Below are positions 1-64,000 of a stretch of DNA of 64,000 nt, in pieces (within the stretch, counting starts at the first letter, position 1; each line of letters begins with the position of its first letter). Origin of the DNA: an uncultured Flavobacteriaceae bacterium (GTDB lineage Bacteria > Bacteroidota > Bacteroidia > Flavobacteriales > Flavobacteriaceae); contig CANLWG010000013.1 of the NCBI GenBank assembly GCA_947494715.1, positions 124,001-188,000 of the forward strand, written 5' to 3'. The notes beneath the pieces are model-generated. The model was given only the letters and a program-made list of their open reading frames with translations, was not told the origin of the DNA and did not search any database. The translations under genes were made by a program, and so were the position numbers.

Positions 1-1326
1 GTAGGCAAAGTTACTGAATATTATACCGGTACTGGAACGAAACCGGTGAACGCCATCGTTAGACAATCTGAGACAGGTGCAGCTACCAATATTATTGCCG
101 GTTTGGGTGTAGGCATGATGTCCACTATGTTTCCCATTTTGTTGATTGCTGCCGCTATTTTGGTATCGCATCATTTTGCCGGGTTATATGGTATTGCCAT
201 AGCCGCTGTTGGGATGTTGGCGAATACAGGTATCCAGTTGGCCGTTGATGCATACGGACCAATTTCGGATAATGCAGGTGGTATTGCCGAAATGGCCGAA
301 TTGCCAAGTGAAGTCCGTGAACGCACTGATAAATTGGATGCTGTTGGAAATACAACCGCCGCAATAGGTAAAGGTTTTGCGATTGCTTCCGCTGCATTGA
401 CAGCATTGGCACTGTTTGCTGCTTTTATGCAAACGGCCAATGTAACTGCAATTGACGTTTCAAAACCTAATATTATGGCGGGTCTATTGGTTGGCGGAAT
501 GCTTCCTTTCGTATTCTCGGCACTTTCCATGAATGCCGTTGGTCGTGCAGCTATGGCAATGATTGAAGAAGTACGTCGCCAGTTTAGGGATATACCCCAA
601 TTAAAGGCAGCTTTGGAAGTAATGCGATCCGTGGATTCTGATATGTCCAAAGCTACTCCGGAGCAACGTGCTATTTTCGATGAAGCTGATGGCCTTGCCG
701 AATACGACAAGTGTGTTGCTATTTCTACGAAGGCTTCGATCAAGGAAATGGTATTACCCGGTCTTTTAGCAATTGCTGTTCCCGTTGCTGTTGGATTTAT
801 TGGTGGAGCGGAAATGTTAGGAGGTCTTTTGGCCGGTGTAACTACAGCTGGGGTCTTGATGGCCATCTTTCAATCCAATGCCGGTGGTGCTTGGGATAAT
901 GCCAAGAAGATGATCGAAGAGCAAGGTCGTAAAGGTACCGATGCGCACAAAGCGGCGGTTGTTGGTGATACCGTTGGTGATCCTTTTAAGGATACTTCAG
1001 GGCCATCTTTGAATATTCTTTTAAAATTGATGTCCGTTGTGGCCTTGGTTATCGCACCAAGTATTGCCCTAAATGTTAGTGGAATGGCTAACAAGGCGGA
1101 TACCAAGGAAATAAAAATAGAAATGAGCACTGAAAGCGCGGATTTAGCGGAAGCAACTATTGCCTACACAACCGTGATAAATGGTGAAAAGGTTACCGAG
1201 GAAAAAACATTTACGGGAACTCAGGCCGAAGTAGAGGCTCAATTGGAAGATTTCGAAAATGTAACTATCGAATCAGGAGGGAAAAGCACCAAGATTACGG
1301 TTGAAAAGGTTGATGTAAAAAAATAG
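1..1326 (+). CDS. hppA: Membrane-bound pyrophosphatase, C-terminal part (5' end outside window)
   Basis: Multi-pass ion-pumping pyrophosphatase that couples PPi hydrolysis to H+ or Na+ export. The frame is open from base 1, so the catalytic N-terminal half lies upstream of the window. The visible part holds the conserved [20 protein letters not shown] segment; Ala after GNTT (instead of Lys) marks the K+-dependent subfamily. The motif DNAKKMIEE and the following [20 protein letters not shown] near the end are family hallmarks. After the last membrane helix there is an unusual hydrophilic tail of roughly 75 residues rich in Thr, Glu and Lys. Whether it pumps H+ or Na+ cannot be decided from this fragment. 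A terminator follows 25 bases after the stop. Confidence 0.95.
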
Positions 1327-1350
1327 GACCTACCTTTTTATAATGAACAA

Positions 1351-1382
1351 GAGGCAAGCCGTTTAGGTTTGCCTCTTTTTTT
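1351..1382 (+). terminator. Intrinsic terminator after hppA
   Basis: Stem GAGGCAA (1351-1357) pairs with TTGCCTC (1369-1375) and is followed by a run of seven T. It lies between hppA and the convergent tonB gene. The T-run is only on the plus-strand side, so it should act on hppA transcripts. Confidence 0.85.
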
Positions 1383-2109
1383 ATTTTAACTTAAATGTTA
1401 TGGGAATACTAAAAGGTACTCTTACTGCTTTTCCAGCTTGTTTTCCGGGAGTCATTTGAGGTAATTTGTCTATAATTCTTGTGGCTTCCGCGCCTAAGTT
1501 CTTGTCCGGACTTCTCATAATTTTAACCTCTCCAATACTTCCATCTTTTTGGATGACAAAGTTCATATACACTTTTCCTTGTATCCCCATTTCTTGTGAG
1601 ATTTCAGGATAGCGGAAGGTCTTTCTTACATGTTTTAGAATCATTTTATTAAAACATGCTCTTTTGTCTTTTTCTTGTTCACAGCCCGGAAAAACAGGTA
1701 CAATTTCGACGACTGATATGGGAATTGGAATATCCTCTTCTATTTCTTCATATACCACGTCTTTGACTTCAACGATTTCTATGTCTGCATTACTTTCTGT
1801 GGATTCAATTATGATATCTTCAATTGGTTTATCATTTTTGACAATCTCTATAATATCTGGAGTCACTGCAGGTGGAGGGGGCGGAGGTGTAAAATGTATC
1901 GTTAAGGGCACTTCTTCGACTAGCTCATCATCTATGTTCATTGCTTCCAAGCCATAGTCAATTTTATCATAACTCTTCCATTCCAAAGCTATGTAGGTTA
2001 ATAATAAAATTAAGGTAAGACCAGCTACAAAATACATCGCCCTGTTTTTGTTCAAATCGATTTTTGGATTCTTTTTTGGTTTCATCATATTGCCATTTAA
2101 AGTTTCCAT
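1381..2109 (-). CDS. TonB-family energy transducer
   Basis: Links the inner-membrane ExbB/ExbD motor to TonB-dependent outer-membrane receptors. A short cytoplasmic N-terminus is followed by one membrane helix (about residues 25-42, YFVAGLTLILLLTYIAL), a proline-rich stretch with six consecutive prolines, acidic linker repeats, and a C-terminal TonB domain (about 155-242) containing FRYPEISQEMGIQGKVYMNF. The VPVFPGCE motif before the domain is typical of Bacteroidota TonB paralogues. 242 residues is normal. No receptor or exbBD gene lies nearby, so the partner is unknown. Confidence 0.9.
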   Translation of the reverse strand: METLNGNMMKPKKNPKIDLNKNRAMYFVAGLTLILLLTYIALEWKSYDKIDYGLEAMNIDDELVEEVPLTIHFTPPPPPPAVTPDIIEIVKNDKPIEDIIIESTESNADIEIVEVKDVVYEEIEEDIPIPISVVEIVPVFPGCEQEKDKRACFNKMILKHVRKTFRYPEISQEMGIQGKVYMNFVIQKDGSIGEVKIMRSPDKNLGAEATRIIDKLPQMTPGKQAGKAVRVPFSIPITFKLK

Positions 2110-2253
2110 AAATCTACTGTCCTGATATTACCTTTAAAAGGGCTAATGAGTGAAAGCGGCCTTTGATCGAGTGAAATAGACTTTTGTTTCCAAACCTATG
2201 TGAATTCAATCCAAAAAATAATGCCCCATCCCTCGATTTGCTTGTGAATGGGT

Positions 2254-2283
2254 TTTGACCCGAACGGATATTACTTATTTTTG
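2254..2283 (+). promoter_or_regulatory. Bacteroidota-type promoter of the App1-like gene
   Basis: TTTG (2254-2257), an 18-base spacer and TATTTTTG (2276-2283) match the TTTG/TAnnTTTG consensus. The ATG lies only five bases after the -7 box, so transcription should begin at or next to the start codon, giving a leaderless mRNA. Confidence 0.6.
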
Positions 2284-2287
2284 AGCT

Positions 2288-3295
2288 ATGGCCCCATTTA
2301 TAAAAAAGGATAAGCTTCAGATTATCGCATTTCAGACCTATGGCACTAACAAGCATCTGTATGCTAGGGGCAGAGCGTTGGAAGATGAGGAAATTGACCT
2401 TTCTGAAAAAGGGTTCCTCAGCTTATTGTGGAACACTTACAAACGCTTTGAGACCGATGAAATCCGTAACACGCCGCTAACCATAGCACTTCCTGATAAA
2501 AGGGTTATTGGTGGCAGGACAGATAATGAGGGCTACTACCTTATTGACGAAACCTCGGAAAATTTGAGACATTTGGCTAACGTTGAAGGATGGCTCAGCT
2601 ATAGGATCTCATATTCGGATACCGCCTTAAAAAGGGAAATATTGCATCAGAACCAGTTTCCTGGAGAAGTGTTGATTCCTTCCAAAAATGCTGATTTTGG
2701 GGTTATTAGTGATATTGATGATACCATTCTTCATACAGGTGTGGTTTCATCCTTAAAATGGCGTGTTATTTTGAATACAGTTTTTAGGAATGCCATTCAT
2801 AGAAAGCCTCTGGAAGGTGCCGCCGACTTTTATCATCTTTTGCACCAAGGAAAATCGGGAAAAAAAGCGAATCCTATTTTCTATGTGAGCCATAGTCCAT
2901 GGAATTTGTACAGGTACCTTGAATTGTTTCTTAGGACCAATAATTTTCCCAAGGGCCCTATTATTTTACGAAGGATGTCCAGTTTTAGCTACAGGAAATC
3001 GAAATCCCTTAAGCCCCAAAAGCAAAAAGAGATTGTAAATATCCTTGAGACATATCCGAATCTCCGATTTATCTTGATCGGGGATAGTGGCGAACGTGAT
3101 GCTGATATCTATATTGATATCGCCCAAAGCTATCCGAACCGTATTGCCGCTATCTACCTTCAAAGTGTACCTGACAGAAAGCGAATGATGCGAGTTAGCG
3201 AATTATTTGAAAAATACAGGGGTACACCTACACTTGTGGTTCAGAAAAATGAGGAAGCCATAGCGCACGCACGTCAGAATGGATTTATTCACTAG
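2288..3295 (+). CDS. App1-type (DUF2183) phosphatase
   Basis: HAD-like phosphatase of the phosphatidate phosphatase APP1 catalytic-domain family; the eukaryotic member dephosphorylates phosphatidate, the bacterial substrate is not established. The N-terminal half (to about residue 135) is a beta-rich region. The catalytic part starts with GVISDIDDTILHTG, carrying the DxDxT nucleophile motif. The Ser motif lies in FYVSHSPWNLY, and the distal acidic motif in LRFILIGDSGERD. There is no signal peptide, so it should be cytosolic. It stands alone, convergent with the deoxynucleoside kinase gene, six bases apart. Confidence 0.85.
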   Translation: MAPFIKKDKLQIIAFQTYGTNKHLYARGRALEDEEIDLSEKGFLSLLWNTYKRFETDEIRNTPLTIALPDKRVIGGRTDNEGYYLIDETSENLRHLANVEGWLSYRISYSDTALKREILHQNQFPGEVLIPSKNADFGVISDIDDTILHTGVVSSLKWRVILNTVFRNAIHRKPLEGAADFYHLLHQGKSGKKANPIFYVSHSPWNLYRYLELFLRTNNFPKGPIILRRMSSFSYRKSKSLKPQKQKEIVNILETYPNLRFILIGDSGERDADIYIDIAQSYPNRIAAIYLQSVPDRKRMMRVSELFEKYRGTPTLVVQKNEEAIAHARQNGFIH

Positions 3296-3301
3296 TATAT
3301 A

Positions 3302-3916
3302 CTAGAACAATCCATTGATTTCTGCATCTATTTTATTAATTACGTGTCCTAGATCTTCTGGACTATCCACAAAATTAAGCTGGTCCACATTAATAATAAG
3401 TAGATTTCCTTTTTCATATCCATGTACCCAAGCTTCATATCTTTCATTGAGTCGGCCGAGGTAGTCAATAGAGATAGAGTTTTCATATTCACGCCCGCGC
3501 TTATGTATCTGTTCCACCAAGTTGGGAATGGAACTGCGTAGGTAAATTAGAACCTCTGGGGGTTGCACCAGACTTTCCATCAACTCGAAAAGACTTAGAT
3601 AATTGGTAAAATCACGATTAGTCATTAAGCCCATTGCATGTAGATTGGGTGCAAAAATATAGGCATCCTCATAAATAGTGCGGTCTTGAATTACATTTTT
3701 ACCACTTTCCCGGATTTTTAAAATTTGCCTATATCTATGATTTAGAAAATAGATTTGGAGATTGAAGCTCCATCGTTCCATTTGAGTATAAAAATCGTCC
3801 AGATAAGGATTGTCCACAACATCTTCAAAATGAGCTTCCCATTTATAGTGTTTGGCCAATAATTTGGTCAAGGTAGTTTTTCCGGCACCTATATTTCCTG
3901 CTACGGCAATGTGCAT
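3302..3916 (-). CDS. Deoxynucleoside kinase
   Basis: Phosphorylates deoxynucleosides for the salvage pathway. The P-loop GNIGAGKTT is at residues 7-15, the substrate-binding region FEDVVDNPYLDDFY follows, and QDRTIYEDAYIFA contains the DR(S/T) motif typical of dGK/dAK-type enzymes. The lid region holds RGREYENSISIDYL. The length, 204 residues, matches bacterial deoxyguanosine/deoxyadenosine kinases. The preferred base cannot be read from the sequence. Monocistronic. Confidence 0.9.
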   Translation of the reverse strand: MHIAVAGNIGAGKTTLTKLLAKHYKWEAHFEDVVDNPYLDDFYTQMERWSFNLQIYFLNHRYRQILKIRESGKNVIQDRTIYEDAYIFAPNLHAMGLMTNRDFTNYLSLFELMESLVQPPEVLIYLRSSIPNLVEQIHKRGREYENSISIDYLGRLNERYEAWVHGYEKGNLLIINVDQLNFVDSPEDLGHVINKIDAEINGLF

Positions 3917-4128
3917 TTAGATTGCGATTTCGGTTAGGCTTTTTTAAAAAGTAACGCCTCACAATATACAAAGTATAAAAGGTTTGCAAAAGAAATCGTT
4001 GTTGAAATACCCATTGAAATTAATAATCCAATTAGTGTCGTTGTTCCATACCAAGCTTTCCATCCACTATTTAATGGTCTTTTTATACAATTCCTTGATA
4101 GATTGTTATTCCAACAAAACAATTTTCC

Positions 4129-4136
4129 TATTTTTG
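4129..4136 (+). promoter_or_regulatory. -7 box of the metK leader transcript
   Basis: TATTTTTG matches TAnnTTTG and would place the transcription start near 4141, about ten bases before the predicted SAM-II aptamer. A good -33 partner is not obvious. Confidence 0.4.
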
Positions 4137-4150
4137 CACTCGCAAACAAA

Positions 4151-4216
4151 GAGGAAAGATTTGACTGATTGCAACCTCCGGACCCCAAACTTCGTTTAGG
4201 GTAAAAATGCTAAAAC
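4151..4216 (+). ncRNA. Probable SAM-II riboswitch upstream of metK
   Basis: GAGG (4151-4154) and CCTC (4175-4178) form P1 around a loop containing GATTTGACTGATTGCAA, which closely follows the conserved SAM-II (metA-type) loop GATTTAACCGTATTGCAA. The conserved 3' strand GCTAAAA is at 4209-4215. Between them sits an inserted hairpin (4182-4202, arms ACCC/GGGT plus AAAC/GTTT). The canonical SAM-II has no such hairpin in its short form, so this would be an extended variant. The remaining leader (4217-4287) has no other recognised element. It is in the right place to let SAM repress SAM synthetase. The call is by eye, without a covariance model. Confidence 0.7.
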
Positions 4217-4287
4217 AGAAAATACCCAATTCTCGGTATTTATAGTTTGGTTACAATTACCTCTCCCTCTTACTTAAGACTATATAC

Positions 4288-5544
4288 ATGTCATATTTGT
4301 TTACTTCGGAGTCCGTAAGTGAAGGTCATCCCGATAAGGTCGCAGATCAAATTAGTGATGCGTTGTTGGACCATTTTTTAGCTTTTGACCCAGAAAGTAA
4401 AGTAGCTTGTGAAACATTAGTTACCACAGGTCAGGTGGTTTTGGCAGGGGAAGTTAAAAGCCACACCTATTTGGATGTGCAGAATATTGCGCGGGAGGTA
4501 ATCAATGCAATTGGATATACTAAGGGAGAATACCAATTCAGCGGAGATTCTTGCGGTGTTATCTCCCTCATTCATGAGCAATCGCAAGAAATTAACCAAG
4601 GTGTTGACCGAGGAACGAAGGAAGAGCAAGGTGCCGGAGATCAGGGAATGATGTTCGGTTACGCAACCAAGGAAACCGAAAACTACATGCCCTTGGCATT
4701 GGATATTTCGCACAAAATACTTCAAGTACTTGCCGAATTTCGAAGAGAAGATAAAGAAATTACCTATCTCCGCCCTGATGCGAAGGCGCAAGTAACCATT
4801 GAATATTCGGATGAAAACGTACCACAACGAATAGATACCATTGTTGTTTCCACGCAACATGATGCCTTTGATGCCGATGACGAAAGAATGTTGGCGAAAA
4901 TAAAGGATGACATCATCCAAATTGTGTTGCCAAGGGTTAAAGAACGACTGCCAAAAGAAATACAGGTATTGTTCGATGGACAAATAGAATATCACATCAA
5001 CCCTACCGGAAAATTTGTTATTGGGGGGCCACATGGGGACACTGGGTTAACAGGAAGAAAGATTATTGTGGATACCTATGGTGGAAAGGGCGCCCATGGG
5101 GGAGGCGCATTTAGTGGGAAGGACCCGAGCAAAGTAGATCGAAGTGCTGCCTATGCAGCCAGGCATGCGGCAAAAAATTTGGTCGCGGCCGGAGTGGCTG
5201 ATGAAATTTTGGTACAGGTAAGCTATGCCATTGGGGTGGTAGAACCTACTTCAATATTCGTGGATACCTATGGTACCGCTAACGTTGATTTAACGGACGG
5301 CGAAATCGCAGAAAAAGTATCCCAATTGTTTGATATGCGTCCTTTTGCCATAGAAGACCGACTAAAATTAAGGAACCCGATTTATTTAGAATCTGCAGCC
5401 TATGGGCATATGGGCAAAGAACCTAAAACTGTGACCAAAGTCTTCGAATCGCCCTATAGCGGTAGGGTAGAAAAGGAAGTGGAACTTTTTACATGGGAAA
5501 AGTTGGACAAGATAGAGGAGATAAAATTAGCTTTCAAGTTATAA
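4288..5544 (+). CDS. metK: S-adenosylmethionine synthetase
   Basis: Makes SAM from methionine and ATP in the cytosol. The protein has all three family segments: [19 protein letters not shown] at the N-terminus, the [12 protein letters not shown] hexapeptide region that shapes the active site, and [22 protein letters not shown], the second signature. 418 residues is typical for Bacteroidota. It ends the pathway encoded downstream, and the leader carries a probable SAM-II riboswitch, consistent with feedback by its product. Confidence 0.98.
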
Positions 5545-5558
5545 TTTTTATTTAAATA

Positions 5559-5591
5559 TTAGGAAAATCCCAACGTCCCTCCTTATATTTG
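5559..5591 (+). promoter_or_regulatory. Promoter of the SAM-I/metY transcript
   Basis: TATATTTG (5584-5591) is a perfect -7 box; TTAG (5559-5562), 21 bases upstream, may serve as the -33 element. The -33 region coincides with TAGGAAAATCCCAACGT (5560-5576), which recurs upstream of the Rrf2 gene. Confidence 0.55.
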
Positions 5592-5620
5592 TGTTTCAAA
5601 AGTTCAAACACGTATTGAAA

Positions 5621-5754
5621 AGTTATCAAGAAAGGTGGAGGGAATAGACCCTTTGAAGCCTTAGCAACCCTTTGTTCCCCAAATGCTATTCGTAACAAAG
5701 AAGGTGCTAAATTCTACCTGTGCTGAACCTGTTTCAGCATCTTGGCAGATAACT
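5621..5754 (+). ncRNA. SAM-I (S-box) riboswitch upstream of metY
   Basis: P1 is formed by AGTTATC (5621-5627) and GATAACT (5748-5754). The conserved S-box core reads AAGAAAGGTGGAGGGA, then GAAGCCTTAGCAACC, then AAGGTGCTAAATTC, with a P3 arm made of TTTGTT and AACAAAG. A weak AT-rich hairpin (AATTAC 5760-5765 / GTAATT 5770-5775) followed by a T-rich tract may be the expression platform. SAM binding should switch off the downstream metY and possibly the whole group of methionine genes. Confidence 0.95.
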
Positions 5755-5874
5755 CGAACAATTACTTCCGTAATTTTTCTTTCTTCTTAACTCTTTGATT
5801 GTATCCAATTGTAAAATCCGCAATGGATAGTCGTGTTGTAATTTGTCCAATTAATAATTAAATAAATCAGAATT

Positions 5875-7167
5875 ATGAGCGATCAAAAATTTTCGACCAA
5901 TGCATTACACGCCGGACATGACACAACAATCAATGGCGGTACCAGAGCTGTTCCTATTTACCAGAGTACAGCCTACGTATTCAACGATTCCGACCATGCG
6001 GCAAATCTCTTCGGCCTAGCGGAGTTTGGTAATATTTACACAAGGATAAATAATCCGACCAACGATATTTTAGAGCAACGGCTAGCTGCATTGGAAGGTG
6101 GCGTTGCAGGTTTGGTAACGGCCTCAGGTACGGCCGCTATAGCCAATACCCTTTTAGTGTTGTTGAAAACCGGAGATCATATTGTGGCCTCCAACAGTTT
6201 ATATGGAGGCACCTATAATCTTTTAAGTGTAACCTTGCCCCGATTGGGAATAACAACAACCTTTGTTGACCCTTCCGATCCAACCAACTTTGGAAAAGCA
6301 GTGCAGGACAATACAAGGGCCATTTTTGTGGAATCGCTAGGAAACCCCAAATTAGATGTATTGGATTTAAAGGCAATTTCATCAGAAGCAAAAAATGCTA
6401 AAATTCCTTTTATCGTTGACAATACTGTAGCGACCCCAGCATTATTGAAACCCATTGAATACGGCGCCAATATCGTAATACATTCATTAACAAAATACAT
6501 AAACGGAAACGGAACGGCCTTGGGCGGAGTAATCATCGATGCAGGGACATTTGATTGGGCCAATGGAAATTTTCCTGAATTCACGGAGCCCTCTGCAGGA
6601 TATCACGGCTTGATCTATCACGATGCCGTAGGTCCCATTGCGTTCATTATTAAAGCTCGGATCGAGGGATTGCGTGACTACGGTGGGGCATTAAGTCCGT
6701 TTAACGCCTTTCAGATTCTCCAAGGGTTGGAGACTTTGGCGGTAAGAATGAAACAGCACAGTGAAAGTGCATTAACCTTGGCCAAATGGTTAGAGGATAG
6801 AGAAGAAGTTAGTTGGGTAAATTATCCTGGCCTTAAATCGAGTAAATATAATTCCCTGGCGGAAGACTACTTGCCCAAAGGTAAAAGCGGAATTGTAACT
6901 TTTGGAGTAAAGGGCGGATTTGAATCGGCCAAGAAAGTTGTTGATGAAACCAAATTGTTTTCGTTGTTGGCCAATATTGGGGATACAAAGTCTTTAATTA
7001 TCCATCCGGCCAGCACAACACATCAACAGTTGGATGATGCCGCACAGGAATCTACCGGTGTTACCAAGGATTTGATTCGATTGTCTGTTGGATTGGAAGA
7101 TTTGGACGATTTAAAAGCAGATTTGGAACAGGCTTTTGCCGTCATTGATAAATCGGTTTTAGCTTAA
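5875..7167 (+). CDS. metY: O-acetylhomoserine sulfhydrylase
   Basis: PLP enzyme that joins O-acetylhomoserine with sulfide to give homocysteine, bypassing cysteine and cystathionine. Hallmarks are the N-terminal TNALHAGHD and VPIYQSTAYVFND, the substrate region YTRINNPTNDILEQRLAALEGG, and the PLP-lysine motif HSLTKYINGNGTALGG. The 430-residue length fits MetY rather than the shorter cystathionine synthases. It is under SAM-I riboswitch control and sits upstream of the fusion protein that should make its acyl-homoserine substrate. Confidence 0.95.
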   Translation: MSDQKFSTNALHAGHDTTINGGTRAVPIYQSTAYVFNDSDHAANLFGLAEFGNIYTRINNPTNDILEQRLAALEGGVAGLVTASGTAAIANTLLVLLKTGDHIVASNSLYGGTYNLLSVTLPRLGITTTFVDPSDPTNFGKAVQDNTRAIFVESLGNPKLDVLDLKAISSEAKNAKIPFIVDNTVATPALLKPIEYGANIVIHSLTKYINGNGTALGGVIIDAGTFDWANGNFPEFTEPSAGYHGLIYHDAVGPIAFIIKARIEGLRDYGGALSPFNAFQILQGLETLAVRMKQHSESALTLAKWLEDREEVSWVNYPGLKSSKYNSLAEDYLPKGKSGIVTFGVKGGFESAKKVVDETKLFSLLANIGDTKSLIIHPASTTHQQLDDAAQESTGVTKDLIRLSVGLEDLDDLKADLEQAFAVIDKSVLA

Positions 7168-7178
7168 AATAGAAAAGG

Positions 7179-7217
7179 ATTGTAGCACCTCCATGATTTA
7201 GTTGATGGTGCTACAAT
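7179..7217 (+). other. Perfect 11-bp hairpin between metY and the fusion gene
   Basis: ATTGTAGCACC (7179-7189) pairs with GGTGCTACAAT (7207-7217). No T-run follows, so it is not a classical terminator; it may be an mRNA-stability or attenuating element that partly separates the two genes. Confidence 0.5.
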
Positions 7218-7247
7218 TTATCATGACGGAGGTTCCAAAATTCTAAA

Positions 7248-10200
7248 ATGGAAACCCAAATAGTAATTACCAGCTCTCCCATGCTAAAGCATTTAAAGTT
7301 AAATACATTCACTACCCTTAGCGGTGTTTCCCAAGATATCCAATTGTCCTATCAGTTGTTTGGAAAACCCTTGCACGAGGCACCTGTTGTCCTGGTCAAC
7401 CATGCATTAACGGGCAATTCCAATGTAACCGGTGATGACGGTTGGTGGTCGGCCCTTATAGGGGAAGGGAAGTGTATAGATACGCTTACCTATAACATAC
7501 TTTCATTCAACATTCCAGGAAATGGGTATGATGGATTTGTAATTGATAATTATAAGGATTTTGTGGCTGGAGATGTTGCCCGAATGTTTCTATTGGGCTT
7601 GGAACAGCTTGAAATCAAGAAATTGTATGCAATTATCGGTGGCTCACTGGGCGGTGGTATCGCCTGGGAAATGGCGGCGATCGATTCCGGTATTACAGAG
7701 CATTTAATTCCGGTTGCTTCTGATTGGAAATCTACGGATTGGCTTATTGCCAATTGCCAAATACAGGAGCAATTTTTGATAAACTCCAAGCAACCCGTAC
7801 ACGATGCCCGTATGCACGCCATGCTTTGTTACCGCACCCCGGAGTCTTTTAAGGAGCGCTTTCAACGAAGCACCAATGAAGAGCTTCAGGTCTTCAATGT
7901 GGAAAGTTGGTTAATGCACCATGGAAAGAAATTGCAGGAACGGTTCCAGTTATCGGCCTATAAATTGATGAACCAGTTATTGAAGACCATAGACATCTCA
8001 CGCTATGATGATAAGGCCTTCAACGAACTGGAGAATAGTGAAACCAATATCCATATCATTGGTGTAGATTCCGATTTGTTCTTTACGGCCAAAGAGAATA
8101 AAGAAACGTTTAAGCGTTTGGCACAGGCCAATAGTAATGTTACCTATGGGGAGGTACAGTCACTACATGGGCATGATGCCTTTTTAATAGAGTTTGAGCA
8201 GATGCAAAAACTGCTCAATGGGATTTTTAGTAAGAACGGAAAATCAAAAAAAATCAAAATCCTTAAGTTTGGAGGTAAATCCCTGAGCAACGGTGAAGGT
8301 TTGGGACGTGTACTGGAAATTATCTCTTCCAAGGTAGAGGCCGGTGAAAATGTTGCTGTTGTACTTTCCGCAAGGGAAAAAGCTACTGATCAACTTGAGA
8401 CTATTCTGGAGAAGGCAGCAAACAATAAAGATTATCGAGAAGATTTTGAAGCTTTTGAAAAATACCAGAAACATACCTTTGCCAACGTAAATCTGTCTTC
8501 GGAATTTAAAGAATTGGCCAAGTTGTTCGAGGGAGTTTCGCTTCTTGGGGATTATAGTGCCAAAATTAAGGATGAGGTATTGGCGTATGGAGAATTGATT
8601 TCGGCCAAACTGATAACCAAGCTGCTTATTGGCAAGGGAGTGGCTGCACAATTGCTGGATTCCAGAACCCTAATAAAGACGGATGATACCTTTGGCGATG
8701 CCAAACTATTGGAAGACGTTTCCAAGGAGAATGTGCTTCTTCGGTTTTCGGAATTGAATAGGGACAATGTACCTGTTATTACAGGGTTTATTGCCTCGAC
8801 TATTGATGGGGAGACCACGACTTTAGGAAGGAACGGTAGCAATTATACGGCAGCATTGCTGGCCAATTTTTTGGATGCGGAAGAACTTCAGAATTATACA
8901 CATGTCGATGGAATTTTTACCGCTAACCCCGATTTGGTCCCGGAAGCTAGACGAATTGCCAACCTTTCCTATTCCGAGGCCAATGAATTGGCCAATTTTG
9001 GAGCTACCATTTTGCACGCCAAGACCATTATCCCGTTAATTGAAAAAAATATTCCATTACGTATTGTCAATACGTACAACGATGATAATGAGGGCACGTT
9101 GATCAGTGCCAAATCCAGCAAGGAAGGGATTAAATCACTTTCCGTAATAGAAGATGTTTCACTTATCAATTTGGAAGGTAGGGGCCTTTTGGGGAAAATA
9201 GGAATAGATGCGCGTATCTTCAAAACCTTGGAACAACATAATGTCAATGTGAGTATCATTTCCCAGGGGTCTTCAGAAAGAGGTATTGGTCTGGTGGTCA
9301 AAAGGAATAAGGCACAAAGGGCAAAAAAGGCTTTGGACGAAGAGTTTAAGAGCGATTACAAGTCCAAGGATATCAATACGATAACCGTGGTAGATGATGT
9401 TTCCGTTGTCTCCATTGTGGGTCAGGATTTAAGCACATTCCACAAACCGTATAACGCATTGATCAAAAATCAAATTGTTCCGCTTCTGTTCAATAACACT
9501 ATTTCCGGAAAGAATGTAAGCTTAGTTGTAAAAAAATCGGATTTGAACAAGGCTTTGAATGTAATGCATGGTCAGGTTTTTGGCATAAGCAAAAAGGTTA
9601 ACCTGGCTATTTTTGGGCATGGCAATGTCGGGGGAACCTTGATCGACCAGATTTTAAAATCGGCTGAAAAAATCGAAAAACGAAAAGGGATTGATTTAAA
9701 TGTTTTTGCGGTGGCCAATTCCCAAAAGATTCTCTTGAATAAAAATGGTGTACCAAAAAGTTGGAAAACGGCAGTTAAGGAAAAAGGTAAAAAATATGTG
9801 TTGTCCGATGTTTTTGAATTCGCAAAAAGAAATCATTTGGAAAATTTGATTGCCGTTGACAATACGGCAAGTGAAGATTTTGTAGCGAATTATTTCGATT
9901 TCGTGGACAATGGGTTCGATTTGGTTTCATCCAACAAAATAGCAAATACCCTTGGATTTGATTATTATCAATTGCTGCGTGAAGAACTGGACAAAAACCA
10001 AAAACAGTACTTATATGAGACTAATGTAGGTGCCGGTCTTCCGCTTATAGATACCATAAAGCTGTTGCACTTATCCGGCGAGAACATTACCCGGATCAAG
10101 GGAGTTTTTTCGGGCTCCTTAAGCTATATTTTCAATACATTTTCAGATGTTGACGCTCCTTTTTCGAACATTCTCAAGGATGCCATTCACAAGGGGTTTA

Positions 10201-10667
10201 CCGAACCAGACCCGCGAGAAGATCTTTCAGGAAACGATGTTGGAAGAAAACTCCTGATTTTGGCACGGGAACTGGATTTAAGCAATGAATTCACGGATAT
10301 CAAGATTCAAAATCTAATTCCGGAAATATTGCAAAAAGGAACTGTCAAAGAGTTTCTAAGGAATTTGGATGTTTTGGACGACAAATTCAATGAAATAAAG
10401 AAAAACCAGAAACAGGGCCATGTACTTCGCTATGTAGGGGATCTTCATGGTGACTTGCAAAAAGAAAAAGGCATTTTGGATGTGAAATTGATTTCCGTTC
10501 CTAAGGAGAGCGCCCTGGGCCAGGTTAAAGGTTCCGATTCCATTATAGAGATCTATACAGCGTCCTATGGGAAACACCCATTGGTAATACAAGGTGCCGG
10601 AGCTGGTGCCGCAGTTACCGCAAGAGGGGTTTTTGGAGATATATTACGCATTGCGGAGAAGGGATAA
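7248..10667 (+). CDS. Trifunctional fusion: MetX-like homoserine acyltransferase, aspartokinase, homoserine dehydrogenase
   Basis: One 1139-residue protein carries three enzymes of the aspartate-to-O-acetylhomoserine route. Residues 12-325 are an alpha/beta-hydrolase homoserine O-acyltransferase with an intact triad: Ser133 in GGSLGGG, Asp276 in VDSDLFF, His309 in GHDAF. Residues about 335-780 are aspartokinase (KFGGKSLSNGEG, then GRNGSNYTAALLANFLDA, then ACT repeats such as ISQGSSERGIGLVV). Residues about 782-1139 are homoserine dehydrogenase (GHGNVGG NAD site, KGVFSGSLSYIFNTF, GFTEPDPREDLSG). Only aspartate-semialdehyde dehydrogenase is missing. The aspartokinase motif has Lys where KFGGTS has Thr. 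Acetyl versus succinyl specificity cannot be read directly. A start at Met12 (7281) is also possible. Confidence 0.9.
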   Translation: METQIVITSSPMLKHLKLNTFTTLSGVSQDIQLSYQLFGKPLHEAPVVLVNHALTGNSNVTGDDGWWSALIGEGKCIDTLTYNILSFNIPGNGYDGFVIDNYKDFVAGDVARMFLLGLEQLEIKKLYAIIGGSLGGGIAWEMAAIDSGITEHLIPVASDWKSTDWLIANCQIQEQFLINSKQPVHDARMHAMLCYRTPESFKERFQRSTNEELQVFNVESWLMHHGKKLQERFQLSAYKLMNQLLKTIDISRYDDKAFNELENSETNIHIIGVDSDLFFTAKENKETFKRLAQANSNVTYGEVQSLHGHDAFLIEFEQMQKLLNGIFSKNGKSKKIKILKFGGKSLSNGEGLGRVLEIISSKVEAGENVAVVLSAREKATDQLETILEKAANNKDYREDFEAFEKYQKHTFANVNLSSEFKELAKLFEGVSLLGDYSAKIKDEVLAYGELISAKLITKLLIGKGVAAQLLDSRTLIKTDDTFGDAKLLEDVSKENVLLRFSELNRDNVPVITGFIASTIDGETTTLGRNGSNYTAALLANFLDAEELQNYTHVDGIFTANPDLVPEARRIANLSYSEANELANFGATILHAKTIIPLIEKNIPLRIVNTYNDDNEGTLISAKSSKEGIKSLSVIEDVSLINLEGRGLLGKIGIDARIFKTLEQHNVNVSIISQGSSERGIGLVVKRNKAQRAKKALDEEFKSDYKSKDINTITVVDDVSVVSIVGQDLSTFHKPYNALIKNQIVPLLFNNTISGKNVSLVVKKSDLNKALNVMHGQVFGISKKVNLAIFGHGNVGGTLIDQILKSAEKIEKRKGIDLNVFAVANSQKILLNKNGVPKSWKTAVKEKGKKYVLSDVFEFAKRNHLENLIAVDNTASEDFVANYFDFVDNGFDLVSSNKIANTLGFDYYQLLREELDKNQKQYLYETNVGAGLPLIDTIKLLHLSGENITRIKGVFSGSLSYIFNTFSDVDAPFSNILKDAIHKGFTEPDPREDLSGNDVGRKLLILARELDLSNEFTDIKIQNLIPEILQKGTVKEFLRNLDVLDDKFNEIKKNQKQGHVLRYVGDLHGDLQKEKGILDVKLISVPKESALGQVKGSDSIIEIYTASYGKHPLVIQGAGAGAAVTARGVFGDILRIAEKG

Positions 10668-10687
10668 GCCATACCATGAACAAATGA

Positions 10688-11869
10688 ATGATAGTTGCTA
10701 AAATGAAGGAAAAAAAATTTGAGACCACTGCTATCCGGACACAGGTAGAGCGTTCACAATTTCTGGAACATTCCAATCCTATATACTTGACCTCAAGCTT
10801 TGTTTTTGAGGATGCAGAGGACATGCGGGCTTCCTTTGCAGAGGAAAAAGATCGGAACATTTATTCAAGATATTCCAACCCCAATTCATCGGAGTTTATC
10901 GATAAAGTGTGCCAAATGGAAGGGGCCGAGGACGGTTTTTCTTTTGCATCCGGTATGGCCGCCGTCTTTTCAACCTTTGCCGCCTTGCTGGATAGTGGGG
11001 ACCATATTCTTTCGGCTCGGAGTATTTTTGGATCTACGCATTCTCTCTTTACCAATTTTTTTCCAAGATGGAATATAGACCATAGCTATTTCAAGTTTGA
11101 TGAGTTGGATCAAGTTGAAAAATTGATTACCCCCAAGACTAAATTGATATATGCCGAATCACCAACCAATCCAGGTGTAGATATTTTGGATTTGGAAGCA
11201 TTGGGAGATATTGCCAAAAAGCACAATCTCATTTTTATCATAGATAATTGCTTTGCTACGCCCTATTTGCAACGTCCCATTCAATTTGGGGCCGATCTCG
11301 TTATCCATTCGGGCACAAAACTTATGGATGGTCAGGGAAGGGTAATGGCCGGGGTAACAGTTGGAAAAAAGGAACTTATAGATAAGATTTATCAATTTTC
11401 AAGAATAACCGGTCCGTCCCTTTCCCCCTTCAACGCATGGGTATTGTCCAAAAGTTTGGAAACCTTGGCAGTAAGAGTAGATCGGCATTGTTCCAATGCA
11501 TTGCAATTGGCCGAATTTTTGGAGGGACATGAAAAAGTGAATTGGGTAAAGTACCCCTTTCTAAAATCGCACCCCAACTATGAATTGGCAAAAAAGCAAA
11601 TGAAAGCAGGGGGATGTGTCGTGGCCTTTGAGGTCAAGGGAGGGTTAAAGGCAGGCCGAAAGTTTTTCGATGCCATTGAATTACTATCACTATCCGCTAA
11701 TCTGGGAGATTCTCGGAGTATAGTAACTCATCCTGCTTCTACTACCCATAGTAAGCTCTCCATTGAAGAGCGTTTAGAAACGGGAATTACCGATGGTATG
11801 GTCAGGATATCCGTTGGATTGGAGCATATTGACGATATTATTTCCGATATTGATCAGGCGTTGGGGTAA
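10688..11869 (+). CDS. metZ: O-succinylhomoserine sulfhydrylase-type PLP enzyme (MetZ-like)
   Basis: Cys/Met-metabolism PLP enzyme, 393 residues, expected to make homocysteine (or cystathionine) from acyl-homoserine. Key parts are NPIYLTSSFVFEDAEDM, YSRYSNPNSSEF, the aromatic stacking region SGMAAVFSTFAALLDSGDHI, and the PLP lysine in HSGTKLMDGQGRVMAGV. The last motif is the MetZ form; cystathionine gamma-synthases usually read SxTKYxxGHSD. It is a second homocysteine-forming enzyme beside MetY, so the two may differ in acyl donor. Start is ATG 10688 or 10703. Confidence 0.85.
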   Translation: MIVAKMKEKKFETTAIRTQVERSQFLEHSNPIYLTSSFVFEDAEDMRASFAEEKDRNIYSRYSNPNSSEFIDKVCQMEGAEDGFSFASGMAAVFSTFAALLDSGDHILSARSIFGSTHSLFTNFFPRWNIDHSYFKFDELDQVEKLITPKTKLIYAESPTNPGVDILDLEALGDIAKKHNLIFIIDNCFATPYLQRPIQFGADLVIHSGTKLMDGQGRVMAGVTVGKKELIDKIYQFSRITGPSLSPFNAWVLSKSLETLAVRVDRHCSNALQLAEFLEGHEKVNWVKYPFLKSHPNYELAKKQMKAGGCVVAFEVKGGLKAGRKFFDAIELLSLSANLGDSRSIVTHPASTTHSKLSIEERLETGITDGMVRISVGLEHIDDIISDIDQALG

Positions 11870-11911
11870 AGGGGCATATTGTCTTCTTCTTTAGGCTTGA
11901 CCCATAAGGTC

Positions 11912-11927
11912 TAGGAAATCCCAAAGT
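11912..11927 (+). promoter_or_regulatory. Candidate Rrf2 operator upstream of its own gene
   Basis: TAGGAAATCCCAAAGT lies 25 bases before the start codon and is nearly the same as TAGGAAAATCCCAACGT at 5560-5576 in the metY promoter. Both contain an inverted GGA/TCC core. The link to the Rrf2 protein is an inference from position. Confidence 0.4.
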
Positions 11928-11951
11928 GTTAATTTTCCCTATCTTCGTATT

Positions 11952-12362
11952 ATGCTCTCTAAAAAAACAAAATATGGACTAAAGGCACTGGCGTATTTAG
12001 CATCCCAGCGGGACAATAATCCGGTTCAGATTGCCGAAATAGCGAAACAAGAGAACATTTCACAGAAGTTTTTGGAAAGTATTTTGCTCACTTTGCGAAA
12101 AACAGGATTTTTGGGTTCTAAAAAGGGCAAGGGAGGAGGCTATTATTTGATTAAAAAACCTTCTGAAATTTTGATGACCGATGTAATGCGCATTCTAGAA
12201 GGGCCCATCGCAATGGTTCCCTGTGTAAGCCTTAATTTTTATGAAAAATGTTCCGATTGCCCGGATGAGAATGCTTGCTCCGTTAATAAACTGATGTTGC
12301 AGGTCAGGGATGCCAATCTGGAAGTGTACCGTAACAATACCTTGGCGGATATTCTGGTATAA
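11952..12362 (+). CDS. Rrf2-family transcriptional regulator
   Basis: Winged-helix regulator of 136 residues. KYGLKALAYLASQ and the recognition helix ISQKFLESILLTLRKTGFL followed by the wing KGKGGGYYL are diagnostic of Rrf2. The C-terminal part has four cysteines, C91, C100, C103 and C109, spaced C-x8-C-x2-C-x5-C, which differs from IscR (C-x5-C-x5-C) but could hold an Fe-S cluster or another metal. It lies between the homocysteine-forming genes and the sulfate-assimilation genes, so a role like CymR or another sulfur-status sensor is likely. Neither ligand nor target is proven. Confidence 0.88.
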   Translation: MLSKKTKYGLKALAYLASQRDNNPVQIAEIAKQENISQKFLESILLTLRKTGFLGSKKGKGGGYYLIKKPSEILMTDVMRILEGPIAMVPCVSLNFYEKCSDCPDENACSVNKLMLQVRDANLEVYRNNTLADILV

Positions 12363-12461
12363 AAGAAAGAAAGCCAGTATCTCTTCATTTTAAATTCTCA
12401 AAACTTCCATAATTTGATCTGAATATCTTCAATAGATGGAGTAAATAACAAATAATCTACT

Positions 12462-12478
12462 AAATCGATAGGATAAAA
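12462..12478 (+). promoter_or_regulatory. Recurrent 17-base motif upstream of the cys genes (copy 1)
   Basis: AAATCGATAGGATAAAA resembles AAATCCGATAGGTAAAA at 15876-15892 upstream of sulfite reductase. It lies 97 bases before the DUF2061 gene; a -7-like box TATTTTTG follows at 12523-12530. A shared operator is possible. Confidence 0.35.
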
Positions 12479-12574
12479 GTAATATTTAGCAACTTTTAAC
12501 GTCTTAGTTAAAGAAATAGTCTTATTTTTGAATCCCTATTAAATCACTAGACTAGTTTAAAAATTTTTGTTTTC

Positions 12575-12838
12575 ATGATTGCAGATCAATTGATTTTAGA
12601 TAAAAAGTCCACTAAGAGCAACTATAAAGAGGACAGAAAGTCGGAGAAACCGATTCGTAGTATTGCCAAAGCCATAAGTTGGCGTATCATTGGTACTTTG
12701 GATACCCTTTTGGTCTCATACCTATTTACCGGAAAGGTTGTTCTGGCGGCATCCATTGCTTCTATTGATTTTGTGACCAAAATGTTTTTGTACTTTTTTC
12801 ATGAAAGGATTTGGAACCGAATCGGTTGGGGTAAGTAA
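12575..12838 (+). CDS. DUF2061 membrane protein
   Basis: Small protein of 87 residues whose C-terminal two-thirds form the DUF2061 domain (SIAKAISWRIIGTLDTLLVSYLFTGKVVLAASIASIDFVTKMFLYFFHER), with two hydrophobic helices. The N-terminus is charged. DUF2061 proteins have no established reaction, but they often stand next to sulfate-assimilation genes in Bacteroidota, as here, 11 bases before cysH. A transport or membrane-scaffold role is a guess. Confidence 0.85.
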   Translation: MIADQLILDKKSTKSNYKEDRKSEKPIRSIAKAISWRIIGTLDTLLVSYLFTGKVVLAASIASIDFVTKMFLYFFHERIWNRIGWGK

Positions 12839-12849
12839 TTTTAAAATAT

Positions 12850-13473
12850 ATGGCTTTTACGCAACAACAAATAAAAAATCTCAATGTGCAATTTAAGGGC
12901 ATTCCGCCAGAGGAGATTATTTCCTGGGCCATTAAGAATGCGGAAAGACCAGTGGTAACCACTAATTTTCGCCCTTATGAAGTTGCCATCCTTAATGCAA
13001 TTACCGAGGTAAAGGATAGTATTCCCGTTATTTGGTGTGACACCGGGTACAACACACCGAATACCTATAGACATGCGGAGGAATTGATTGAGAGGCTTAG
13101 CCTTAATATCGATTTATACGTTCCAAAACAAACATCGGCATATCGGGATGTCATTATGGGGATTCCTCAAATTGATGACCCAAAACACGGGGAATTCACG
13201 GAGCAAGTAAAATTGGAACCGTTCCGTAGGGCCATGAAGGCACATAAACCGGATGTGTGGTTTACGAATTTGAGGAAGGGCCAAACGGCGCTGAGGGATA
13301 GTTTGGATATTCTAAGTTTGAGCAAAGATGGGGTTTTGAAGGTGAGTCCCTTTTATTATTGGAGCGACACTCAACTGGATGCTTATTTGGAGGAAAAGGA
13401 ATTACCTAACGAACATAGATATTTTGATCCTACCAAGGTTCTGGAAAATCGGGAATGTGGATTACACACCTAA
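12850..13473 (+). CDS. cysH: Phosphoadenylyl-sulfate (PAPS/APS) reductase
   Basis: Reduces activated sulfate to sulfite with thioredoxin. The fold signature is WCDTGYNTPNTYRHAEEL, the substrate region is KLEPFRRAM and WFTNLRKGQ, and the catalytic cysteine is in the C-terminal RECGLHT. The paired cysteines that bind the 4Fe-4S cluster in APS reductases are absent, as in PAPS reductases. At 207 residues it is shorter than E. coli CysH. No APS kinase is seen in the window, so the true substrate is open. First enzyme of the cysHDN run. Confidence 0.9.
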   Translation: MAFTQQQIKNLNVQFKGIPPEEIISWAIKNAERPVVTTNFRPYEVAILNAITEVKDSIPVIWCDTGYNTPNTYRHAEELIERLSLNIDLYVPKQTSAYRDVIMGIPQIDDPKHGEFTEQVKLEPFRRAMKAHKPDVWFTNLRKGQTALRDSLDILSLSKDGVLKVSPFYYWSDTQLDAYLEEKELPNEHRYFDPTKVLENRECGLHT

Positions 13474-13512
13474 ATAAAAATATACGAATGCTACCTCTAA
13501 ATTAATCAAGAG

Positions 13513-14478
13513 GTGTCTAAAAAAGTTAATTTGGAAACAGTACTAGAAGAAATACAATCTACAGGGACATTTGAGAACGGGGATAGGCCCAATGCGAATG
13601 CCCTGGAACACGAGGCCATATACATTATGCGAGAAGTGGCCGCCCAGTTTGAACGACCCGTGTTGTTGTTTTCCGGAGGGAAAGACTCCATAACGCTTGT
13701 GCGTTTGGCACAGAAAGCCTTTTGGCCTGCGAAAATTCCTTTTCCATTGATGCATATAGATACAGGCCATAACTTTCCCGAAACTATCGAATTTCGTGAT
13801 AGATTGGTTAAGGAATTGGGTGTGGAACTCATTGTTCGGAACGTTCAGGATTCCATAGACCAGGGCAAAGTGGTGGAAGAGACCGGTAAATACGCCAGTC
13901 GGAATATCTTGCAGACCACTACACTTTTGGATGCCATTGAGGAATTCAAGTTCGATGCCTGTATAGGAGGTGCCCGAAGGGACGAGGAAAAAGCTCGTGC
14001 TAAAGAGCGCATTTTCTCCGTTCGGGACGATTTTGGTCAATGGGACGAAAAAAACCAACGCCCCGAGTTGTTCGATATGTTGAACGGACAGATTGAAATG
14101 GGGCAAAATGTGCGGGTATTCCCGATTAGTAACTGGACAGAACTGGATGTTTGGAGCTATATCCAAAAAGAAGACATTGAAATACCTTCGATTTATTTCG
14201 CACATAAACGCAATATTTTTCTAAGAGACGGACTTATTTGGTCCGCCGAAGATGATGTGGTATTTCGTGCCGAGGATGAAGTGGTGGAAGAACGTACGGT
14301 CCGTTTTAGAACGGTAGGAGATATGAGTTGTACGGCAGCCGTGGAATCATATGCAGATACCATTAACAAAGTGGTAGCGGAGATACGTGATTCCAAGATT
14401 TCTGAAAGAGGAGCGCGAATAGATGATAAAAGGTCCGAAGCGGCCATGGAAAAAAGAAAACAACAAGGATATTTTTAA
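13513..14478 (+). CDS. cysD: Sulfate adenylyltransferase subunit 2
   Basis: Catalytic subunit that forms adenylyl sulfate (APS) from ATP and sulfate. The PP-loop SGGKDSITLVRLAQKAFWP and the downstream MHIDTGHNFPETIEFRD are characteristic, as are CIGGARRDEEKARAKER and NWTELDVWSYI. The start is GTG at 13513: translation from there aligns with family N-termini. 321 residues. It lies 39 bases after cysH and 57 before cysN, probably one operon. Confidence 0.96.
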   Translation: MSKKVNLETVLEEIQSTGTFENGDRPNANALEHEAIYIMREVAAQFERPVLLFSGGKDSITLVRLAQKAFWPAKIPFPLMHIDTGHNFPETIEFRDRLVKELGVELIVRNVQDSIDQGKVVEETGKYASRNILQTTTLLDAIEEFKFDACIGGARRDEEKARAKERIFSVRDDFGQWDEKNQRPELFDMLNGQIEMGQNVRVFPISNWTELDVWSYIQKEDIEIPSIYFAHKRNIFLRDGLIWSAEDDVVFRAEDEVVEERTVRFRTVGDMSCTAAVESYADTINKVVAEIRDSKISERGARIDDKRSEAAMEKRKQQGYF

Positions 14479-14535
14479 AATTGTTGTTAGTTGATTGTGT
14501 TTATGCACAAGTAACTATCGACCATCAACTAAAAA

Positions 14536-15783
14536 ATGGAAGTACTAAAAATAGCAACAGCAGGAAGTGTGGATGACGGTAAGAGTACCTTGATCGGAAG
14601 ATTGCTGTACGACACCAAATCATTAACAGATGATAAGCTAGAAGCCATCGAAAAGACCAGTAAACTAAAAGGTTACGATTATCTAGATTTCTCCCTGGCA
14701 ACTGATGGTCTGGTAGCAGAACGTGAGCAGGGCATTACCATAGATGTGGCCCATATCTATTTTTCCACGGTATCTAAAAGTTATATCATTGCGGACACAC
14801 CTGGCCATGTGGAATATACACGAAACATGGTTACAGGTGCTTCTACCTCACAAGCGGCCATTATTTTGATAGATGCGCGCAAAGGCGTCATAGAACAAAC
14901 CAATCGACACTTCTTTATCAATAACCTGTTACGGGTAAAAGATGTAGTAGTTGCTATAAACAAAATGGATTTGGTAGATTTTTCGGAAGAAAGATATAAT
15001 CAAATTAAATCCGATTTTGAGCAACTGATGGAAAAAAGGGATTATGAAGATCAAAAAATAACCTTTATTCCGGTAAGTGCCCTTAAGGGTGATAATGTCG
15101 TGAATCATTCTGAGAATACCCCATGGTATAACGGGCAGACACTTTTGGAGCATTTGGAAGAATTGGACTTGCAGGATATCTATAATATTGGAACCCCTCG
15201 GTTTCCAGTGCAACATGTAATTCGTCCAAAAACAGATGATTTTCATGATTTTCGAGGATTTGCCGGTAAAGTTTACGGTGGGGAACTCAATGTTGGTGAT
15301 GAGGTAGTCATTTTACCGTCGATGACCAAATCCAGAATAAAAGGCATTTATTTCCATGACAAAAAATACAAAACCGCACCAAGACGCTCCTCGGTGACCA
15401 TTACCTTGGAAGACGAAGTGAACATAAGTAGAGGGGATATGTTGGTTAAAGCCGGTGATTTGCCAATTATTGACAAGCAATTTACCGCAACAGTTTCATG
15501 GATGGATTCCGAGAAGTTGACCACAGGAGGCAAGTATATTGTACAACATGGGATAAACAAGGTATTGGCAAAAGTGGATAGTATCGAGCATAAAATTCTT
15601 CCGGATTATTCGGGAATAGAAGAAGGAGTGGAAGCACTAGGAATGAATGATATTGCCCAAGTGAAGTTTAGATTGAACAAACCTATTTTTTATGATGTGT
15701 TCAAGTCACACCGAACTAATGGCTCTTTCATTTTGATAGATACGCGAACCAATCATACGGCCGGGGTGGGCTTTATTAGATAA
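14536..15783 (+). CDS. cysN: Sulfate adenylyltransferase subunit 1 (GTPase)
   Basis: Regulatory GTPase of ATP sulfurylase; GTP hydrolysis drives APS formation by CysD. G1 is AGSVDDGKST, G3 is ADTPGHVEYTRNMVTGAS, G4 is NKMD, followed by EF-Tu-like beta-barrel domains. The protein is 415 residues and ends after the barrels, so it lacks the C-terminal APS kinase domain found in NodQ/CysNC fusions. Confidence 0.96.
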   Translation: MEVLKIATAGSVDDGKSTLIGRLLYDTKSLTDDKLEAIEKTSKLKGYDYLDFSLATDGLVAEREQGITIDVAHIYFSTVSKSYIIADTPGHVEYTRNMVTGASTSQAAIILIDARKGVIEQTNRHFFINNLLRVKDVVVAINKMDLVDFSEERYNQIKSDFEQLMEKRDYEDQKITFIPVSALKGDNVVNHSENTPWYNGQTLLEHLEELDLQDIYNIGTPRFPVQHVIRPKTDDFHDFRGFAGKVYGGELNVGDEVVILPSMTKSRIKGIYFHDKKYKTAPRRSSVTITLEDEVNISRGDMLVKAGDLPIIDKQFTATVSWMDSEKLTTGGKYIVQHGINKVLAKVDSIEHKILPDYSGIEEGVEALGMNDIAQVKFRLNKPIFYDVFKSHRTNGSFILIDTRTNHTAGVGFIR

Positions 15784-15791
15784 AACATTGA

Positions 15792-15813
15792 TTTTCCCCA
15801 TATATAGGGAAAA
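15792..15813 (+). promoter_or_regulatory. Inverted repeat between cysN and sulfite reductase
   Basis: TTTTCCC (15792-15798) and GGGAAAA (15807-15813) are exact complements around CATATATA. There is no T-run, so an operator is at least as likely as a terminator. A second, shorter dyad CCTAT/ATAGG lies at 15871-15887. Confidence 0.4.
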
Positions 15814-15875
15814 CGACACTTATATAGGACGGGATTAGCGTAGAAATAGCAGAGGAAAACAGCAGTAATCCCTAT

Positions 15876-15892
15876 AAATCCGATAGGTAAAA
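15876..15892 (+). promoter_or_regulatory. Recurrent 17-base motif upstream of the cys genes (copy 2)
   Basis: AAATCCGATAGGTAAAA, 56 bases before the sulfite reductase start, is a near copy of the motif at 12462-12478. Together with the CCTAT five bases upstream it forms the dyad CCTAT-N7-ATAGG, a plausible regulator site. Confidence 0.35.
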
Positions 15893-15947
15893 TAGAAATA
15901 AGAAAACAAACCTGACATAGTATAGTTAGAGACCAGAATCTAGAAAT

Positions 15948-18038
15948 ATGCAAAGCTTTAGAACCGAAATAGAGAACCCAGTTGTAGAAAAAGATATCAT
16001 AGAACTGGAAAGAAAGATTAGAGAATTCAAGGAAGGAAATCTGGATGAAGAGAAATTCCGGAGCCTCCGCCTGGCACGTGGCGTCTATGGCCAAAGACAG
16101 CAAGGTGTTCAGATGGTACGTATTAAATTGCCTTATGGAAAAGTTACTTCCAATCAACTACGTAGAATATCCGATGTTTCCGATGAGTATTCCAAAGGCC
16201 GTTTGCATATTACTACCCGTCAGGACATTCAGATCCACTATGTGGATTTGGAACGTACCCCAGAACTTTGGGCGGAGTTGGAAAGAGATGACGTAACGTT
16301 ACGCGAAGCTTGTGGTAATACAGTGCGGAATGTTACCGCTAGTGAAACTGCAGGAATAGATGTGGACGAACCGTTTGATGTTTCTCCATACGCTCATGCC
16401 TTATTCGAGTATTTTCTTCGGAATCCAATAGGTCAGGAAATGGGACGTAAGTTCAAGGTTTCCTTTTCGGCTAGTGATGCCGATACAGGGCTTTCCTATA
16501 TGCACGACCTTGGTTTTATTGCAAAAGTTCAAGACGGAGTAAGAGGTTTTAAAGTATTGATCGGTGGTGGATTGGGCTCTCAACCAAGGCATGGTGATGT
16601 GTTGTTCGAGTTTCTTCCATCGGATGGGATTATTCCATTAATGGATGGTGTAATTCGAGTTTTTGATCGTTACGGTGAACGTAAAAGTAGGGCCAAGGCC
16701 CGGATGAAATTCTTATTAAAAGATGTTGGTCTGGATGGATTTAAGGAATTGTTGCAGAAGGAACAAAAAGCCGTCCCCCATGTATCGTATCCCATTGATG
16801 CCCAAGCCTATCCCAAGATCGTAATTTCTGAAAAACCGGTACCAGAAGTAGTAATTGAGGATAAAGCGGCCTTTGAAAGATGGAAATCTACCAACTTGGT
16901 TTCCCAAAAGCAAGAAGGCTATGTGGCCATTGGTATCAAAGTATTGTTAGGTGATTTTTATACGGATAAGGCAAGGTTGTTGGCAGATTTGGTTGAAAAC
17001 CATGCTGCAAGTGAAATACGGCTATCACTTCGTCAAAATATTCTGATTCCTTATGTAAAGGAAGAAGCGATTCCGTTTTTCTACGTTGAATTGAAAAAAT
17101 TAGGATTTACAGAGGCGGGTTACAATAAAGCAGCGGATATCACTGCCTGCCCGGGAACGGATACCTGTAATTTAGGCATTGCAAGTAGTACGGGTATTGC
17201 CGAAGAGTTAGAAAGAGTAATCAAAACAGAGTATCCCAATTATATTCAGAACCCAGATGTGGTTATTAAAATCAGTGGCTGTATGAATGCCTGTGGCCAA
17301 CACAATATGGCAAACATAGGATTTCAAGGGATGAGTATTCGTACCAAGGAAAAATTGGTTGCACCTGCCTTGCAAGTTTTATTAGGTGGTGGAAACGATG
17401 GTGATGGTAATGGGCGTTTTGCAGACAAAGTAATCAAGATACCCAGTAAAAGAGGTCCTGAAGCTCTACGGCTGATTCTGAATGATTTTAATGCCAATGG
17501 CAATGGAAGTTCCTATGCGGATTATTATGTAGAGAAGGGACAAATATATTTCTATGACTTCTTGAAGCCGTTGACCCAGATAGACAACCTTACCCCGGAG
17601 GATTTCATTGATTGGGGAACAACGGAACGTTACAAAAAAGCTATAGGTGTAGGAGAGTGCGCTGGAGTTGTCATTGATTTGATTGCGACCTTACTTTTTG
17701 AAAGCGAAGAGAAAATCCAAAGCGCTGGAGATACTTTTAACGAAGGGAAATGGGCAGCAAGTATATACTATTCCTATTCCTCCATGGTCAATTCCGCTAA
17801 GGCCTTGCTCACTGCAGAGAATGTCAAAGTCAATACTCATGCTGGTATCATTCGGGATTTTGATGAAAAATTTGTGACTTCGGGAAGAATCAATCTAGGG
17901 AAAGGATTTGAGGAACTGGTGTTACAATTGAACCAAAACGAACCTTCGGAATCCTTTGCTAAAAGTTATTTGGAAGATGCCCGGAGGTTTTTAGAAGCGG
18001 TAGAGAAGTTCAGGGAATTGGAACTAGCCGAAGTATAG
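15948..18038 (+). CDS. Siroheme nitrite/sulfite reductase with C-terminal HEPN-like domain
   Basis: Six-electron reductase, here most likely sulfite to sulfide. Two copies of the ferredoxin-like and catalytic half-domains are visible; RLHITTRQDIQIHYV is the siroheme-contacting region of the first half. The cluster ligands are C401, C407 (CPGTDTC) and C445, C449 (GCMNAC). After about residue 560 there is an extra helical domain of about 135 residues (for example KWAASIYYSYSSMVNSAKAL, then NTHAGIIRDF) that resembles HEPN domains. No R-x4-6-H ribonuclease motif is seen in it. Total 696 residues. Followed by cobA, eight bases downstream. Confidence 0.93.
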   Translation: MQSFRTEIENPVVEKDIIELERKIREFKEGNLDEEKFRSLRLARGVYGQRQQGVQMVRIKLPYGKVTSNQLRRISDVSDEYSKGRLHITTRQDIQIHYVDLERTPELWAELERDDVTLREACGNTVRNVTASETAGIDVDEPFDVSPYAHALFEYFLRNPIGQEMGRKFKVSFSASDADTGLSYMHDLGFIAKVQDGVRGFKVLIGGGLGSQPRHGDVLFEFLPSDGIIPLMDGVIRVFDRYGERKSRAKARMKFLLKDVGLDGFKELLQKEQKAVPHVSYPIDAQAYPKIVISEKPVPEVVIEDKAAFERWKSTNLVSQKQEGYVAIGIKVLLGDFYTDKARLLADLVENHAASEIRLSLRQNILIPYVKEEAIPFFYVELKKLGFTEAGYNKAADITACPGTDTCNLGIASSTGIAEELERVIKTEYPNYIQNPDVVIKISGCMNACGQHNMANIGFQGMSIRTKEKLVAPALQVLLGGGNDGDGNGRFADKVIKIPSKRGPEALRLILNDFNANGNGSSYADYYVEKGQIYFYDFLKPLTQIDNLTPEDFIDWGTTERYKKAIGVGECAGVVIDLIATLLFESEEKIQSAGDTFNEGKWAASIYYSYSSMVNSAKALLTAENVKVNTHAGIIRDFDEKFVTSGRINLGKGFEELVLQLNQNEPSESFAKSYLEDARRFLEAVEKFRELELAEV

Positions 18039-18045
18039 CCGAAAA

Positions 18046-18870
18046 ATGAATTTGGAAAATAACATATCAAAAAAGGTTTATACCAAAATTTCTTCCCTTA
18101 AGAAAGGGCTACCTTTTCTTACGGTTATTGGTGCGGGTCCCGGAGACTTGGAACTTATCACTTTGAAAGCTATCAAAAGCTTGAGGACTGCGGATGTGGT
18201 ATTATATGATGCTTTGGTGAACCCGGAATTATTGGAGTATGCCCCAAAGGCGGAACATATTTTTGTAGGCAAACGTAAGGGATGTTATGCCTACCAACAG
18301 GAACAGATCAATGAATTGATTGTTAGTAGGGCAAAAACGCACGGGCATGTGGTACGGTTAAAAGGAGGTGACCCTTTTGTTTTTGGTAGAGGTGCGGAGG
18401 AGATGACATATGCTGCAAACCATGGTGTCGATACGGAAATGATACCAGGGATTTCCTCCTGTATTTCGGTGCCTGCAGCTCAGAATATACCGGTTACAAA
18501 GAGAAATTCAGCCGAAAGCTTTTGGGTAATTACCGGAACCACCAAGGAACATAAATTGTCCCAAGATGTGCATTTGGCGGCAAAATCCAGCGCTACCGTG
18601 GTCATTTTAATGGGGATGTCCAAACTTCCTGAAATTATTGCACTCTTTAAAAAGGAAGGAAAATCGGAAACTCCCATTGCCATTATCCAAAATGGAACCC
18701 GAGCGAATGAAAAGGTAGGCGTAGGAACAATTAGCACCATTATAGGAGTGGTCCAAGAAGAGAAATTGGCCAATCCAGCTATTATAATCATAGGAGAAGT
18801 AGTAAATCATAGGGCATCTATTAAAAAAGTTGCCAAAAATAGTATACACGAGTTAAGTTCAGGAATATGA
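18046..18870 (+). CDS. cobA: Uroporphyrinogen-III C-methyltransferase
   Basis: SAM-dependent enzyme that makes precorrin-2 (dihydrosirohydrochlorin), the first step to the siroheme of the upstream reductase. Family motifs are VIGAGPGDLELITLKA at the N-terminus, YDALVNPELL, VRLKGGDPFVFGRGAEE and the SAM-site EMIPGISSCISVPA. 274 residues: it is the single-domain enzyme, without the CysG dehydrogenase/ferrochelatase part, so that function must come from elsewhere. Its stop overlaps the next start by four bases (ATGA). Confidence 0.95.
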   Translation: MNLENNISKKVYTKISSLKKGLPFLTVIGAGPGDLELITLKAIKSLRTADVVLYDALVNPELLEYAPKAEHIFVGKRKGCYAYQQEQINELIVSRAKTHGHVVRLKGGDPFVFGRGAEEMTYAANHGVDTEMIPGISSCISVPAAQNIPVTKRNSAESFWVITGTTKEHKLSQDVHLAAKSSATVVILMGMSKLPEIIALFKKEGKSETPIAIIQNGTRANEKVGVGTISTIIGVVQEEKLANPAIIIIGEVVNHRASIKKVAKNSIHELSSGI

Positions 18871-19928
18871 TCAAAACAGATATAATTATTATAGGAGCGG
18901 GCCCCACAGGATTATTTACAGTATTCGAAGCGGGATTGTTAAAGCTTAAAACCCATCTAATCGATGCGTTGCCACAACCTGGAGGCCAATGTTCGGAAAT
19001 CTACCCTAAAAAACCCATATATGATATTCCGGCTTTTCCAGAAATTTTAGCGGGTGAATTGGTGGATAACCTTATGGAACAAATCAAGCCTTTTGCCCCT
19101 GGATTTACCTTGGGCGAACGAGCGGAGACTTTGGATAAACAAAAAGATGGTTCGTTTATTGTAACCACAAATAAAGGAACAAAACATCAGGCACCTGTAG
19201 TCGTTATTGCTGGTGGATTGGGGTCTTTTGAGCCCCGTAAGCCTCCCATTGAAAATATATTGGATTTTGAGGATAGGGGCGTTGCCTATATGATTAAGGA
19301 TCCCGAAGTATATCGGAACAAAAAAGTAGTTATAGCTGGAGGTGGTGATTCTGCCCTAGATTGGGCTATTTTCTTGGCCGATGTAGCCTCTGAAGTTTCC
19401 CTGGTGCACCGAAGGAATGAATTTCGAGGAGCCTTGGACTCTGTTGAAAAAGCATCGGAATTGGCTAAATTGGGAAAAATAAAGCTCTATACAGAGGCCG
19501 AAGTAAAAAAACTGTATGGAGACGAGCACTTAGAAGCTGCTGTTATAAAACATAATGATGTGGCCAAGGGCGAAACATACGTGGAGACCGATAATTTTAT
19601 CCCATTGTTTGGTCTGTCGCCAAAGTTAGGACCCATAGGGGATTGGGGCCTTGAAATTGAAAAAAATGCCATTAAGGTAAATAACGCCAAGGACTACCAG
19701 ACCAACATCCCTGGGGTGTTTGCCATTGGTGATGTCAATACTTATGAAGGCAAATTAAAACTAATCCTATCAGGCTTTCATGAGGCGGCCGTCATGTGCC
19801 AATATGCCTATCAGATTATAAATCCGGATAAGCGCTATGTAATGAAATATACCACTGTAGGTGGAGTACAAGGTTTTGACGGTACCAAAAAGGAGGCCAA
19901 AAGAGAAGTAGTGCAGAGTATACTATAA
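18867..19928 (+). CDS. Ferredoxin/flavodoxin-NADP reductase, thioredoxin-reductase-like type
   Basis: FAD/NAD(P) oxidoreductase of 353 residues. The FAD motif GAGPTGLFTVFEAGLL is at the N-terminus, QPGGQCSEIYPKKPIYDIP follows, the NADP motif is VIAGGGDSALDWA, and the C-terminal FAD motif is GVFAIGDVNTYEGKLKLI. It has no CxxC redox pair, as expected for the TrxR-like ferredoxin-NADP reductases rather than thioredoxin reductase. Translationally coupled to cobA and in one run with sulfite reductase, so it probably supplies electrons for sulfite reduction. Confidence 0.9.
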   Translation: MIKTDIIIIGAGPTGLFTVFEAGLLKLKTHLIDALPQPGGQCSEIYPKKPIYDIPAFPEILAGELVDNLMEQIKPFAPGFTLGERAETLDKQKDGSFIVTTNKGTKHQAPVVVIAGGLGSFEPRKPPIENILDFEDRGVAYMIKDPEVYRNKKVVIAGGGDSALDWAIFLADVASEVSLVHRRNEFRGALDSVEKASELAKLGKIKLYTEAEVKKLYGDEHLEAAVIKHNDVAKGETYVETDNFIPLFGLSPKLGPIGDWGLEIEKNAIKVNNAKDYQTNIPGVFAIGDVNTYEGKLKLILSGFHEAAVMCQYAYQIINPDKRYVMKYTTVGGVQGFDGTKKEAKREVVQSIL

Positions 19929-20024
19929 TATCGATTGTTCTGTTTTATATCAACCGCAGATCCTTTGGCAAAATTTGTTGGAGGATTTGCCGTTATTAAG
20001 TAAAGACAAAAAAACACCGGATAG

Positions 20025-20056
20025 TTTGCATTTCAAAGCACCTTGGTGTTACTTTG
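20025..20056 (+). promoter_or_regulatory. Promoter of the SAM-I/metH transcript
   Basis: TTTG (20025-20028), 21 bases, then TTACTTTG at 20049-20056, a near match to TAnnTTTG. The predicted start falls about 25 bases before the riboswitch. The 96 bases between the flavoprotein gene and this site hold nothing else recognised. Confidence 0.5.
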
Positions 20057-20082
20057 TACCAGTTCATTAAAAAATTGAAATC

Positions 20083-20184
20083 GTTATCAAGAAAGGTGGA
20101 GGGACTAGACCCTATGAAACCTTAGCAACCCTTTCCCGTAAAGAAGGTGCTACATTCTATCACGACAATGGCGTGACAGATAAC
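20083..20184 (+). ncRNA. SAM-I (S-box) riboswitch upstream of split metH
   Basis: P1 pairs GTTATC (20083-20088) with GATAAC (20179-20184). The core AAGAAAGGTGGAGGGACTAGACCC, GAAACCTTAGCAACC and GAAGGTGCTACATTC is the S-box consensus. It is shorter than the metY copy because its P3 arm is reduced. A short GGAC/GTCC hairpin follows (about 20187-20203), then a T/C-rich tract. It should control the metH-abm-metH operon. Confidence 0.95.
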
Positions 20185-20267
20185 AAGGACTATAGCTTTG
20201 TCCAATATTCCCTTTTCTTGCTAACTTTTAATATGTGCGATTTTACATATCGTACTAAAGAGTTAAT

Positions 20268-21278
20268 ATGAAAAAAATTCAAGACATACTTCAAGAACGC
20301 ATTTTAGTATTGGACGGAGCAATGGGAACCATGCTCCAGCGTTATAAGTTTATCGAATCGGATTTTCGCGGACAGCGCTTTAAGGATTGGAAACATCCAT
20401 TACAGGGCAATAATGATTTATTGTCCCTGACCCAACCGGAGGCCATTGCCGAGGTTCATCGAAAATACTTTGCTGCCGGAGCCGATATTGTGGAGACCAA
20501 CACGTTTTCCGGTACTACTATTGCAATGGCGGATTACCATATGGAAGAATTGGTCTATGAACTTAATTATGAATCGGCCAAAATTGCGAAAAAAGTAGCA
20601 GAAGAATTTACAAGTTCAGAACCACATAAGCCACGTTTCGTTGCAGGGAGTATTGGTCCCACGAATAAAACGGCCAGTATGTCCCCGGACGTAGATGATC
20701 CCGGATTTCGCGCGATTTCCTTTGATGAACTTCGCCTTGCCTACAAGGAACAAGTAGAGGCATTATTGGACGGCGGTTCAGATATTCTATTGGTCGAGAC
20801 TATTTTTGATACGCTCAATGCCAAAGCTGCACTGTTTGCCATAGAGGAAGTAAAGGAAGAACGAAAAATAGAAGTCCCCATTATGGTAAGCGGAACTATT
20901 ACCGATGCTTCGGGGAGAACATTATCCGGGCAGACTGCCGAAGCTTTTTTAATCTCTATTTCGCACATCCCCATTTTATCCGTTGGATTCAATTGTGCCT
21001 TGGGAGCCAATCAATTGGTACCTCATCTTGAAGTTATTTCTAGTAGATCCGAACATTTTATTTCCGCCCACCCCAATGCGGGTTTGCCCAATGCCTTTGG
21101 AGAGTATGATGAATCTCCTGAACAAATGGCCGTACAGATTAGGGAATATGTGGAGAAGGGATTGATAAACATTGTTGGCGGATGTTGTGGGACCACACCA
21201 AAGCATATTCGGGCAATTGCTGAGTTGGTAAAACAATATAGCCCTAGAAAGCTGAAGGTAGAATCTGTGTCGATATGA
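20268..21278 (+). CDS. metH: Methionine synthase, homocysteine-binding half
   Basis: Homocysteine S-methyltransferase domain of cobalamin-dependent methionine synthase as a separate protein of 336 residues. It starts with ERILVLDGAMGTMLQRY and carries the zinc ligands in GFNCALG and GGCCGTTPKHIRA. VETNTFSGTTIAMADY is also typical. The remaining domains are in the gene at 21556. The stop overlaps the next start (ATGA). Behind a SAM-I riboswitch. Confidence 0.95.
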   Translation: MKKIQDILQERILVLDGAMGTMLQRYKFIESDFRGQRFKDWKHPLQGNNDLLSLTQPEAIAEVHRKYFAAGADIVETNTFSGTTIAMADYHMEELVYELNYESAKIAKKVAEEFTSSEPHKPRFVAGSIGPTNKTASMSPDVDDPGFRAISFDELRLAYKEQVEALLDGGSDILLVETIFDTLNAKAALFAIEEVKEERKIEVPIMVSGTITDASGRTLSGQTAEAFLISISHIPILSVGFNCALGANQLVPHLEVISSRSEHFISAHPNAGLPNAFGEYDESPEQMAVQIREYVEKGLINIVGGCCGTTPKHIRAIAELVKQYSPRKLKVESVSI

Positions 21279-21556
21279 TTTTAGAAGTAGCCGTTTTGAA
21301 CATAAAGCAAGGTTTTTCAAAAGAATTTGAACAAACCTTTGCTCAAGCCTCTCCGATAATTTCTAAAACAAAAGGGTATTGCTCACATGAACTTAAAAAA
21401 TGTATTGAAAAGGAAAACCAATATATTTTATTGGTGAATTGGGAAACTTTGAAAAATCATGAGGTTGATTTTCGACAATCTCCGGATTACCAAGAATGGA
21501 GGAAACTTTTGCATCATTTTTATGAACCTTTTCCAAAAGTATTGCATTATTATTAA
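21275..21556 (+). CDS. Small ABM-superfamily protein between the two metH genes
   Basis: 93 residues with the dimeric alpha/beta-barrel pattern of antibiotic biosynthesis monooxygenase (ABM) proteins: [22 protein letters not shown], then a beta-rich core [21 protein letters not shown], and a final FPKVLHYY strand. ABM proteins range from quinone monooxygenases to haem-degrading enzymes, so no reaction is assigned. It overlaps metH part 1 by four bases and metH part 2 by one base (TAATG), so all three should be translated as a coupled unit. A role in methionine synthase function or repair is only suggested by position. Confidence 0.75.
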
Positions 21557-24246
21557 TGACTGAAACAAAACCAAAATATCTTAAACTATCAGGTCTTGAA
21601 CCTCTTGTCGTTACCCCTGAAAGCAATTTCATTAATGTGGGGGAGCGTACCAATGTGGCAGGGTCCAAAAAATTTCTCCGTTTAATAAAGGAGGAAAAGT
21701 TTGAAGAGGCCTTGGATGTAGCCCGCAATCAAGTAGAAGGAGGAGCCCAGATTATAGACATCAATATGGATGATGGACTTATAGATGGAAAGGAGGCCAT
21801 GGTGAAATTTCTCAATCTTATCGTGGCAGAGCCTGATATTGCCCGTGTACCTATTATGATCGATAGCTCCAAATGGGAAATTATTGAGGCCGGGCTACAG
21901 GTAGTTCAGGGAAAATGTGTAGTGAATTCCATTAGCCTAAAAGAAGGCGAGTCGGAGTTTATTCAACATGCAAAATCTATAAAACGGTATGGTGCCGCCG
22001 TCATTGTCATGGCCTTTGATGAGGTGGGCCAAGCGGATAATTTTCATCGCCGTATCGAGATTTCCAAACGTTCGTATGATATCTTGGTCGACCAGGTCGG
22101 TTTTTCACCGGAAGACATCATTTTTGATCTTAATATCTTCCCTGTCGCCACGGGAATGGACGAGCATAAACGCAATGCCCTTGATTTTATCGAGGCGACC
22201 AAATGGGTGAGGGAAAACCTTCCGTACTGTAGTGTTAGTGGTGGGGTCAGCAATGTTTCCTTTTCTTTTCGTGGCAACAACCCTGTTCGTGAGGCCATGC
22301 ACTCGGTCTTTTTATACCACGCTATTAAAGCGGGGATGAACATGGGTATTGTAAATCCGACGATGCTCGAGGTCTATGACGATATTCCCAAAGATCTGTT
22401 GGAACGGGTAGAGGATGTAATTTTAAACCGAAGGGATGATGCCACCGAACGTTTGCTGGATTTTGCGGAAACCGTAGTTGGTAAGGCCAGAGAAAGCAAA
22501 GTGGATTTATCATGGCGGGAGGGACCATTACAAGAAAGGATAACGAGGGCCTTGGTAAAAGGTATCGACCAATATATAGAAACCGACGTAGAAGAGGCCC
22601 GGCAAAATGTTGACAAACCTATTAAGGTAATCGAAGGCCATTTGATGACCGGAATGAATGTGGTGGGCGATCTTTTCGGAAGTGGAAAGATGTTTTTACC
22701 GCAAGTAGTAAAATCTGCTAGGGTCATGAAAAAGGCGGTTGCCTATCTCCTTCCCTTTATTGAAGAGGAGAAACTGAAAAACCCCCAAATAGGAGACTCC
22801 AGTTCAGCAGGAAAAATCTTGATGGCTACGGTGAAGGGTGATGTTCACGATATAGGGAAAAACATTGTAAGTGTGGTTTTGGCCTGCAATAACTATGAAA
22901 TAGTGGATTTAGGGGTAATGGTACCGCCAGAGAAGATAATCAAGACCGCAATCGAAGAAAGGGTCGATGTAATAGGGTTGAGTGGATTAATTACGCCGTC
23001 ACTGGATGAAATGGTGCATCTCGCCAAGGAAATGGAGCGTCAGGATTTCAAGGTTCCCTTATTGATAGGGGGTGCCACAACCAGCAAGGCACATACGGCC
23101 GTAAAAATAGATCCGCAATACAAAAACGCCGTGGTACACGTCAACGATGCATCACGTGCGGTAACTGTTGTGGGCGATTTGCTGCAGAAAGAAACTTCAC
23201 AAACCTATAAGAATGGTATTAAGGAGGATTATGAGGAATTTCGGATTAAATTTCTAAAGCGTACCAAGCAAAAGGAATATTTAACCCTAAAGGAAGCACG
23301 GGAAAATAGGTTTCAAATCAATTGGCCAGTAACCAAATTAATTGAGCCTAACCAATTGGGAACGCAGGTTATTGAGAATCTGGATCTGTCCCTATTGGTG
23401 GAATTTATTGATTGGACACCTTTTTTCAGAAGTTGGGACCTGCATGGAAAATATCCTAATATCCTTACGGACGATGTAGTTGGTGAACAGGCTACGGAGC
23501 TATTCGAAGATGCCCAGGAAATGTTGGGAAAAATTGTAGGTGAAGAGTTGTTAAAGGCAAAAGCGATTTTCGGATTGTTTCCTGCAAACACGATTAATAC
23601 CGATGATATTGAAGTATTGGCCAAGGATGGAAAATTTATTTTTAGGACGCTACGACAACAATTAAAAAAACGGGATGGTGTTCCTAATTTCGCGTTGTCG
23701 GATTTTATTGCTCCAAAAGAATTAGGGAAACAAGATTATGTAGGTTGTTTTTGTGTTAGTACGGGCTTTGGCACGTCAGAATTGGCAAAGGCTTATGAAA
23801 AAGAACATGATGACTATAATTCTATTATGGTTAAGGCACTGGCCGATCGTTTTGCCGAAGCCTTTGCAGAATACTTGCACAAGGAGGTAAGAACCCAATA
23901 TTGGGGTTATGCACATAATGAAGATTTGAGCAACGAGGAATTGATAAAGGAATCGTACAAGGGGATACGGCCTGCACCGGGTTATCCGGCCTGTCCGGAT
24001 CATCTGGAGAAATTAACGATTTGGGAACTATTGGAGGTTGAGAAAAATATAGGGGTGAAATTAACTGAAAGTCTGGCCATGTGGCCGGCGGCATCCGTCA
24101 GCGGATATTATTTTGGGCATCCAGAAGCAAGATATTTTGGACTTGGAAAAATAAAGGAAGATCAAGTGAAGGATTTTGCCGAACGAAAGGAGATATCTTT
24201 TGAAGAAGCAAGCAAATGGCTCGCACCGAACATTGCAGATGATTAA
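21556..24246 (+). CDS. metH: Methionine synthase, folate/cobalamin/activation part
   Basis: 896-residue remainder of cobalamin-dependent methionine synthase. The pterin-binding domain includes [14 protein letters not shown] and [11 protein letters not shown]. The cobalamin domain has the DxHxxG motif in [12 protein letters not shown] with [12 protein letters not shown] following. The C-terminal reactivation domain has the SAM-binding [12 protein letters not shown]. Together with the upstream 336-residue protein this makes a full MetH. Translationally coupled to the ABM gene. Confidence 0.96.
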
Positions 24247-24364
24247 TATAAAAAATAGTCTGCTAGGAAATGTCTTTGTAGGACTGTTGCAAAGCCTTTG
24301 ACCTTGTCTTGGGACAATGGAGCACCAATGCAAAATATAACGGAAACTAAATAGAACTGAAACA

Positions 24365-24413
24365 ACCCTTCAACTGCCTGCCCGACAAAGTTATACAGGC
24401 GAACGCTTAGGGT
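24365..24413 (+). other. Nested inverted repeats in the metF leader
   Basis: ACCCT (24365-24369) can pair with AGGGT (24409-24413), enclosing GCCTG (24376-24380) / CAGGC (24396-24400). The element ends 14 bases before the metF ATG, in a position to influence translation. It does not match the S-box or SAM-II consensus. Possibly regulatory, possibly chance. Confidence 0.3.
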
Positions 24414-24427
24414 GACAACCAAATAAA

Positions 24428-25381
24428 ATGAAAGTCACGGATCATATCAAAAAAGCAAACGGAAACACTCTATTTTCCTTTGAAATCATACCCCCGGTAA
24501 AAGGGAGGAGCATTCAGGAACTATACAACAACATAGATCCGTTAATGGAGTTTGACCCTCCATTCATAGATGTCACTACGTCCAGGGAGGAATATGTATA
24601 TATTGACCGGGATGGGTTGTTGGACAAAAAACTCACGCGTATGCGGCCGGGCACCGTTGGTATTTGCGCATCAATAAAGCACAAATATGATGTAGATACC
24701 GTTCCCCATGTGCTTTGTGGAGGATTCACAAAAGAGGAAACGGAATACCTCTTGGTGGATTGTCACTATCTGGGAATAGATAATGTAATGGCATTGCGTG
24801 GGGATGCCATGAAAGAGGAAAAATATTTTGAACCTACCAAAGGGGGTCATCCCTATGCTATTGATTTGATTAAGCAGATTCAAAATCTGAACTGTGGGGA
24901 ATATCTGCATGAAGTTGTGGAAACGGATCATTGCGCTGATTTCTGTATTGGCGCGGCCGGTTATCCTGAAAAGCATTTGGAAGCCCCATCCCTGAAAACA
25001 GATTTAAAGCGCTTGAAGGAAAAGGTGGATGCCGGAGCGGACTATGTGGTAACTCAAATGTTTTTTGATAACGAAAAATATTTTGAATTTGTAAAGGAAG
25101 CAAAGGCAATAGGTATTGATGTCCCTATTATTCCCGGAATTAAACCCATAGCGGTAAAACGGCATTTGCAGCTTTTACCACAAATATTCCGTATTGATTT
25201 ACCACAAGACCTCGTTGATGCCGTGGAGGCATGCAAGGACAACAAGGCAGTACGGCAAGTTGGTATAGAATGGGCCATAGAACAGTCCAAGGAACTAAAA
25301 GCGGCTGGTGTTCCCGTATTGCACTATTACTCCATGGGCAAATCAGACAATATCAAGGCAATTGCCAAAGCGGTATTTTAG
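24428..25381 (+). CDS. metF: 5,10-Methylenetetrahydrofolate reductase
   Basis: Makes the 5-methyl-THF used by MetH. FAD-dependent TIM-barrel protein of 317 residues: FSFEIIPPVKGRS near the start, FIDVTTSREEY, NVMALRGD for FAD binding, and VTQMFFDNEKYFEF are family motifs. It lies 181 bases after metH, and the leader shows nested repeats. It closes the methionine cluster. Confidence 0.96.
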   Translation: MKVTDHIKKANGNTLFSFEIIPPVKGRSIQELYNNIDPLMEFDPPFIDVTTSREEYVYIDRDGLLDKKLTRMRPGTVGICASIKHKYDVDTVPHVLCGGFTKEETEYLLVDCHYLGIDNVMALRGDAMKEEKYFEPTKGGHPYAIDLIKQIQNLNCGEYLHEVVETDHCADFCIGAAGYPEKHLEAPSLKTDLKRLKEKVDAGADYVVTQMFFDNEKYFEFVKEAKAIGIDVPIIPGIKPIAVKRHLQLLPQIFRIDLPQDLVDAVEACKDNKAVRQVGIEWAIEQSKELKAAGVPVLHYYSMGKSDNIKAIAKAVF

Positions 25382-25384
25382 TTT

Positions 25385-25447
25385 TGCTAGATGCTAGATG
25401 CTAGATGCTAGATGCTAGATGCTAGATGCTAGATGCTAGATGCTAGA
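25385..25447. repeat. Heptanucleotide tandem repeat, 9 copies of TGCTAGA
   Basis: Nine exact head-to-tail copies of TGCTAGA begin three bases after the metF stop codon and run 63 bases. Every unit contains the rare tetramer CTAG. All copies are identical, which suggests recent slippage expansion. The IS element begins about 40 bases downstream. Confidence 0.97.
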
Positions 25448-25482
25448 TTCGGAACATGAAGTTTAATTGTACTAGCCACTAC

Positions 25483-26640
25483 TTAACCTGACAGTATCGG
25501 TTAATCTGACACTTGAAAAGAACCTTTAAGCTCATTGTACTCGATGAGCTTTTCTTTTGCTAAAAGTATGGAATCCTCGAAAGTCTGCAAAGGGGTCTTG
25601 CCGTAGCAGTGTTTTCCTGTATGCGTTCTTTCGGTATTGTACCAATCGACCCATTGGTCCAGGTCGGTCTGCAGCCCTTCGATAGATTTATAGACCTTCT
25701 TTCTGAAGGCGACAAAGAAAAACTCGTTCTGCATGGTCTTGCGGAAACGTTCACAGATCCCGTTGGTCTGTGGGCTCTTTGCCTTGGTCTTGGTATGGTC
25801 GATGTCCTCAATGGTGAGATAGAGCTGGTATTCGTGGTGTTCACGTTTTCCGCAGTACTCGGTTCCCCTATCGGTCAATATGCGTAGCAGCGGAAGCTCT
25901 TTTTGCTGGAAAAACGGGATTACCCTGTCATTGAGCAGGTCGGCCGCCGTGATAGCATTTTTACGGTCATAGAGCTTCACGAACGAGACCTTACAATAAG
26001 TGTCGATAAAGGTCTGGGCGTAGATGCGGCCGATTCCCTTGACGGAACCGACATAATAGGTGTCCTGTGCGCCAAGATACCCCGGATGGTGGGTCTCTAT
26101 CTCACCATGGGCCTGTTTTTCCTCCTTGGCACGTTCCAGGGCCTGCAACTGTGCCTCGGTCAGCACAAAGCCGTCTTGGGCCGATTTGGCCTCCAATGCC
26201 TTCAAACGCTTTTTAAAGGTTTCCAAATCGTGGCGCAGCCATACGCTACGTACACCCCCAGGGGATATGAACGTTCCCCGCTTCTTCAGCTCATTGGACA
26301 CACGTAACTGGCCATAGGCGGGAAGTTCAACGGCCATGTCCACAACAGCCCTTTCCACATCCTCACCGACACGGTTTTTTAAAATTGGCTTTTTTCTGGA
26401 AATTTCGTGGAGAGCTAGCTCTCCACCCTGTTCATAAAGTTCCTTGAACCTATAAAAACTATCTCGGCTATATCCCATCACCTTACAGGCTTGGGATACA
26501 TTGCCCAATTGCTTGGCAAGTTCAAGCAATCCTAACTTTGGTTTGATAATCTTTTCTTCTGTACTCATCTGACAAATCTAATTTAAGGTTAAACTAATTT
26601 ATTAAGATTGTCAGATTAAGTCTTAACTATTACAGTTTAA
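25483..26640. mobile_element. IS481-type insertion sequence
   Basis: The element holds one transposase gene and has inverted ends. The inner repeats are perfect: TTAATCTGACA at 25501-25511 and TGTCAGATTAA at 26609-26619. Outside each lies a second imperfect copy (TTAACCTGACA at 25483-25493; TTACAGTTTAA at 26630-26640). The exact outer border is uncertain; TTAA is present at both edges and may be target duplication or part of the repeat. Base composition appears more GC-rich than the surroundings, consistent with recent acquisition. It sits in the gap between metF and the PagL-like gene and breaks no gene. Confidence 0.85.
25501..26568 (-). CDS. IS481-family transposase
   Basis: 355-residue DDE transposase. 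An N-terminal helix-turn-helix (about 15-45, KLGLLELAKQLGNVSQACKV) is followed by a second HTH region and the integrase core. The likely catalytic triad is D169 (GAQDTYY), D233 (LTDRGTEYCG) and E273 (NGICERF). The reading frame is intact, so the element may be active. The stop codon lies inside the left inverted repeat, so the last residues (VSD) are encoded by the repeat. Confidence 0.93.
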   Translation of the reverse strand: MSTEEKIIKPKLGLLELAKQLGNVSQACKVMGYSRDSFYRFKELYEQGGELALHEISRKKPILKNRVGEDVERAVVDMAVELPAYGQLRVSNELKKRGTFISPGGVRSVWLRHDLETFKKRLKALEAKSAQDGFVLTEAQLQALERAKEEKQAHGEIETHHPGYLGAQDTYYVGSVKGIGRIYAQTFIDTYCKVSFVKLYDRKNAITAADLLNDRVIPFFQQKELPLLRILTDRGTEYCGKREHHEYQLYLTIEDIDHTKTKAKSPQTNGICERFRKTMQNEFFFVAFRKKVYKSIEGLQTDLDQWVDWYNTERTHTGKHCYGKTPLQTFEDSILLAKEKLIEYNELKGSFQVSD

Positions 26641-26706
26641 GGTATTGAAAGTTGACACCCATCCTGTCCATTTTCTACTTTTTTAACCCTTATACCAAGT
26701 ATTCCA

Positions 26707-26812
26707 TACTCGTTATTTTGTTTTAGTACTTTCAATTTCGTACTTCGTTGCTCATTGTGCGTTTTTCTTATTTCCCACTTCTAATTTCTTATTTACTATT
26801 TCGTACTTACCT
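26707..26812. repeat. Pyrimidine-rich degenerate repeat tract, left of the PagL-like gene
   Basis: The tract contains scattered copies of the core TTTCGTACTT (for example near 26749 and 26802) in a T/C-rich background such as CTTATTTCCCACTTC and TTTCTTATTTACTATTTCG. Its reverse complement resembles the tract at 27920-27985 on the other side of the gene. The rest of the 26641-26821 gap shows nothing else recognised. Confidence 0.6.
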
Positions 26813-26821
26813 TTACATTCC

Positions 26822-27919
26822 ATGAACCAAAACTTATTCCCCATTTTTCTGTTTTTGGCCTCATTTTCGTTTGCCCAAAATTCTGATGGCACCAAAAGAT
26901 TCACCCTGGATGTCAGTCCGTTTTATGGTTCTATCCTCCTACATAATCCAGATATTACACACTTAATAACGGAACATCCCTCAGGTTTCATTCTCGGATA
27001 CAATCAAAAAACCTTTGGTGACAAAGAATGGCAGCAATTATATAACTATCCGGACACTGGGTACTCCTTTGTATACCAAAATATGAACAACAGTACGTTA
27101 GGTGAAAATTTTGGTTTGTACGCCCACTATAACTTCTATTTTTTTAAGCGGAATTTACAGTTCCGAATAGGACAGGGTATTGCCTATAATACCAACCCCT
27201 ATGACAAAAATCAAAATTTTCGTAACAATGCCTATGGATCCCACTTGTTGAGTTCTACTTACCTAATGTTAAACTATAACAAGGAAAACATATTCAAGCG
27301 GCTGGGTTTCAAGGCAGGGATTTCAGTAGTACACTATTCCAATGCCAATTTCAGGGCACCCAATACCTCTACCAATACCCTGGCCTTTAATGCAGGATTT
27401 ACTTATACCTTGGACGATGACGAAGAAGTGGAGTACATTCGAAGGAAAAAAGAAAAGGTTATCGAGCCTATCCGATATAATGTTGCATTTCGCATGGGGT
27501 TGAACGAAAGCGATGTTATCGATTTGGGCCAATATGGATTCTTTATTTTTTCTGGTTATGCCGATAAACGACTAGGAAGAATAAGTGCCATCCAATTGGG
27601 TGCCGATATCTTCTTTTCCAATTTTCTCAAAGAATTGATTCGGTTTCAGAGTACTTCCTTTCCGGAAATGGAGGTTGAGGAAGATACCGATTATAAAAGA
27701 GCAGGGTTATTTTTGGGGCATGAACTTTTCATTAATAAAATGTCCGTGGTAACCCAATTGGGATATTATGTCTACTATCCGTTCGATTTTGAAGGGCGCA
27801 TGTACAATCGAATAGGTTTAAAATGCTATTTCGGAAAAAAAGTTTTTGGTGCATTGACTTTAAAATCTCATGGAGCCAAGGCCGAAGCAGTGGAGTTTGG
27901 AGTAGGCATACGATTGTAA
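26822..27919 (+). CDS. Outer-membrane acyloxyacyl hydrolase (PagL-like lipid A 3-O-deacylase)
   Basis: 365 residues with a signal peptide (MNQNLFPIFLFLASFSFA) and alternating beta-barrel strands throughout. HYSNANFRAPNTSTNTLAFN carries the His-x-Ser-Asn motif of PagL catalytic sites; the expected function is removal of an acyl chain from lipid A in the outer membrane. It is longer than Pseudomonas PagL, with an extra segment after an acidic loop (DDDEEVEYIRRKKEK). The gene is flanked on both sides by degenerate repeats in inverted orientation. Confidence 0.75.
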   Translation: MNQNLFPIFLFLASFSFAQNSDGTKRFTLDVSPFYGSILLHNPDITHLITEHPSGFILGYNQKTFGDKEWQQLYNYPDTGYSFVYQNMNNSTLGENFGLYAHYNFYFFKRNLQFRIGQGIAYNTNPYDKNQNFRNNAYGSHLLSSTYLMLNYNKENIFKRLGFKAGISVVHYSNANFRAPNTSTNTLAFNAGFTYTLDDDEEVEYIRRKKEKVIEPIRYNVAFRMGLNESDVIDLGQYGFFIFSGYADKRLGRISAIQLGADIFFSNFLKELIRFQSTSFPEMEVEEDTDYKRAGLFLGHELFINKMSVVTQLGYYVYYPFDFEGRMYNRIGLKCYFGKKVFGALTLKSHGAKAEAVEFGVGIRL

Positions 27920-28020
27920 AATACAAAGTACGAAGTTAGAAGTACGAAGTTGGAAATACGAAATAAAGAATAAGAAATAGAAAAGGTAGAAGTTTTGGAA
28001 TTTGGGATTTGGAATTTGGG
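27920..28020. repeat. Purine-rich degenerate repeat tract, right of the PagL-like gene
   Basis: Copies of AAGTACGAAGT and variants (AATACGAAAT) run from about 27922 to 27965, followed by GAATAAGAAATAG and by TTTGGAATTTGGGATTTGG. It is an approximate inverted copy of the tract at 26707-26812. The last part is inside the annotated start of the next gene. Confidence 0.65.
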
Positions 28021-28795
28021 TTTTTTAGAAAACATAAAATGCTATTTACGGCTATTTCCAGTTTTGGCATACTGTACCTTTCAATCTGCCTGTAATACCG
28101 AAAACGCCCCGGATTGCCTTCAAAATGCAGGTGATATTATCCGGGAGGAGGTCACGCTTCCCAACTTTTCCAAAATCACTGTTTTTGAAAATATAAGTTT
28201 GGTATTAAAACAAGGCGATACCCAGAAAGTAGAAATAGAAACCGGGGAATTTCTTCTTGAAGAGGTAACGGCTATTTTGGAAGATGACCGGTTGATATTG
28301 CGCAATGAGAACGGCTGTAACTTTTTCCGAGAATATGGATTGACTACGGTCTACATTACTTCGCCCAACATCACCGAGATTCGAAGTAGTACCGGTTTTC
28401 CTATTCAAAGTGATGGGGTGCTTGCTTACCCGAGTTTATCCCTATTGTCCGAAAGTTTTATAAATCCTGAGACCGAAACCACGGATGGCGAATTTGATCT
28501 GGAAATGGATTCAGAAAACGTGAATGTAGTTGTTAACGGCATAGCTTATTTTAAATTGAGAGGAGTAGTGCAAAACCTAAACCTCAATATAGCAGCGGGA
28601 GATTCCAGGATCGAGGCAGAAAACCTGATAGCAGGGAACATCAATTTGAACCATAGAGGTTCCAATGATATGCTCATCAATCCGCAACTGTCCTTGACCG
28701 GGGTAATTAGGGGTACGGGAGATGTCATCAGTTTTAACCGACCTACTGAGGTAGTCGTTGAGGAGATTTTTAATGGACGATTGATTTTTCAATGA
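27995..28795 (+). CDS. Head-GIN (DUF2807) putative lipoprotein, start uncertain
   Basis: The part from about residue 40 on is a DUF2807 right-handed beta-repeat domain ([22 protein letters not shown], then [23 protein letters not shown]). Family members are exported or lipid-anchored; [11 protein letters not shown] would supply the Cys. The frame has no ATG upstream: it opens with TTG inside the low-complexity repeat, giving an odd N-terminus (EFGIWNLGF). An ATG at 28039 in another frame encodes a hydrophobic stretch ([15 protein letters not shown]), so a one-base frameshift may separate the signal peptide from the domain. Function unknown. Confidence 0.65.
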
Positions 28796-28802
28796 CGACT
28801 GA

Positions 28803-29924
28803 ATGAACCCTATCCTCACACTCCTTAAAAATTTCTTGTCCCGAAAAAAGGTGGTTGGGAATGTTACCGAATTGCAAGGCATGGCCAAAGCAGATGCCAT
28901 TTTAACCGCTTTGGTCAATGAACACAAGGTGCCGGGTATTTCCATTACCGTCTTAGAGCAAGGTGAAGTCTTGTTACAAAAAGGATATGGGTATGCCGAT
29001 CTGGATCAAAGAACCAGGATAGACCCAACAAAGACTATTTTCCGTATTGCTAGCGTGTCCAAACCCATAGCCGCAACTGCCTTGGCCCATATGGTCAATG
29101 AGGGCATTATGGACCTGGATACCTCCTTTTATGAGTATGTGCCCTACTTCCCTAAAAAGCCATGGGACTTTACCATTAGGCAATTGGCGGGCCATACTGC
29201 AGGTATTCGCGGGTATCGGGGAAAGGAATATGGACTCAACGAATCGTATTCCATAAAGGAAAGTATTGCAATTTTTAAGGATGATGATTTGCTCTTCCAA
29301 CCCGGAACGGATTATCACTATAATAGCTTTGATTGGATATTGATCTCGCTTGCCATGCAAGAGGTCAGTGGTATTGCCTTTGAGGATTATGTAAAACAAA
29401 AAGTACTAGTGCCTCTAGGAATGAACCATACCTTTGTAGAGTATCCACCAAATCACAGTTTTTGGACTACGGACGACAGAAGAACTTCAATCAACTTCAA
29501 CCTTACAACTTTCTATTCTAAAAATCGCCATGGCTTTCGAAAGTCCATTCCGGTGAACAACTATTACAAAATGGCAGGAGGGGGTTACCTATCTACTGCG
29601 GAGGATATCGCTAAACTGGGCCAGGCCTATTTAGACGGCAAGATTGTAGACAGAGAAATAGTATCGCAATTTTTGACCTCGGGAAAGATTAATGGCAATC
29701 CTACATATTATGGTTTGGGCTGGGAGGTAAGTGAAGATAAGCGAGGTAGGCCTTTTTATGGCCATATAGGTAATGGCGTGGGGGGGTATTCCAATTTTTT
29801 TGTTTATCCAGAGCAGCAGATGGTGTTTGCCATTTTGGTAAACCGCACGGATCCCAAAGTACAAACCGAGTTGGACAAGGTGGTGGATATTTTGTCAAAT
29901 TTGCACGCTTCACGGATTTTATAG
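28803..29924 (+). CDS. Serine hydrolase of the class C beta-lactamase family
   Basis: 373 residues. The nucleophile motif S-x-x-K is RIASVSKPIAAT, the second motif is YHYNSFDW (Tyr-Asn-Ser, as in LACTB-like proteins rather than Tyr-x-Asn beta-lactamases), and the third is YGHIGNGVGGYSN. These residues fit a peptidase or esterase acting on D-amino acid peptides or other amides; beta-lactam resistance is unlikely. It has only a short hydrophobic N-terminus. It follows the DUF2807 gene by seven bases. Confidence 0.88.
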   Translation: MNPILTLLKNFLSRKKVVGNVTELQGMAKADAILTALVNEHKVPGISITVLEQGEVLLQKGYGYADLDQRTRIDPTKTIFRIASVSKPIAATALAHMVNEGIMDLDTSFYEYVPYFPKKPWDFTIRQLAGHTAGIRGYRGKEYGLNESYSIKESIAIFKDDDLLFQPGTDYHYNSFDWILISLAMQEVSGIAFEDYVKQKVLVPLGMNHTFVEYPPNHSFWTTDDRRTSINFNLTTFYSKNRHGFRKSIPVNNYYKMAGGGYLSTAEDIAKLGQAYLDGKIVDREIVSQFLTSGKINGNPTYYGLGWEVSEDKRGRPFYGHIGNGVGGYSNFFVYPEQQMVFAILVNRTDPKVQTELDKVVDILSNLHASRIL

Positions 29925-29949
29925 AAATTTAGGCAAATCAATTAAGAGT

Positions 29950-30663
29950 TTGAGATTTTTAGCTGTATATGGACTAGTTTTCTGCTTTTGGGCAACGGTA
30001 AATTTACATGCCCAGACAGATACTATGTATTTGGATGACTACACCGAAGGAATTGGAGATGATTATGGCAATCTTGAAATCGGGGAATGGAAGAAATTGA
30101 AGTACTTCGAAGCGCGGTTAAATGCTTCAAAATCTACTAAAACCAAGCAAGAATCCAAATTTAGGGATTACGCGCGCGATTCGATTAAAATATTGAGGGT
30201 AAAATTACTGGCGCTCAAATTCTTGGACGATAAAAACCTGCTCGAGTTGGATATTACCGAAAACCCCGATTACTACATGGCTCTTCTTACAAAACTCAAA
30301 AAAAGCGATATAAACCGTTCGGAATACCTCTTTTTGGAGAACAAACTGGCCTTTTTGACCACTGAAGTAGTGGAAAATAAATACAAGACCAGTAAGTTGG
30401 TCATTGGGTTGCTGGGATTTGTTAGTATTGGGCTGGTGTTATTTGTCCTTTGGATGCGACGTAAAAGAAAAGGTTTACCAATAGTAGATTTAAGCAGACA
30501 GGAAAGGAATATTCAAGGTCTTATCCTACAAGGCAAGAGCAATAAGGAAATTGCCAATGAACTTTTTATTAGCCTTAGCACCGTAAAAACACATATTACC
30601 AATATCTACAGCAAGTTACACGTATCTAGTCGCGAAGAGTTGTTACAAAAACTACAAAATTAG
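29950..30663 (+). CDS. Membrane-anchored LuxR-type DNA-binding protein
   Basis: 237 residues, TTG start chosen because it opens a clear signal peptide (MRFLAVYGLVFCFWATVNLHAQ). A soluble region (about 23-135) should be periplasmic; a membrane helix follows (LVIGLLGFVSIGLVLFVLW), and the C-terminus is a cytoplasmic LuxR helix-turn-helix (SRQERNIQGLILQGKSNKEI, then STVKTHITNIYSKL). No TPR repeats or kinase domain are seen. It would be a one-component regulator that senses outside and binds DNA at the membrane. A perfect palindrome, GGTACTAGTACC, follows the stop codon. Confidence 0.85.
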   Translation: MRFLAVYGLVFCFWATVNLHAQTDTMYLDDYTEGIGDDYGNLEIGEWKKLKYFEARLNASKSTKTKQESKFRDYARDSIKILRVKLLALKFLDDKNLLELDITENPDYYMALLTKLKKSDINRSEYLFLENKLAFLTTEVVENKYKTSKLVIGLLGFVSIGLVLFVLWMRRKRKGLPIVDLSRQERNIQGLILQGKSNKEIANELFISLSTVKTHITNIYSKLHVSSREELLQKLQN

Positions 30664-30667
30664 CACG

Positions 30668-30679
30668 GGTACTAGTACC
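30668..30679. other. Perfect 12-base palindrome GGTACTAGTACC
   Basis: It lies five bases after the stop of the membrane-anchored LuxR gene and 65 bases before the GT117 gene. It could be an operator for the LuxR-type protein or a small hairpin. Confidence 0.35.
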
Positions 30680-30743
30680 TAAATCCGACTATTTCAAATA
30701 TCATTCTATCCTTTTCCGAAAGTTCTTTGTAGGAAACTTTTAG

Positions 30744-33700
30744 ATGACCCTAAAGCAATTTGATATATGGAACCTCCTTTTGGGTTGGACTGTTTTTGGT
30801 ATCGCCCTAATCGTTTATGGACTTACCGTTGAACCTACCGTAAGTTTTTGGGATGCTGGTGAATACATAGCCACTTCGGCCAAATTACAAATTGCCCACC
30901 CTCCGGGCGCACCCCTCCTTCAGATGATTGGATCATTTTTCGCATTATTTGCAACGGCCCCCGATCAGGTAGCACTTATGGTGAATTATGTATCAGTTGT
31001 ATCCAGCGCGTTTACTATCCTGTTTCTCTTTTGGACCATTACTAATCTTGCTCAAAAGCTGGTTTTGAATAACGCTGTCACCGCCAATGATAAATATATA
31101 GGCATTCTGGGTTGTGGTGTGGTGGGATCCCTAGCCTTTACTTTTTCGGATAGTTTTTGGTTCAATGCGACCGAGACAGAGGTCTATTCTATGGCCAGTT
31201 TGATTATGGCCTTGTTGTTATGGATGGGGATTCGATGGACGGACAGTTTACATACGCCAAGGGGCGACAAGTGGCTTATTCTAATTTCATTTATAACGGG
31301 CCTGACCTTTGGTATCCAGTTTATGGGTTTTTTGGCCATTCCCTCTATTGTACTACTATTTTATTTTAAACGATATAAAGTCATTACCATTAAGAATTTT
31401 ATCCTGGCCAATGTCCTGGCCGTGACCGTATTGTTACTGATCTTTAAATTCTCATTGACCTATATGTTGAAACTCTTTGGATGGAGCGAGGTATTCTTCG
31501 TTAATTCAATAGGGTTGCCCTTTAATTCGGGGAGTATTATTATGGGAATTCTTTTGGCGTTCTTTTTCTATTTGGCCCTTAGTTACACCCAGAAGAGGAA
31601 ATATCGGTCTGGAAATACACTTATACTTTCTATCTTCTTTTTGGCACTTGGTTTTTCTTCCTGGTTTCTTTTGCCCATTCGAGCAAGTGCAGACGTGGTA
31701 ATAAATGAAAACGATCCCTCGGATGCCCGTTCCCTGCTGGCCTATTACAATAGGGAACAATACCCGAGCACAGATAGCCCTTTTTATGGCGCCTACTATT
31801 CGGACATGTTCGCCTCTGACCACCCTCCCAAAGATGATCGTCCAAAATACGAACGTGACGAGAAGCTGCGAAAATATAAAGTTGTTAATCATTATAAGGG
31901 CGCCTCACAAAGTTCGAGTCTAGAGCACACAGGTTTTTTGCCTAGAATGTGGAGCCAACAGAATGCTGAGAATTACATACGGTATTATGGTGCATTGGAT
32001 TTTACGATAAAACCCGAGTTCCAGGAGAATGTTGAATTGCAGGATGTCGTTCGGGATTTTCGAAAGAAAAATACCGACGGACTCATAGAAGCTGACCAAT
32101 ATATACGTTTTCTAAGGGAAATGGACAATTGGATTATTGTGAAGCCTCCCACCTTATGGCAAAACATCAAGTATTTATTCCACTTTCAGTTAGGCTATAT
32201 GTACTGGCGCTATTTCATGTGGAATTTTGTAGGTAGGCAGAACGATGAACATGGTCGTTTTGATGGAAATGGGGAATGGCTTAGTGGAATCAAGACAATT
32301 GATAGTTTCCGCTTAGGCAGTCAGGAAAACCTACCTTCGGAAGACTTGTGCAATAAGGGTCGAAACACCTATTTCTTTTTACCGCTGCTTTTGGGAATTA
32401 TTGGGCTTGTATTTCAGATTTCTAAGGACCCCAAGCAATTTTGGGTGCTATTCGTTTTTTTTGTATTCACTGGAATTGCCATACAATTTTATACCAATCC
32501 ACCTATTTTTCAACCTCGGGAACGAGATTATTCACTAGTGGGTTCCTTTTACATTTTTGCCATATGGATAGGTTTAGGGGTATATGGCCTTTTTGAGGAA
32601 ATCAGAAAGTTTATAAGACCAAAAGTTGGCCTTCCTATTCTCTTCGGTATTTGCTTAATGGCAGTTCCCATACTCATGGCACAACAGAATTGGAACGATC
32701 ATGATCGTTCCAATCGGTATACGGCAATGGCCATGGCCAGGGCTTATCTTGATTCTACACAGGAAAATGCCGGGGCAATCTTATTCACCATAGGGGATAT
32801 GGATACTTTTCCGCTTTGGTACGCTCAGGAAATTGAGAATTATAGAACGGATACCCGCACGATTATATCAGGGTATTTGAATTTTTCATGGTACATCGAC
32901 CAAATGAAACGCAAAGCGTACGAAAGTAAACCAATTCCTTCCCAACTGACCCATGAGAATTATACTTATGGTTCCAGGGAAGTTGTTTATTACGCCCCGC
33001 TAACCGACAAAAGATGGCCCATTCGGGATTTTTTGAAGTGGGTAGCTAGCGACCACCCACAAACCAAAGTAAAAAACTTACTCGAAAAACAAGGAAGAGA
33101 TATTAGCGATTTTTCCGAGGAATATTTGGATGCCGTATTTTATCCTACGAACAAAATAAGGATTCCGGTAAATAAGGAAAAGGTCTTGGCAACTGGATTG
33201 GTCAGAACAAAAGACTCTTCCCAGATATTGGATTATATAGACATTGACCTTCCCGAGACCGGCATTAGAAAAGGCAATTTAATCATGCTGGATATCCTGG
33301 CCAATAACGATTGGGAGCGGCCTATCTATTTTTCTGGAGGAAGTTTTGAGGAGGAGGAGTATATCTGGATGAGCGATTATCTTCAGTTGGACGGGCTCGT
33401 CTACAAACTGGTTCCGATAAAGACCAAAAATGAAAATATCTTTGAGAAAGGTCGGTTGGATTCAGAACTGATGTACACCATTGTCAAGAAATGGGAGTGG
33501 GGCAATTCGAGAAGTCCAAACATCTATCATGATCCACAGACCAGAAAACAGTTTGGGGTTACCAATCGTATGGTATTGGCCCGTTTATTGGAAAATCTAT
33601 TGGAGGAGAATAAATTTGAAAAAGCGCGGGAAATCATTGATATAGCCATGACCAATGTTCCAGTGGAGTATTTTGGATATTACACTTTTGTGGAACCATT

Positions 33701-33974
33701 TCTGGATGGGTATTACAAATTGGGAGACATCCAAAAAGCCCGGAAATTATACTATAAATTAAAATCTGTTTATCAAGAAAGGTTGCACTATTATGTAGCA
33801 TTGCCCTCTGAAGAAAAGTATGATGACATAGAAGAAGTACTTGCAGATTTGCAGGCCTATCAAAGGCTCCTTGATATTCTTGAACAAAATAGAGATTCCA
33901 GAATCTATGAAAACGAAACTTCGGAATTTAATAGGTATGTAAATAGGCTTTCTGATTTGTTAGATCAAGGTTAA
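30744..33974 (+). CDS. DUF2723 / GT117 membrane glycosyltransferase
   Basis: 1076 residues, multi-pass. The N-terminal half has about ten membrane helices and the conserved first-loop motif EPTVSFWDAGEYIATSAKLQIAHPPGAPL, whose acidic residues recall the catalytic loop of GT-C protein mannosyltransferases. A large soluble C-terminal part includes a helical TPR-like end (EKAREIIDIAMTNVPVEYFGY). Members of DUF2723 are assigned to glycosyltransferase family 117; acceptor and sugar are not established here. It stands alone with no glycan cluster around it. Confidence 0.88.
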   Translation: MTLKQFDIWNLLLGWTVFGIALIVYGLTVEPTVSFWDAGEYIATSAKLQIAHPPGAPLLQMIGSFFALFATAPDQVALMVNYVSVVSSAFTILFLFWTITNLAQKLVLNNAVTANDKYIGILGCGVVGSLAFTFSDSFWFNATETEVYSMASLIMALLLWMGIRWTDSLHTPRGDKWLILISFITGLTFGIQFMGFLAIPSIVLLFYFKRYKVITIKNFILANVLAVTVLLLIFKFSLTYMLKLFGWSEVFFVNSIGLPFNSGSIIMGILLAFFFYLALSYTQKRKYRSGNTLILSIFFLALGFSSWFLLPIRASADVVINENDPSDARSLLAYYNREQYPSTDSPFYGAYYSDMFASDHPPKDDRPKYERDEKLRKYKVVNHYKGASQSSSLEHTGFLPRMWSQQNAENYIRYYGALDFTIKPEFQENVELQDVVRDFRKKNTDGLIEADQYIRFLREMDNWIIVKPPTLWQNIKYLFHFQLGYMYWRYFMWNFVGRQNDEHGRFDGNGEWLSGIKTIDSFRLGSQENLPSEDLCNKGRNTYFFLPLLLGIIGLVFQISKDPKQFWVLFVFFVFTGIAIQFYTNPPIFQPRERDYSLVGSFYIFAIWIGLGVYGLFEEIRKFIRPKVGLPILFGICLMAVPILMAQQNWNDHDRSNRYTAMAMARAYLDSTQENAGAILFTIGDMDTFPLWYAQEIENYRTDTRTIISGYLNFSWYIDQMKRKAYESKPIPSQLTHENYTYGSREVVYYAPLTDKRWPIRDFLKWVASDHPQTKVKNLLEKQGRDISDFSEEYLDAVFYPTNKIRIPVNKEKVLATGLVRTKDSSQILDYIDIDLPETGIRKGNLIMLDILANNDWERPIYFSGGSFEEEEYIWMSDYLQLDGLVYKLVPIKTKNENIFEKGRLDSELMYTIVKKWEWGNSRSPNIYHDPQTRKQFGVTNRMVLARLLENLLEENKFEKAREIIDIAMTNVPVEYFGYYTFVEPFLDGYYKLGDIQKARKLYYKLKSVYQERLHYYVALPSEEKYDDIEEVLADLQAYQRLLDILEQNRDSRIYENETSEFNRYVNRLSDLLDQG

Positions 33975-34021
33975 TTCATTTTTTGTTTAATTAAAAATAT
34001 TTATCTTTAAACAAAAAAGAT

Positions 34022-34489
34022 ATGAAAAATCTTCGTCTAGTACTTTCCCTATTTATATTGAGTGTTTGTGGAACAAACCTGGCCGCCCAAGAAATTACTT
34101 CTTTTCCCGGTATGTGGGGCGAAAAGTTTTACCAGGACAAAGAACCGCTAACCTGGAAGGAGATTGATGCTATTATGAAGGAGAATCAAGCTTCGGCTCT
34201 ACATTGGCAAAAATCCAAAAAGAATATGGTAGGTGCATTGATTGCCGGTACTGCTAATTTTGGCTCTGCGATTTGGCTGCTTTCAAATTTGGACGATAAC
34301 GAGCCTCTGACGGGCCCAATTATCGCTGTTGCCGGTACGGGTGTTATCAGTTCAATATTTCTTCATTCGGCGATGAAAAATAAAAAGATCGCAATTTTGG
34401 AATACAATGATGGTTTGGACAAAAAAACATCCCTATACCTAACCCCGACCAGCAATGAAAATGGGGTAGGATTGGCCTTGAAGTTTTAG
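34022..34489 (+). CDS. Hypothetical exported protein
   Basis: 155 residues not recognised as any family. An N-terminal signal peptide (about 1-22, ending NLAA before QEITSF) is followed by a hydrophilic segment and two hydrophobic stretches (NMVGALIAGTANFGSAIWLL; IIAVAGTGVISSIFLH), then a short hydrophilic end. It looks like a small envelope protein. It lies 47 bases after the GT117 gene and is convergent with gldA. Confidence 0.75.
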   Translation: MKNLRLVLSLFILSVCGTNLAAQEITSFPGMWGEKFYQDKEPLTWKEIDAIMKENQASALHWQKSKKNMVGALIAGTANFGSAIWLLSNLDDNEPLTGPIIAVAGTGVISSIFLHSAMKNKKIAILEYNDGLDKKTSLYLTPTSNENGVGLALKF

Positions 34490-34524
34490 GCTTTTTGTTG
34501 ATAGGTAGAAAATCCTATTGGAAA

Positions 34525-35418
34525 TTAGGTGGTCAATTCAGTAAACAGACTTTCTAGATTCCTGTTCTTTCGGCTTAACTGTAACGTTTTGAGCTGATTG
34601 TCATGGGCGAAATCGAAAATAGCCGGACGCATATCCTTGGAGGTGCTAAAAGTAACTTCATACACAAAACCTCCCGTGTTCTTTACACGGGAAACATGCG
34701 GAAGTTTTTGTAAAAAAGCCTCTTCCACCCGATAATCGAATTCTACCTCGATGACCTGCTCCTCCTCATCTCGCAAATCGTTCAGCTTCTTGTCAGCGAC
34801 CAGAACCCCTTTGTTCAGAATCAATACCCTATCACAAACGGCCTCTACTTCTTTCATGATATGGGTGGATAGCAATATGGTCTTTTCTTTTCCAATTTCT
34901 TTGATGAGTTTTCGGATTTCCAAAAGTTGATTGGGATCCAATCCTGTAGTGGGCTCATCTAAAATGAGTACATCCGGGTCATGCAATAAGGCTGCGGCCA
35001 GCCCTACCCGCTGTCGGTATCCTTTGGAAAGCTGCCCTATCTTTTTATGAGCCTCGGGCTGAAGTCCCGTCCGTTCAATGATTTCCTTTATACGGTTCTT
35101 GTCCACATGATAGACATTGGCATTAAAGGCCAAGTATTCCTTTACATATAGTTCCAAATACAAGGGATTATGTTCAGGTAGATACCCAATACTCTTTTGG
35201 ACGGATTTCTTATCTGTACGAACATCAGAATTGTTGACCATTGCTTCCCCCTCATCTGCTTGGTGGTAGGTGGTCAAAATCTTCATCAAAGTAGATTTGC
35301 CCGCACCATTTGGTCCCAAAAACCCGACGATTTCACCCTTTTTCACATCGAAGGAGACATCGTTCAAGGCTTTTTGGTTTCCGAACGTTTTGGTAATGTT
35401 TTTTACGGCAATGGACAC
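34525..35418 (-). CDS. gldA: Gliding motility ABC transporter ATPase
   Basis: 297-residue ATPase of the GldAFG transporter needed for gliding in flavobacteria. Walker A is GPNGAGKST, the signature is LSKGYRQRVGLA, Walker B is VLILDEPTTGLDP, and the H-loop is STHIM. The length and the C-terminal domain match GldA rather than general ABC-2 ATPases. gldF and gldG are not adjacent, so they must lie elsewhere. A -7 box TATTTTTG is on the minus strand at 35438-35445. Confidence 0.9.
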   Translation of the reverse strand: MSIAVKNITKTFGNQKALNDVSFDVKKGEIVGFLGPNGAGKSTLMKILTTYHQADEGEAMVNNSDVRTDKKSVQKSIGYLPEHNPLYLELYVKEYLAFNANVYHVDKNRIKEIIERTGLQPEAHKKIGQLSKGYRQRVGLAAALLHDPDVLILDEPTTGLDPNQLLEIRKLIKEIGKEKTILLSTHIMKEVEAVCDRVLILNKGVLVADKKLNDLRDEEEQVIEVEFDYRVEEAFLQKLPHVSRVKNTGGFVYEVTFSTSKDMRPAIFDFAHDNQLKTLQLSRKNRNLESLFTELTT

Positions 35419-35437
35419 TAGCTTCGATGATTTTTTT

Positions 35438-35445
35438 CAAAAATA
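35438..35445 (-). promoter_or_regulatory. -7 box of gldA
   Basis: Read on the minus strand, TATTTTTG lies about 20 bases upstream of the gldA start. The region from here to 35690 shows no gene and no other element I can support. Confidence 0.45.
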
Positions 35446-35690
35446 TAGCAAATACCATAAAGACCTCCGCATTCTATGAAGATTATTGAAAAAACATTTC
35501 CTTAGGGTTCAAAATAAGGATTCTAGCCCTATCCTTACTGTTTGTATTATGTGCGTAATTCGTATTAAAACGGGATTTTGAAAAATAAATGAACAAGGAT
35601 TAGCGTTAATTCTTAGAAAATCAAAAAAAGAAGAGGCTTAAACCTGATTTTTAAATTTAATTAGTACATTAGCCGAAGTTTTATAGCATA

Positions 35691-35762
35691 ATGACAAAAC
35701 AATATTTCTGGAACGGTTTTTATTTTTACTTCTTTTTTAAGGGAAGAAAGGGACTGTTGTAG
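35691..35762 (+). CDS. Aromatic amino-acid leader peptide of the pheA operon attenuator
   Basis: A 23-codon reading frame starts at ATG 35691 and ends at TAG 35760-35762. Residues 5-16 are YFWNGFYFYFFF: six Phe, three Tyr and one Trp in twelve positions. It lies directly upstream of a perfect intrinsic terminator and of genes for phenylalanine and tyrosine synthesis. Ribosome stalling at these codons when Phe or Tyr is short would leave the following GGGACT (35750-35755) free to block the terminator. The peptide itself probably has no function. Confidence 0.85.
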   Translation: MTKQYFWNGFYFYFFFKGRKGLL

Positions 35763-35814
35763 TATATTGAAAACAAAATATAATATGAAGTCCCGTGAAA
35801 AACGGGACTTTTTT
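35750..35814 (+). promoter_or_regulatory. Transcription attenuator (antiterminator/terminator) of the pheA operon
   Basis: Terminator: AAGTCCCGT (35788-35796) pairs perfectly with ACGGGACTT (35802-35810) around GAAAA, followed by a T-run to 35814. Antiterminator: GGGACT (35750-35755), at the end of the leader peptide frame, is complementary to AGTCCC (35789-35794), the upstream arm of the terminator. The last Phe codon ends 11 bases before GGGACT, so a stalled ribosome would not cover it, while a ribosome at the stop codon would. Confidence 0.85.
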
Positions 35815-35881
35815 ATTTCCCATTTTTCATGAAAATGGGAAATGCCTGGAACAGGTCAAGGGAACTGTCAGATATAGTATA

Positions 35882-36709
35882 ATGGGTTTAAAGATAGCCA
35901 TACAGGGAATTAGGGGATCCAATCACCATCAAGTAGTGAGGGAATATTTTGATGATAAGGTGGATTTAGTGGAATGTCTGTCCTTTCATGGTTTGGTGGA
36001 CCACTTGCTGGACGGTTCTGCGGACAAGGGCGTAATGGCCATTGAAAACTCCATAGCCGGATCTATTATTCCCAACTACGCTTTGATAAATGACAATGGC
36101 TTGCATATCATTGGCGAGCATTATTTGAATATCCACCACAATCTAATGGCTTTGAAGGGGCAGCATATAGACGATATCATCGAGGTTCGTACCCACCCTA
36201 TGGCCTTATTACAGTGTAGGGAATTTTTGAAGACCCAACCCCATATTAAAATGGTGGAAGATGTGGATACTGCGGAAACCGCCAGGCGAATCCAAGAACA
36301 CTGTTTAAAGGGTATTGCGGCGATAGCGCCCCAGGTAGCTTCCGAACTGTACGGCCTTGAAATCATTGCCAAAGAGATACAGACCATAAAGAACAATGCC
36401 ACTAGATTTATTATTGTAAAAACCAAGAACAAGGAACTCCCTAAGGACGAAATCAACAAGGCGTCCCTGCGGTTTGAAACCGATCATAAACGAGGCAGTT
36501 TGGCGGCGGTACTCAATGTAATGAGCGATTGTAATCTGAATTTGACCAAAATTCAGTCCCTGCCCATTATAGAGACCCCTTGGAAATATGCTTTTTTTGT
36601 GGACGTTACTTTTGAACAATATGATAATTTTGCCAAGGCCAAAGCACTTTTGGAGATTATGTCCGAAAATTTTAAGGTCTTGGGAGAATATAAAAATGGC
36701 CGGTTATGA
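35882..36709 (+). CDS. pheA: Prephenate dehydratase
   Basis: Converts prephenate to phenylpyruvate. The catalytic domain holds GVMAIENSIAGSI and NNATRFIIV (the conserved Thr-Arg-Phe), followed by a C-terminal ACT domain (GSLAAVLNVMSDCNLNLTKIQSLPI) that should bind Phe. ATG 35882 is chosen; the frame runs further upstream, but that part lies inside the attenuator. 275 residues, no chorismate mutase domain. The stop overlaps the aminotransferase start (ATGA). Confidence 0.95.
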   Translation: MGLKIAIQGIRGSNHHQVVREYFDDKVDLVECLSFHGLVDHLLDGSADKGVMAIENSIAGSIIPNYALINDNGLHIIGEHYLNIHHNLMALKGQHIDDIIEVRTHPMALLQCREFLKTQPHIKMVEDVDTAETARRIQEHCLKGIAAIAPQVASELYGLEIIAKEIQTIKNNATRFIIVKTKNKELPKDEINKASLRFETDHKRGSLAAVLNVMSDCNLNLTKIQSLPIIETPWKYAFFVDVTFEQYDNFAKAKALLEIMSENFKVLGEYKNGRL

Positions 36710-37851
36710 TACAAACGGCAGATAGATTAAAAACAGTTGAGGAATATTACTTCTCCAAAAAGTTGAGGGAGGTACGCCAACTTATGACACAGGGCAGACC
36801 CATTATCAATATGGGTATTGGAAGTCCGGATTTAGATCCCTCGCCGGAGGTTGTGAATACCTTGCAGAATGTGTTAGGGGAATCTGGTGCGCATCAATAT
36901 CAAAGCTATCAAGGTTTACCTGAACTAAGGCATGCCATGGCCGATTTTTACCAATCCAAATTTGGAGTTGCCCTAGACGGGCTAAATGAGATTTTGCCTC
37001 TAATGGGCTCCAAAGAAGGCATAATGCACATAAGTTTGGCTTTTTTGAACGCCGGGGATAATGTACTGATTCCTGATCCCGGGTATCCCACCTATACTTC
37101 GGTCACTAAACTGGTAGGCGCCATTCCCATAAAGTATGACCTGACAGAAGCTAACGAATGGTTGCCCGACTTAAAGGCTTTGGCAAGTCAGGACCTCTCC
37201 AAGGTAAAGTTAATGTGGATCAGTTATCCGAACATGCCTACGGGAGCTACTATAACACATCAAAAAATGCAAGAATTGGTGACGTTTGCCAAGGAAAATC
37301 AGATTCTATTGGTCAATGACAATCCATATAGTTTTGTATTGAACGAACATCCCACTAGCATTTTGCAAATAGAAGGCGCCAAAGAGGTTGCCCTGGAACT
37401 CAATTCGTTGAGCAAGACCTTTAATATGGCAGGTTGGCGCGTGGGCATGGTAATGGGTAACGAAAGACATATAAATGCGGTGTTGAAGATAAAAAGCAAT
37501 ATGGATTCGGGAATGTTCTATGGGATACAACAAGGGGCGGTAACTGCATTGCAAAGTGGAGGGGAATGGTTTAAAAAACTGGATGCCAAATATGCGTCCA
37601 GACGTCAATTGATGTTCGCCTTAGTGGATAAGTTAAACTGTACCTATAATAAGAATTCAGCGGGGATGTTTGTATGGGCCAAATTACCGGAAGGGAGCAA
37701 ATCTTCAGAAGAATTTATTGATGAGGTGCTTTACGATAAAGATGTTTTTATAGCACCCGGCACTATTTTTGGGAGCAATGGTGAGGGTTATATCAGGTTT
37801 TCACTTTGTGTAAAAGAGGATAAGATCAAGGAAGCAATAGATCGATTTTAG
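36706..37851 (+). CDS. Class I/II aminotransferase, probably aromatic
   Basis: 381-residue fold-type I PLP enzyme. Substrate and cofactor residues are visible in NMGIGSPDLDPSPEV, YQSYQGLPELRHAMADFY, PNMPTG, NDNPYSFVL and the PLP-lysine motif NSLSKTFNMAGWRVGM. Placed between pheA and tyrA, it should transaminate phenylpyruvate and 4-hydroxyphenylpyruvate, or prephenate; sequence alone does not decide. Overlaps pheA by four bases. Confidence 0.88.
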   Translation: MIQTADRLKTVEEYYFSKKLREVRQLMTQGRPIINMGIGSPDLDPSPEVVNTLQNVLGESGAHQYQSYQGLPELRHAMADFYQSKFGVALDGLNEILPLMGSKEGIMHISLAFLNAGDNVLIPDPGYPTYTSVTKLVGAIPIKYDLTEANEWLPDLKALASQDLSKVKLMWISYPNMPTGATITHQKMQELVTFAKENQILLVNDNPYSFVLNEHPTSILQIEGAKEVALELNSLSKTFNMAGWRVGMVMGNERHINAVLKIKSNMDSGMFYGIQQGAVTALQSGGEWFKKLDAKYASRRQLMFALVDKLNCTYNKNSAGMFVWAKLPEGSKSSEEFIDEVLYDKDVFIAPGTIFGSNGEGYIRFSLCVKEDKIKEAIDRF

Positions 37852-37907
37852 AAATGAAAAAAATGAAATTTTCCTTTATTGATTTGGAAAAGTTTAATAG
37901 CTAAGGA

Positions 37908-38768
37908 ATGAACATATTCGTCATAGGTATAGGTTTAATTGGAGGCTCCTTTGCAAAGGATATAAAAAGTTTACGTCCCGACTCGAAAATATTCGGATTG
38001 GATACCAATATGTCTCATCTGGATGAAGCGCTATCCTTGGATATAATTGATGTAAAATCCGGCTATCAGGATTTACACCTTGCAGATATGGTCATTGTGA
38101 GTATTCCGGTAGATGTTTTGGTGACGGAACTACCCAAAATTTTGGATGCCGTTAACGATGATTGTGTAGTCCTTGATGGTGGATCTACCAAAACTTTGGT
38201 TTGCAAAACTTTGGAGAATCATCCCAAACGCAGGAATTTTTTGGCTTGTCATCCCATTGCAGGAACAGAGTTTTCCGGCCCGTCAGCTGCGATGGAAGGT
38301 CTATATAATGGTAAGACCAACATTATCTGTGAAGTGGAAAAGACCGCTTTTAAACTACAGGAGCGAGCTTTGGGACTGTTTCAGGAAATGGGCATGCGAA
38401 TTCGCTATATGAATCCGCTTGCGCATGATAGACATATCGCCTATGTATCACATTTATCGCACATTAGCTCATTTATGCTGGGGAAGACGGTTATAGAAAA
38501 GGAGAAAAACGAAAGGGATATTTTTGATATGGCCGGCAGTGGATTTGAAAGTACGGTTCGTTTGGCCAAAAGCTCCCCGGCCATGTGGACGCCCATTTTT
38601 GAACAGAACAAGGAAAATGTAGTTGAGATACTGGAGGACTATATCCAAAACTTGGAAGCGTTCAAAAGGCTCCTTTTGGAGAATGACTATGAGGGCATTT
38701 ATACTGAAATGGACAACACCAATAAAATAAAGGAAATCTTAAAAGGAATACCACTTAACAAACAATAA
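37908..38768 (+). CDS. tyrA: Prephenate dehydrogenase
   Basis: Makes 4-hydroxyphenylpyruvate for tyrosine. The NAD-binding motif is IGIGLIGGSFAKD, the substrate region is HPIAGTEFSGPSAA, and the helical C-terminal domain has DRHIAYVSHLSHISSFML. 286 residues without a fused chorismate mutase; that activity is in the next gene, one base downstream. Controlled by the attenuator upstream of pheA. Confidence 0.93.
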   Translation: MNIFVIGIGLIGGSFAKDIKSLRPDSKIFGLDTNMSHLDEALSLDIIDVKSGYQDLHLADMVIVSIPVDVLVTELPKILDAVNDDCVVLDGGSTKTLVCKTLENHPKRRNFLACHPIAGTEFSGPSAAMEGLYNGKTNIICEVEKTAFKLQERALGLFQEMGMRIRYMNPLAHDRHIAYVSHLSHISSFMLGKTVIEKEKNERDIFDMAGSGFESTVRLAKSSPAMWTPIFEQNKENVVEILEDYIQNLEAFKRLLLENDYEGIYTEMDNTNKIKEILKGIPLNKQ

Positions 38769-38769
38769 A

Positions 38770-39852
38770 ATGGAGAATACAAAGGAATTGAGAAAATGGT
38801 TGGACGATATGGAACTGCCACATCCATTGGTGATAGCCGGACCCTGTAGCGCGGAAACCGAGGAGCAAGTATTAAGAATTGCCCATGATTTAAAGGATAC
38901 GGATGTAAACTATTATCGCGCTGGTATATGGAAACCACGTACCCGTCCGGGAAATTTTGAGGGTGTGGGTGCATTGGGCCTAAAATGGTTGCAGAAGGTG
39001 AAGGAGGAGACCGGGTTAAAGACAGCTACGGAAGTTGCCAATAGGAACCATGTAGAGCTGGCCTTGGAACATGACATTGATTTGTTGTGGATCGGTGCTC
39101 GATCAACGGTAAGCCCATTTATTGTACAGGACATTGCCGATGCACTAGAGGGAACGAACAAAATTGTTTTGATAAAGAATCCGGTAAACCCCGATCTTTC
39201 CTTGTGGTTAGGTGCTGTGGAACGTTTGTATACGGCCAACATCAAAAAGTTGGGGGTTATTCACCGTGGTTTTTCGACCTACGAAAAATCCAAATATCGA
39301 AATATTCCGGAATGGCAGTTGGCCATTGAGCTACAGACCAAATTTCCGGACTTGCCCATTATAAACGATCCATCCCATATTACCGGAAAAAGAGATATGA
39401 TCTTTGATGTATCCCAGACGGCCTTGGATCTGAATTTTGATGGATTAATGATCGAGACGCACTATGACCCCGACAACGCATGGAGCGATGCAGCGCAGCA
39501 AGTAACACCCAAAAGATTGGTACAAATTATGGAAGATCTAAAAATTAGAAAGGAGACCGATAAGGAGGCAGAATACAATAGCAAATTGAATAACCTAAGG
39601 GCCCAAATAGACATTATCGATAATCAACTGATCGATATGCTAGGAAAACGCATGAAGGTTTCTGATGGTATAGGGGAGCTCAAAAAGCAACGTAATGTGG
39701 CGGTGCTTCAGACCAACCGATGGAACGCCATTTTGGGAAAAATGATCTTGGAGGGCGAGTCCAAAGGATTGAGTGAGGAGTTTGTATTAAAAATGTTCAA
39801 GGCCATCCATCAGGAATCCATTAACCATCAGGAAAAAATCATCAACGCCTAA
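38770..39852 (+). CDS. Bifunctional DAHP synthase / chorismate mutase
   Basis: First and branch-point enzymes of aromatic synthesis in one 360-residue protein. Residues 1-260 are type I-beta DAHP synthase (AGPCSAETEEQVLRIA, YRAGIWKPRTRPGNFEGVG, IHRGFSTYEKSKYRN, NDPSHITGKRD). Residues about 270-360 are an AroQ-type chorismate mutase (LRAQIDIIDNQLIDMLGKRM, then the C-terminal helices). The fused mutase probably makes the synthase sensitive to prephenate or chorismate. Last gene of the pheA operon. Confidence 0.94.
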   Translation: MENTKELRKWLDDMELPHPLVIAGPCSAETEEQVLRIAHDLKDTDVNYYRAGIWKPRTRPGNFEGVGALGLKWLQKVKEETGLKTATEVANRNHVELALEHDIDLLWIGARSTVSPFIVQDIADALEGTNKIVLIKNPVNPDLSLWLGAVERLYTANIKKLGVIHRGFSTYEKSKYRNIPEWQLAIELQTKFPDLPIINDPSHITGKRDMIFDVSQTALDLNFDGLMIETHYDPDNAWSDAAQQVTPKRLVQIMEDLKIRKETDKEAEYNSKLNNLRAQIDIIDNQLIDMLGKRMKVSDGIGELKKQRNVAVLQTNRWNAILGKMILEGESKGLSEEFVLKMFKAIHQESINHQEKIINA

Positions 39853-39867
39853 ACTATTGAAGGTAAG

Positions 39868-39912
39868 CGAAGCAATCTGTTCGTTAGAGTTTAAAACTGA
39901 CAGATTGCTTCG
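39868..39912. repeat. 13-bp perfect inverted repeat after the aromatic operon
   Basis: CGAAGCAATCTGT (39868-39880) and ACAGATTGCTTCG (39900-39912) are exact complements around a 19-base spacer. There is no T-run. It may stabilise the 3' end of the operon mRNA, and it resembles the AGATTGCTTCG-type dispersed hairpin repeats common in bacteria. Confidence 0.7.
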
Positions 39913-39979
39913 TCACTATACTTTCTGGTATTGACTTAAGAATACAATTTTATATCGTAGGAGCTAAAACGGTAGTCTA

Positions 39980-40432
39980 CTAATCCTTCTTAAAAACATA
40001 ACGGGTAATAAAAATACCCTGGCCATCCTTATCCCCTGCATCGGATTCAACGGCACTTGTCACAAAGACCAGTTCCCATCCATCAGCCGCCATCGCAGTT
40101 AATTTGGATGACGTAACTGCATCATTGGCCGCAATGTTCTGAAAACGGATTCCAGCAATATTGTAAAAATTCAGGAGTTTGGTTTCCTCAAAGTTTTTTA
40201 CCCGAATATTCCCTCGCTTGGACTTGTTCCTTGTATTGTCTTCTTCCGTCTGCTCCGAGGTGTATTCCACAAAATCCTTTTCTTCTTGTGCATCGATAAT
40301 TCGAGACCTGCCAATTCCACTGGGGACAATGGATTCCACACTTGTTATTATCTTAAATTGTTGGGCATGGGTTTCAAAAGTGGCAGCGATAGCAAGACAG
40401 ATAATAAATAGAATTTTTTTCATTGTTTTCAC
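39980..40432 (-). CDS. Hypothetical exported protein
   Basis: 150 residues with a signal peptide (MKKILFIICLAIAATFETHAQ; a start three codons downstream at Met4 is equally good). The mature part is hydrophilic and ends with a segment, LTAMAADGWELVFVTSAVES, that recalls DUF4177-like small proteins. No family is firmly recognised. It is divergent from rsgA, separated by about 97 bases. Confidence 0.7.
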   Translation of the reverse strand: MKTMKKILFIICLAIAATFETHAQQFKIITSVESIVPSGIGRSRIIDAQEEKDFVEYTSEQTEEDNTRNKSKRGNIRVKNFEETKLLNFYNIAGIRFQNIAANDAVTSSKLTAMAADGWELVFVTSAVESDAGDKDGQGIFITRYVFKKD

Positions 40433-40488
40433 GATTTAATTGTTAGAATTGGCCCAAAGATACTCTGATTCTTAAAAAGAAAAATCGG

Positions 40489-40496
40489 TATTTTTG
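40489..40496 (+). promoter_or_regulatory. -7 box of rsgA
   Basis: TATTTTTG matches TAnnTTTG and predicts a transcript start near 40501. This argues for ATG 40530 as the rsgA start, because the more upstream TTG would overlap the promoter. Confidence 0.5.
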
Positions 40497-40529
40497 CTTC
40501 GGCATAGCTATGATAAATTTTTGGACGTA

Positions 40530-41483
40530 ATGACGGGAGTCGTGTATAAATCTACAGGGAGTTGGTATACCATCAAAACGGATAGCGGAAAATTCTATGA
40601 CTGTAGAATTAAGGGAAAATTTCGCATTAAAGGTATCAAAAGCACAAATCCGGTTGCGGTCGGAGACAAGGTGAAATTCGAAATAGAGCAAATTGGGGAT
40701 GAAACCATTGGAATTATTTTCGAAATAAAAGATCGGAAAAATTATATCATTCGAAAATCGGTAAATCTCTCCAAACAGACCCATATCATTGCCGCCAACT
40801 TAGATCAGGTCTTTTTGATAGTTACTTTGAACAACCCTGTGACCCATACCATTTTCATAGACCGTTTCTTGGCTACTGCGGAAGCCTATGACATTCCAAC
40901 TGTTTTGTTGTTCAATAAAATGGATGCCTATGGAGAGGAAGAGTCGGCCGAGGTAAAATATTTGATCAACCTATATCAAGATGTGGGATATACCTGTATA
41001 AGCATATCGGCAAAAACCGGAAGAAATGTAGACCAAGTGAAGGAATTGATGCTCAATAAAACTAGTATGTTTTCAGGTCATTCAGGCGTGGGGAAATCCA
41101 CCTTAATCAATAAATTGGAACCTTTTTTGGACATTAAGACCGCAGAAATATCTGAACAACATCTACAAGGACAGCATACCACTACATTCGCCGAAATGTT
41201 CGATTTGAGCTTTGGTGCGCGGATTGTAGATACACCAGGGATAAAGGGCTTCGGTATGGTGGATATGGATGAGGACGAAATCGGGGATTATTTTCCTGAA
41301 TTTTTTAGACTGAAGAACAATTGTAAATTCAACAATTGTTTGCATTTGGACGAACCAAAATGTGCGGTCAAGGAAGCCTTGGAAAAGGATGAGGTATCTT
41401 GGAGTAGGTATCGGAGTTATGTACAAATGGTAACAGGGGAGGAAGATACCTATAGAATGGATAATTATGGTAAAACGGATTAA
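40530..41483 (+). CDS. rsgA: Small-ribosomal-subunit GTPase RsgA
   Basis: Circularly permuted GTPase that assists late 30S maturation. An N-terminal OB fold (VVYKSTGSWYTIKTDSG) is followed by G4 NKMD, G1 SGHSGVGKST and G3 DTPG in that order, then a zinc-binding end CKFNNCLHLDEPKC. 317 residues from ATG 40530. It opens a short run with dtd and mazG-like genes. Confidence 0.95.
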   Translation: MTGVVYKSTGSWYTIKTDSGKFYDCRIKGKFRIKGIKSTNPVAVGDKVKFEIEQIGDETIGIIFEIKDRKNYIIRKSVNLSKQTHIIAANLDQVFLIVTLNNPVTHTIFIDRFLATAEAYDIPTVLLFNKMDAYGEEESAEVKYLINLYQDVGYTCISISAKTGRNVDQVKELMLNKTSMFSGHSGVGKSTLINKLEPFLDIKTAEISEQHLQGQHTTTFAEMFDLSFGARIVDTPGIKGFGMVDMDEDEIGDYFPEFFRLKNNCKFNNCLHLDEPKCAVKEALEKDEVSWSRYRSYVQMVTGEEDTYRMDNYGKTD

Positions 41484-41525
41484 ACATAGTATACTTTTCT
41501 CAGAAGGAAGGTTTGGAAGCGGATT

Positions 41526-41978
41526 ATGCGAGTAGTGATTCAAAGAGTATCGAAGGCCAGTGTAACTGTAGAAGGGAAAATAGTTTCAAAGATCAATGAA
41601 GGTCTTCTTGTTTTATTGGGGATAGAAGATGCCGATGGAAAAGAAGATATCGAGTGGTTGTCCCGAAAAATCGTAAACCTGCGCATTTTTAATGACCTAG
41701 GAGGGGTAATGAATCGTTCGTTATTGGATATCAATGGCACTGCTCTTGTGGTCAGTCAATTTACCTTACATGCATCTACCAAAAAAGGGAATAGACCATC
41801 CTACATAAAAGCTGCAAAACCCGATGTTTCCATTCCATTGTATGAAAAATTTGTACAACAAATGGAAATGGATTTGAATAAAAAAGTGGGAACAGGAGTT
41901 TTTGGTGCCGATATGAAAGTAGAATTATTGAATGATGGTCCGGTGACCGTCGTTATGGATACAAAGAACAGGGAATAA
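41526..41978 (+). CDS. dtd: D-aminoacyl-tRNA deacylase
   Basis: Removes D-amino acids (and glycine mischarged on tRNA-Ala) from tRNA. The cross-subunit motifs are ALVVSQFTLHAS (SQFTL) and LNDGPVTVVMD (the GPVT form of NxGPxT). 150 residues, full length. The stop overlaps the next start by one base (TAATG). Confidence 0.96.
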   Translation: MRVVIQRVSKASVTVEGKIVSKINEGLLVLLGIEDADGKEDIEWLSRKIVNLRIFNDLGGVMNRSLLDINGTALVVSQFTLHASTKKGNRPSYIKAAKPDVSIPLYEKFVQQMEMDLNKKVGTGVFGADMKVELLNDGPVTVVMDTKNRE

Positions 41979-42304
41979 TGAGCATAAAGAAACTACAGCA
42001 GGAAGTAGATAATTGGATAAAGCAGCACGGCGTACGCTATTTTAACGAGCTTACAAATATGGCCCAACTCACCGAGGAGGTAGGAGAGGTGGCACGTATC
42101 ATTGCTCGAAGATATGGCGAACAGAGCGAAAAGGAATCCGATAAGGAAAGAGATTTGGGAGAGGAATTGGCGGACGTCCTTTTTGTAGTCCTTTGTTTGG
42201 CAAACCAGACAGGCGTGGATTTGCAGGAAGCTTTCGATCAAAAATTGGCGTTAAAGACCCAACGTGATCATAATAGGCACCAAAACAACAAAAAGCTCAA
42301 ATAG
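41978..42304 (+). CDS. MazG-like nucleotide pyrophosphohydrolase
   Basis: 108-residue all-alpha NTP pyrophosphohydrolase. The metal-binding EExxE and ExxD signatures are TEEVGEVARIIAR and GEELADVLFVVLCLAN. The single-domain form resembles house-cleaning enzymes rather than full MazG. Translationally coupled to dtd; the nucleotide hydrolysed is not known. Confidence 0.88.
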   Translation: MSIKKLQQEVDNWIKQHGVRYFNELTNMAQLTEEVGEVARIIARRYGEQSEKESDKERDLGEELADVLFVVLCLANQTGVDLQEAFDQKLALKTQRDHNRHQNNKKLK

Positions 42305-42307
42305 TGC

Positions 42308-42315
42308 TATCTTTG
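42308..42315 (+). promoter_or_regulatory. -7 box of aroA
   Basis: TATCTTTG fits TAnnTTTG, 27 bases before the TTG start of aroA. No good -33 element is visible. Confidence 0.4.
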
Positions 42316-42341
42316 GGCCTTACCATTAGAACTGCATTAGA

Positions 42342-43571
42342 TTGAAACTACACCTGTCGCCTCCATTGACCAAACTACTAAATTCCAATATCCGGATTAC
42401 GGGCTCAAAAAGCGAGTCCAATCGTTTGTTATTACTACAAGCATTGTATCCCAATATTGAGATTGATAACCTTTCCAATTCCGATGATGCCGAAGTCATG
42501 CAAAAAGGACTGGGCACAAGTAGGGGAGTTGTGGATATCCATCATGCCGGTACCGCCATGCGATTTCTTACAAGCTACTTTGCCTCACAGGAAGGCAAGG
42601 AAGTTCTTCTTACAGGTTCGCAACGTATGACCGAGCGTCCCATAAAAATCTTAGTGGATGCACTTTGCGATTTAGGTGCCGAAATTGAATATGAAAAGAA
42701 CAATGGATACCCCCCCATAAAAATTAAAGGGAAGAAACTAACCAGAAATAAAGTAAGTCTTCCTGCCAATATCAGCAGCCAATATATTTCCTCATTGCTA
42801 CTGATTGCACCGGGTCTGGGAAATGGTCTGGACTTGGACTTGAAAGGGAAAATTACATCTGTTCCGTATATAAAAATGACTTTGGCCCTATTGGAACAAA
42901 TTGGCGTACGGACAAGTTTTGAAGGGAACACGATTAAGGTATATCCCAAAAAATCCGTGGATTCAAAAACTCTGGTGGTAGAATCTGATTGGAGCTCTGC
43001 TTCCTATTTTTATAGTATAGTTGCCCTTAGTGAAGTTGGTTCTGAAGTTATCTTATCATCCTATAAAAAGAATAGCCTGCAGGGTGATAGCGTGCTTGCA
43101 GAGATTTACAAAAATTGGGGGGTGAACACCAATTTCAGGGAAAATGAAATCAGCCTAAGAAAAACGGCCGACCTGAAGCCCGAAAGTTTGAACTTGGACC
43201 TTTCAAATACCCCGGACACCGCCCAGACTATTGCTGTTACTTGTTTTGGACTGGGAGTCGGGTGCCATCTTACAGGATTACATACCCTAAAAATAAAGGA
43301 AACGGATAGACTGGAAGCCCTGCATACAGAGCTCTCCAAATTGGGTGCCGATATAACCGTATCGGATAAGGACTTGGTATTACGTCCGTCAGATCGAATA
43401 AACAAAGACGTGACCATCGATACCTATAATGACCATAGAATGGCTATGGCCTTTGCTCCCTTGGCCATGAAAACTTCAATGTATATGAACGATGCCGAAG
43501 TGGTCTCAAAGTCCTATCCCGACTTTTGGAAAGACCTTGAAATACTCGGTTTTAGGGTGCAGAGACTATAA
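42342..43571 (+). CDS. aroA: 3-Phosphoshikimate 1-carboxyvinyltransferase (EPSP synthase)
   Basis: Sixth shikimate step. Substrate residues are in ITGSKSESNRLLLLQAL, LTGSQRMTERPI, SSQYISSLL and IKETDRLEALHTEL; DTYNDHRMAMAFAPLA is near the end. 409 residues, a little shorter than E. coli AroA. The start is TTG 42342, preceded by a -7 box; no in-frame ATG is nearby. It is separate from the attenuated pheA operon. Confidence 0.93.
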   Translation: MKLHLSPPLTKLLNSNIRITGSKSESNRLLLLQALYPNIEIDNLSNSDDAEVMQKGLGTSRGVVDIHHAGTAMRFLTSYFASQEGKEVLLTGSQRMTERPIKILVDALCDLGAEIEYEKNNGYPPIKIKGKKLTRNKVSLPANISSQYISSLLLIAPGLGNGLDLDLKGKITSVPYIKMTLALLEQIGVRTSFEGNTIKVYPKKSVDSKTLVVESDWSSASYFYSIVALSEVGSEVILSSYKKNSLQGDSVLAEIYKNWGVNTNFRENEISLRKTADLKPESLNLDLSNTPDTAQTIAVTCFGLGVGCHLTGLHTLKIKETDRLEALHTELSKLGADITVSDKDLVLRPSDRINKDVTIDTYNDHRMAMAFAPLAMKTSMYMNDAEVVSKSYPDFWKDLEILGFRVQRL

Positions 43572-43659
43572 TTCGTATTTAATCCCTGTTTTACTTGACA
43601 ACCCCTATGGCCACATTGTATATTTGCACCCGCAAAAATCGCTAACTTAATTCACTTTC

Positions 43660-44709
43660 ATGAAATTATCGCACTTCAACTTTGAACTTCCCAAGGATTT
43701 ATTGGCAGAATACCCGACTGAAAATAGGGATGAGTCCAAATTAATGGTTATCCATAGGGATTCTGGTAAAATAGAACACAAGATGTTCAAGGACCTTATC
43801 GATTATTTTGACGAAGGCGATGTTATGGTTCTGAACAATACAAAGGTCTTTCCGGCAAGGTTATATGGAAACAAGGAAAAGACAGGAGCCCGTATCGAAG
43901 TCTTTTTATTACGGGAACTGAACGAGGAACAACGTTTATGGGACGTGTTGGTTGATCCGGCACGTAAAATCCGAATTGGCAATAAACTATATTTTGGGGA
44001 TGATGAAAGCCTTGTGGCAGAAGTTATCGATAACACCACATCCAGAGGAAGGACATTACGTTTTTTATATGACGGAGCCTATATTGACTTTAGAAGGAAA
44101 CTTAGGGAATTAGGGGAGACACCCTTGCCAAAATATATAAAACGGAATGTGGAACCAGAAGATGAAGAACGCTATCAAACCATTTATGCCAAGCATGAAG
44201 GAGCTGTGGCGGCTCCAACTGCCGGACTTCACTTTTCCAAGCATTTATTGAAACGTTTGGAGATTAAAGGAGTGAATTTCGCGGAATTGACCTTGCATGT
44301 TGGTTTGGGGACCTTTAACCCAGTGGAGGTAGAAGATCTTTCCAAACATAAAATGGATAGCGAAGAATTGATTATAGACGAAAAAGCGACGGAAGTTGTC
44401 AATCGTGCCAAGGAAAAAAGAAAAAGAGTATGTGCGGTAGGCACTACGGCAATGCGAGGATTGGAAAGTGCAGTTTCTTCTGAACAGACATTGAATACGT
44501 TTGATGGGTGGACCAACAAATTCGTTTTCCCGCCTTATGATTTCAGTATTGCCAATTGTATGATTACTAATTTTCACTTGCCCAAATCTACCTTGCTTAT
44601 GATGGTATCTGCCTTTATAGGCCACGATCTCATGAAAAGGGCCTATAAAGAAGCTATTTTGGAAGGATATCGCTTCTATTCCTATGGGGATGCCATGTTG
44701 ATTATATAG
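43660..44709 (+). CDS. queA: tRNA preQ1 ribosyltransferase-isomerase
   Basis: Adds the cyclopentenediol part of queuosine to tRNA using SAM as ribosyl donor. [21 protein letters not shown] at the N-terminus, [25 protein letters not shown] and [16 protein letters not shown] are strong family motifs. 349 residues, complete. Followed by an intrinsic terminator. Confidence 0.96.
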
Positions 44710-44731
44710 GAAGGTTCAAATAAGTTATAGG

Positions 44732-44770
44732 AATCCTGCCTACCAAGTCATCGGTTCGGCAGGATTTTTT
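44732..44770 (+). terminator. Intrinsic terminator after queA
   Basis: AATCCTGCC (44732-44740) pairs with GGCAGGATT (44758-44766), followed by a run of T. It ends 14 bases before the rlmN start. Confidence 0.85.
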
Positions 44771-44783
44771 ATCTTTTCACGTA

Positions 44784-45824
44784 TTGGAAACAAAAAAGAA
44801 GGACATACGGGCACTTACTAAGGAACAATTGCGTGGTTTTTTCATGGACCAAGGCGATAAGGCATTCCGTGGCAATCAGGTCTATGAATGGCTTTGGCAG
44901 AAATCCGCACATTCCTTTGACGTGATGACGAATCTTTCCAAGGAGACCCGAGGGCTTTTGAGAGAGTATTTTGTCATCAATCATATTCGCGTAGATCAAA
45001 TGCAGCGGAGCAAGGACGGTACCATAAAAAATGCCGTACGATTGCATGACGGGTTGGTAGTGGAATCTGTTTTAATACCTACGGCAAACCGAACCACCGC
45101 TTGCGTTTCCAGCCAAGTGGGATGTAGTCTGGATTGTAAGTTCTGTGCTACGGCTCGTTTAAAACGGATGCGTAATTTGAACCCTGATGAAATCTACGAC
45201 CAAGTGGTGGCTATCGATAATGAAAGTAGGCTCTATTTTAATCGGCCTTTGAGCAATATCGTATTTATGGGAATGGGCGAACCTTTGATGAATTATAACA
45301 ATGTGCTAAAGGCTATTGATAAGATTACCTCCCCGGCTGGACTCGGAATGTCCTCGAAACGTATTACGGTCTCTACATCAGGGGTGCCCAAAATAATCAA
45401 AAAAATGGCGGACGATGGGGTAAAATTCAAATTGGCGGTATCCCTTCATTCGGCAATTGACGAAATACGAACATCCATAATGCCATTTAATGCCACGTTT
45501 ACTTTGACCAACCTACGGGAGGCTCTGCAATACTGGTATAATAGGACCAAAAGTAGAATCACTTATGAGTATGTGGTCTGGGAAGGTATTAACAATACAC
45601 AAAGAGATGTGGATGCCTTGGTGGACTTCTGCAAATTTGCACCCTCCAAAGTAAACCTTATAGAATACAATCCGATCGATGACGGTAAATTTCAACAAGC
45701 CTCAAAAACAGCACTAGATAGATATGTGGGTACCTTAGAGGAAAACGGGATTGTGGTTACCGTTAGGCGTTCTAGAGGTAAGGATATCGATGCGGCCTGT
45801 GGCCAATTGGCAAATAAACACTAA
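44784..45824 (+). CDS. rlmN: 23S rRNA (adenine-2503-C2)-methyltransferase
   Basis: Radical-SAM methylase of 23S rRNA A2503 and some tRNAs. The cluster motif is CSLDCKFCATARLKRMRNL, GMGEPLMNY is the RlmN/Cfr signature, and ITVSTSGVPKIIKKM follows. The C-terminal catalytic Cys is in AACGQLANKH. 346 residues from a TTG start. The following 209-base gap contains only low-complexity GGCAGTTGTAGTTGGCAGTT-like sequence. Confidence 0.95.
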   Translation: METKKKDIRALTKEQLRGFFMDQGDKAFRGNQVYEWLWQKSAHSFDVMTNLSKETRGLLREYFVINHIRVDQMQRSKDGTIKNAVRLHDGLVVESVLIPTANRTTACVSSQVGCSLDCKFCATARLKRMRNLNPDEIYDQVVAIDNESRLYFNRPLSNIVFMGMGEPLMNYNNVLKAIDKITSPAGLGMSSKRITVSTSGVPKIIKKMADDGVKFKLAVSLHSAIDEIRTSIMPFNATFTLTNLREALQYWYNRTKSRITYEYVVWEGINNTQRDVDALVDFCKFAPSKVNLIEYNPIDDGKFQQASKTALDRYVGTLEENGIVVTVRRSRGKDIDAACGQLANKH

Positions 45825-46033
45825 AAAATAGGCAGTTGTAGTTGGCAGTTTTCAGTAGAATATAGAGAACTTTCATTTTCATTCAGTGCGTTAAGTAATC
45901 TAACATGAAGGTTTACAAAAATAATTCCCCTTAACCACGTCCACCGAATACTGCGACTGCCCACAGAACACCTCTTCTTTTCCTTATTTTATTTTTATCT
46001 TTCCGAATCCAACATGATAGAAAACCGAACTTC

Positions 46034-47011
46034 TTGAAAACAGTATCCCGAATAAAGGAACCTATAGACCGTGAAATGGAACTTTTTGAGAAGAAGTTCC
46101 TCAATGCCATGTCCTCCAAGGTCGCACTCCTTAATCGCATTACCTATTATATTGTAAACCGAAAGGGCAAACAAATGCGGCCTATGTTCGTTTTTTTGAC
46201 CGCAAAGTTGTTGAACAACGGTGAGGTAAATGAACGTACATATCGGGGCGCCTCGGTTATAGAACTCATTCACACGGCCACTTTGGTTCATGATGATGTA
46301 GTGGACGAAAGCAATAAACGACGTGGCTTTTTTTCCGTCAATGCATTGTGGAAAAATAAGATTGCCGTTTTAGTGGGCGATTATCTGTTATCAAAAGGAT
46401 TATTATTATCCATCGACAATGGCGATTTTGATCTACTCCGGATTATTTCGGTGGCAGTCCGGGAAATGAGCGAGGGCGAGTTGTTGCAAATTGAAAAAGC
46501 AAGACGACTGGATATTACGGAGGAAGTCTATTATGATATCATCCGCCAAAAGACGGCTACCCTAATTGCCGCATGCTGTAGCCTGGGTGCCTGTTCCGTA
46601 AAACCCGATTCACCGGATGTGGAAACCTTTAGAAAATTTGGGGAACTCTGCGGTATGGCCTTTCAAATAAAGGATGATCTCTTTGACTATGGAGAAGAGA
46701 AAATTGGGAAACCAACCGGGATAGATATTAAGGAACAAAAGATGACCTTGCCTCTTATCTATGCCTTGAACAACTGCTCAAAATCGGAAAAAAGATGGTT
46801 GATCAATTCCGTAAAAAATCACAATAAGGACAAAACAAGGGTAAAACAGGTAATAGCCTTCGTAAAGGAAAAAGGCGGGTTGGACTATGCCATACAAAAA
46901 ATGCTCGATTTTAAGGAAGAGGCCCTGAAACTTTTGGATACGTATCCGTCTTCGGATTACAAAAGCTCCCTTGAGCTTATGGTAAACTATGTAGTGGATA
47001 GAAAAAAGTAA
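46034..47011 (+). CDS. Polyprenyl diphosphate synthase
   Basis: Trans-prenyltransferase, 325 residues. The first Asp-rich motif is HDDVVDES, the second is KDDLFDYGEE; GKQMRPMFVFLTAKLL contains the Lys/Arg that bind IPP. The motif spacing and length fit long-chain (octaprenyl or similar) synthases for menaquinone side chains; chain length cannot be stated. The start is TTG 46034. Confidence 0.9.
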   Translation: MKTVSRIKEPIDREMELFEKKFLNAMSSKVALLNRITYYIVNRKGKQMRPMFVFLTAKLLNNGEVNERTYRGASVIELIHTATLVHDDVVDESNKRRGFFSVNALWKNKIAVLVGDYLLSKGLLLSIDNGDFDLLRIISVAVREMSEGELLQIEKARRLDITEEVYYDIIRQKTATLIAACCSLGACSVKPDSPDVETFRKFGELCGMAFQIKDDLFDYGEEKIGKPTGIDIKEQKMTLPLIYALNNCSKSEKRWLINSVKNHNKDKTRVKQVIAFVKEKGGLDYAIQKMLDFKEEALKLLDTYPSSDYKSSLELMVNYVVDRKK

Positions 47012-47160
47012 AGTCGAATAGCACTGTTTTGATATGGAAATGGCATATTATAGGCCTTGCATGAAAGACCTCCAAAAAAAAAAATCAACTTTCCAGGCAA
47101 CGTTTTCTTATACTGAATCGTCTATAGAAATAGCAGACAACCAAAACCACTTTTATAAAA

Positions 47161-47727
47161 TTGAAAATCATTTCTTTTTATAAAAACGAAAAGCAGCTTA
47201 TAGAAAGAGCGGCCTCCGGCAATCGGGATGCGCAACAACGCCTTTATGAAAAATTTGCGCCCAAGATGCTCAGTGTTTGTAGAAGATATATCAAAGATCT
47301 GCAATTTGCGGAAGACGTTATGGTCAATGGTTTTGTAAAAGTTTTTCAAGGTCTTGAAACTTTCCGGCATCAAGGCAGTTTTGAAGGATGGATAAAAAAA
47401 ATCATGGTCCGGGAAAGTATTTCATATTTACGAAAACAGCAATTTGTTGTCTATGATGATACGGTATGCGAAAGGCATGGGGAAAAATCAGTTTCGGATA
47501 CCTCTGCCAAATTGGACACCGAATATATACAGACAATGATCGATGCCTTGCCGGAAGGCTATAGGACCGTGTTCGTACTATATGCAGTAGAAGGATACAA
47601 ACATCAAGAGATTGCCGAAATGCTTGCCATAACGGAGAGTACTTCAAAATCACAACTATTCAAGGCCCGGAAGCTATTGCAACAAAGTTTAAAGAAACAA
47701 AATATCATAGGATATGGAACAGAATAA
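47161..47727 (+). CDS. ECF sigma factor
   Basis: 188 residues with region 2 (RLYEKFAPKMLSVCRRYIKDLQFAEDVMVNGFVKVFQ) and region 4 (LPEGYRTVFVLYAVEGYKHQEIAEMLAITESTSKSQLFKARKLL). The start is TTG. It overlaps the next gene by 14 bases, so the pair is cotranslated; that partner is a single-span membrane protein in the usual place of an anti-sigma factor. Confidence 0.92.
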   Translation: MKIISFYKNEKQLIERAASGNRDAQQRLYEKFAPKMLSVCRRYIKDLQFAEDVMVNGFVKVFQGLETFRHQGSFEGWIKKIMVRESISYLRKQQFVVYDDTVCERHGEKSVSDTSAKLDTEYIQTMIDALPEGYRTVFVLYAVEGYKHQEIAEMLAITESTSKSQLFKARKLLQQSLKKQNIIGYGTE

Positions 47728-48487
47728 TTTTGAAAAGCATATCAAAAAACAATTGGAGAAAAGGGAAATACAACCTTCTTCCCAGGCCTGGCAGAAGGTG
47801 GTAGATCGTTTGGACGTTATTCAAAGACCAAGATCAAATCGTTTTTTTTGGTATGGTATCGCGGTGAGCTTTGCGGGTCTTTTGGTAATCTCTCTGGTGT
47901 ATTTGGGCTCTCAAAGACCTACAAATCCTGGTATTGAAATCGTAGATACGGATAGGGAAAATGGCAAAGTTGATGTTACGCTAAAAAAAGCAAGGGATAA
48001 AAAGACCTTTCAAGAGAGGAATCCGATAGTTGACGCGAATGGGGGTTTGGACGCAGAAAAACCCTTGGAAGAATCTATAAGTTTTCCGAACGAGGAGAAA
48101 ATGATCAAGGAAGAAAACTTGGAAGACATAAAAACGATTATCGCTTCCGCAAATACAAAAGGGGATACAGAAATTGAAAATGAAATTTTAAGTAAAGATT
48201 CGGAAGATATCATCAATACTAAAATAGCGGAAGTCGTGGCTCAGGTAGATATACTGAAGCAAAAAAATAGAACGGTCTCCGACTCTGAGGTAGATTCGCT
48301 GTTGCAGAAGGCGCAAAGGGAGATAATTGCGGAAAAACTCTTCAGGGATAATGGCAAGGTAGATGCCATGGCTTTGTTAACGGAGGTAGAGGACGAACTA
48401 GATCAATCCTTTAGGGATCAGATTTTCGAAAAGTTAAAAACCGGTTTTATGAGGGTACGCACGGCCGTGGCGGATCGGAATAATTAA
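47714..48487 (+). CDS. Putative anti-sigma factor, single-span membrane protein
   Basis: 257 residues with no recognised domain. A short cytoplasmic part (about 1-42, basic) is followed by one membrane helix (FFWYGIAVSFAGLLVISLVYLG), then an acidic region rich in Glu, Asp and Lys that should be periplasmic. Overlap with the sigma gene and this topology are typical of anti-sigma factors, but no zinc or asp-rich anti-sigma motif is visible. Confidence 0.7.
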   Translation: MEQNNFEKHIKKQLEKREIQPSSQAWQKVVDRLDVIQRPRSNRFFWYGIAVSFAGLLVISLVYLGSQRPTNPGIEIVDTDRENGKVDVTLKKARDKKTFQERNPIVDANGGLDAEKPLEESISFPNEEKMIKEENLEDIKTIIASANTKGDTEIENEILSKDSEDIINTKIAEVVAQVDILKQKNRTVSDSEVDSLLQKAQREIIAEKLFRDNGKVDAMALLTEVEDELDQSFRDQIFEKLKTGFMRVRTAVADRNN

Positions 48488-48517
48488 TTCATCAATCATT
48501 AATAGATTTCCTTCTTC

Positions 48518-48540
48518 TCTCCCCGCAACTGTGGGGGAGA
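48518..48540 (+). other. Hairpin in the gap before the barrel protein gene
   Basis: TCTCCCC (48518-48524) pairs with GGGGAGA (48534-48540). There is no T-run. It may reduce read-through or protect mRNA between the anti-sigma and outer-membrane genes. Confidence 0.45.
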
Positions 48541-48571
48541 CAGGGAAGGAACATTTCAAAAACAAACAAGT

Positions 48572-49639
48572 ATGAGGACTATTGTATTTTATTTGACCTT
48601 GATTTTAACTTCCTTGATTATGAACCATGCCGCCGCTCAGGAATGGAATAAGGAAAAAATTGAAGCCCTAAAGGAACAAAAGATCAAGATTTCACAACAG
48701 GAGAAGGAAGCCTTAAAATTAGAGGTGGAGGAGATTAACAGAAGATTGGATAATGGAAATCTAAAAGCTGATGAAGCAAAGATTCTTAAGGAAAATGTCG
48801 CAAAATTGAGAGCATTGAATATTGAGAACAGACACGCGATTATCGATAACAAAATAGCCCTGCTGGAGCGTAATCAGGGGGCTGTGCTCGAGGAGGAAAA
48901 GGGTTTTTCCATTATTGATGATGGAACGGGAATTAGCATTAATGTAGATGGGAAACCATGGCATGTTTTCGAAAAAAGTAACAAACCCCCAAAATATGAC
49001 CGTCGTACGTATTCCGATCCGGTTATCGCCGTAGGATTTAACAATGCCATTATAGATGGTCAATCCCTGGACGATTCGCCCTATAAAATTGGAGGAAGCC
49101 GATTTTTTGAATTGGGATGGGTATGGCGTACCAGGGTTTTTGACAACTCCAATTTTATGCGCTTTACATATGGGCTTTCTTTTCAATTCAATGGTCTAAA
49201 ACCCAAGGACAATCAATATTTTGTAATCAATGATGAAGGCCAGACAGAGTTGCAGGAATTTGAATTTGAGCTTAGAAAATCAAAATTTCGTATGGATAAC
49301 CTGGTTTTTCCCGTTCATTTTGAATTTGGGCCATCAAGATTTAGGGAAACGGAAAACACTATCCGTTACTCCCTTCGGAACCAGTTTCGATTGGGTATTG
49401 GCGGATATGGTGGATTTAACCTAGGCACCCGCCAAAAGTTAAAGTACGACCGTGCCGGGGAAAAGGTAAAGGACAAACTGAAAAGAGGTTATAATACTAC
49501 AAATTTTGTGTATGGACTTAGTGCTTATGCTGGGTTCGATGGTGTACTGCTCTATATTAAATATGATTTGAATCCGATTTTTAAGGACGCAATAGTAAAG
49601 CAACGAAACATTTCTTTGGGCCTTCGGTGCGACTTGTGA
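48572..49639 (+). CDS. Outer-membrane beta-barrel protein with N-terminal coiled coil
   Basis: 355 residues. A signal peptide (to NHAAA) is followed by a strongly charged heptad-like helix (about 28-105, for example EKEALKLEVEEINRRLDNGN), then a beta-rich barrel with the aromatic-ending strands and final RNISLGLRCDL. No family is firmly named, but the pattern is like PorT/OmpA-barrel proteins of Bacteroidota. It follows the sigma/anti-sigma pair and may belong to its regulon. Confidence 0.75.
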   Translation: MRTIVFYLTLILTSLIMNHAAAQEWNKEKIEALKEQKIKISQQEKEALKLEVEEINRRLDNGNLKADEAKILKENVAKLRALNIENRHAIIDNKIALLERNQGAVLEEEKGFSIIDDGTGISINVDGKPWHVFEKSNKPPKYDRRTYSDPVIAVGFNNAIIDGQSLDDSPYKIGGSRFFELGWVWRTRVFDNSNFMRFTYGLSFQFNGLKPKDNQYFVINDEGQTELQEFEFELRKSKFRMDNLVFPVHFEFGPSRFRETENTIRYSLRNQFRLGIGGYGGFNLGTRQKLKYDRAGEKVKDKLKRGYNTTNFVYGLSAYAGFDGVLLYIKYDLNPIFKDAIVKQRNISLGLRCDL

Positions 49640-49694
49640 CGAGGTGAACTAAGATTCGCCTCTTTTATCCGAGGCGGATCTTAACCGTTCACTT

Positions 49695-49940
49695 TTAATC
49701 CAAATTCATAGCATTTTCCATTTCTAGGGTAAATTCATCCCTATAATAAACACGTTTGCAATGGGAGCATTCCGCAAGCTTTGAGGTGGAAATTTTAAAT
49801 AGTTTAATCCAAAACAAATGGAAATAATTGGAAGCCACGGAAACGGTCAAAGTTCCGGTCTGATTACAATGAGGGCACCGAACACCTGGTAGACGTTTTA
49901 TTTCGGTTTTTCCAGGACGAGTACCAAAGAAGAGTATCAT
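49695..49940 (-). CDS. Small zinc-ribbon protein
   Basis: 81 residues from Met at 49940 (the frame extends 14 codons upstream, but MILFFGTRPGK is the usual family start). Two CxxC pairs, CPHC and CSHC, would bind one zinc; between them lies the hydrophobic segment NYFHLFWIKLFKIS. Function unknown; such proteins are frequent in Bacteroidota. Confidence 0.75.
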   Translation of the reverse strand: MILFFGTRPGKTEIKRLPGVRCPHCNQTGTLTVSVASNYFHLFWIKLFKISTSKLAECSHCKRVYYRDEFTLEMENAMNLD

Positions 49941-50015
49941 AATACAAGAATCTTCAACAAAGATATTGGAAGAAAAAAACAATTTGATTTAATAAAAAAA
50001 TAAAAATAGTAACAA

Positions 50016-50717
50016 ATGGAACCTACTAAAAAAACTGCGAGAATTGCCGGGACATTTTATCTTATTCTAATATTGAGTGGCATGTTTAGCTTACTCTATG
50101 TGCCCTCGGAACTTATTGTTTGGGATGATTCGGGAATGACCGTTGAAAATATCAAAGCCTCCGAATACCTTTTCCGCTTGGGCATAATAAGTGGTTTAGT
50201 ATGCTTCACTTGCTTTATATTCTTACCGTTAACGTTGTACAAATTGTTAAATGGGGTCAACAAAAGCCACGCAGTACTCATGGTGACCCTGGCCCTTGTC
50301 AGCGTGCCCATTTCATATATAAGCATAGTGTATCAAATAGATGTACTTACGCTGATCAATGATTCGGAATCCTTGAAGGCATTCGATGCTAATAAGTTAA
50401 ATGCAAAAGTAATACTACTTCTCAATTCCTATGACAATGGAAATTTGGTGGCCCATATATTTTGGGGACTGTGGTTGTTTCCTTTTGGATATTTGGTCTA
50501 CAAGTCGAGTTTTCTTCCCAAGTTTTTGGGAATCATGTTAATGTTGGGCTGCTTCGGATATCTAATAGATTTTCTAGGCTATTTTCTTTGTGAGAGCTAT
50601 GGTGAAACTTTGGTTGCTACCCTTGTAGGCCTGCCCGCCGCCATTGGGGAAATTGGGATTTGCCTCTGGCTTTTGACCATAGGGATAAAAGCGGTTAAAG
50701 TTCCACAGGGTAAATAA
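50016..50717 (+). CDS. DUF4386 membrane protein
   Basis: 233 residues with six predicted helices, beginning KKTARIAGTFYLILILSGMF, which is the typical DUF4386 opening. The central helices (LVCFTCFIFLPLTLYKLL; FLGIMLMLGCFGYLIDFLGYFL) also fit. Role unknown. It lies directly upstream of dnaG but has its own orientation and no obvious link. Confidence 0.85.
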   Translation: MEPTKKTARIAGTFYLILILSGMFSLLYVPSELIVWDDSGMTVENIKASEYLFRLGIISGLVCFTCFIFLPLTLYKLLNGVNKSHAVLMVTLALVSVPISYISIVYQIDVLTLINDSESLKAFDANKLNAKVILLLNSYDNGNLVAHIFWGLWLFPFGYLVYKSSFLPKFLGIMLMLGCFGYLIDFLGYFLCESYGETLVATLVGLPAAIGEIGICLWLLTIGIKAVKVPQGK

Positions 50718-50743
50718 TCAAACCAGCTTTTATAAAGCTACAT

Positions 50744-50777
50744 TTTGGCTTATATTTATGGATACGGGCTATATTTG
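50744..50777 (+). promoter_or_regulatory. Promoter of dnaG
   Basis: TTTG (50744-50747), 22 bases, then the perfect -7 box TATATTTG (50770-50777). This places transcription start near 50782, so translation cannot begin at the upstream codons of the frame and should begin at TTG 50799. Confidence 0.55.
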
Positions 50778-50798
50778 CCTGCTAGACTAAATTTTGTT

Positions 50799-52778
50799 TT
50801 GATTTCAAAATCTACCATAGACCAAGTATACGAGACCGCCCGTTTGGAAGAGGTCATTGGCGATTTTGTACAATTAAAAAAATCAGGATCTAACTTCAAA
50901 GGATTAAGTCCGTTCACTGATGAGCGTACACCGAGCTTCATGGTTTCGCCGGTAAAGCAGATTTGGAAAGACTTTAGTAGCGGAAAGGGGGGCAATGTAG
51001 TGGCCTTTTTAATGGAGCATGAACATTTTACCTATCCCGAAGCGATAAAATACCTGGCCAAAAAATACAATATTGAAATAGAGGAAACCGAGCGTACCGA
51101 TGAACAGAAGGCAGAGGCCAATGAGCGTGAAAGTATGCATCTGGTTTCCGAATTTGCCCAGAAACACTTTTCGGAAATGCTCTGGGAGTCGGAGTTGGGC
51201 AAGGCCATAGGATTGAGTTATTTTAAGGAACGCGGCTTTACGGATGAGACTATTAAAAAATTCGGTTTGGGCTATTGTCTGGATCAATGGGACGGATTTA
51301 CCAAAACCGCTCTTGAAAATGGATATAAGTTGGCGTATTTGGAAAAAACCGGATTGACCATTGTCAAGGAAGACGTTCAAAATCCCGATAACCCAAAAAA
51401 ATTCGATCGATTCAAAGGACGGGTCATGTTCCCTATTCATTCCATGAGTGGACGAGTCCTCGGTTTTGGGGGACGTATTTTGACCAATAATAAAAAAGCG
51501 GCCAAATACCTGAATTCTCCGGAGAGTGAAATCTACCATAAGAGCAAGGTGCTCTATGGCATTTACTTTGCAAAACAGGCCATCGCCAAGGAAGATAATT
51601 GCTATCTGGTAGAAGGCTATACGGATGTTATTCAATTTTATCAAAGGGGCATCCGCAATGTGGTATCTTCCAGCGGTACCGCCCTTACTCCAGAACAGAT
51701 TCGTTTGATCAATAGGCTTACGATAAACATTACTGTTTTGTTCGATGGGGATGCCGCAGGATTAAGAGCTTCCCTACGGGGCATCGATTTGATTTTGGAA
51801 CAGGGCATGAACGTAAAGGTCTGCTCCTTCCCGGAAGGTGAGGATCCGGATAGTTTTGCCAAGAACAATGAGTTAGAGGAGGTCTTGCAATACTTGCAGG
51901 AAAATGCAAAGGACTTCATTCAATTCAAGGCGAATTTATTGGCCGAAGAGGCTTCCAATGACCCTATAAAAAGAGCGGAGACGGTTCGGGATATTGTGAA
52001 TAGCATAGCCAAGATTCCCGATGCCATAAAGCGGGAGATCTACATACAGGAATGCGCCCAGATTATGAACGTTTCCGAAAACGTTTTGTTCAGCACGCTG
52101 GCCCAAATCGGTAAAAAGGAGGTAGCGGATGCCGCAAAAAAGGCCAAACCGGAACAAAAGGCCTTCGATGTTGTGAAAAATCAGGTTACCGTTGAAAAAG
52201 TAGATGTGCAATATGAATTGGAACGCAAGATTATTGAAATGCTTTTGCTATATGGGAACGACCAGCAAGAGTTTGAGGATTTGATCCTAAAGGAAAACGA
52301 AGAAGGCGATTTGATTTTGGAACCAGAGTCCTTGGAGACCAAGGTCTATGAAAAGATTTATTTGGACCTTCAGGAAGATGAAATAGAGCTGACCAACAAA
52401 CAGTTTAGAGACATCTACTACAAATTGATAGAACAGCTAAACGAAAATGAGGATTTTTCAATAAGCACTTTTATCTCAGATCTTGATCAGAAAATGGTGG
52501 AAGAAATTTCATCAATCCTTATGGAAGAGGAAAAGTACGCGCTGCATAATTGGGAGCGAAAGGATATCTATCCTAAGGATAAAAAGACAGGAGTGGGTCA
52601 ATTGGTAAGCGAGACCATTTTAACCTTGCGATGCTATTTGATTAAAAAACGGATGGAGGCCTTGCAGAACAATACCCATGAAAACAACGGAAACAATAAT
52701 GAGACCCTGGAGGAGATTATGAACTACCTCCAATTGAACAAATTGCTGAACAAAAAATTGAATCGGGTACTTTCATAA
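50799..52778 (+). CDS. dnaG: DNA primase
   Basis: Makes RNA primers at the replication fork. TTG 50799 gives MISKSTIDQVYETARLEEV, the usual family start, and 659 residues. The zinc-binding N-terminal module has lost all its ligands: Ser37, Thr40, Asp58 and Ser61 stand where CPFH and CFGC are found in E. coli, while the surrounding DERTPSFMVSPVKQIW is kept. The TOPRIM part holds VEGYTDVIQFYQRGIRNVVSSSGTAL and LFDGDAAG. The C-terminal half is a DnaB-interacting helical domain. Confidence 0.95.
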   Translation: MISKSTIDQVYETARLEEVIGDFVQLKKSGSNFKGLSPFTDERTPSFMVSPVKQIWKDFSSGKGGNVVAFLMEHEHFTYPEAIKYLAKKYNIEIEETERTDEQKAEANERESMHLVSEFAQKHFSEMLWESELGKAIGLSYFKERGFTDETIKKFGLGYCLDQWDGFTKTALENGYKLAYLEKTGLTIVKEDVQNPDNPKKFDRFKGRVMFPIHSMSGRVLGFGGRILTNNKKAAKYLNSPESEIYHKSKVLYGIYFAKQAIAKEDNCYLVEGYTDVIQFYQRGIRNVVSSSGTALTPEQIRLINRLTINITVLFDGDAAGLRASLRGIDLILEQGMNVKVCSFPEGEDPDSFAKNNELEEVLQYLQENAKDFIQFKANLLAEEASNDPIKRAETVRDIVNSIAKIPDAIKREIYIQECAQIMNVSENVLFSTLAQIGKKEVADAAKKAKPEQKAFDVVKNQVTVEKVDVQYELERKIIEMLLLYGNDQQEFEDLILKENEEGDLILEPESLETKVYEKIYLDLQEDEIELTNKQFRDIYYKLIEQLNENEDFSISTFISDLDQKMVEEISSILMEEEKYALHNWERKDIYPKDKKTGVGQLVSETILTLRCYLIKKRMEALQNNTHENNGNNNETLEEIMNYLQLNKLLNKKLNRVLS

Positions 52779-52779
52779 A

Positions 52780-52818
52780 AACAGAGACCCCAAAGGTATA
52801 ACCTTTGGGGTCTCTGTT
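52780..52818. terminator. 18-bp perfect stem between dnaG and the response regulator gene
   Basis: Arms 52780-52797 and 52801-52818 are fully complementary (cores GACCCCAAAGG and CCTTTGGGGTC) around a three-base loop. On the minus strand a T-run follows, so it should terminate the response regulator transcript; on the plus strand it may also end dnaG. Convergent genes share it. Confidence 0.85.
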
Positions 52819-52834
52819 ATAGATGATTACCTCT

Positions 52835-53464
52835 CTAATACAATTCCAAAGCTTTGGCTTGTTGTAAAAGGTCTACCATGTTGTCCACGTTCAATTTTTT
52901 CATTAAACGTGCCTTATAGGTACTAACGGTCTTTTCATTTAAGTTAAGGCCAATAGCAACATCTTTGTTTCGTTTTCCGCTTGCCAATAATTTAAGGACT
53001 TCCACCTCTCGGGTAGAAAGTTTCCTAAAGAATCTCCTTGGTCTTTGGGTTCCTTCGTCAAATGCCAGCCTTTGGGCAAGTTCATTGGTAATGAACATGT
53101 TCCCTTCGCTTACTTTTCGTACCGCGGAAATAATATAATCTATATCCGAGGCTTTTGCTAAATAACCGAATGCACCGGCTCTAATGCTACTAAGTGCATA
53201 TACATCTTCGGACTGTCCGCTGTACATCAACACTTTAACATCAGGATACTCTTTTTTAATCTTTCGCAAGGTGGCGATGCCATTTATTTCCGGAATATCC
53301 ATTTCCAGCATAACAACATCAGGAGTAATTCGTTCCAGTTTTTCGAAAAGCTCGGATGTAGTGGAAACATCTTCAACTACCTCAAAACCAGAGGCAGATT
53401 CTAATACATGTTTTACGCCCATCCGAACGATGGGGTGGTTGTCAGCAATTAATACTTTGATCAT
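52835..53464 (-). CDS. NarL-type response regulator with Glu at the phosphorylation site
   Basis: 209 residues from Met at 53464 (MIKVLIADNHPIVRMGV). An N-terminal receiver is followed by a LuxR helix-turn-helix (LSTREVEVLKLLASGKRNKD, then KTVSTYKARLMKKLN). The position that normally carries the phosphoacceptor Asp is Glu54 (VVMLEMDIPEING), and the acidic pair at the start is Asp-Asn instead of Asp-Asp. The switch Lys (GYLAKASD) is kept. It may be active without phosphorylation. No kinase gene is adjacent. Confidence 0.88.
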   Translation of the reverse strand: MIKVLIADNHPIVRMGVKHVLESASGFEVVEDVSTTSELFEKLERITPDVVMLEMDIPEINGIATLRKIKKEYPDVKVLMYSGQSEDVYALSSIRAGAFGYLAKASDIDYIISAVRKVSEGNMFITNELAQRLAFDEGTQRPRRFFRKLSTREVEVLKLLASGKRNKDVAIGLNLNEKTVSTYKARLMKKLNVDNMVDLLQQAKALELY

Positions 53465-53636
53465 TTCGCTAGTTTTAGTCTGTAAATATACCCAAATATG
53501 CAGAAGTCCAAAAAAACTGACATGCAATGTAAGGTTTAATTATCTGATTTCGTAAACAAAAATGGTTTTTTTTTATTAAAAAGCCTTATTTTTTGAATAT
53601 TATTCGATTTATCTACTTGATTATTAGTTGAGTGGT

Positions 53637-54425
53637 TTATTTTAACATTTCTGGAATCTCGCATACGGGTATCGGCTTGATTTTATGTTGATTGGCCGAG
53701 TTTAATTGTTTAAATATAGTAAAAACTTCCTTTTCTCGACCAGAAAAGTCTGTAACCGTCTTTCCGTCATCGTTCATTTTCATAGCCCATTCCAATTCTG
53801 GATAGGAAGCACCTATTTGATCTTCATCTGTTCTATTATCGCCCCAAAGGCCATCTGTAGGGGCCGCTTGGATGATTTCCTCGTTAACGCCCAAGTAATT
53901 TGCAATTTCATAGACTTCTGTTTTCAATAAGTCGGCAATAGGACTTAAATCCACTCCGCCATCCCCATATTTAGTATAGAAACCCACACCAAAATCCTCA
54001 ACCTTGTTGCCCGTGCCGGCCACCAAATAGCCCTTTAAGGCCGCAAAATAATATAAAGTGGTCATTCGTAAGCGTGCGCGGGTATTGGCCAATGACATAA
54101 AACGGCTTTCTTCCTCGGCTACATCGGGAAGTACCTCAATAAGACTATCGAATACCGAGGTAAGGTTTACAGGTTGTCTTTGTACATTCGGGTAATGCTC
54201 CTGTAACCAATCAATATGGTTGGCCGCCCTGTCTACCTGTTTCAAGGATTGGTGGATAGGCATTTCCAAACATAATACATCCAGCCCGGTTCTAGCACAT
54301 AGGGTTGAAGTTACTGCGGAATCGATACCCCCGGATACACCGACTACAAATCCCTTCATTTTGGCATTTGTAGTATAACCCTTTAACCACTTTACAATAT
54401 GGGCTACTACCTTTTCGGTCTGCAT
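53637..54425 (-). CDS. nadE: NH3-dependent NAD synthetase
   Basis: Last step of NAD synthesis, amidating deamido-NAD with ammonia. The ATP pyrophosphatase P-loop is VSGGIDSAVTS; GTGNKVEDFGVGFYTKYGDGGVDLSPIADL and PTDGLWGDNRTDEDQIG are family segments. 262 residues without a glutaminase domain. Divergent from gldB, an arrangement known from other gliding flavobacteria. Confidence 0.95.
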   Translation of the reverse strand: MQTEKVVAHIVKWLKGYTTNAKMKGFVVGVSGGIDSAVTSTLCARTGLDVLCLEMPIHQSLKQVDRAANHIDWLQEHYPNVQRQPVNLTSVFDSLIEVLPDVAEEESRFMSLANTRARLRMTTLYYFAALKGYLVAGTGNKVEDFGVGFYTKYGDGGVDLSPIADLLKTEVYEIANYLGVNEEIIQAAPTDGLWGDNRTDEDQIGASYPELEWAMKMNDDGKTVTDFSGREKEVFTIFKQLNSANQHKIKPIPVCEIPEMLK

Positions 54426-54449
54426 GCTATTCTTTATTAACGAAACGAT

Positions 54450-54457
54450 TAACTTTG
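54450..54457 (+). promoter_or_regulatory. -7 box of gldB
   Basis: TAACTTTG matches TAnnTTTG, in the short nadE-gldB divergent region. It excludes the upstream TTG codon of the gldB frame as a start. Confidence 0.45.
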
Positions 54458-54514
54458 CCCGATAAAAATAAAGCCTTGATGTCTAAAAATAAAATGGAAA
54501 CGGGATTACTTTAC

Positions 54515-55477
54515 ATGGGAAAGTACATTTTTACTTTTTTCTTACTTTCTTTTCTGCTTTTAGGCTGTAATGACAATGATAAAATTGCCGAGGCGATTGA
54601 CAAAATAGACTTAAGTATACAAATCTCCCGTTTTGACCAAGAATTTGCCAAGGCAGAACCATCGGACTTGCCGTTGCTCAAAAAAACATATCCCTATCTT
54701 TTTCCCGCTCAATATCCGGATAGCGTTTGGGCAGCCAAATTAAAGGATACTATTCAGGTAGAACTTTTGAAGGAAGTGGATGATGAATTTTCCAATTTCG
54801 AACAAGAAGAGGCCGATTTACAACTACTCTTTAAACATATTAAGTATTATTTCCCCCGGTTTGGTGTTCCCAAAATTGTTACAGTTACTTCCGATGTGGA
54901 TTACGAGAATCGTATCATTCTTACGGATAACCTACTTTTGATAGGACTTGATAACTACCTAGGCCCAGAACATAGGTTCTATGGGAGCATGCCTAATTAC
55001 ATTTCTGCAAGTATGGACAAACAGTATTTGGTCTGTGATGTGGCCAGTGCCTTTGCGAAGAGAGTGGTGCCCAAGGCAAATGACCGAACCTTTTTAGCTC
55101 AAGTTATCTATTACGGTAAGGAATTATATCTAAAGGACAAGCTGATTCCATTTTTATCGGAGGCCCAGCGCATAGGATATTTTCAAGAAGAATTGGACTG
55201 GGCCCATGCCAATGAAGAGCCTATGTGGCGCTATTTTATTGAACGTGAGTTGCTATATGATACGGATAATAAATTGGGCCTGCATTTTCTTGATCCCGCG
55301 CCCTTCTCTAAGTTTGGGCTGGAATTGGACAATGAGTCCCCAGGACGCATAGGTCGCTATTTAGGTTGGCAGATTGTAAGAGCCTTTATGGAACGGAACG
55401 AGGTTTCTTTACAGCAGATGCTCGGTTTGCCTGCGGAGGAAATATTCAAAAAAAGCAACTACAAACCCAAAAAATAA
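54515..55477 (+). CDS. gldB: Gliding motility lipoprotein GldB
   Basis: Lipoprotein required for gliding. ATG 54515 gives MGKYIFTFFLLSFLLLGC, a clean lipoprotein signal with the lipobox LLGC; ATGs at 54479 and 54494 are possible too. The mature part contains FDQEFAKAEPSDLPLLKKTYP and PHRFYGSMPNYI-like segments (here GPEHRFYGSMPNYIS) typical of GldB, which is distantly related to DUF2268-like peptidases. About 320 residues. Three bases before gldC. Confidence 0.9.
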   Translation: MGKYIFTFFLLSFLLLGCNDNDKIAEAIDKIDLSIQISRFDQEFAKAEPSDLPLLKKTYPYLFPAQYPDSVWAAKLKDTIQVELLKEVDDEFSNFEQEEADLQLLFKHIKYYFPRFGVPKIVTVTSDVDYENRIILTDNLLLIGLDNYLGPEHRFYGSMPNYISASMDKQYLVCDVASAFAKRVVPKANDRTFLAQVIYYGKELYLKDKLIPFLSEAQRIGYFQEELDWAHANEEPMWRYFIERELLYDTDNKLGLHFLDPAPFSKFGLELDNESPGRIGRYLGWQIVRAFMERNEVSLQQMLGLPAEEIFKKSNYKPKK

Positions 55478-55480
55478 ATT

Positions 55481-55816
55481 ATGCCTAAACTCCACACTTC
55501 GGAAATTACCCTAAAAGTAGGGTTGGATGAAAATCGAGTTCCAGAAGAACTCTCTTGGTCCGCACAGGACGGGGGTATCCATAATGAGGAGGCCAAGGCA
55601 ATGCTACTGTCAGTTTGGGACAGCAAGAACAGGGAATCTCTAAAGATTGATCTATGGACCAAGGATATGCCTGTGGATGAGATGAAGATTTTTTTTCATC
55701 AAACTTTGGTTTCCTTGTCGGACACTTTTATGAAAGCTACACAGGACGAAAAGATGACCGCTACGATGAAAGATTTTTGCGACTATTTTGCAGAGAAACT
55801 GGAATTAAAAAAATAG
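55481..55816 (+). CDS. gldC: Gliding motility protein GldC
   Basis: 111-residue cytosolic protein that accompanies GldB in gliding flavobacteria. It starts HTSEITLKVGLDENRVPEELSWSAQDGG and continues with ESLKIDLWTKDMPVDEMKIFFHQTL, the recognised pattern of GldC. Biochemical role not known. Operon with gldB. Confidence 0.92.
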   Translation: MPKLHTSEITLKVGLDENRVPEELSWSAQDGGIHNEEAKAMLLSVWDSKNRESLKIDLWTKDMPVDEMKIFFHQTLVSLSDTFMKATQDEKMTATMKDFCDYFAEKLELKK

Positions 55817-55951
55817 ACTTCATTTTTTGGTTTATTGCTATTTGGTACGGTAGGTTTATGAACATTTGGCATTTCACCCAAATTTCGTTGTTTATCTCAT
55901 CGATTTAGCCTTAAATTTAACGCCCTAAACATTAGTAAAGCAAGACTTTTT

Positions 55952-57277
55952 ATGGCTTCAACTAAAAAATTTGATATTGAAAACTTGGGAACACCAACCT
56001 TCCCATCCCCACTCCATTTGAGTAAGACAAAGGGCGATAAAGTTTTCAATTTCATCCAGGACAAAGATCGACTGCTCTATAATATTTCCTTAAGCGAATT
56101 TAACCGGTGCGTGACCGAAAATGAGGAACCCCTTTGCCTGGAGAAGGCCGGTCCCCGCGAAAAGCTATTGTTCGATCCCACAAAAACCACAGCGGCTATC
56201 GTTACCTGTGGTGGACTTTGTCCCGGAATCAACAATGTTATCCGTAGCTTGGTTATGGGGCTTTATTACTTTTATGGAGTAAAGAACATATTGGGTGTAC
56301 CCTATGGTTATGAGGGACTTATCCCAACCTATGGACACAAACTAAAACATTTGACACCCGATGTTGTAAAGGATATCCATGAGTTCGGAGGCACTATTTT
56401 GGGTTCCTCACGTGGGGGCCAGAGTATTTCCGATATGGTGGATACTTTGGAAGATAATCAGGTGGATATGCTTTTTGCCATTGGTGGGGACGGGACATTA
56501 AAAGGGGCCAATGCCCTAGGTGAGGAAATCCAAAAGCGAGGCCTAAAAATTTCGGTTGTCGGCATTCCCAAGACCATCGACAATGACATTAATTTAATAG
56601 ACAAGTCCTTCGGATTTGAAACAGCTTTTGATATGGCCAGCCCTATTATACGCGATGCCCACAATGAAGCCACGGGTGCCTACAATGGGGTTTCAATCGT
56701 GAAATTAATGGGACGGGATAGCGGATTTATTGCGGCTTGCGCCGCCATGTCCATGCCTGTTGTGAATTTTGTCCTAGTACCTGAAATGGAATTTGAATTG
56801 CACGGCGAAAATGGTTTTTTGGAAAGCCTAAAAAATCGTTTGGAGACAAAGCACCATGCAGTCATTGTTGTCGCCGAAGGTGCGGGCCAACATCTTTTTA
56901 AAGAGGATGGTGCTGAGACCAAAGACGCCTCGGGCAATATAAAACACAAGGACATAGGCCCGTTCCTAAAATCTGAAATAGGAAATTACTTCAAGGCCAT
57001 GGACAAGGAGGTTACCATTAAATATATAGACCCCAGTTACATCATCCGTAGTGCTCCGGCCAATGCTGGCGACAGTATTTTTTGTAGCAGATTGGCCCAT
57101 TATGCCATTCATGGGGCCATGGCCGGAAAGACCAAGTTCGTGGTAGGTAGGTTGAACAACAAATTTGTGTATTTGCCCATATCCGAAGTCACCAGTAGAC
57201 GTAAGAAAATAGATTTGGAGGGGGAGTTTTGGTTTGCCGTATTGGAAAGTACGGGCCAACCTTTTTTGATGGGTTAA
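55952..57277 (+). CDS. 6-Phosphofructokinase, group with GGDGT and PKTIDND motifs
   Basis: 441 residues. The nucleotide site GGDGTLKGA has Gly after GGD (ATP-type), while the catalytic loop is PKTIDNDINL with Lys (found in PPi-dependent and in plant or trypanosome-like ATP enzymes). GGLCPGINNVIRSLV is the N-terminal signature and VKLMGRDSGFIAACAAM binds fructose 6-phosphate. The combination points to the long ATP-dependent 'group III' type, not to the 320-residue PfkA. Monocistronic. Confidence 0.88.
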   Translation: MASTKKFDIENLGTPTFPSPLHLSKTKGDKVFNFIQDKDRLLYNISLSEFNRCVTENEEPLCLEKAGPREKLLFDPTKTTAAIVTCGGLCPGINNVIRSLVMGLYYFYGVKNILGVPYGYEGLIPTYGHKLKHLTPDVVKDIHEFGGTILGSSRGGQSISDMVDTLEDNQVDMLFAIGGDGTLKGANALGEEIQKRGLKISVVGIPKTIDNDINLIDKSFGFETAFDMASPIIRDAHNEATGAYNGVSIVKLMGRDSGFIAACAAMSMPVVNFVLVPEMEFELHGENGFLESLKNRLETKHHAVIVVAEGAGQHLFKEDGAETKDASGNIKHKDIGPFLKSEIGNYFKAMDKEVTIKYIDPSYIIRSAPANAGDSIFCSRLAHYAIHGAMAGKTKFVVGRLNNKFVYLPISEVTSRRKKIDLEGEFWFAVLESTGQPFLMG

Positions 57278-57328
57278 TATGATTTTTTAAGGCTTACCTA
57301 AATTCAGGAAACGGTTTAGGCAAAAGAA

Positions 57329-57928
57329 CTATAACGCCGTTTGATGTTCGGGGCAATCGATACGAAGATCCGTTTGGTATAGGTTCTTTTCCAGTAATCT
57401 ACAATAATCGTTTTCCGATCCGGATTCATAAAAGCAACAGGAAGTACACATACGCTGAACGTTAACGATATCTGCTTTGTTCAATTTTTCAATTAGTTGT
57501 AATAGGTTTTGGAAGAGTATCTTTTTTTGCTCCTCGGAAAATGAATGGATAGGTTTTTCAATGGCCTGGGCAAAAGAACTTGTCCGTAGTACCATGGTTT
57601 TCCCTTTTTCGGTAAGGTAGATGAAATAGCTTCGGGTATCGGAAGAATCAGTCTCCTTAAGAATGAGTTCCTTTTTTAACAATAGCCGTATAGATTCACT
57701 AATTGTGGCTTTGGTTACATTGAATTCCTTGGCTAAATAATTAACCTTGCACTTCTTCGGTAAATGGAAATTGACGAATAACAAAATCTGTAATTGGATG
57801 GGTGTAAGACCATTTTCCTTCCCGTTCTGCCAAAGTAGGACTTTGAAGGCCTCGGAAATACGTTCCAGGGCAACCACGATTTTACCCTCAATATTTTGGT
57901 TCTGGTATTCTGGATCAAAAGTCTCCAT
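57329..57928 (-). CDS. MarR-family regulator with C-terminal Cys cluster
   Basis: 199 residues. The winged-helix core covers about 40-115 (PKKCKVNYLAKEFNVTKATISESIRLLLKKELILKETDSSDTRSYFIYLTEKG). The C-terminal tail, after the dimer helices, holds C161, C164, C165, C176 and C192 (CTSCCFYESGSENDYC, then IDCPEH), a possible Zn or Fe-S site or thiol sensor. A palindrome TTAGTTTACCTAA lies just upstream and recurs before two neighbouring genes, so it likely represses itself and them. Confidence 0.88.
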   Translation of the reverse strand: METFDPEYQNQNIEGKIVVALERISEAFKVLLWQNGKENGLTPIQLQILLFVNFHLPKKCKVNYLAKEFNVTKATISESIRLLLKKELILKETDSSDTRSYFIYLTEKGKTMVLRTSSFAQAIEKPIHSFSEEQKKILFQNLLQLIEKLNKADIVNVQRMCTSCCFYESGSENDYCRLLEKNLYQTDLRIDCPEHQTAL

Positions 57929-57932
57929 AAAA

Positions 57933-57940
57933 CAAAAATA
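57933..57940 (-). promoter_or_regulatory. -7 box of the MarR gene (leaderless)
   Basis: On the minus strand TATTTTTG is followed by four bases and the ATG, the same spacing as at the App1-like gene. The operator at 57952-57964 lies directly upstream. Confidence 0.5.
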
Positions 57941-57975
57941 GCCCCAAGAAATTAGTTTACCTAACTACTTGGGGC
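57941..57975 (-). terminator. Terminator of the lipoprotein gene, with the operator in its loop
   Basis: GCCCCAAG (57941-57948) pairs with CTTGGGGC (57968-57975). Read on the minus strand the stem is followed by TATTTTTGTTTT. It ends transcription of the gene at 57981-58718, while the MarR operator sits in the loop and the T-rich part doubles as the MarR -7 box. Confidence 0.7.
57952..57964. promoter_or_regulatory. MarR operator, copy 1 (own gene)
   Basis: TTAGTTTACCTAA has the dyad TTAGTT-N-AACTAA with one mismatch, 11 bases upstream of the -7 box of the MarR gene. See copies at 58730 and 59046. Confidence 0.65.
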
Positions 57976-57980
57976 ATAAA

Positions 57981-58718
57981 CTAGTTGTTGGATACCGTAT
58001 AGGGCAATGACAGGTCGCCAGAAGCTATGCTATATACCGAATAGACGCCTAACAGGGGAGCATCCGTATTTGAGGTATTGACCTGCATATAAGCCGTAAC
58101 CGCATCAAAATTGAATTGTTTACGGTTGTTCATCCGGTATAGGGGAACAACTACTTTTATGGTTTTTCCTTTGGTAATTACAGGAAAACCCGGAGAATCC
58201 ATATACATGGGCATACCCGGATTGGTAGGGGGCAGTTTTACCTTTGGATCTTCCTTTTGAAACTGCTTCACACTCAACCCACCGGTGACGCGCTTGTCTT
58301 CATTCAAGATAACCCAATGGGGGTGCCAAACCACTCCATCGTCATCAAAAATGGTATTTGTGTTTTCGTCCCAAAGGGGCGTATCGTCAAAATCGGGATG
58401 GGAAGTCAATGCCAATGCCACAATTCCATCCGTTTGGGAAAACCCTACATCAGTGGATGAGAGGTTGGTCGGAAAGACGTACCCCAAAACCGGGGCACCA
58501 TCCATTTGCCCAACTTTTTCAGGAATACTGGCCCCGGCAAGACCCTTGACCGTTATCGTAAATACCAACTGTTGCAATTCAGTATCATGCAGAACAGATG
58601 TACTTTGGATATTCAAGTTTTCCGAACCCTTGAAATCAGCGGATTCGTTCGTTATCTGCCCTTTACAGGCCAATGTACTTAAAACTAGGCCGTACACTAT
58701 GCATAGTATATGTTTCAT
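57981..58718 (-). CDS. Hypothetical lipoprotein, probable MarR target
   Basis: 245 residues. The N-terminal MKHILCIVYGLVLSTLACKG is a lipoprotein signal with lipobox STLAC. The mature protein is beta-rich with conserved-looking segments VLHDTELQQLVFTITVKG, DGVVWHPHWVILNEDKRVTG and PVITKGKTIKVVVPLYRM, but no family is recognised. Paired His in WHPHW might bind metal. The operator TTAGTTAAACTAA lies 11 bases before the start, and a terminator follows the gene. Confidence 0.78.
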   Translation of the reverse strand: MKHILCIVYGLVLSTLACKGQITNESADFKGSENLNIQSTSVLHDTELQQLVFTITVKGLAGASIPEKVGQMDGAPVLGYVFPTNLSSTDVGFSQTDGIVALALTSHPDFDDTPLWDENTNTIFDDDGVVWHPHWVILNEDKRVTGGLSVKQFQKEDPKVKLPPTNPGMPMYMDSPGFPVITKGKTIKVVVPLYRMNNRKQFNFDAVTAYMQVNTSNTDAPLLGVYSVYSIASGDLSLPYTVSNN

Positions 58719-58729
58719 AGCTTAAATAA

Positions 58730-58742
58730 TTAGTTAAACTAA
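58730..58742. promoter_or_regulatory. MarR operator, copy 2 (lipoprotein gene)
   Basis: TTAGTTAAACTAA is a perfect palindrome (TTAGTT, one base, AACTAA) just upstream of the lipoprotein start. Confidence 0.7.
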
Positions 58743-58760
58743 CAATATGGATTAAATTTT

Positions 58761-59000
58761 TTAAGATCGCACTTCTTCCAAGGTAGCGCCATAGTTAATG
58801 TGCAATACGCTGCCATTGTCCAATACCAATGCGGGAACCGATCTGACACCGGCACGTTCCGCAGTTGAGATTTTGTCTTTTTGTTCACCTAAGTGGACGA
58901 TGTCCACACGTACCGTGGTAGTATCTACCAAGTTCAAAAATTCCTGTTCTGCATTTACACAAACGGGACAGCCTGCGTGGTAAAATGTTACTTTTTTCAT
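58761..59000 (-). CDS. Small thioredoxin/glutaredoxin-like protein
   Basis: 79 residues with one thioredoxin fold. The active site is HAGCPVCVNAEQEF (CxxC), and the cis-proline region is VRSVPALVLDNGSVLHINYG. It is shorter than thioredoxin, like glutaredoxin or the small TlpA-like redoxins. No signal peptide, so cytosolic. The MarR operator copy 3 and a perfect -7 box lie upstream. It could reduce the Cys cluster of the regulator or report redox state, which is an inference. Confidence 0.85.
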   Translation of the reverse strand: MKKVTFYHAGCPVCVNAEQEFLNLVDTTTVRVDIVHLGEQKDKISTAERAGVRSVPALVLDNGSVLHINYGATLEEVRS

Positions 59001-59036
59001 TTTTTGTCAATTTTAGTTGCGGCACTATTACCAGTC

Positions 59037-59044
59037 CAAATATA
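59037..59044 (-). promoter_or_regulatory. -7 box of the thioredoxin-like gene
   Basis: TATATTTG on the minus strand, 36 bases before the ATG. The operator at 59046-59058 begins one base upstream, so a bound repressor would cover the promoter spacer. Confidence 0.55.
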
Positions 59045-59045
59045 G

Positions 59046-59058
59046 TAAGTTAAACTAA
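59046..59058. promoter_or_regulatory. MarR operator, copy 3 (thioredoxin-like gene)
   Basis: TAAGTTAAACTAA differs from the perfect palindrome at 58730 by one base. Confidence 0.65.
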
Positions 59059-59108
59059 CTAAATGTAATAATCTTTGAATATTTTTTCGTTTTTCGCTTT
59101 AAATGGGT

Positions 59109-60764
59109 TTAATACAGCTCTTCGTAGTATTGCCGGGCCATTCTTTCACTCGTAAATTCAGGAACTACATCAGTAATGGCCTGGAAAACGATTTCCTGCC
59201 AAACGTCCGATTTATCATAGTAAATAGGCAATACTTTATCCTCTAAAACCGTATACAGATGCTCACTATCCAATTGGTCCTGTTCTTCTATAGGCAGTGT
59301 GTGTTCCAATTCGGGCAGTACAAAACTATTTTTTCCATTTTTGGCAAATTCTGGAATCCACCCATCGTTGGTCGTAAGATTAATAGAACCGTTCATTGCC
59401 GCTGTCATTCCACTGGTACCCGAAGCCTCCCTGGTAATCCTAGGTGTGTTCAGCCAAACATCGGAACCCGTTTTTAACTTTTTGGACAACTCTATCTCGT
59501 ACCCTGTCAATACCGCCAAATTTGGCACATTTTTGCTGAAACTTACCAAATGATTGAAGGTGTCAATAGCTGAGAAATCCATGGGATAGGGCTTGCCTGC
59601 CCAAATAATTTGTACGGGATACTCCTTGTTTTTTAGGATATTTTGAAACCGCTGCATATCATGCAATAACAAATCGGCCCTTTTGTACCCTGCAAAACGT
59701 CTTGCCCATACAACGGTCAGTATTTTAGGGTCAAAAAGTTTCCCCGTTTGGTCCAAGACAAGTTCGAACAACTCTTTTTTAAGGGCTGTTTTTCTTTTGA
59801 CAAATGCTATGGCATCTTTCTTTTTCCAAGCCTTTTGGAAATTCTTATCCTGCCAAAAATCCAAGTTCTGGGCATTGGTTATAGGGATAATCTTATTTGC
59901 ACCTCCATACCCGTTCCACATGGCCCTGGATACTTTGGCGTGTAATTTAGACACTGCATTCGCTTTTTTTGCCATGCGTAGGGCGGATACTGTATAGTTG
60001 ATCGTATTCCCGTTCACCATTTCTTTCTGAAGTTCCGATTCGGAAAGTGTTCGCCCAAAGAACCCAAAACGATTCAAATGATATCCATCGCGCTCCTCAT
60101 TGCCCCCTTTTTCCGGAGTATGGGTAGTAAAGACCATTTGCGATTTCTTTATCCCCTGATTGCGCAAATAATAGAAAGCAGGTAGGGCATGACCTTCATT
60201 AAGATGATAGACATCCGCACCCCCCAAAAGCTCTACGATTTTGGCACCACCGATACCTAGCACTATACTTTGGGCAACACGGGTCTGCTCATTGGCATCG
60301 TATAAATAGTCCGTAATGGTTCTGGATAGATAGTCGTTGCCTTCCACATCAGTGGTCAAAAGATAGATGGGTGCAGAGCGGAAAGTATCCGGCCTTAATA
60401 CCATGGCCCTTACTTTTACGGAGGAATTGCCATTGATTTCTACTTCGACCTCTAATCCGGTATCTTCCAGGAAATTGTAATTTTTCTCTATGGAATTGGT
60501 CTGTAAGGTCTGATCCTTATTTCTTCCCTGATCATAGTATCCATATTTCCACAACATACCAATACCTATGATATTCTGCTTTAGATCATGTGCGGACCGC
60601 ATATGGGAGCCGGCCAAAAAACCAAGTCCGCCTGAGTATATCTTAAGACCTTGATGGATGGCAAACTCCATGCTAAAGTAAGCCGTTCTTTTATTGAATT
60701 CCTTGGCGGGGGTATAGGGATGGTGCCAAGTACTATATTTTGAAAGAGTTTCCGCCGCTATCAT
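59109..60764 (-). CDS. Alpha-glucan phosphorylase homologue (GT35) lacking the PLP lysine
   Basis: 551 residues of the short alpha-glucan phosphorylase type. FAIHQGLKIYSGGLGFLAGSH, VYHLNEGHALPAFYYL, FTTHTPEKGGNEER and WARRFAGYKRADLLLHD are the family segments, with the phosphate-binding Arg and Lys present in the last. In the PLP motif EASGTSGMTAAMNG the lysine that forms the Schiff base is Thr (codon at 59403-59405). Without it phosphorolysis by the known mechanism should fail, so it may be another type of glucosyltransferase or a regulatory protein. No glycogen genes are adjacent. The 196-base gap upstream shows nothing else. Confidence 0.85.
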   Translation of the reverse strand: MIAAETLSKYSTWHHPYTPAKEFNKRTAYFSMEFAIHQGLKIYSGGLGFLAGSHMRSAHDLKQNIIGIGMLWKYGYYDQGRNKDQTLQTNSIEKNYNFLEDTGLEVEVEINGNSSVKVRAMVLRPDTFRSAPIYLLTTDVEGNDYLSRTITDYLYDANEQTRVAQSIVLGIGGAKIVELLGGADVYHLNEGHALPAFYYLRNQGIKKSQMVFTTHTPEKGGNEERDGYHLNRFGFFGRTLSESELQKEMVNGNTINYTVSALRMAKKANAVSKLHAKVSRAMWNGYGGANKIIPITNAQNLDFWQDKNFQKAWKKKDAIAFVKRKTALKKELFELVLDQTGKLFDPKILTVVWARRFAGYKRADLLLHDMQRFQNILKNKEYPVQIIWAGKPYPMDFSAIDTFNHLVSFSKNVPNLAVLTGYEIELSKKLKTGSDVWLNTPRITREASGTSGMTAAMNGSINLTTNDGWIPEFAKNGKNSFVLPELEHTLPIEEQDQLDSEHLYTVLEDKVLPIYYDKSDVWQEIVFQAITDVVPEFTSERMARQYYEELY

Positions 60765-60960
60765 AGTTCAAATTTTTGGCGTAAAAATAGGTGGATAAAC
60801 CATCTTACCCAATTTTTTTACATAAAGTTAATGTTTGTTGCAATACATAATTGATGCCATGGACGCAGACATACCTATAAATGTATCGCTACGAATTTCC
60901 AATAACCTTACTCAAAATAGGGACTAAAATGGCCCATTTATTTTTGGAATGAAAGTTGGG

Positions 60961-61989
60961 TCAATCCACTTTTTTAATGGCTATTCGAAATGCATTTTTA
61001 GGATTTTGGACCATAACCTGATCAATTTCCTTTTCGGTAAAGCCATGGGTAAGTAGGACCGGTATCAATTCCATGGGTATGGTCTCGAATTGCCGGATTT
61101 CGCCTCCCCGAGGAAAACCATTGCCATCGTGGGAGAGTAAAATCCTGTGGAGTAGATTTTGAGACTTGAATTGGGCAATGATATCCATAAACTTCTCAAT
61201 ATTGGATGCATTTGCCCCGTCTAGGGATATCCAAGCCCCTTGGGCAGCAGTTTTAAGTAATCGGTCTACATCCGTAACTTTGTGGGCATGTACCCACACC
61301 CAAGCACTTGAACTTACTTTGTATTCCTCAAGTAATTGAAGTTGTTGGTTTACGGCTTCAAGATTGTCCCCTGTGTGGACGGCGAGGGTCAACCCAGTTT
61401 TCAGATGGGTCAAGATACCGGTAACAAATAGTTTGGTGTCTATTTCAGAAGGTGGCCCGTCATCGAATGCAAGTTTTATAAAACCTGGTTTTATATCCGT
61501 ACCGTCAATGCCCTTTTGAAATTCCGCTATCCAAATTTTTGAAATTTTCTTGGCACTGGCTTCATAGGCAAAAGGGGGTACATAGCGATCATTGGCCGCA
61601 CCATAGAAACCGGTATTGGTAATGAGTTGAATCCCGGTAGAATCACTTATCCTTTGTAGTAGGTCTACTCGTCTTCCAAAATAGGCCGTGGTACAATCAA
61701 AAATGGAGCTAACCCCCAAGGATTTCAGTTTCTTTAAGTAAGGAACGACTTGTTCAAACAATGCATCTTCATTATACAGGGAGGTCTCACTTTGGTCTTT
61801 TCCAAAATTGGACATAATGTGTTCATGGGTCAATGTAAAACCTAAATGCTCAATTTGGATGGGCCCGTTTACGGTGGGGATGGTTTCTTGCCCTGACGCA
61901 GGACTTGGCTGTGAAAAGATGAAAAAAACTAATAACGGTAGTATCCACCTGCCTATCATTAACATATTTGATATGTTCCTTGGTATCAC
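60961..61989 (-). CDS. Phosphotriesterase-family (amidohydrolase) exported protein
   Basis: 342 residues with a signal peptide (WILPLLVFFIFSQPSPASGQ). The binuclear metal ligands are all visible: HEH in LTHEHIMSN, the bridging Lys in GFIKLAFDDG, His in AVHTGD and VHAHKVTD, and Asp in LSHDGNGFPRG. Family members include lactonases and phosphotriesterases; the actual substrate is unknown. Its start overlaps the end of the upstream lipoprotein gene by four bases. Confidence 0.9.
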   Translation of the reverse strand: MIPRNISNMLMIGRWILPLLVFFIFSQPSPASGQETIPTVNGPIQIEHLGFTLTHEHIMSNFGKDQSETSLYNEDALFEQVVPYLKKLKSLGVSSIFDCTTAYFGRRVDLLQRISDSTGIQLITNTGFYGAANDRYVPPFAYEASAKKISKIWIAEFQKGIDGTDIKPGFIKLAFDDGPPSEIDTKLFVTGILTHLKTGLTLAVHTGDNLEAVNQQLQLLEEYKVSSSAWVWVHAHKVTDVDRLLKTAAQGAWISLDGANASNIEKFMDIIAQFKSQNLLHRILLSHDGNGFPRGGEIRQFETIPMELIPVLLTHGFTEKEIDQVMVQNPKNAFRIAIKKVD

Positions 61990-62753
61990 TGATCTTTGGA
62001 TTCAATGGTTTCTAGGAAATCCGAATAGATGCTCCGCACTTTACCTATTTCATTTTGTTCGGCTATGGTCCGTATTTGGCCTAAAAGTTTTGTTTTGGAT
62101 CCAGTATCGATATGATCCCAAATCTTTGCTACATTTTCTGAAAATGTCCTTGCCAATTCTATTTTATCCCCAGATTTATACTTCATATGACTTTCGTGGT
62201 TTTGAAGTGAAGCTTCCAGAACGGCAAGAACACCCCTTTGAAACTGTTCACTACTATTTTCCAGTTGGTCTGCATAGTCTACGGATCCTTGTTCGATGGT
62301 ATCGTAGTAGAGCAGGGTCATATCTGCTACTTCCTCCAGGGTAAGCTTATTGAATTCTATCAGTTCATTGCTATAGTATTCCTGTTCTTTTTCAGTAGTC
62401 CCATAAACGAGGACCAACCGCTTTACAATTTTTTGAAAGAAAAAGAAATCCCGAGTCTTACGCTTGTAGCTTAGGGAGTCCCCGTTGGCAAGCCGTGGTA
62501 ATGCGGAGATGATTCTTTTTATGTACTTCCCGGACTTTTTGCTGTTCAGTTTGGGAAGAGGCAGGGAATCCTTTTCTTTCAACCTTCCCAAGAGTTTCGC
62601 CGAACCCTCCAATTCATCATAGGACCACTTTCTTTCGATTTTAGGTAATCCAAAGTCGTAGTACTCTTGGAGTGTCTTCGAAAAATCAGGTTCTCTTTTA
62701 CAGGAAAATACTATGCCGATAAAAAGTATTGGAATGAACAGGTTTTTTCTCAT
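61986..62753 (-). CDS. Hypothetical lipoprotein
   Basis: 255 residues. MRKNLFIPILFIGIVFSCKRE is a lipoprotein signal with the cleavage site before Cys. The rest is mostly helical and highly charged, without a recognised family. It is translationally coupled to the phosphotriesterase-like gene, so both probably act in the periplasm or envelope together. Confidence 0.75.
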   Translation of the reverse strand: MRKNLFIPILFIGIVFSCKREPDFSKTLQEYYDFGLPKIERKWSYDELEGSAKLLGRLKEKDSLPLPKLNSKKSGKYIKRIISALPRLANGDSLSYKRKTRDFFFFQKIVKRLVLVYGTTEKEQEYYSNELIEFNKLTLEEVADMTLLYYDTIEQGSVDYADQLENSSEQFQRGVLAVLEASLQNHESHMKYKSGDKIELARTFSENVAKIWDHIDTGSKTKLLGQIRTIAEQNEIGKVRSIYSDFLETIESKDQ

Positions 62754-62778
62754 AATTTTTGAAATCTCATTTTAATAG

Positions 62779-63342
62779 CTACTTAACATCGTCCGAAAAA
62801 TGACCACCGTGTTTGCCTTTGGATAACTTGGCTTTATTGAAATCGGACGATTTTCCCTTGGGGATGGTCAGGCTTTTCCATGCGTTCCCTTTGACCATTC
62901 GCCCGATATAGGTAATTTGTCCGATATGATACGCATAATGGGCCAGTTGCCGATTAATGGCCTCCACGATGGTATGTGCCTGATTTCTAATAAAAATTTC
63001 GGTATTGAAGTTTTCCGTATTCACCGAATGTAATGCACTGAACAGACATTCCCATCCGTCATTCCATTTGGTCATCATTTCTGTTTTGGTACGGATAACG
63101 GACTCAAACTCCATATCCCGATTCCGCCATTGCTTTTCCCCATCGGAAGTTAGGAAATCGGTCCATCGCGACTTCATGTTTCCCCACAGGTGATTGACGA
63201 TTATGGCAATAGAATTGGATTCAGCATTGAATTGCCAGAAAAGGTCTTCTTCATCGAGCTGATCAAACGTACGTTCCCCAACGGATTTATAGTATTCAAA
63301 TTGTTTGATGGCACTTTGTATGTAGTCCAATTCCATAGGCAT
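62779..63342 (-). CDS. DinB-like DUF1572 protein
   Basis: 187-residue four-helix-bundle protein. Potential metal-binding histidines lie in IVNHLWGNM and LAHYAYHIGQITYIGRM. DUF1572 members belong to the DinB/YfiT superfamily of possible thiol-dependent transferases; the reaction is not known. It lies 25 bases before the lipoprotein gene on the same strand and may start that operon. Confidence 0.85.
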   Translation of the reverse strand: MPMELDYIQSAIKQFEYYKSVGERTFDQLDEEDLFWQFNAESNSIAIIVNHLWGNMKSRWTDFLTSDGEKQWRNRDMEFESVIRTKTEMMTKWNDGWECLFSALHSVNTENFNTEIFIRNQAHTIVEAINRQLAHYAYHIGQITYIGRMVKGNAWKSLTIPKGKSSDFNKAKLSKGKHGGHFSDDVK

Positions 63343-63419
63343 CCGGCAAAATTAAAACTTCCTGTTCTAATATGCACTATCCTAATCCTAAGTGTAAAGT
63401 GGGGCTATTCCATTTTGAA

Positions 63420-64000
63420 TCAGTAAGTCCAGTAGGACGAACCACAATCGATATAATGGATCGGAATATCCGTAACAAATTCGCGCATCCAATCGGCACA
63501 AAATTTCATCCCACTTCCTTCGGAGTAAATATGCCCAATGAACACGATCGCTTTCTTTCTCCCTTGGGTATTGGCATCCCTCACATATTCATAGGTTTCC
63601 CATTGAGGTACTTCTCCGGCCACCACCACATCAACCTCTTTCTTTCGCAATTGCCGAATATGGGCGCTACTACCGGATGCCCCAGGAACGAACATTAGGG
63701 TAGACAGTTTCATTTCAGGATTGCCTACCACGTGAAAACCGTTTTCAGGAAATGTCCGTTTGACGTTCTTCAACAGTTCTTTTAGGGTGATTTGGGGAAA
63801 GGTAAATTTATAGGGGTTATCGGCGTCCCTATTTTCTTCCCACCCCAATTTCTCGGTCATTCCGGTAACAATACCATCAGGTTGAATACGATGGATATAG
63901 TCATGAAACCGCCAAATGACCAGTTTGTGGTCTTTGATAAATTTTTGTTTCTCCAGGAAAACGGAATCTTCCTGAAATTGTTCGGTTTGGTCCAAATGGT
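63420..64000 (-). CDS. Nif3-like dinuclear metal-centre protein, C-terminal part (5' end outside window)
   Basis: The frame stays open to the window edge, so the N-terminus lies beyond 64000. Visible segments are HKLVIWRFHDYIH with the metal-binding histidine region, MFVPGASGSSAHIRQLRKKEVDVVVAGEVPQWETYEY, and IGHIYSEGSGMKFCADWM with a His/Glu pair. They match the Nif3/YbgI hexameric proteins, whose enzymatic role is not firmly known. Confidence 0.85.
   Translation of the reverse strand, partial: HLDQTEQFQEDSVFLEKQKFIKDHKLVIWRFHDYIHRIQPDGIVTGMTEKLGWEENRDADNPYKFTFPQITLKELLKNVKRTFPENGFHVVGNPEMKLSTLMFVPGASGSSAHIRQLRKKEVDVVVAGEVPQWETYEYVRDANTQGRKKAIVFIGHIYSEGSGMKFCADWMREFVTDIPIHYIDCGSSYWTY

Follow-up and report, generated by a model that had tools for sequence, protein, structure and literature searches.

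A predicted dual Phe/Tyr attenuator in front of pheA with an unexpectedly wide distribution in the class Bacteroidia

How a member of the Flavobacteriaceae could adjust the synthesis of phenylalanine and tyrosine to their supply is the question raised by a short stretch of DNA in front of pheA in an uncultured bacterium of this family. The window analyzed here, i.e., the whole stretch of 64,000 nucleotides from contig CANLWG010000013.1 (assembly GCA_947494715.1), is part of a roughly 5.97-Mb genome, and its closest named relatives among the matches listed are Ulvibacterium (Flavobacteriaceae), with PheA proteins 91-92% identical. On the plus strand, pheA, encoding prephenate dehydratase (35882-36709; Pfam PF00800, 6.2e-56), is followed by a class I/II aminotransferase gene (36706-37851; PF00155), by tyrA, encoding prephenate dehydrogenase (37908-38768; PF02153 and PF20463), and by a gene for DAHP synthase fused to chorismate mutase (38770-39852; PF00793 and PF01817). 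A mechanical open reading frame (ORF) from GTG 35795, inside the terminator described below, was rejected as an over-extension of pheA, which starts at ATG 35882. The aminotransferase gene lies behind pheA in all 81 loci of the window and its near relatives, and the start of tyrA lies behind the aminotransferase gene in 76 of these 81, the DNA of which ends soon after. Operon content appears to vary among relatives, since four loci (L089, L104, L105 and L111) show a DAHP synthase match directly behind pheA and no aminotransferase or tyrA match in between. Close downstream in the window and in the same orientation, the EPSP synthase gene aroA (42342-43571) lies outside the putatively attenuated operon, with one opposite-strand gene and several others between the two.

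The original prediction placed a complete Phe/Tyr transcription attenuator directly upstream of this operon. It described a 23-codon leader with ten aromatic residues in codons 5-16, and direct reading agrees: on the plus strand, the leader peptide ORF MTKQYFWNGFYFYFFFKGRKGLL (35691-35762) runs from ATG 35691 to TAG 35760-35762, its ten aromatics (six Phe, three Tyr and one Trp) occupying codons 5, 6, 7 and 10-16. Codons 5-16, taken as the regulatory ones (35703-35738, plus strand), read Y F W N G F Y F Y F F F. Likewise, the perfect 9-bp terminator stem proposed at 35788-35810 is present both in the sequence and in a terminator scan, which reports 35787-35811 plus a T-run with 10 pairs, one of them G-T; the intrinsic terminator (35788-35814, plus strand) thus consists of the stem 35788-35796/35802-35810, a 5-base loop and the T-run, and has a counterpart in 81/81 loci (the window and 80 named relatives). 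The competing 6-bp pairing was also correctly read. Region 2 (GGGACT, 35750-35755), the 5' strand of the antiterminator, lies inside the leader frame just before the stop codon, 11 bases beyond the last Phe codon (35736-35738), and matches region 3 (AGTCCC, 35789-35794), which is common to the antiterminator (2:3) and the terminator (3:4), region 4 (GGGACT, 35804-35809) being the 3' strand of the latter. This geometry, together with the mechanism modeled on it, holds in 224 related leaders. Region 1 (AACGGTTT, 35712-35719) is predicted to pair with 35751-35758 in the free RNA, forming a 1:2 hairpin that would sequester region 2; regions 1 to 4 are all on the plus strand. The 130-nt leader folds at -35.6 kcal/mol, against a shuffle mean of -21.0 kcal/mol (z -4.57), with 0/200 shuffles as good. 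Directly after the terminator, at 35815-35843, there is a near-perfect palindrome (core TTTCCCATTTTTCATGAAAATGGGAAA) that is missing in L003 and degenerate in L004. Its interpretation as a genomic repeat was rejected, as a second full copy was not found in the genome; it would fold strongly in the read-through mRNA and perhaps plays a role in processing or stability.

With a leader ORF rich in codons for the end products, a terminator before the first gene and a covarying antiterminator that shares a terminator strand, the locus very probably holds a ribosome-mediated transcription attenuator. It would respond to the charging of both tRNA-Phe and tRNA-Tyr and regulate the operon of pheA, the aminotransferase gene, tyrA and the DAHP synthase/chorismate mutase gene. 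Coupling, stalling, termination and the amino-acid response are what we infer from the sequence elements, their conservation, their covariation and their predicted folding, and events would run as follows. RNA polymerase would transcribe the leader with a ribosome following it. When Phe or Tyr is scarce, this ribosome would stall within codons 5-16, covering region 1 and leaving region 2 free; 2:3 would then form before region 4 is made, and transcription would continue. When both Phe and Tyr are plentiful, the ribosome would arrive at the stop codon and cover region 2, and 3:4 would terminate transcription near 35814. If there is no ribosome, the 1:2 hairpin would favor termination in the window's genome.

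An alignment of relatives agrees with the original prediction in that the aromatic codons are conserved and both 2:3 and 3:4 covary. It comprises 77 of the 81 near loci, the four left out being L032 (identical to another row), L004, L058 and L073. Phe occupies codon columns 12 and 14 in 77/77 of these leaders, with both Phe codons used at codon 12, and column 15 in 75/77, the remaining two being gapped there. Column 7 is restricted to Trp, Tyr or Phe (42, 20 and 15 leaders, respectively), and more generally the aromatic codons swap among themselves and vary synonymously. We read this pattern as selection on the class of codon that the ribosome decodes. The peptide tail (GLL, GLF) is largely kept in the near leaders where it encodes region 2; in other lineages the tails are quite different (NEALYV, ERVAVCC, SKSRD), and region 2 is different too.

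Over all 237 leaders identified (see below), Phe and Tyr both occur in the core of every one (totals of 1041 Phe, 686 Tyr and 130 Trp), and 230 hold at least two of each. The designation as a Phe/Tyr attenuator stands as to these two amino acids, with the qualification that a Trp codon is also present, as in 129/237 leaders. That Trp, together with the length and hydrophobicity of the aromatic run, would also suit a ribosome-arrest peptide, in which the leader would sense translation slowing down in general, or an aromatic nascent peptide that stalls, instead of the charging of tRNA-Phe and tRNA-Tyr. Such a peptide is nevertheless highly unlikely here: the sequence outside the aromatic run differs widely between families, F, Y and W interchange at fixed positions, a pattern that suits codons standing for related pathway products but does not suit an arrest motif, and the product of the operon matches the leader codons.

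The pairings were followed through the 224 loci with both leader and terminator, which display 131 distinct combinations of regions 2, 3 and 4, both rival partners following the shared strand. Examples are CAGGACT/AGTCCTG/CAGGACT in L022, CGAGAC/GTCTCG/CGAGAC in L135, CCGGGTT/AACCCGG/CCGGGTT in L218 and AGAGCGGTC/GACCGCTTT/AAAGCGGTT in L236. In the 77-row alignment, cells changed on both sides number 10 for 2:3, against 2.9 in shuffles, and 45 for 3:4, against 8.5, in comparisons where kinship of the loci inflates the shuffle controls. Both pairings beat shuffled and slid controls on most measures; a slide of +1 gives 2:3 12 cells changed on both sides instead of 10, though only 44% of the slid cells pair. 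When 2:3 had to contain 5 or more bases in exact Watson-Crick pairing, 14/81 loci were missed, all of which pair once G-U is allowed (e.g., CGGGACT/AGTTCCG in L066 and L083). This evidence bears on the possibility that the element is a constitutive upstream terminator accompanied by a small protein gene, with no switch at all. A plain terminator would not need antiterminator and terminator strands that covary with a shared strand, and the probability of this reading is virtually negligible. The 1:2 pairing, with 93.5% of cells paired in the 77 aligned leaders, shows no covariation beyond shuffles there. A 1:2 pause hairpin is not supported as a general feature, given this lack of covariation and the 144/224 ribosome-free RNAs that are predicted to form 2:3.

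Region 2 was picked in the 224-locus comparison as the best match, so that its length alone proves little, and shuffle, swap and free-placement tests were used to address this bias. When region 2 of a locus was paired with region 3 of 60 others, the mean stability of these duplexes fell short of that of the cognate 2:3 duplex in 208/224 cases, and in 92.9% of the 224 no more than 5% of 60 region 2 shuffles match the cognate duplex. In the duplex tests and in the folding described below, region 2 could lie only within limits set in advance; the free-placement test lifts this restriction, and the sequence that best complements the 5' arm of the terminator then falls between the last aromatic codon and 12 bases past the stop codon in 218/224 loci (19% expected by length). 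This position just past the aromatic run, along with leader codons that are kept as amino acids with synonymous variation, argues against a riboswitch or protein-binding leader in which the ORF is incidental, even if a terminator and a competing pairing alone would fit any type of attenuator. A riboswitch or other described RNA was rejected also on the basis of Rfam, no family of which reaches its cut-off within 35600-35900. The only matches at cut-off are three SAM-type riboswitches elsewhere in the window, two SAM (S box) and one SAM-II, on the plus strand at 5620-5755, 20081-20186 and 4145-4223. A riboswitch or protein-binding leader is exceedingly unlikely at this locus.

Whether the spacing of the elements would suit ribosome-mediated attenuation was modeled by folding, at equilibrium, a partial transcript ending with region 3, in which the bases under the ribosome (footprint -17 to +13) were kept unpaired. 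In the window leader, the probability of the antiterminator, P(2:3), is at least 0.995 with the ribosome at the aromatic codons, 0.0 with the ribosome at the stop codon and 0.25 in the naked RNA. Similarly, P(2:3) exceeds 0.5 with the ribosome at the first, middle or last aromatic codon in 218, 219 and 213 of the 224 loci, respectively, whereas it does so in 11/224 with the ribosome at the stop codon. Other footprints keep this contrast with some losses: with a larger footprint (+16), the loci in which a stall at the last aromatic codon leaves 2:3 free drop to 174/224, and the ribosome at the stop codon fails to block 2:3 in 11 to 23 of the 224, depending on the footprint. Escherichia coli pheL, run as a positive control through a like script with a T-tail rule one T looser, gives P(2:3) of 1.0, 1.0 and 0.71 at the first, middle and last aromatic codon, 0.0 at the stop codon and 0.0 naked. 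In these models, then, the spacing would let a stalled ribosome free region 2 and a terminating ribosome cover it.

How far does this arrangement extend? In the 275 pheA loci remaining after the removal of three duplicates (L005, L006 and L118), a leader was called where 10 codons held 6 or more aromatics; in the control comparison, the search covered 600 bases upstream. The class of the sampled genomes is presumably Bacteroidia, from the GTDB placing of Flavobacteriaceae. The family draw yielded 129 other genomes with PheA, of which 114 were examined, leaving out 12 near ones (at least 76% identity) and G283, G296 and G315. In the order draw, 22 of 53 matches in other families were examined (one f82 symbiont only), with nine same-family matches left out, and in the class draw 54 of 56 matches outside the order (all except G027 and G130). 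A search of the class sample with the prephenate dehydratase family profile found 64/247 genomes, the same number as the protein search. A leader precedes 237/275 loci, with a terminator behind 224 of them: 81/81 in the window and its near relatives (81 with terminator), 115/118 in its own family (113), 8/22 in other families of the order (6) and 33/54 in other orders of the class (24). Among the near relatives, taken as the best 80 of 530 matches, all 80 named ones carry a leader with 7 or 8 aromatics per 10 codons.

Controls cover 271 loci, four being omitted for short or N-holding upstream DNA. The leader alone occurs in 235/271 real regions as opposed to 10/271 reverse complements, 34/1355 dinucleotide shuffles, 6/112 antisense-pheA stretches and 3/108 stretches further upstream; for leader plus terminator the corresponding figures are 222/271 as opposed to 0/271, 0/1355, 2/112 and 1/108. 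Of the 30 families sampled in the class, 18 have the leader (the window's own and 17 of 29 others) and 17 have it with a terminator (the window's own and 16 others). By the rules used, 13/237 leaders have no terminator, including both leaders of family f50, and 38/275 loci have no leader, including three of the window's own family (L153, L191 and L216). Families f4 and f17 hold only borderline leaders of 5 aromatics (e.g., MKLTQTYFWFYPASKREG in f17). In the class and order samples, no leader was found in families f2 and f13 (0/8 loci each), which probably reflects loss or replacement of the switch; the PheA proteins of f2 are distant (31-36% identity). Outside the class, none of the 28 best-scoring loci from 95 matching genomes in other classes of the phylum has a leader near the gene; one of these loci, L319, has a frame with 6 aromatics 1405 bases upstream.

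The start signals of the leader point to translation from close to the 5' end of the transcript. The -7 promoter consensus of Bacteroidota is TAnnTTTG (PMC9723704; PMC7366714), and a probable -7 element of the window, TACATTAG (35665-35672, plus strand), matches it at 5/6 positions and ends 19 bases ahead of the leader ATG, spanning -26 to -19. In the interval from -50 to -8, an exact TAnnTTTG occurs in 45/237 leaders (10.6 expected from shuffles) and a match of at least 5/6 in 221/237 (127 expected), the latter with a peak at -26 to -24 (118 of the 221). Because the box lies 19-26 bases before the ATG and peaks there in relatives, the 5'-UTR of the leader would be only about a dozen bases long, and translation would begin almost at the 5' end. 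Base composition upstream of the 237 leaders reveals no Shine-Dalgarno sequence that stands out, in agreement with the absence of such sequences in Bacteroidota given in the available part of PMC9723704; A is enriched at -3 (75%) and -6 (57%).

The same genome holds further leaders of this type. A His leader, MRNNTTHHHFYTCSQAR (L338), precedes the HisG domain match by about 319 bases; a Trp leader, MKNTKVNTWWWNNLRQEA (L339, minus strand), precedes that of trpE by about 254 bases; and a Val/Leu leader, MDKNPNTNNVVLVVRLGG (L341), precedes that of one ilvD by about 435 bases. Each has a terminator 25-31 bases past its stop codon, and these are probable sibling attenuators. The trpE leader matches Bacteroid-trp below threshold (40.1 bits, cut-off 49), and the hisG and ilvD leaders have no Rfam match at E 0.1. 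No convincing leader was seen at two homoserine dehydrogenase genes and a second ilvD of this genome.

The attenuator in front of pheA would be one of dual specificity, in which a single switch answers to the two end products of a branched pathway, and its distribution is unexpectedly wide. It seems reasonably likely that an early ancestor of Bacteroidia already had it and that it was kept with both codon types across the 18 of 30 sampled families. If so, ribosome-mediated attenuators would not be mainly a gamma-proteobacterial invention, contrary to what the available text of a survey of four Rfam attenuator families suggests, a survey in which Bacteroidaceae alone represent Bacteroidia (PMC3766115). 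Along with the leaders of his, trp and ilv, this would imply that, in bacteria whose translation starts without Shine-Dalgarno sequences, amino-acid control depends on transcription and translation being tightly coupled. Attenuation needs a ribosome close behind RNA polymerase, and the element could therefore serve as a natural reporter of such coupling in Bacteroidota. It offers a case of leader-peptide attenuation that spans the class, can be tested and lies beyond the well-studied groups, and it amounts to an RNA family missed by Rfam 15 at its cut-offs.

The proposal is partly anticipated in print. A 2021 transcriptome of Flavobacterium psychrophilum reports structured 5' elements upstream of pheA, hisG and other genes, present in other Flavobacteriaceae genera and without Rfam matches, along with strong clues to attenuation by leader peptides in front of amino-acid operons (PMC9723704). 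Its pheA element belongs to the same gene and family as the one in the window; in the available part of that paper it is described without peptide, codons, antiterminator or covariation, and conservation is stated for the family only. The original prediction gave such attenuation as not known to be described for the pheA operon of Bacteroidota, to which the conserved structured 5' element is an exception; the present analysis adds the dual Phe/Tyr leader, its range and its covariation. Among the papers listed by literature searches, with most subscription journals and a 2004 proteobacterial survey outside their scope, none besides the F. psychrophilum one deals with a Phe/Tyr leader in Bacteroidota. 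That 2004 survey reportedly treated attenuation in proteobacteria.

Among described RNAs, PMC2864571 lists, in the part available, Bacteroid-trp (RF01692), a Leu/phe leader of Lactococcus and an actinobacterial pheA motif. Bacteroid-trp is, like the window element, a Bacteroidota leader of the amino-acid type, but it has Trp codons and belongs to the trp operon. In a low-threshold Rfam scan, Phe_leader and Trp_leader rank first and the other 17 rows look like chance; Phe_leader (RF01859) matches 35703-35817, i.e., the whole element at full model length, at 28.2 bits (E 0.0071) against a cut-off of 55, so that by the Rfam rule the element is not a member. A close parallel in architecture is pheL-pheA of E. 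coli, which shares with the window an aromatic leader peptide, a region 2 by the leader end, a shared strand, a terminator and the same behavior in constrained folding. The two differ in that pheL has Phe but no Tyr codon, whereas the window leader has both, and in that pheL precedes pheA, with tyrA and aroF convergent on the other strand, whereas the window leader precedes pheA, the aminotransferase gene, tyrA and the DAHP synthase gene together.
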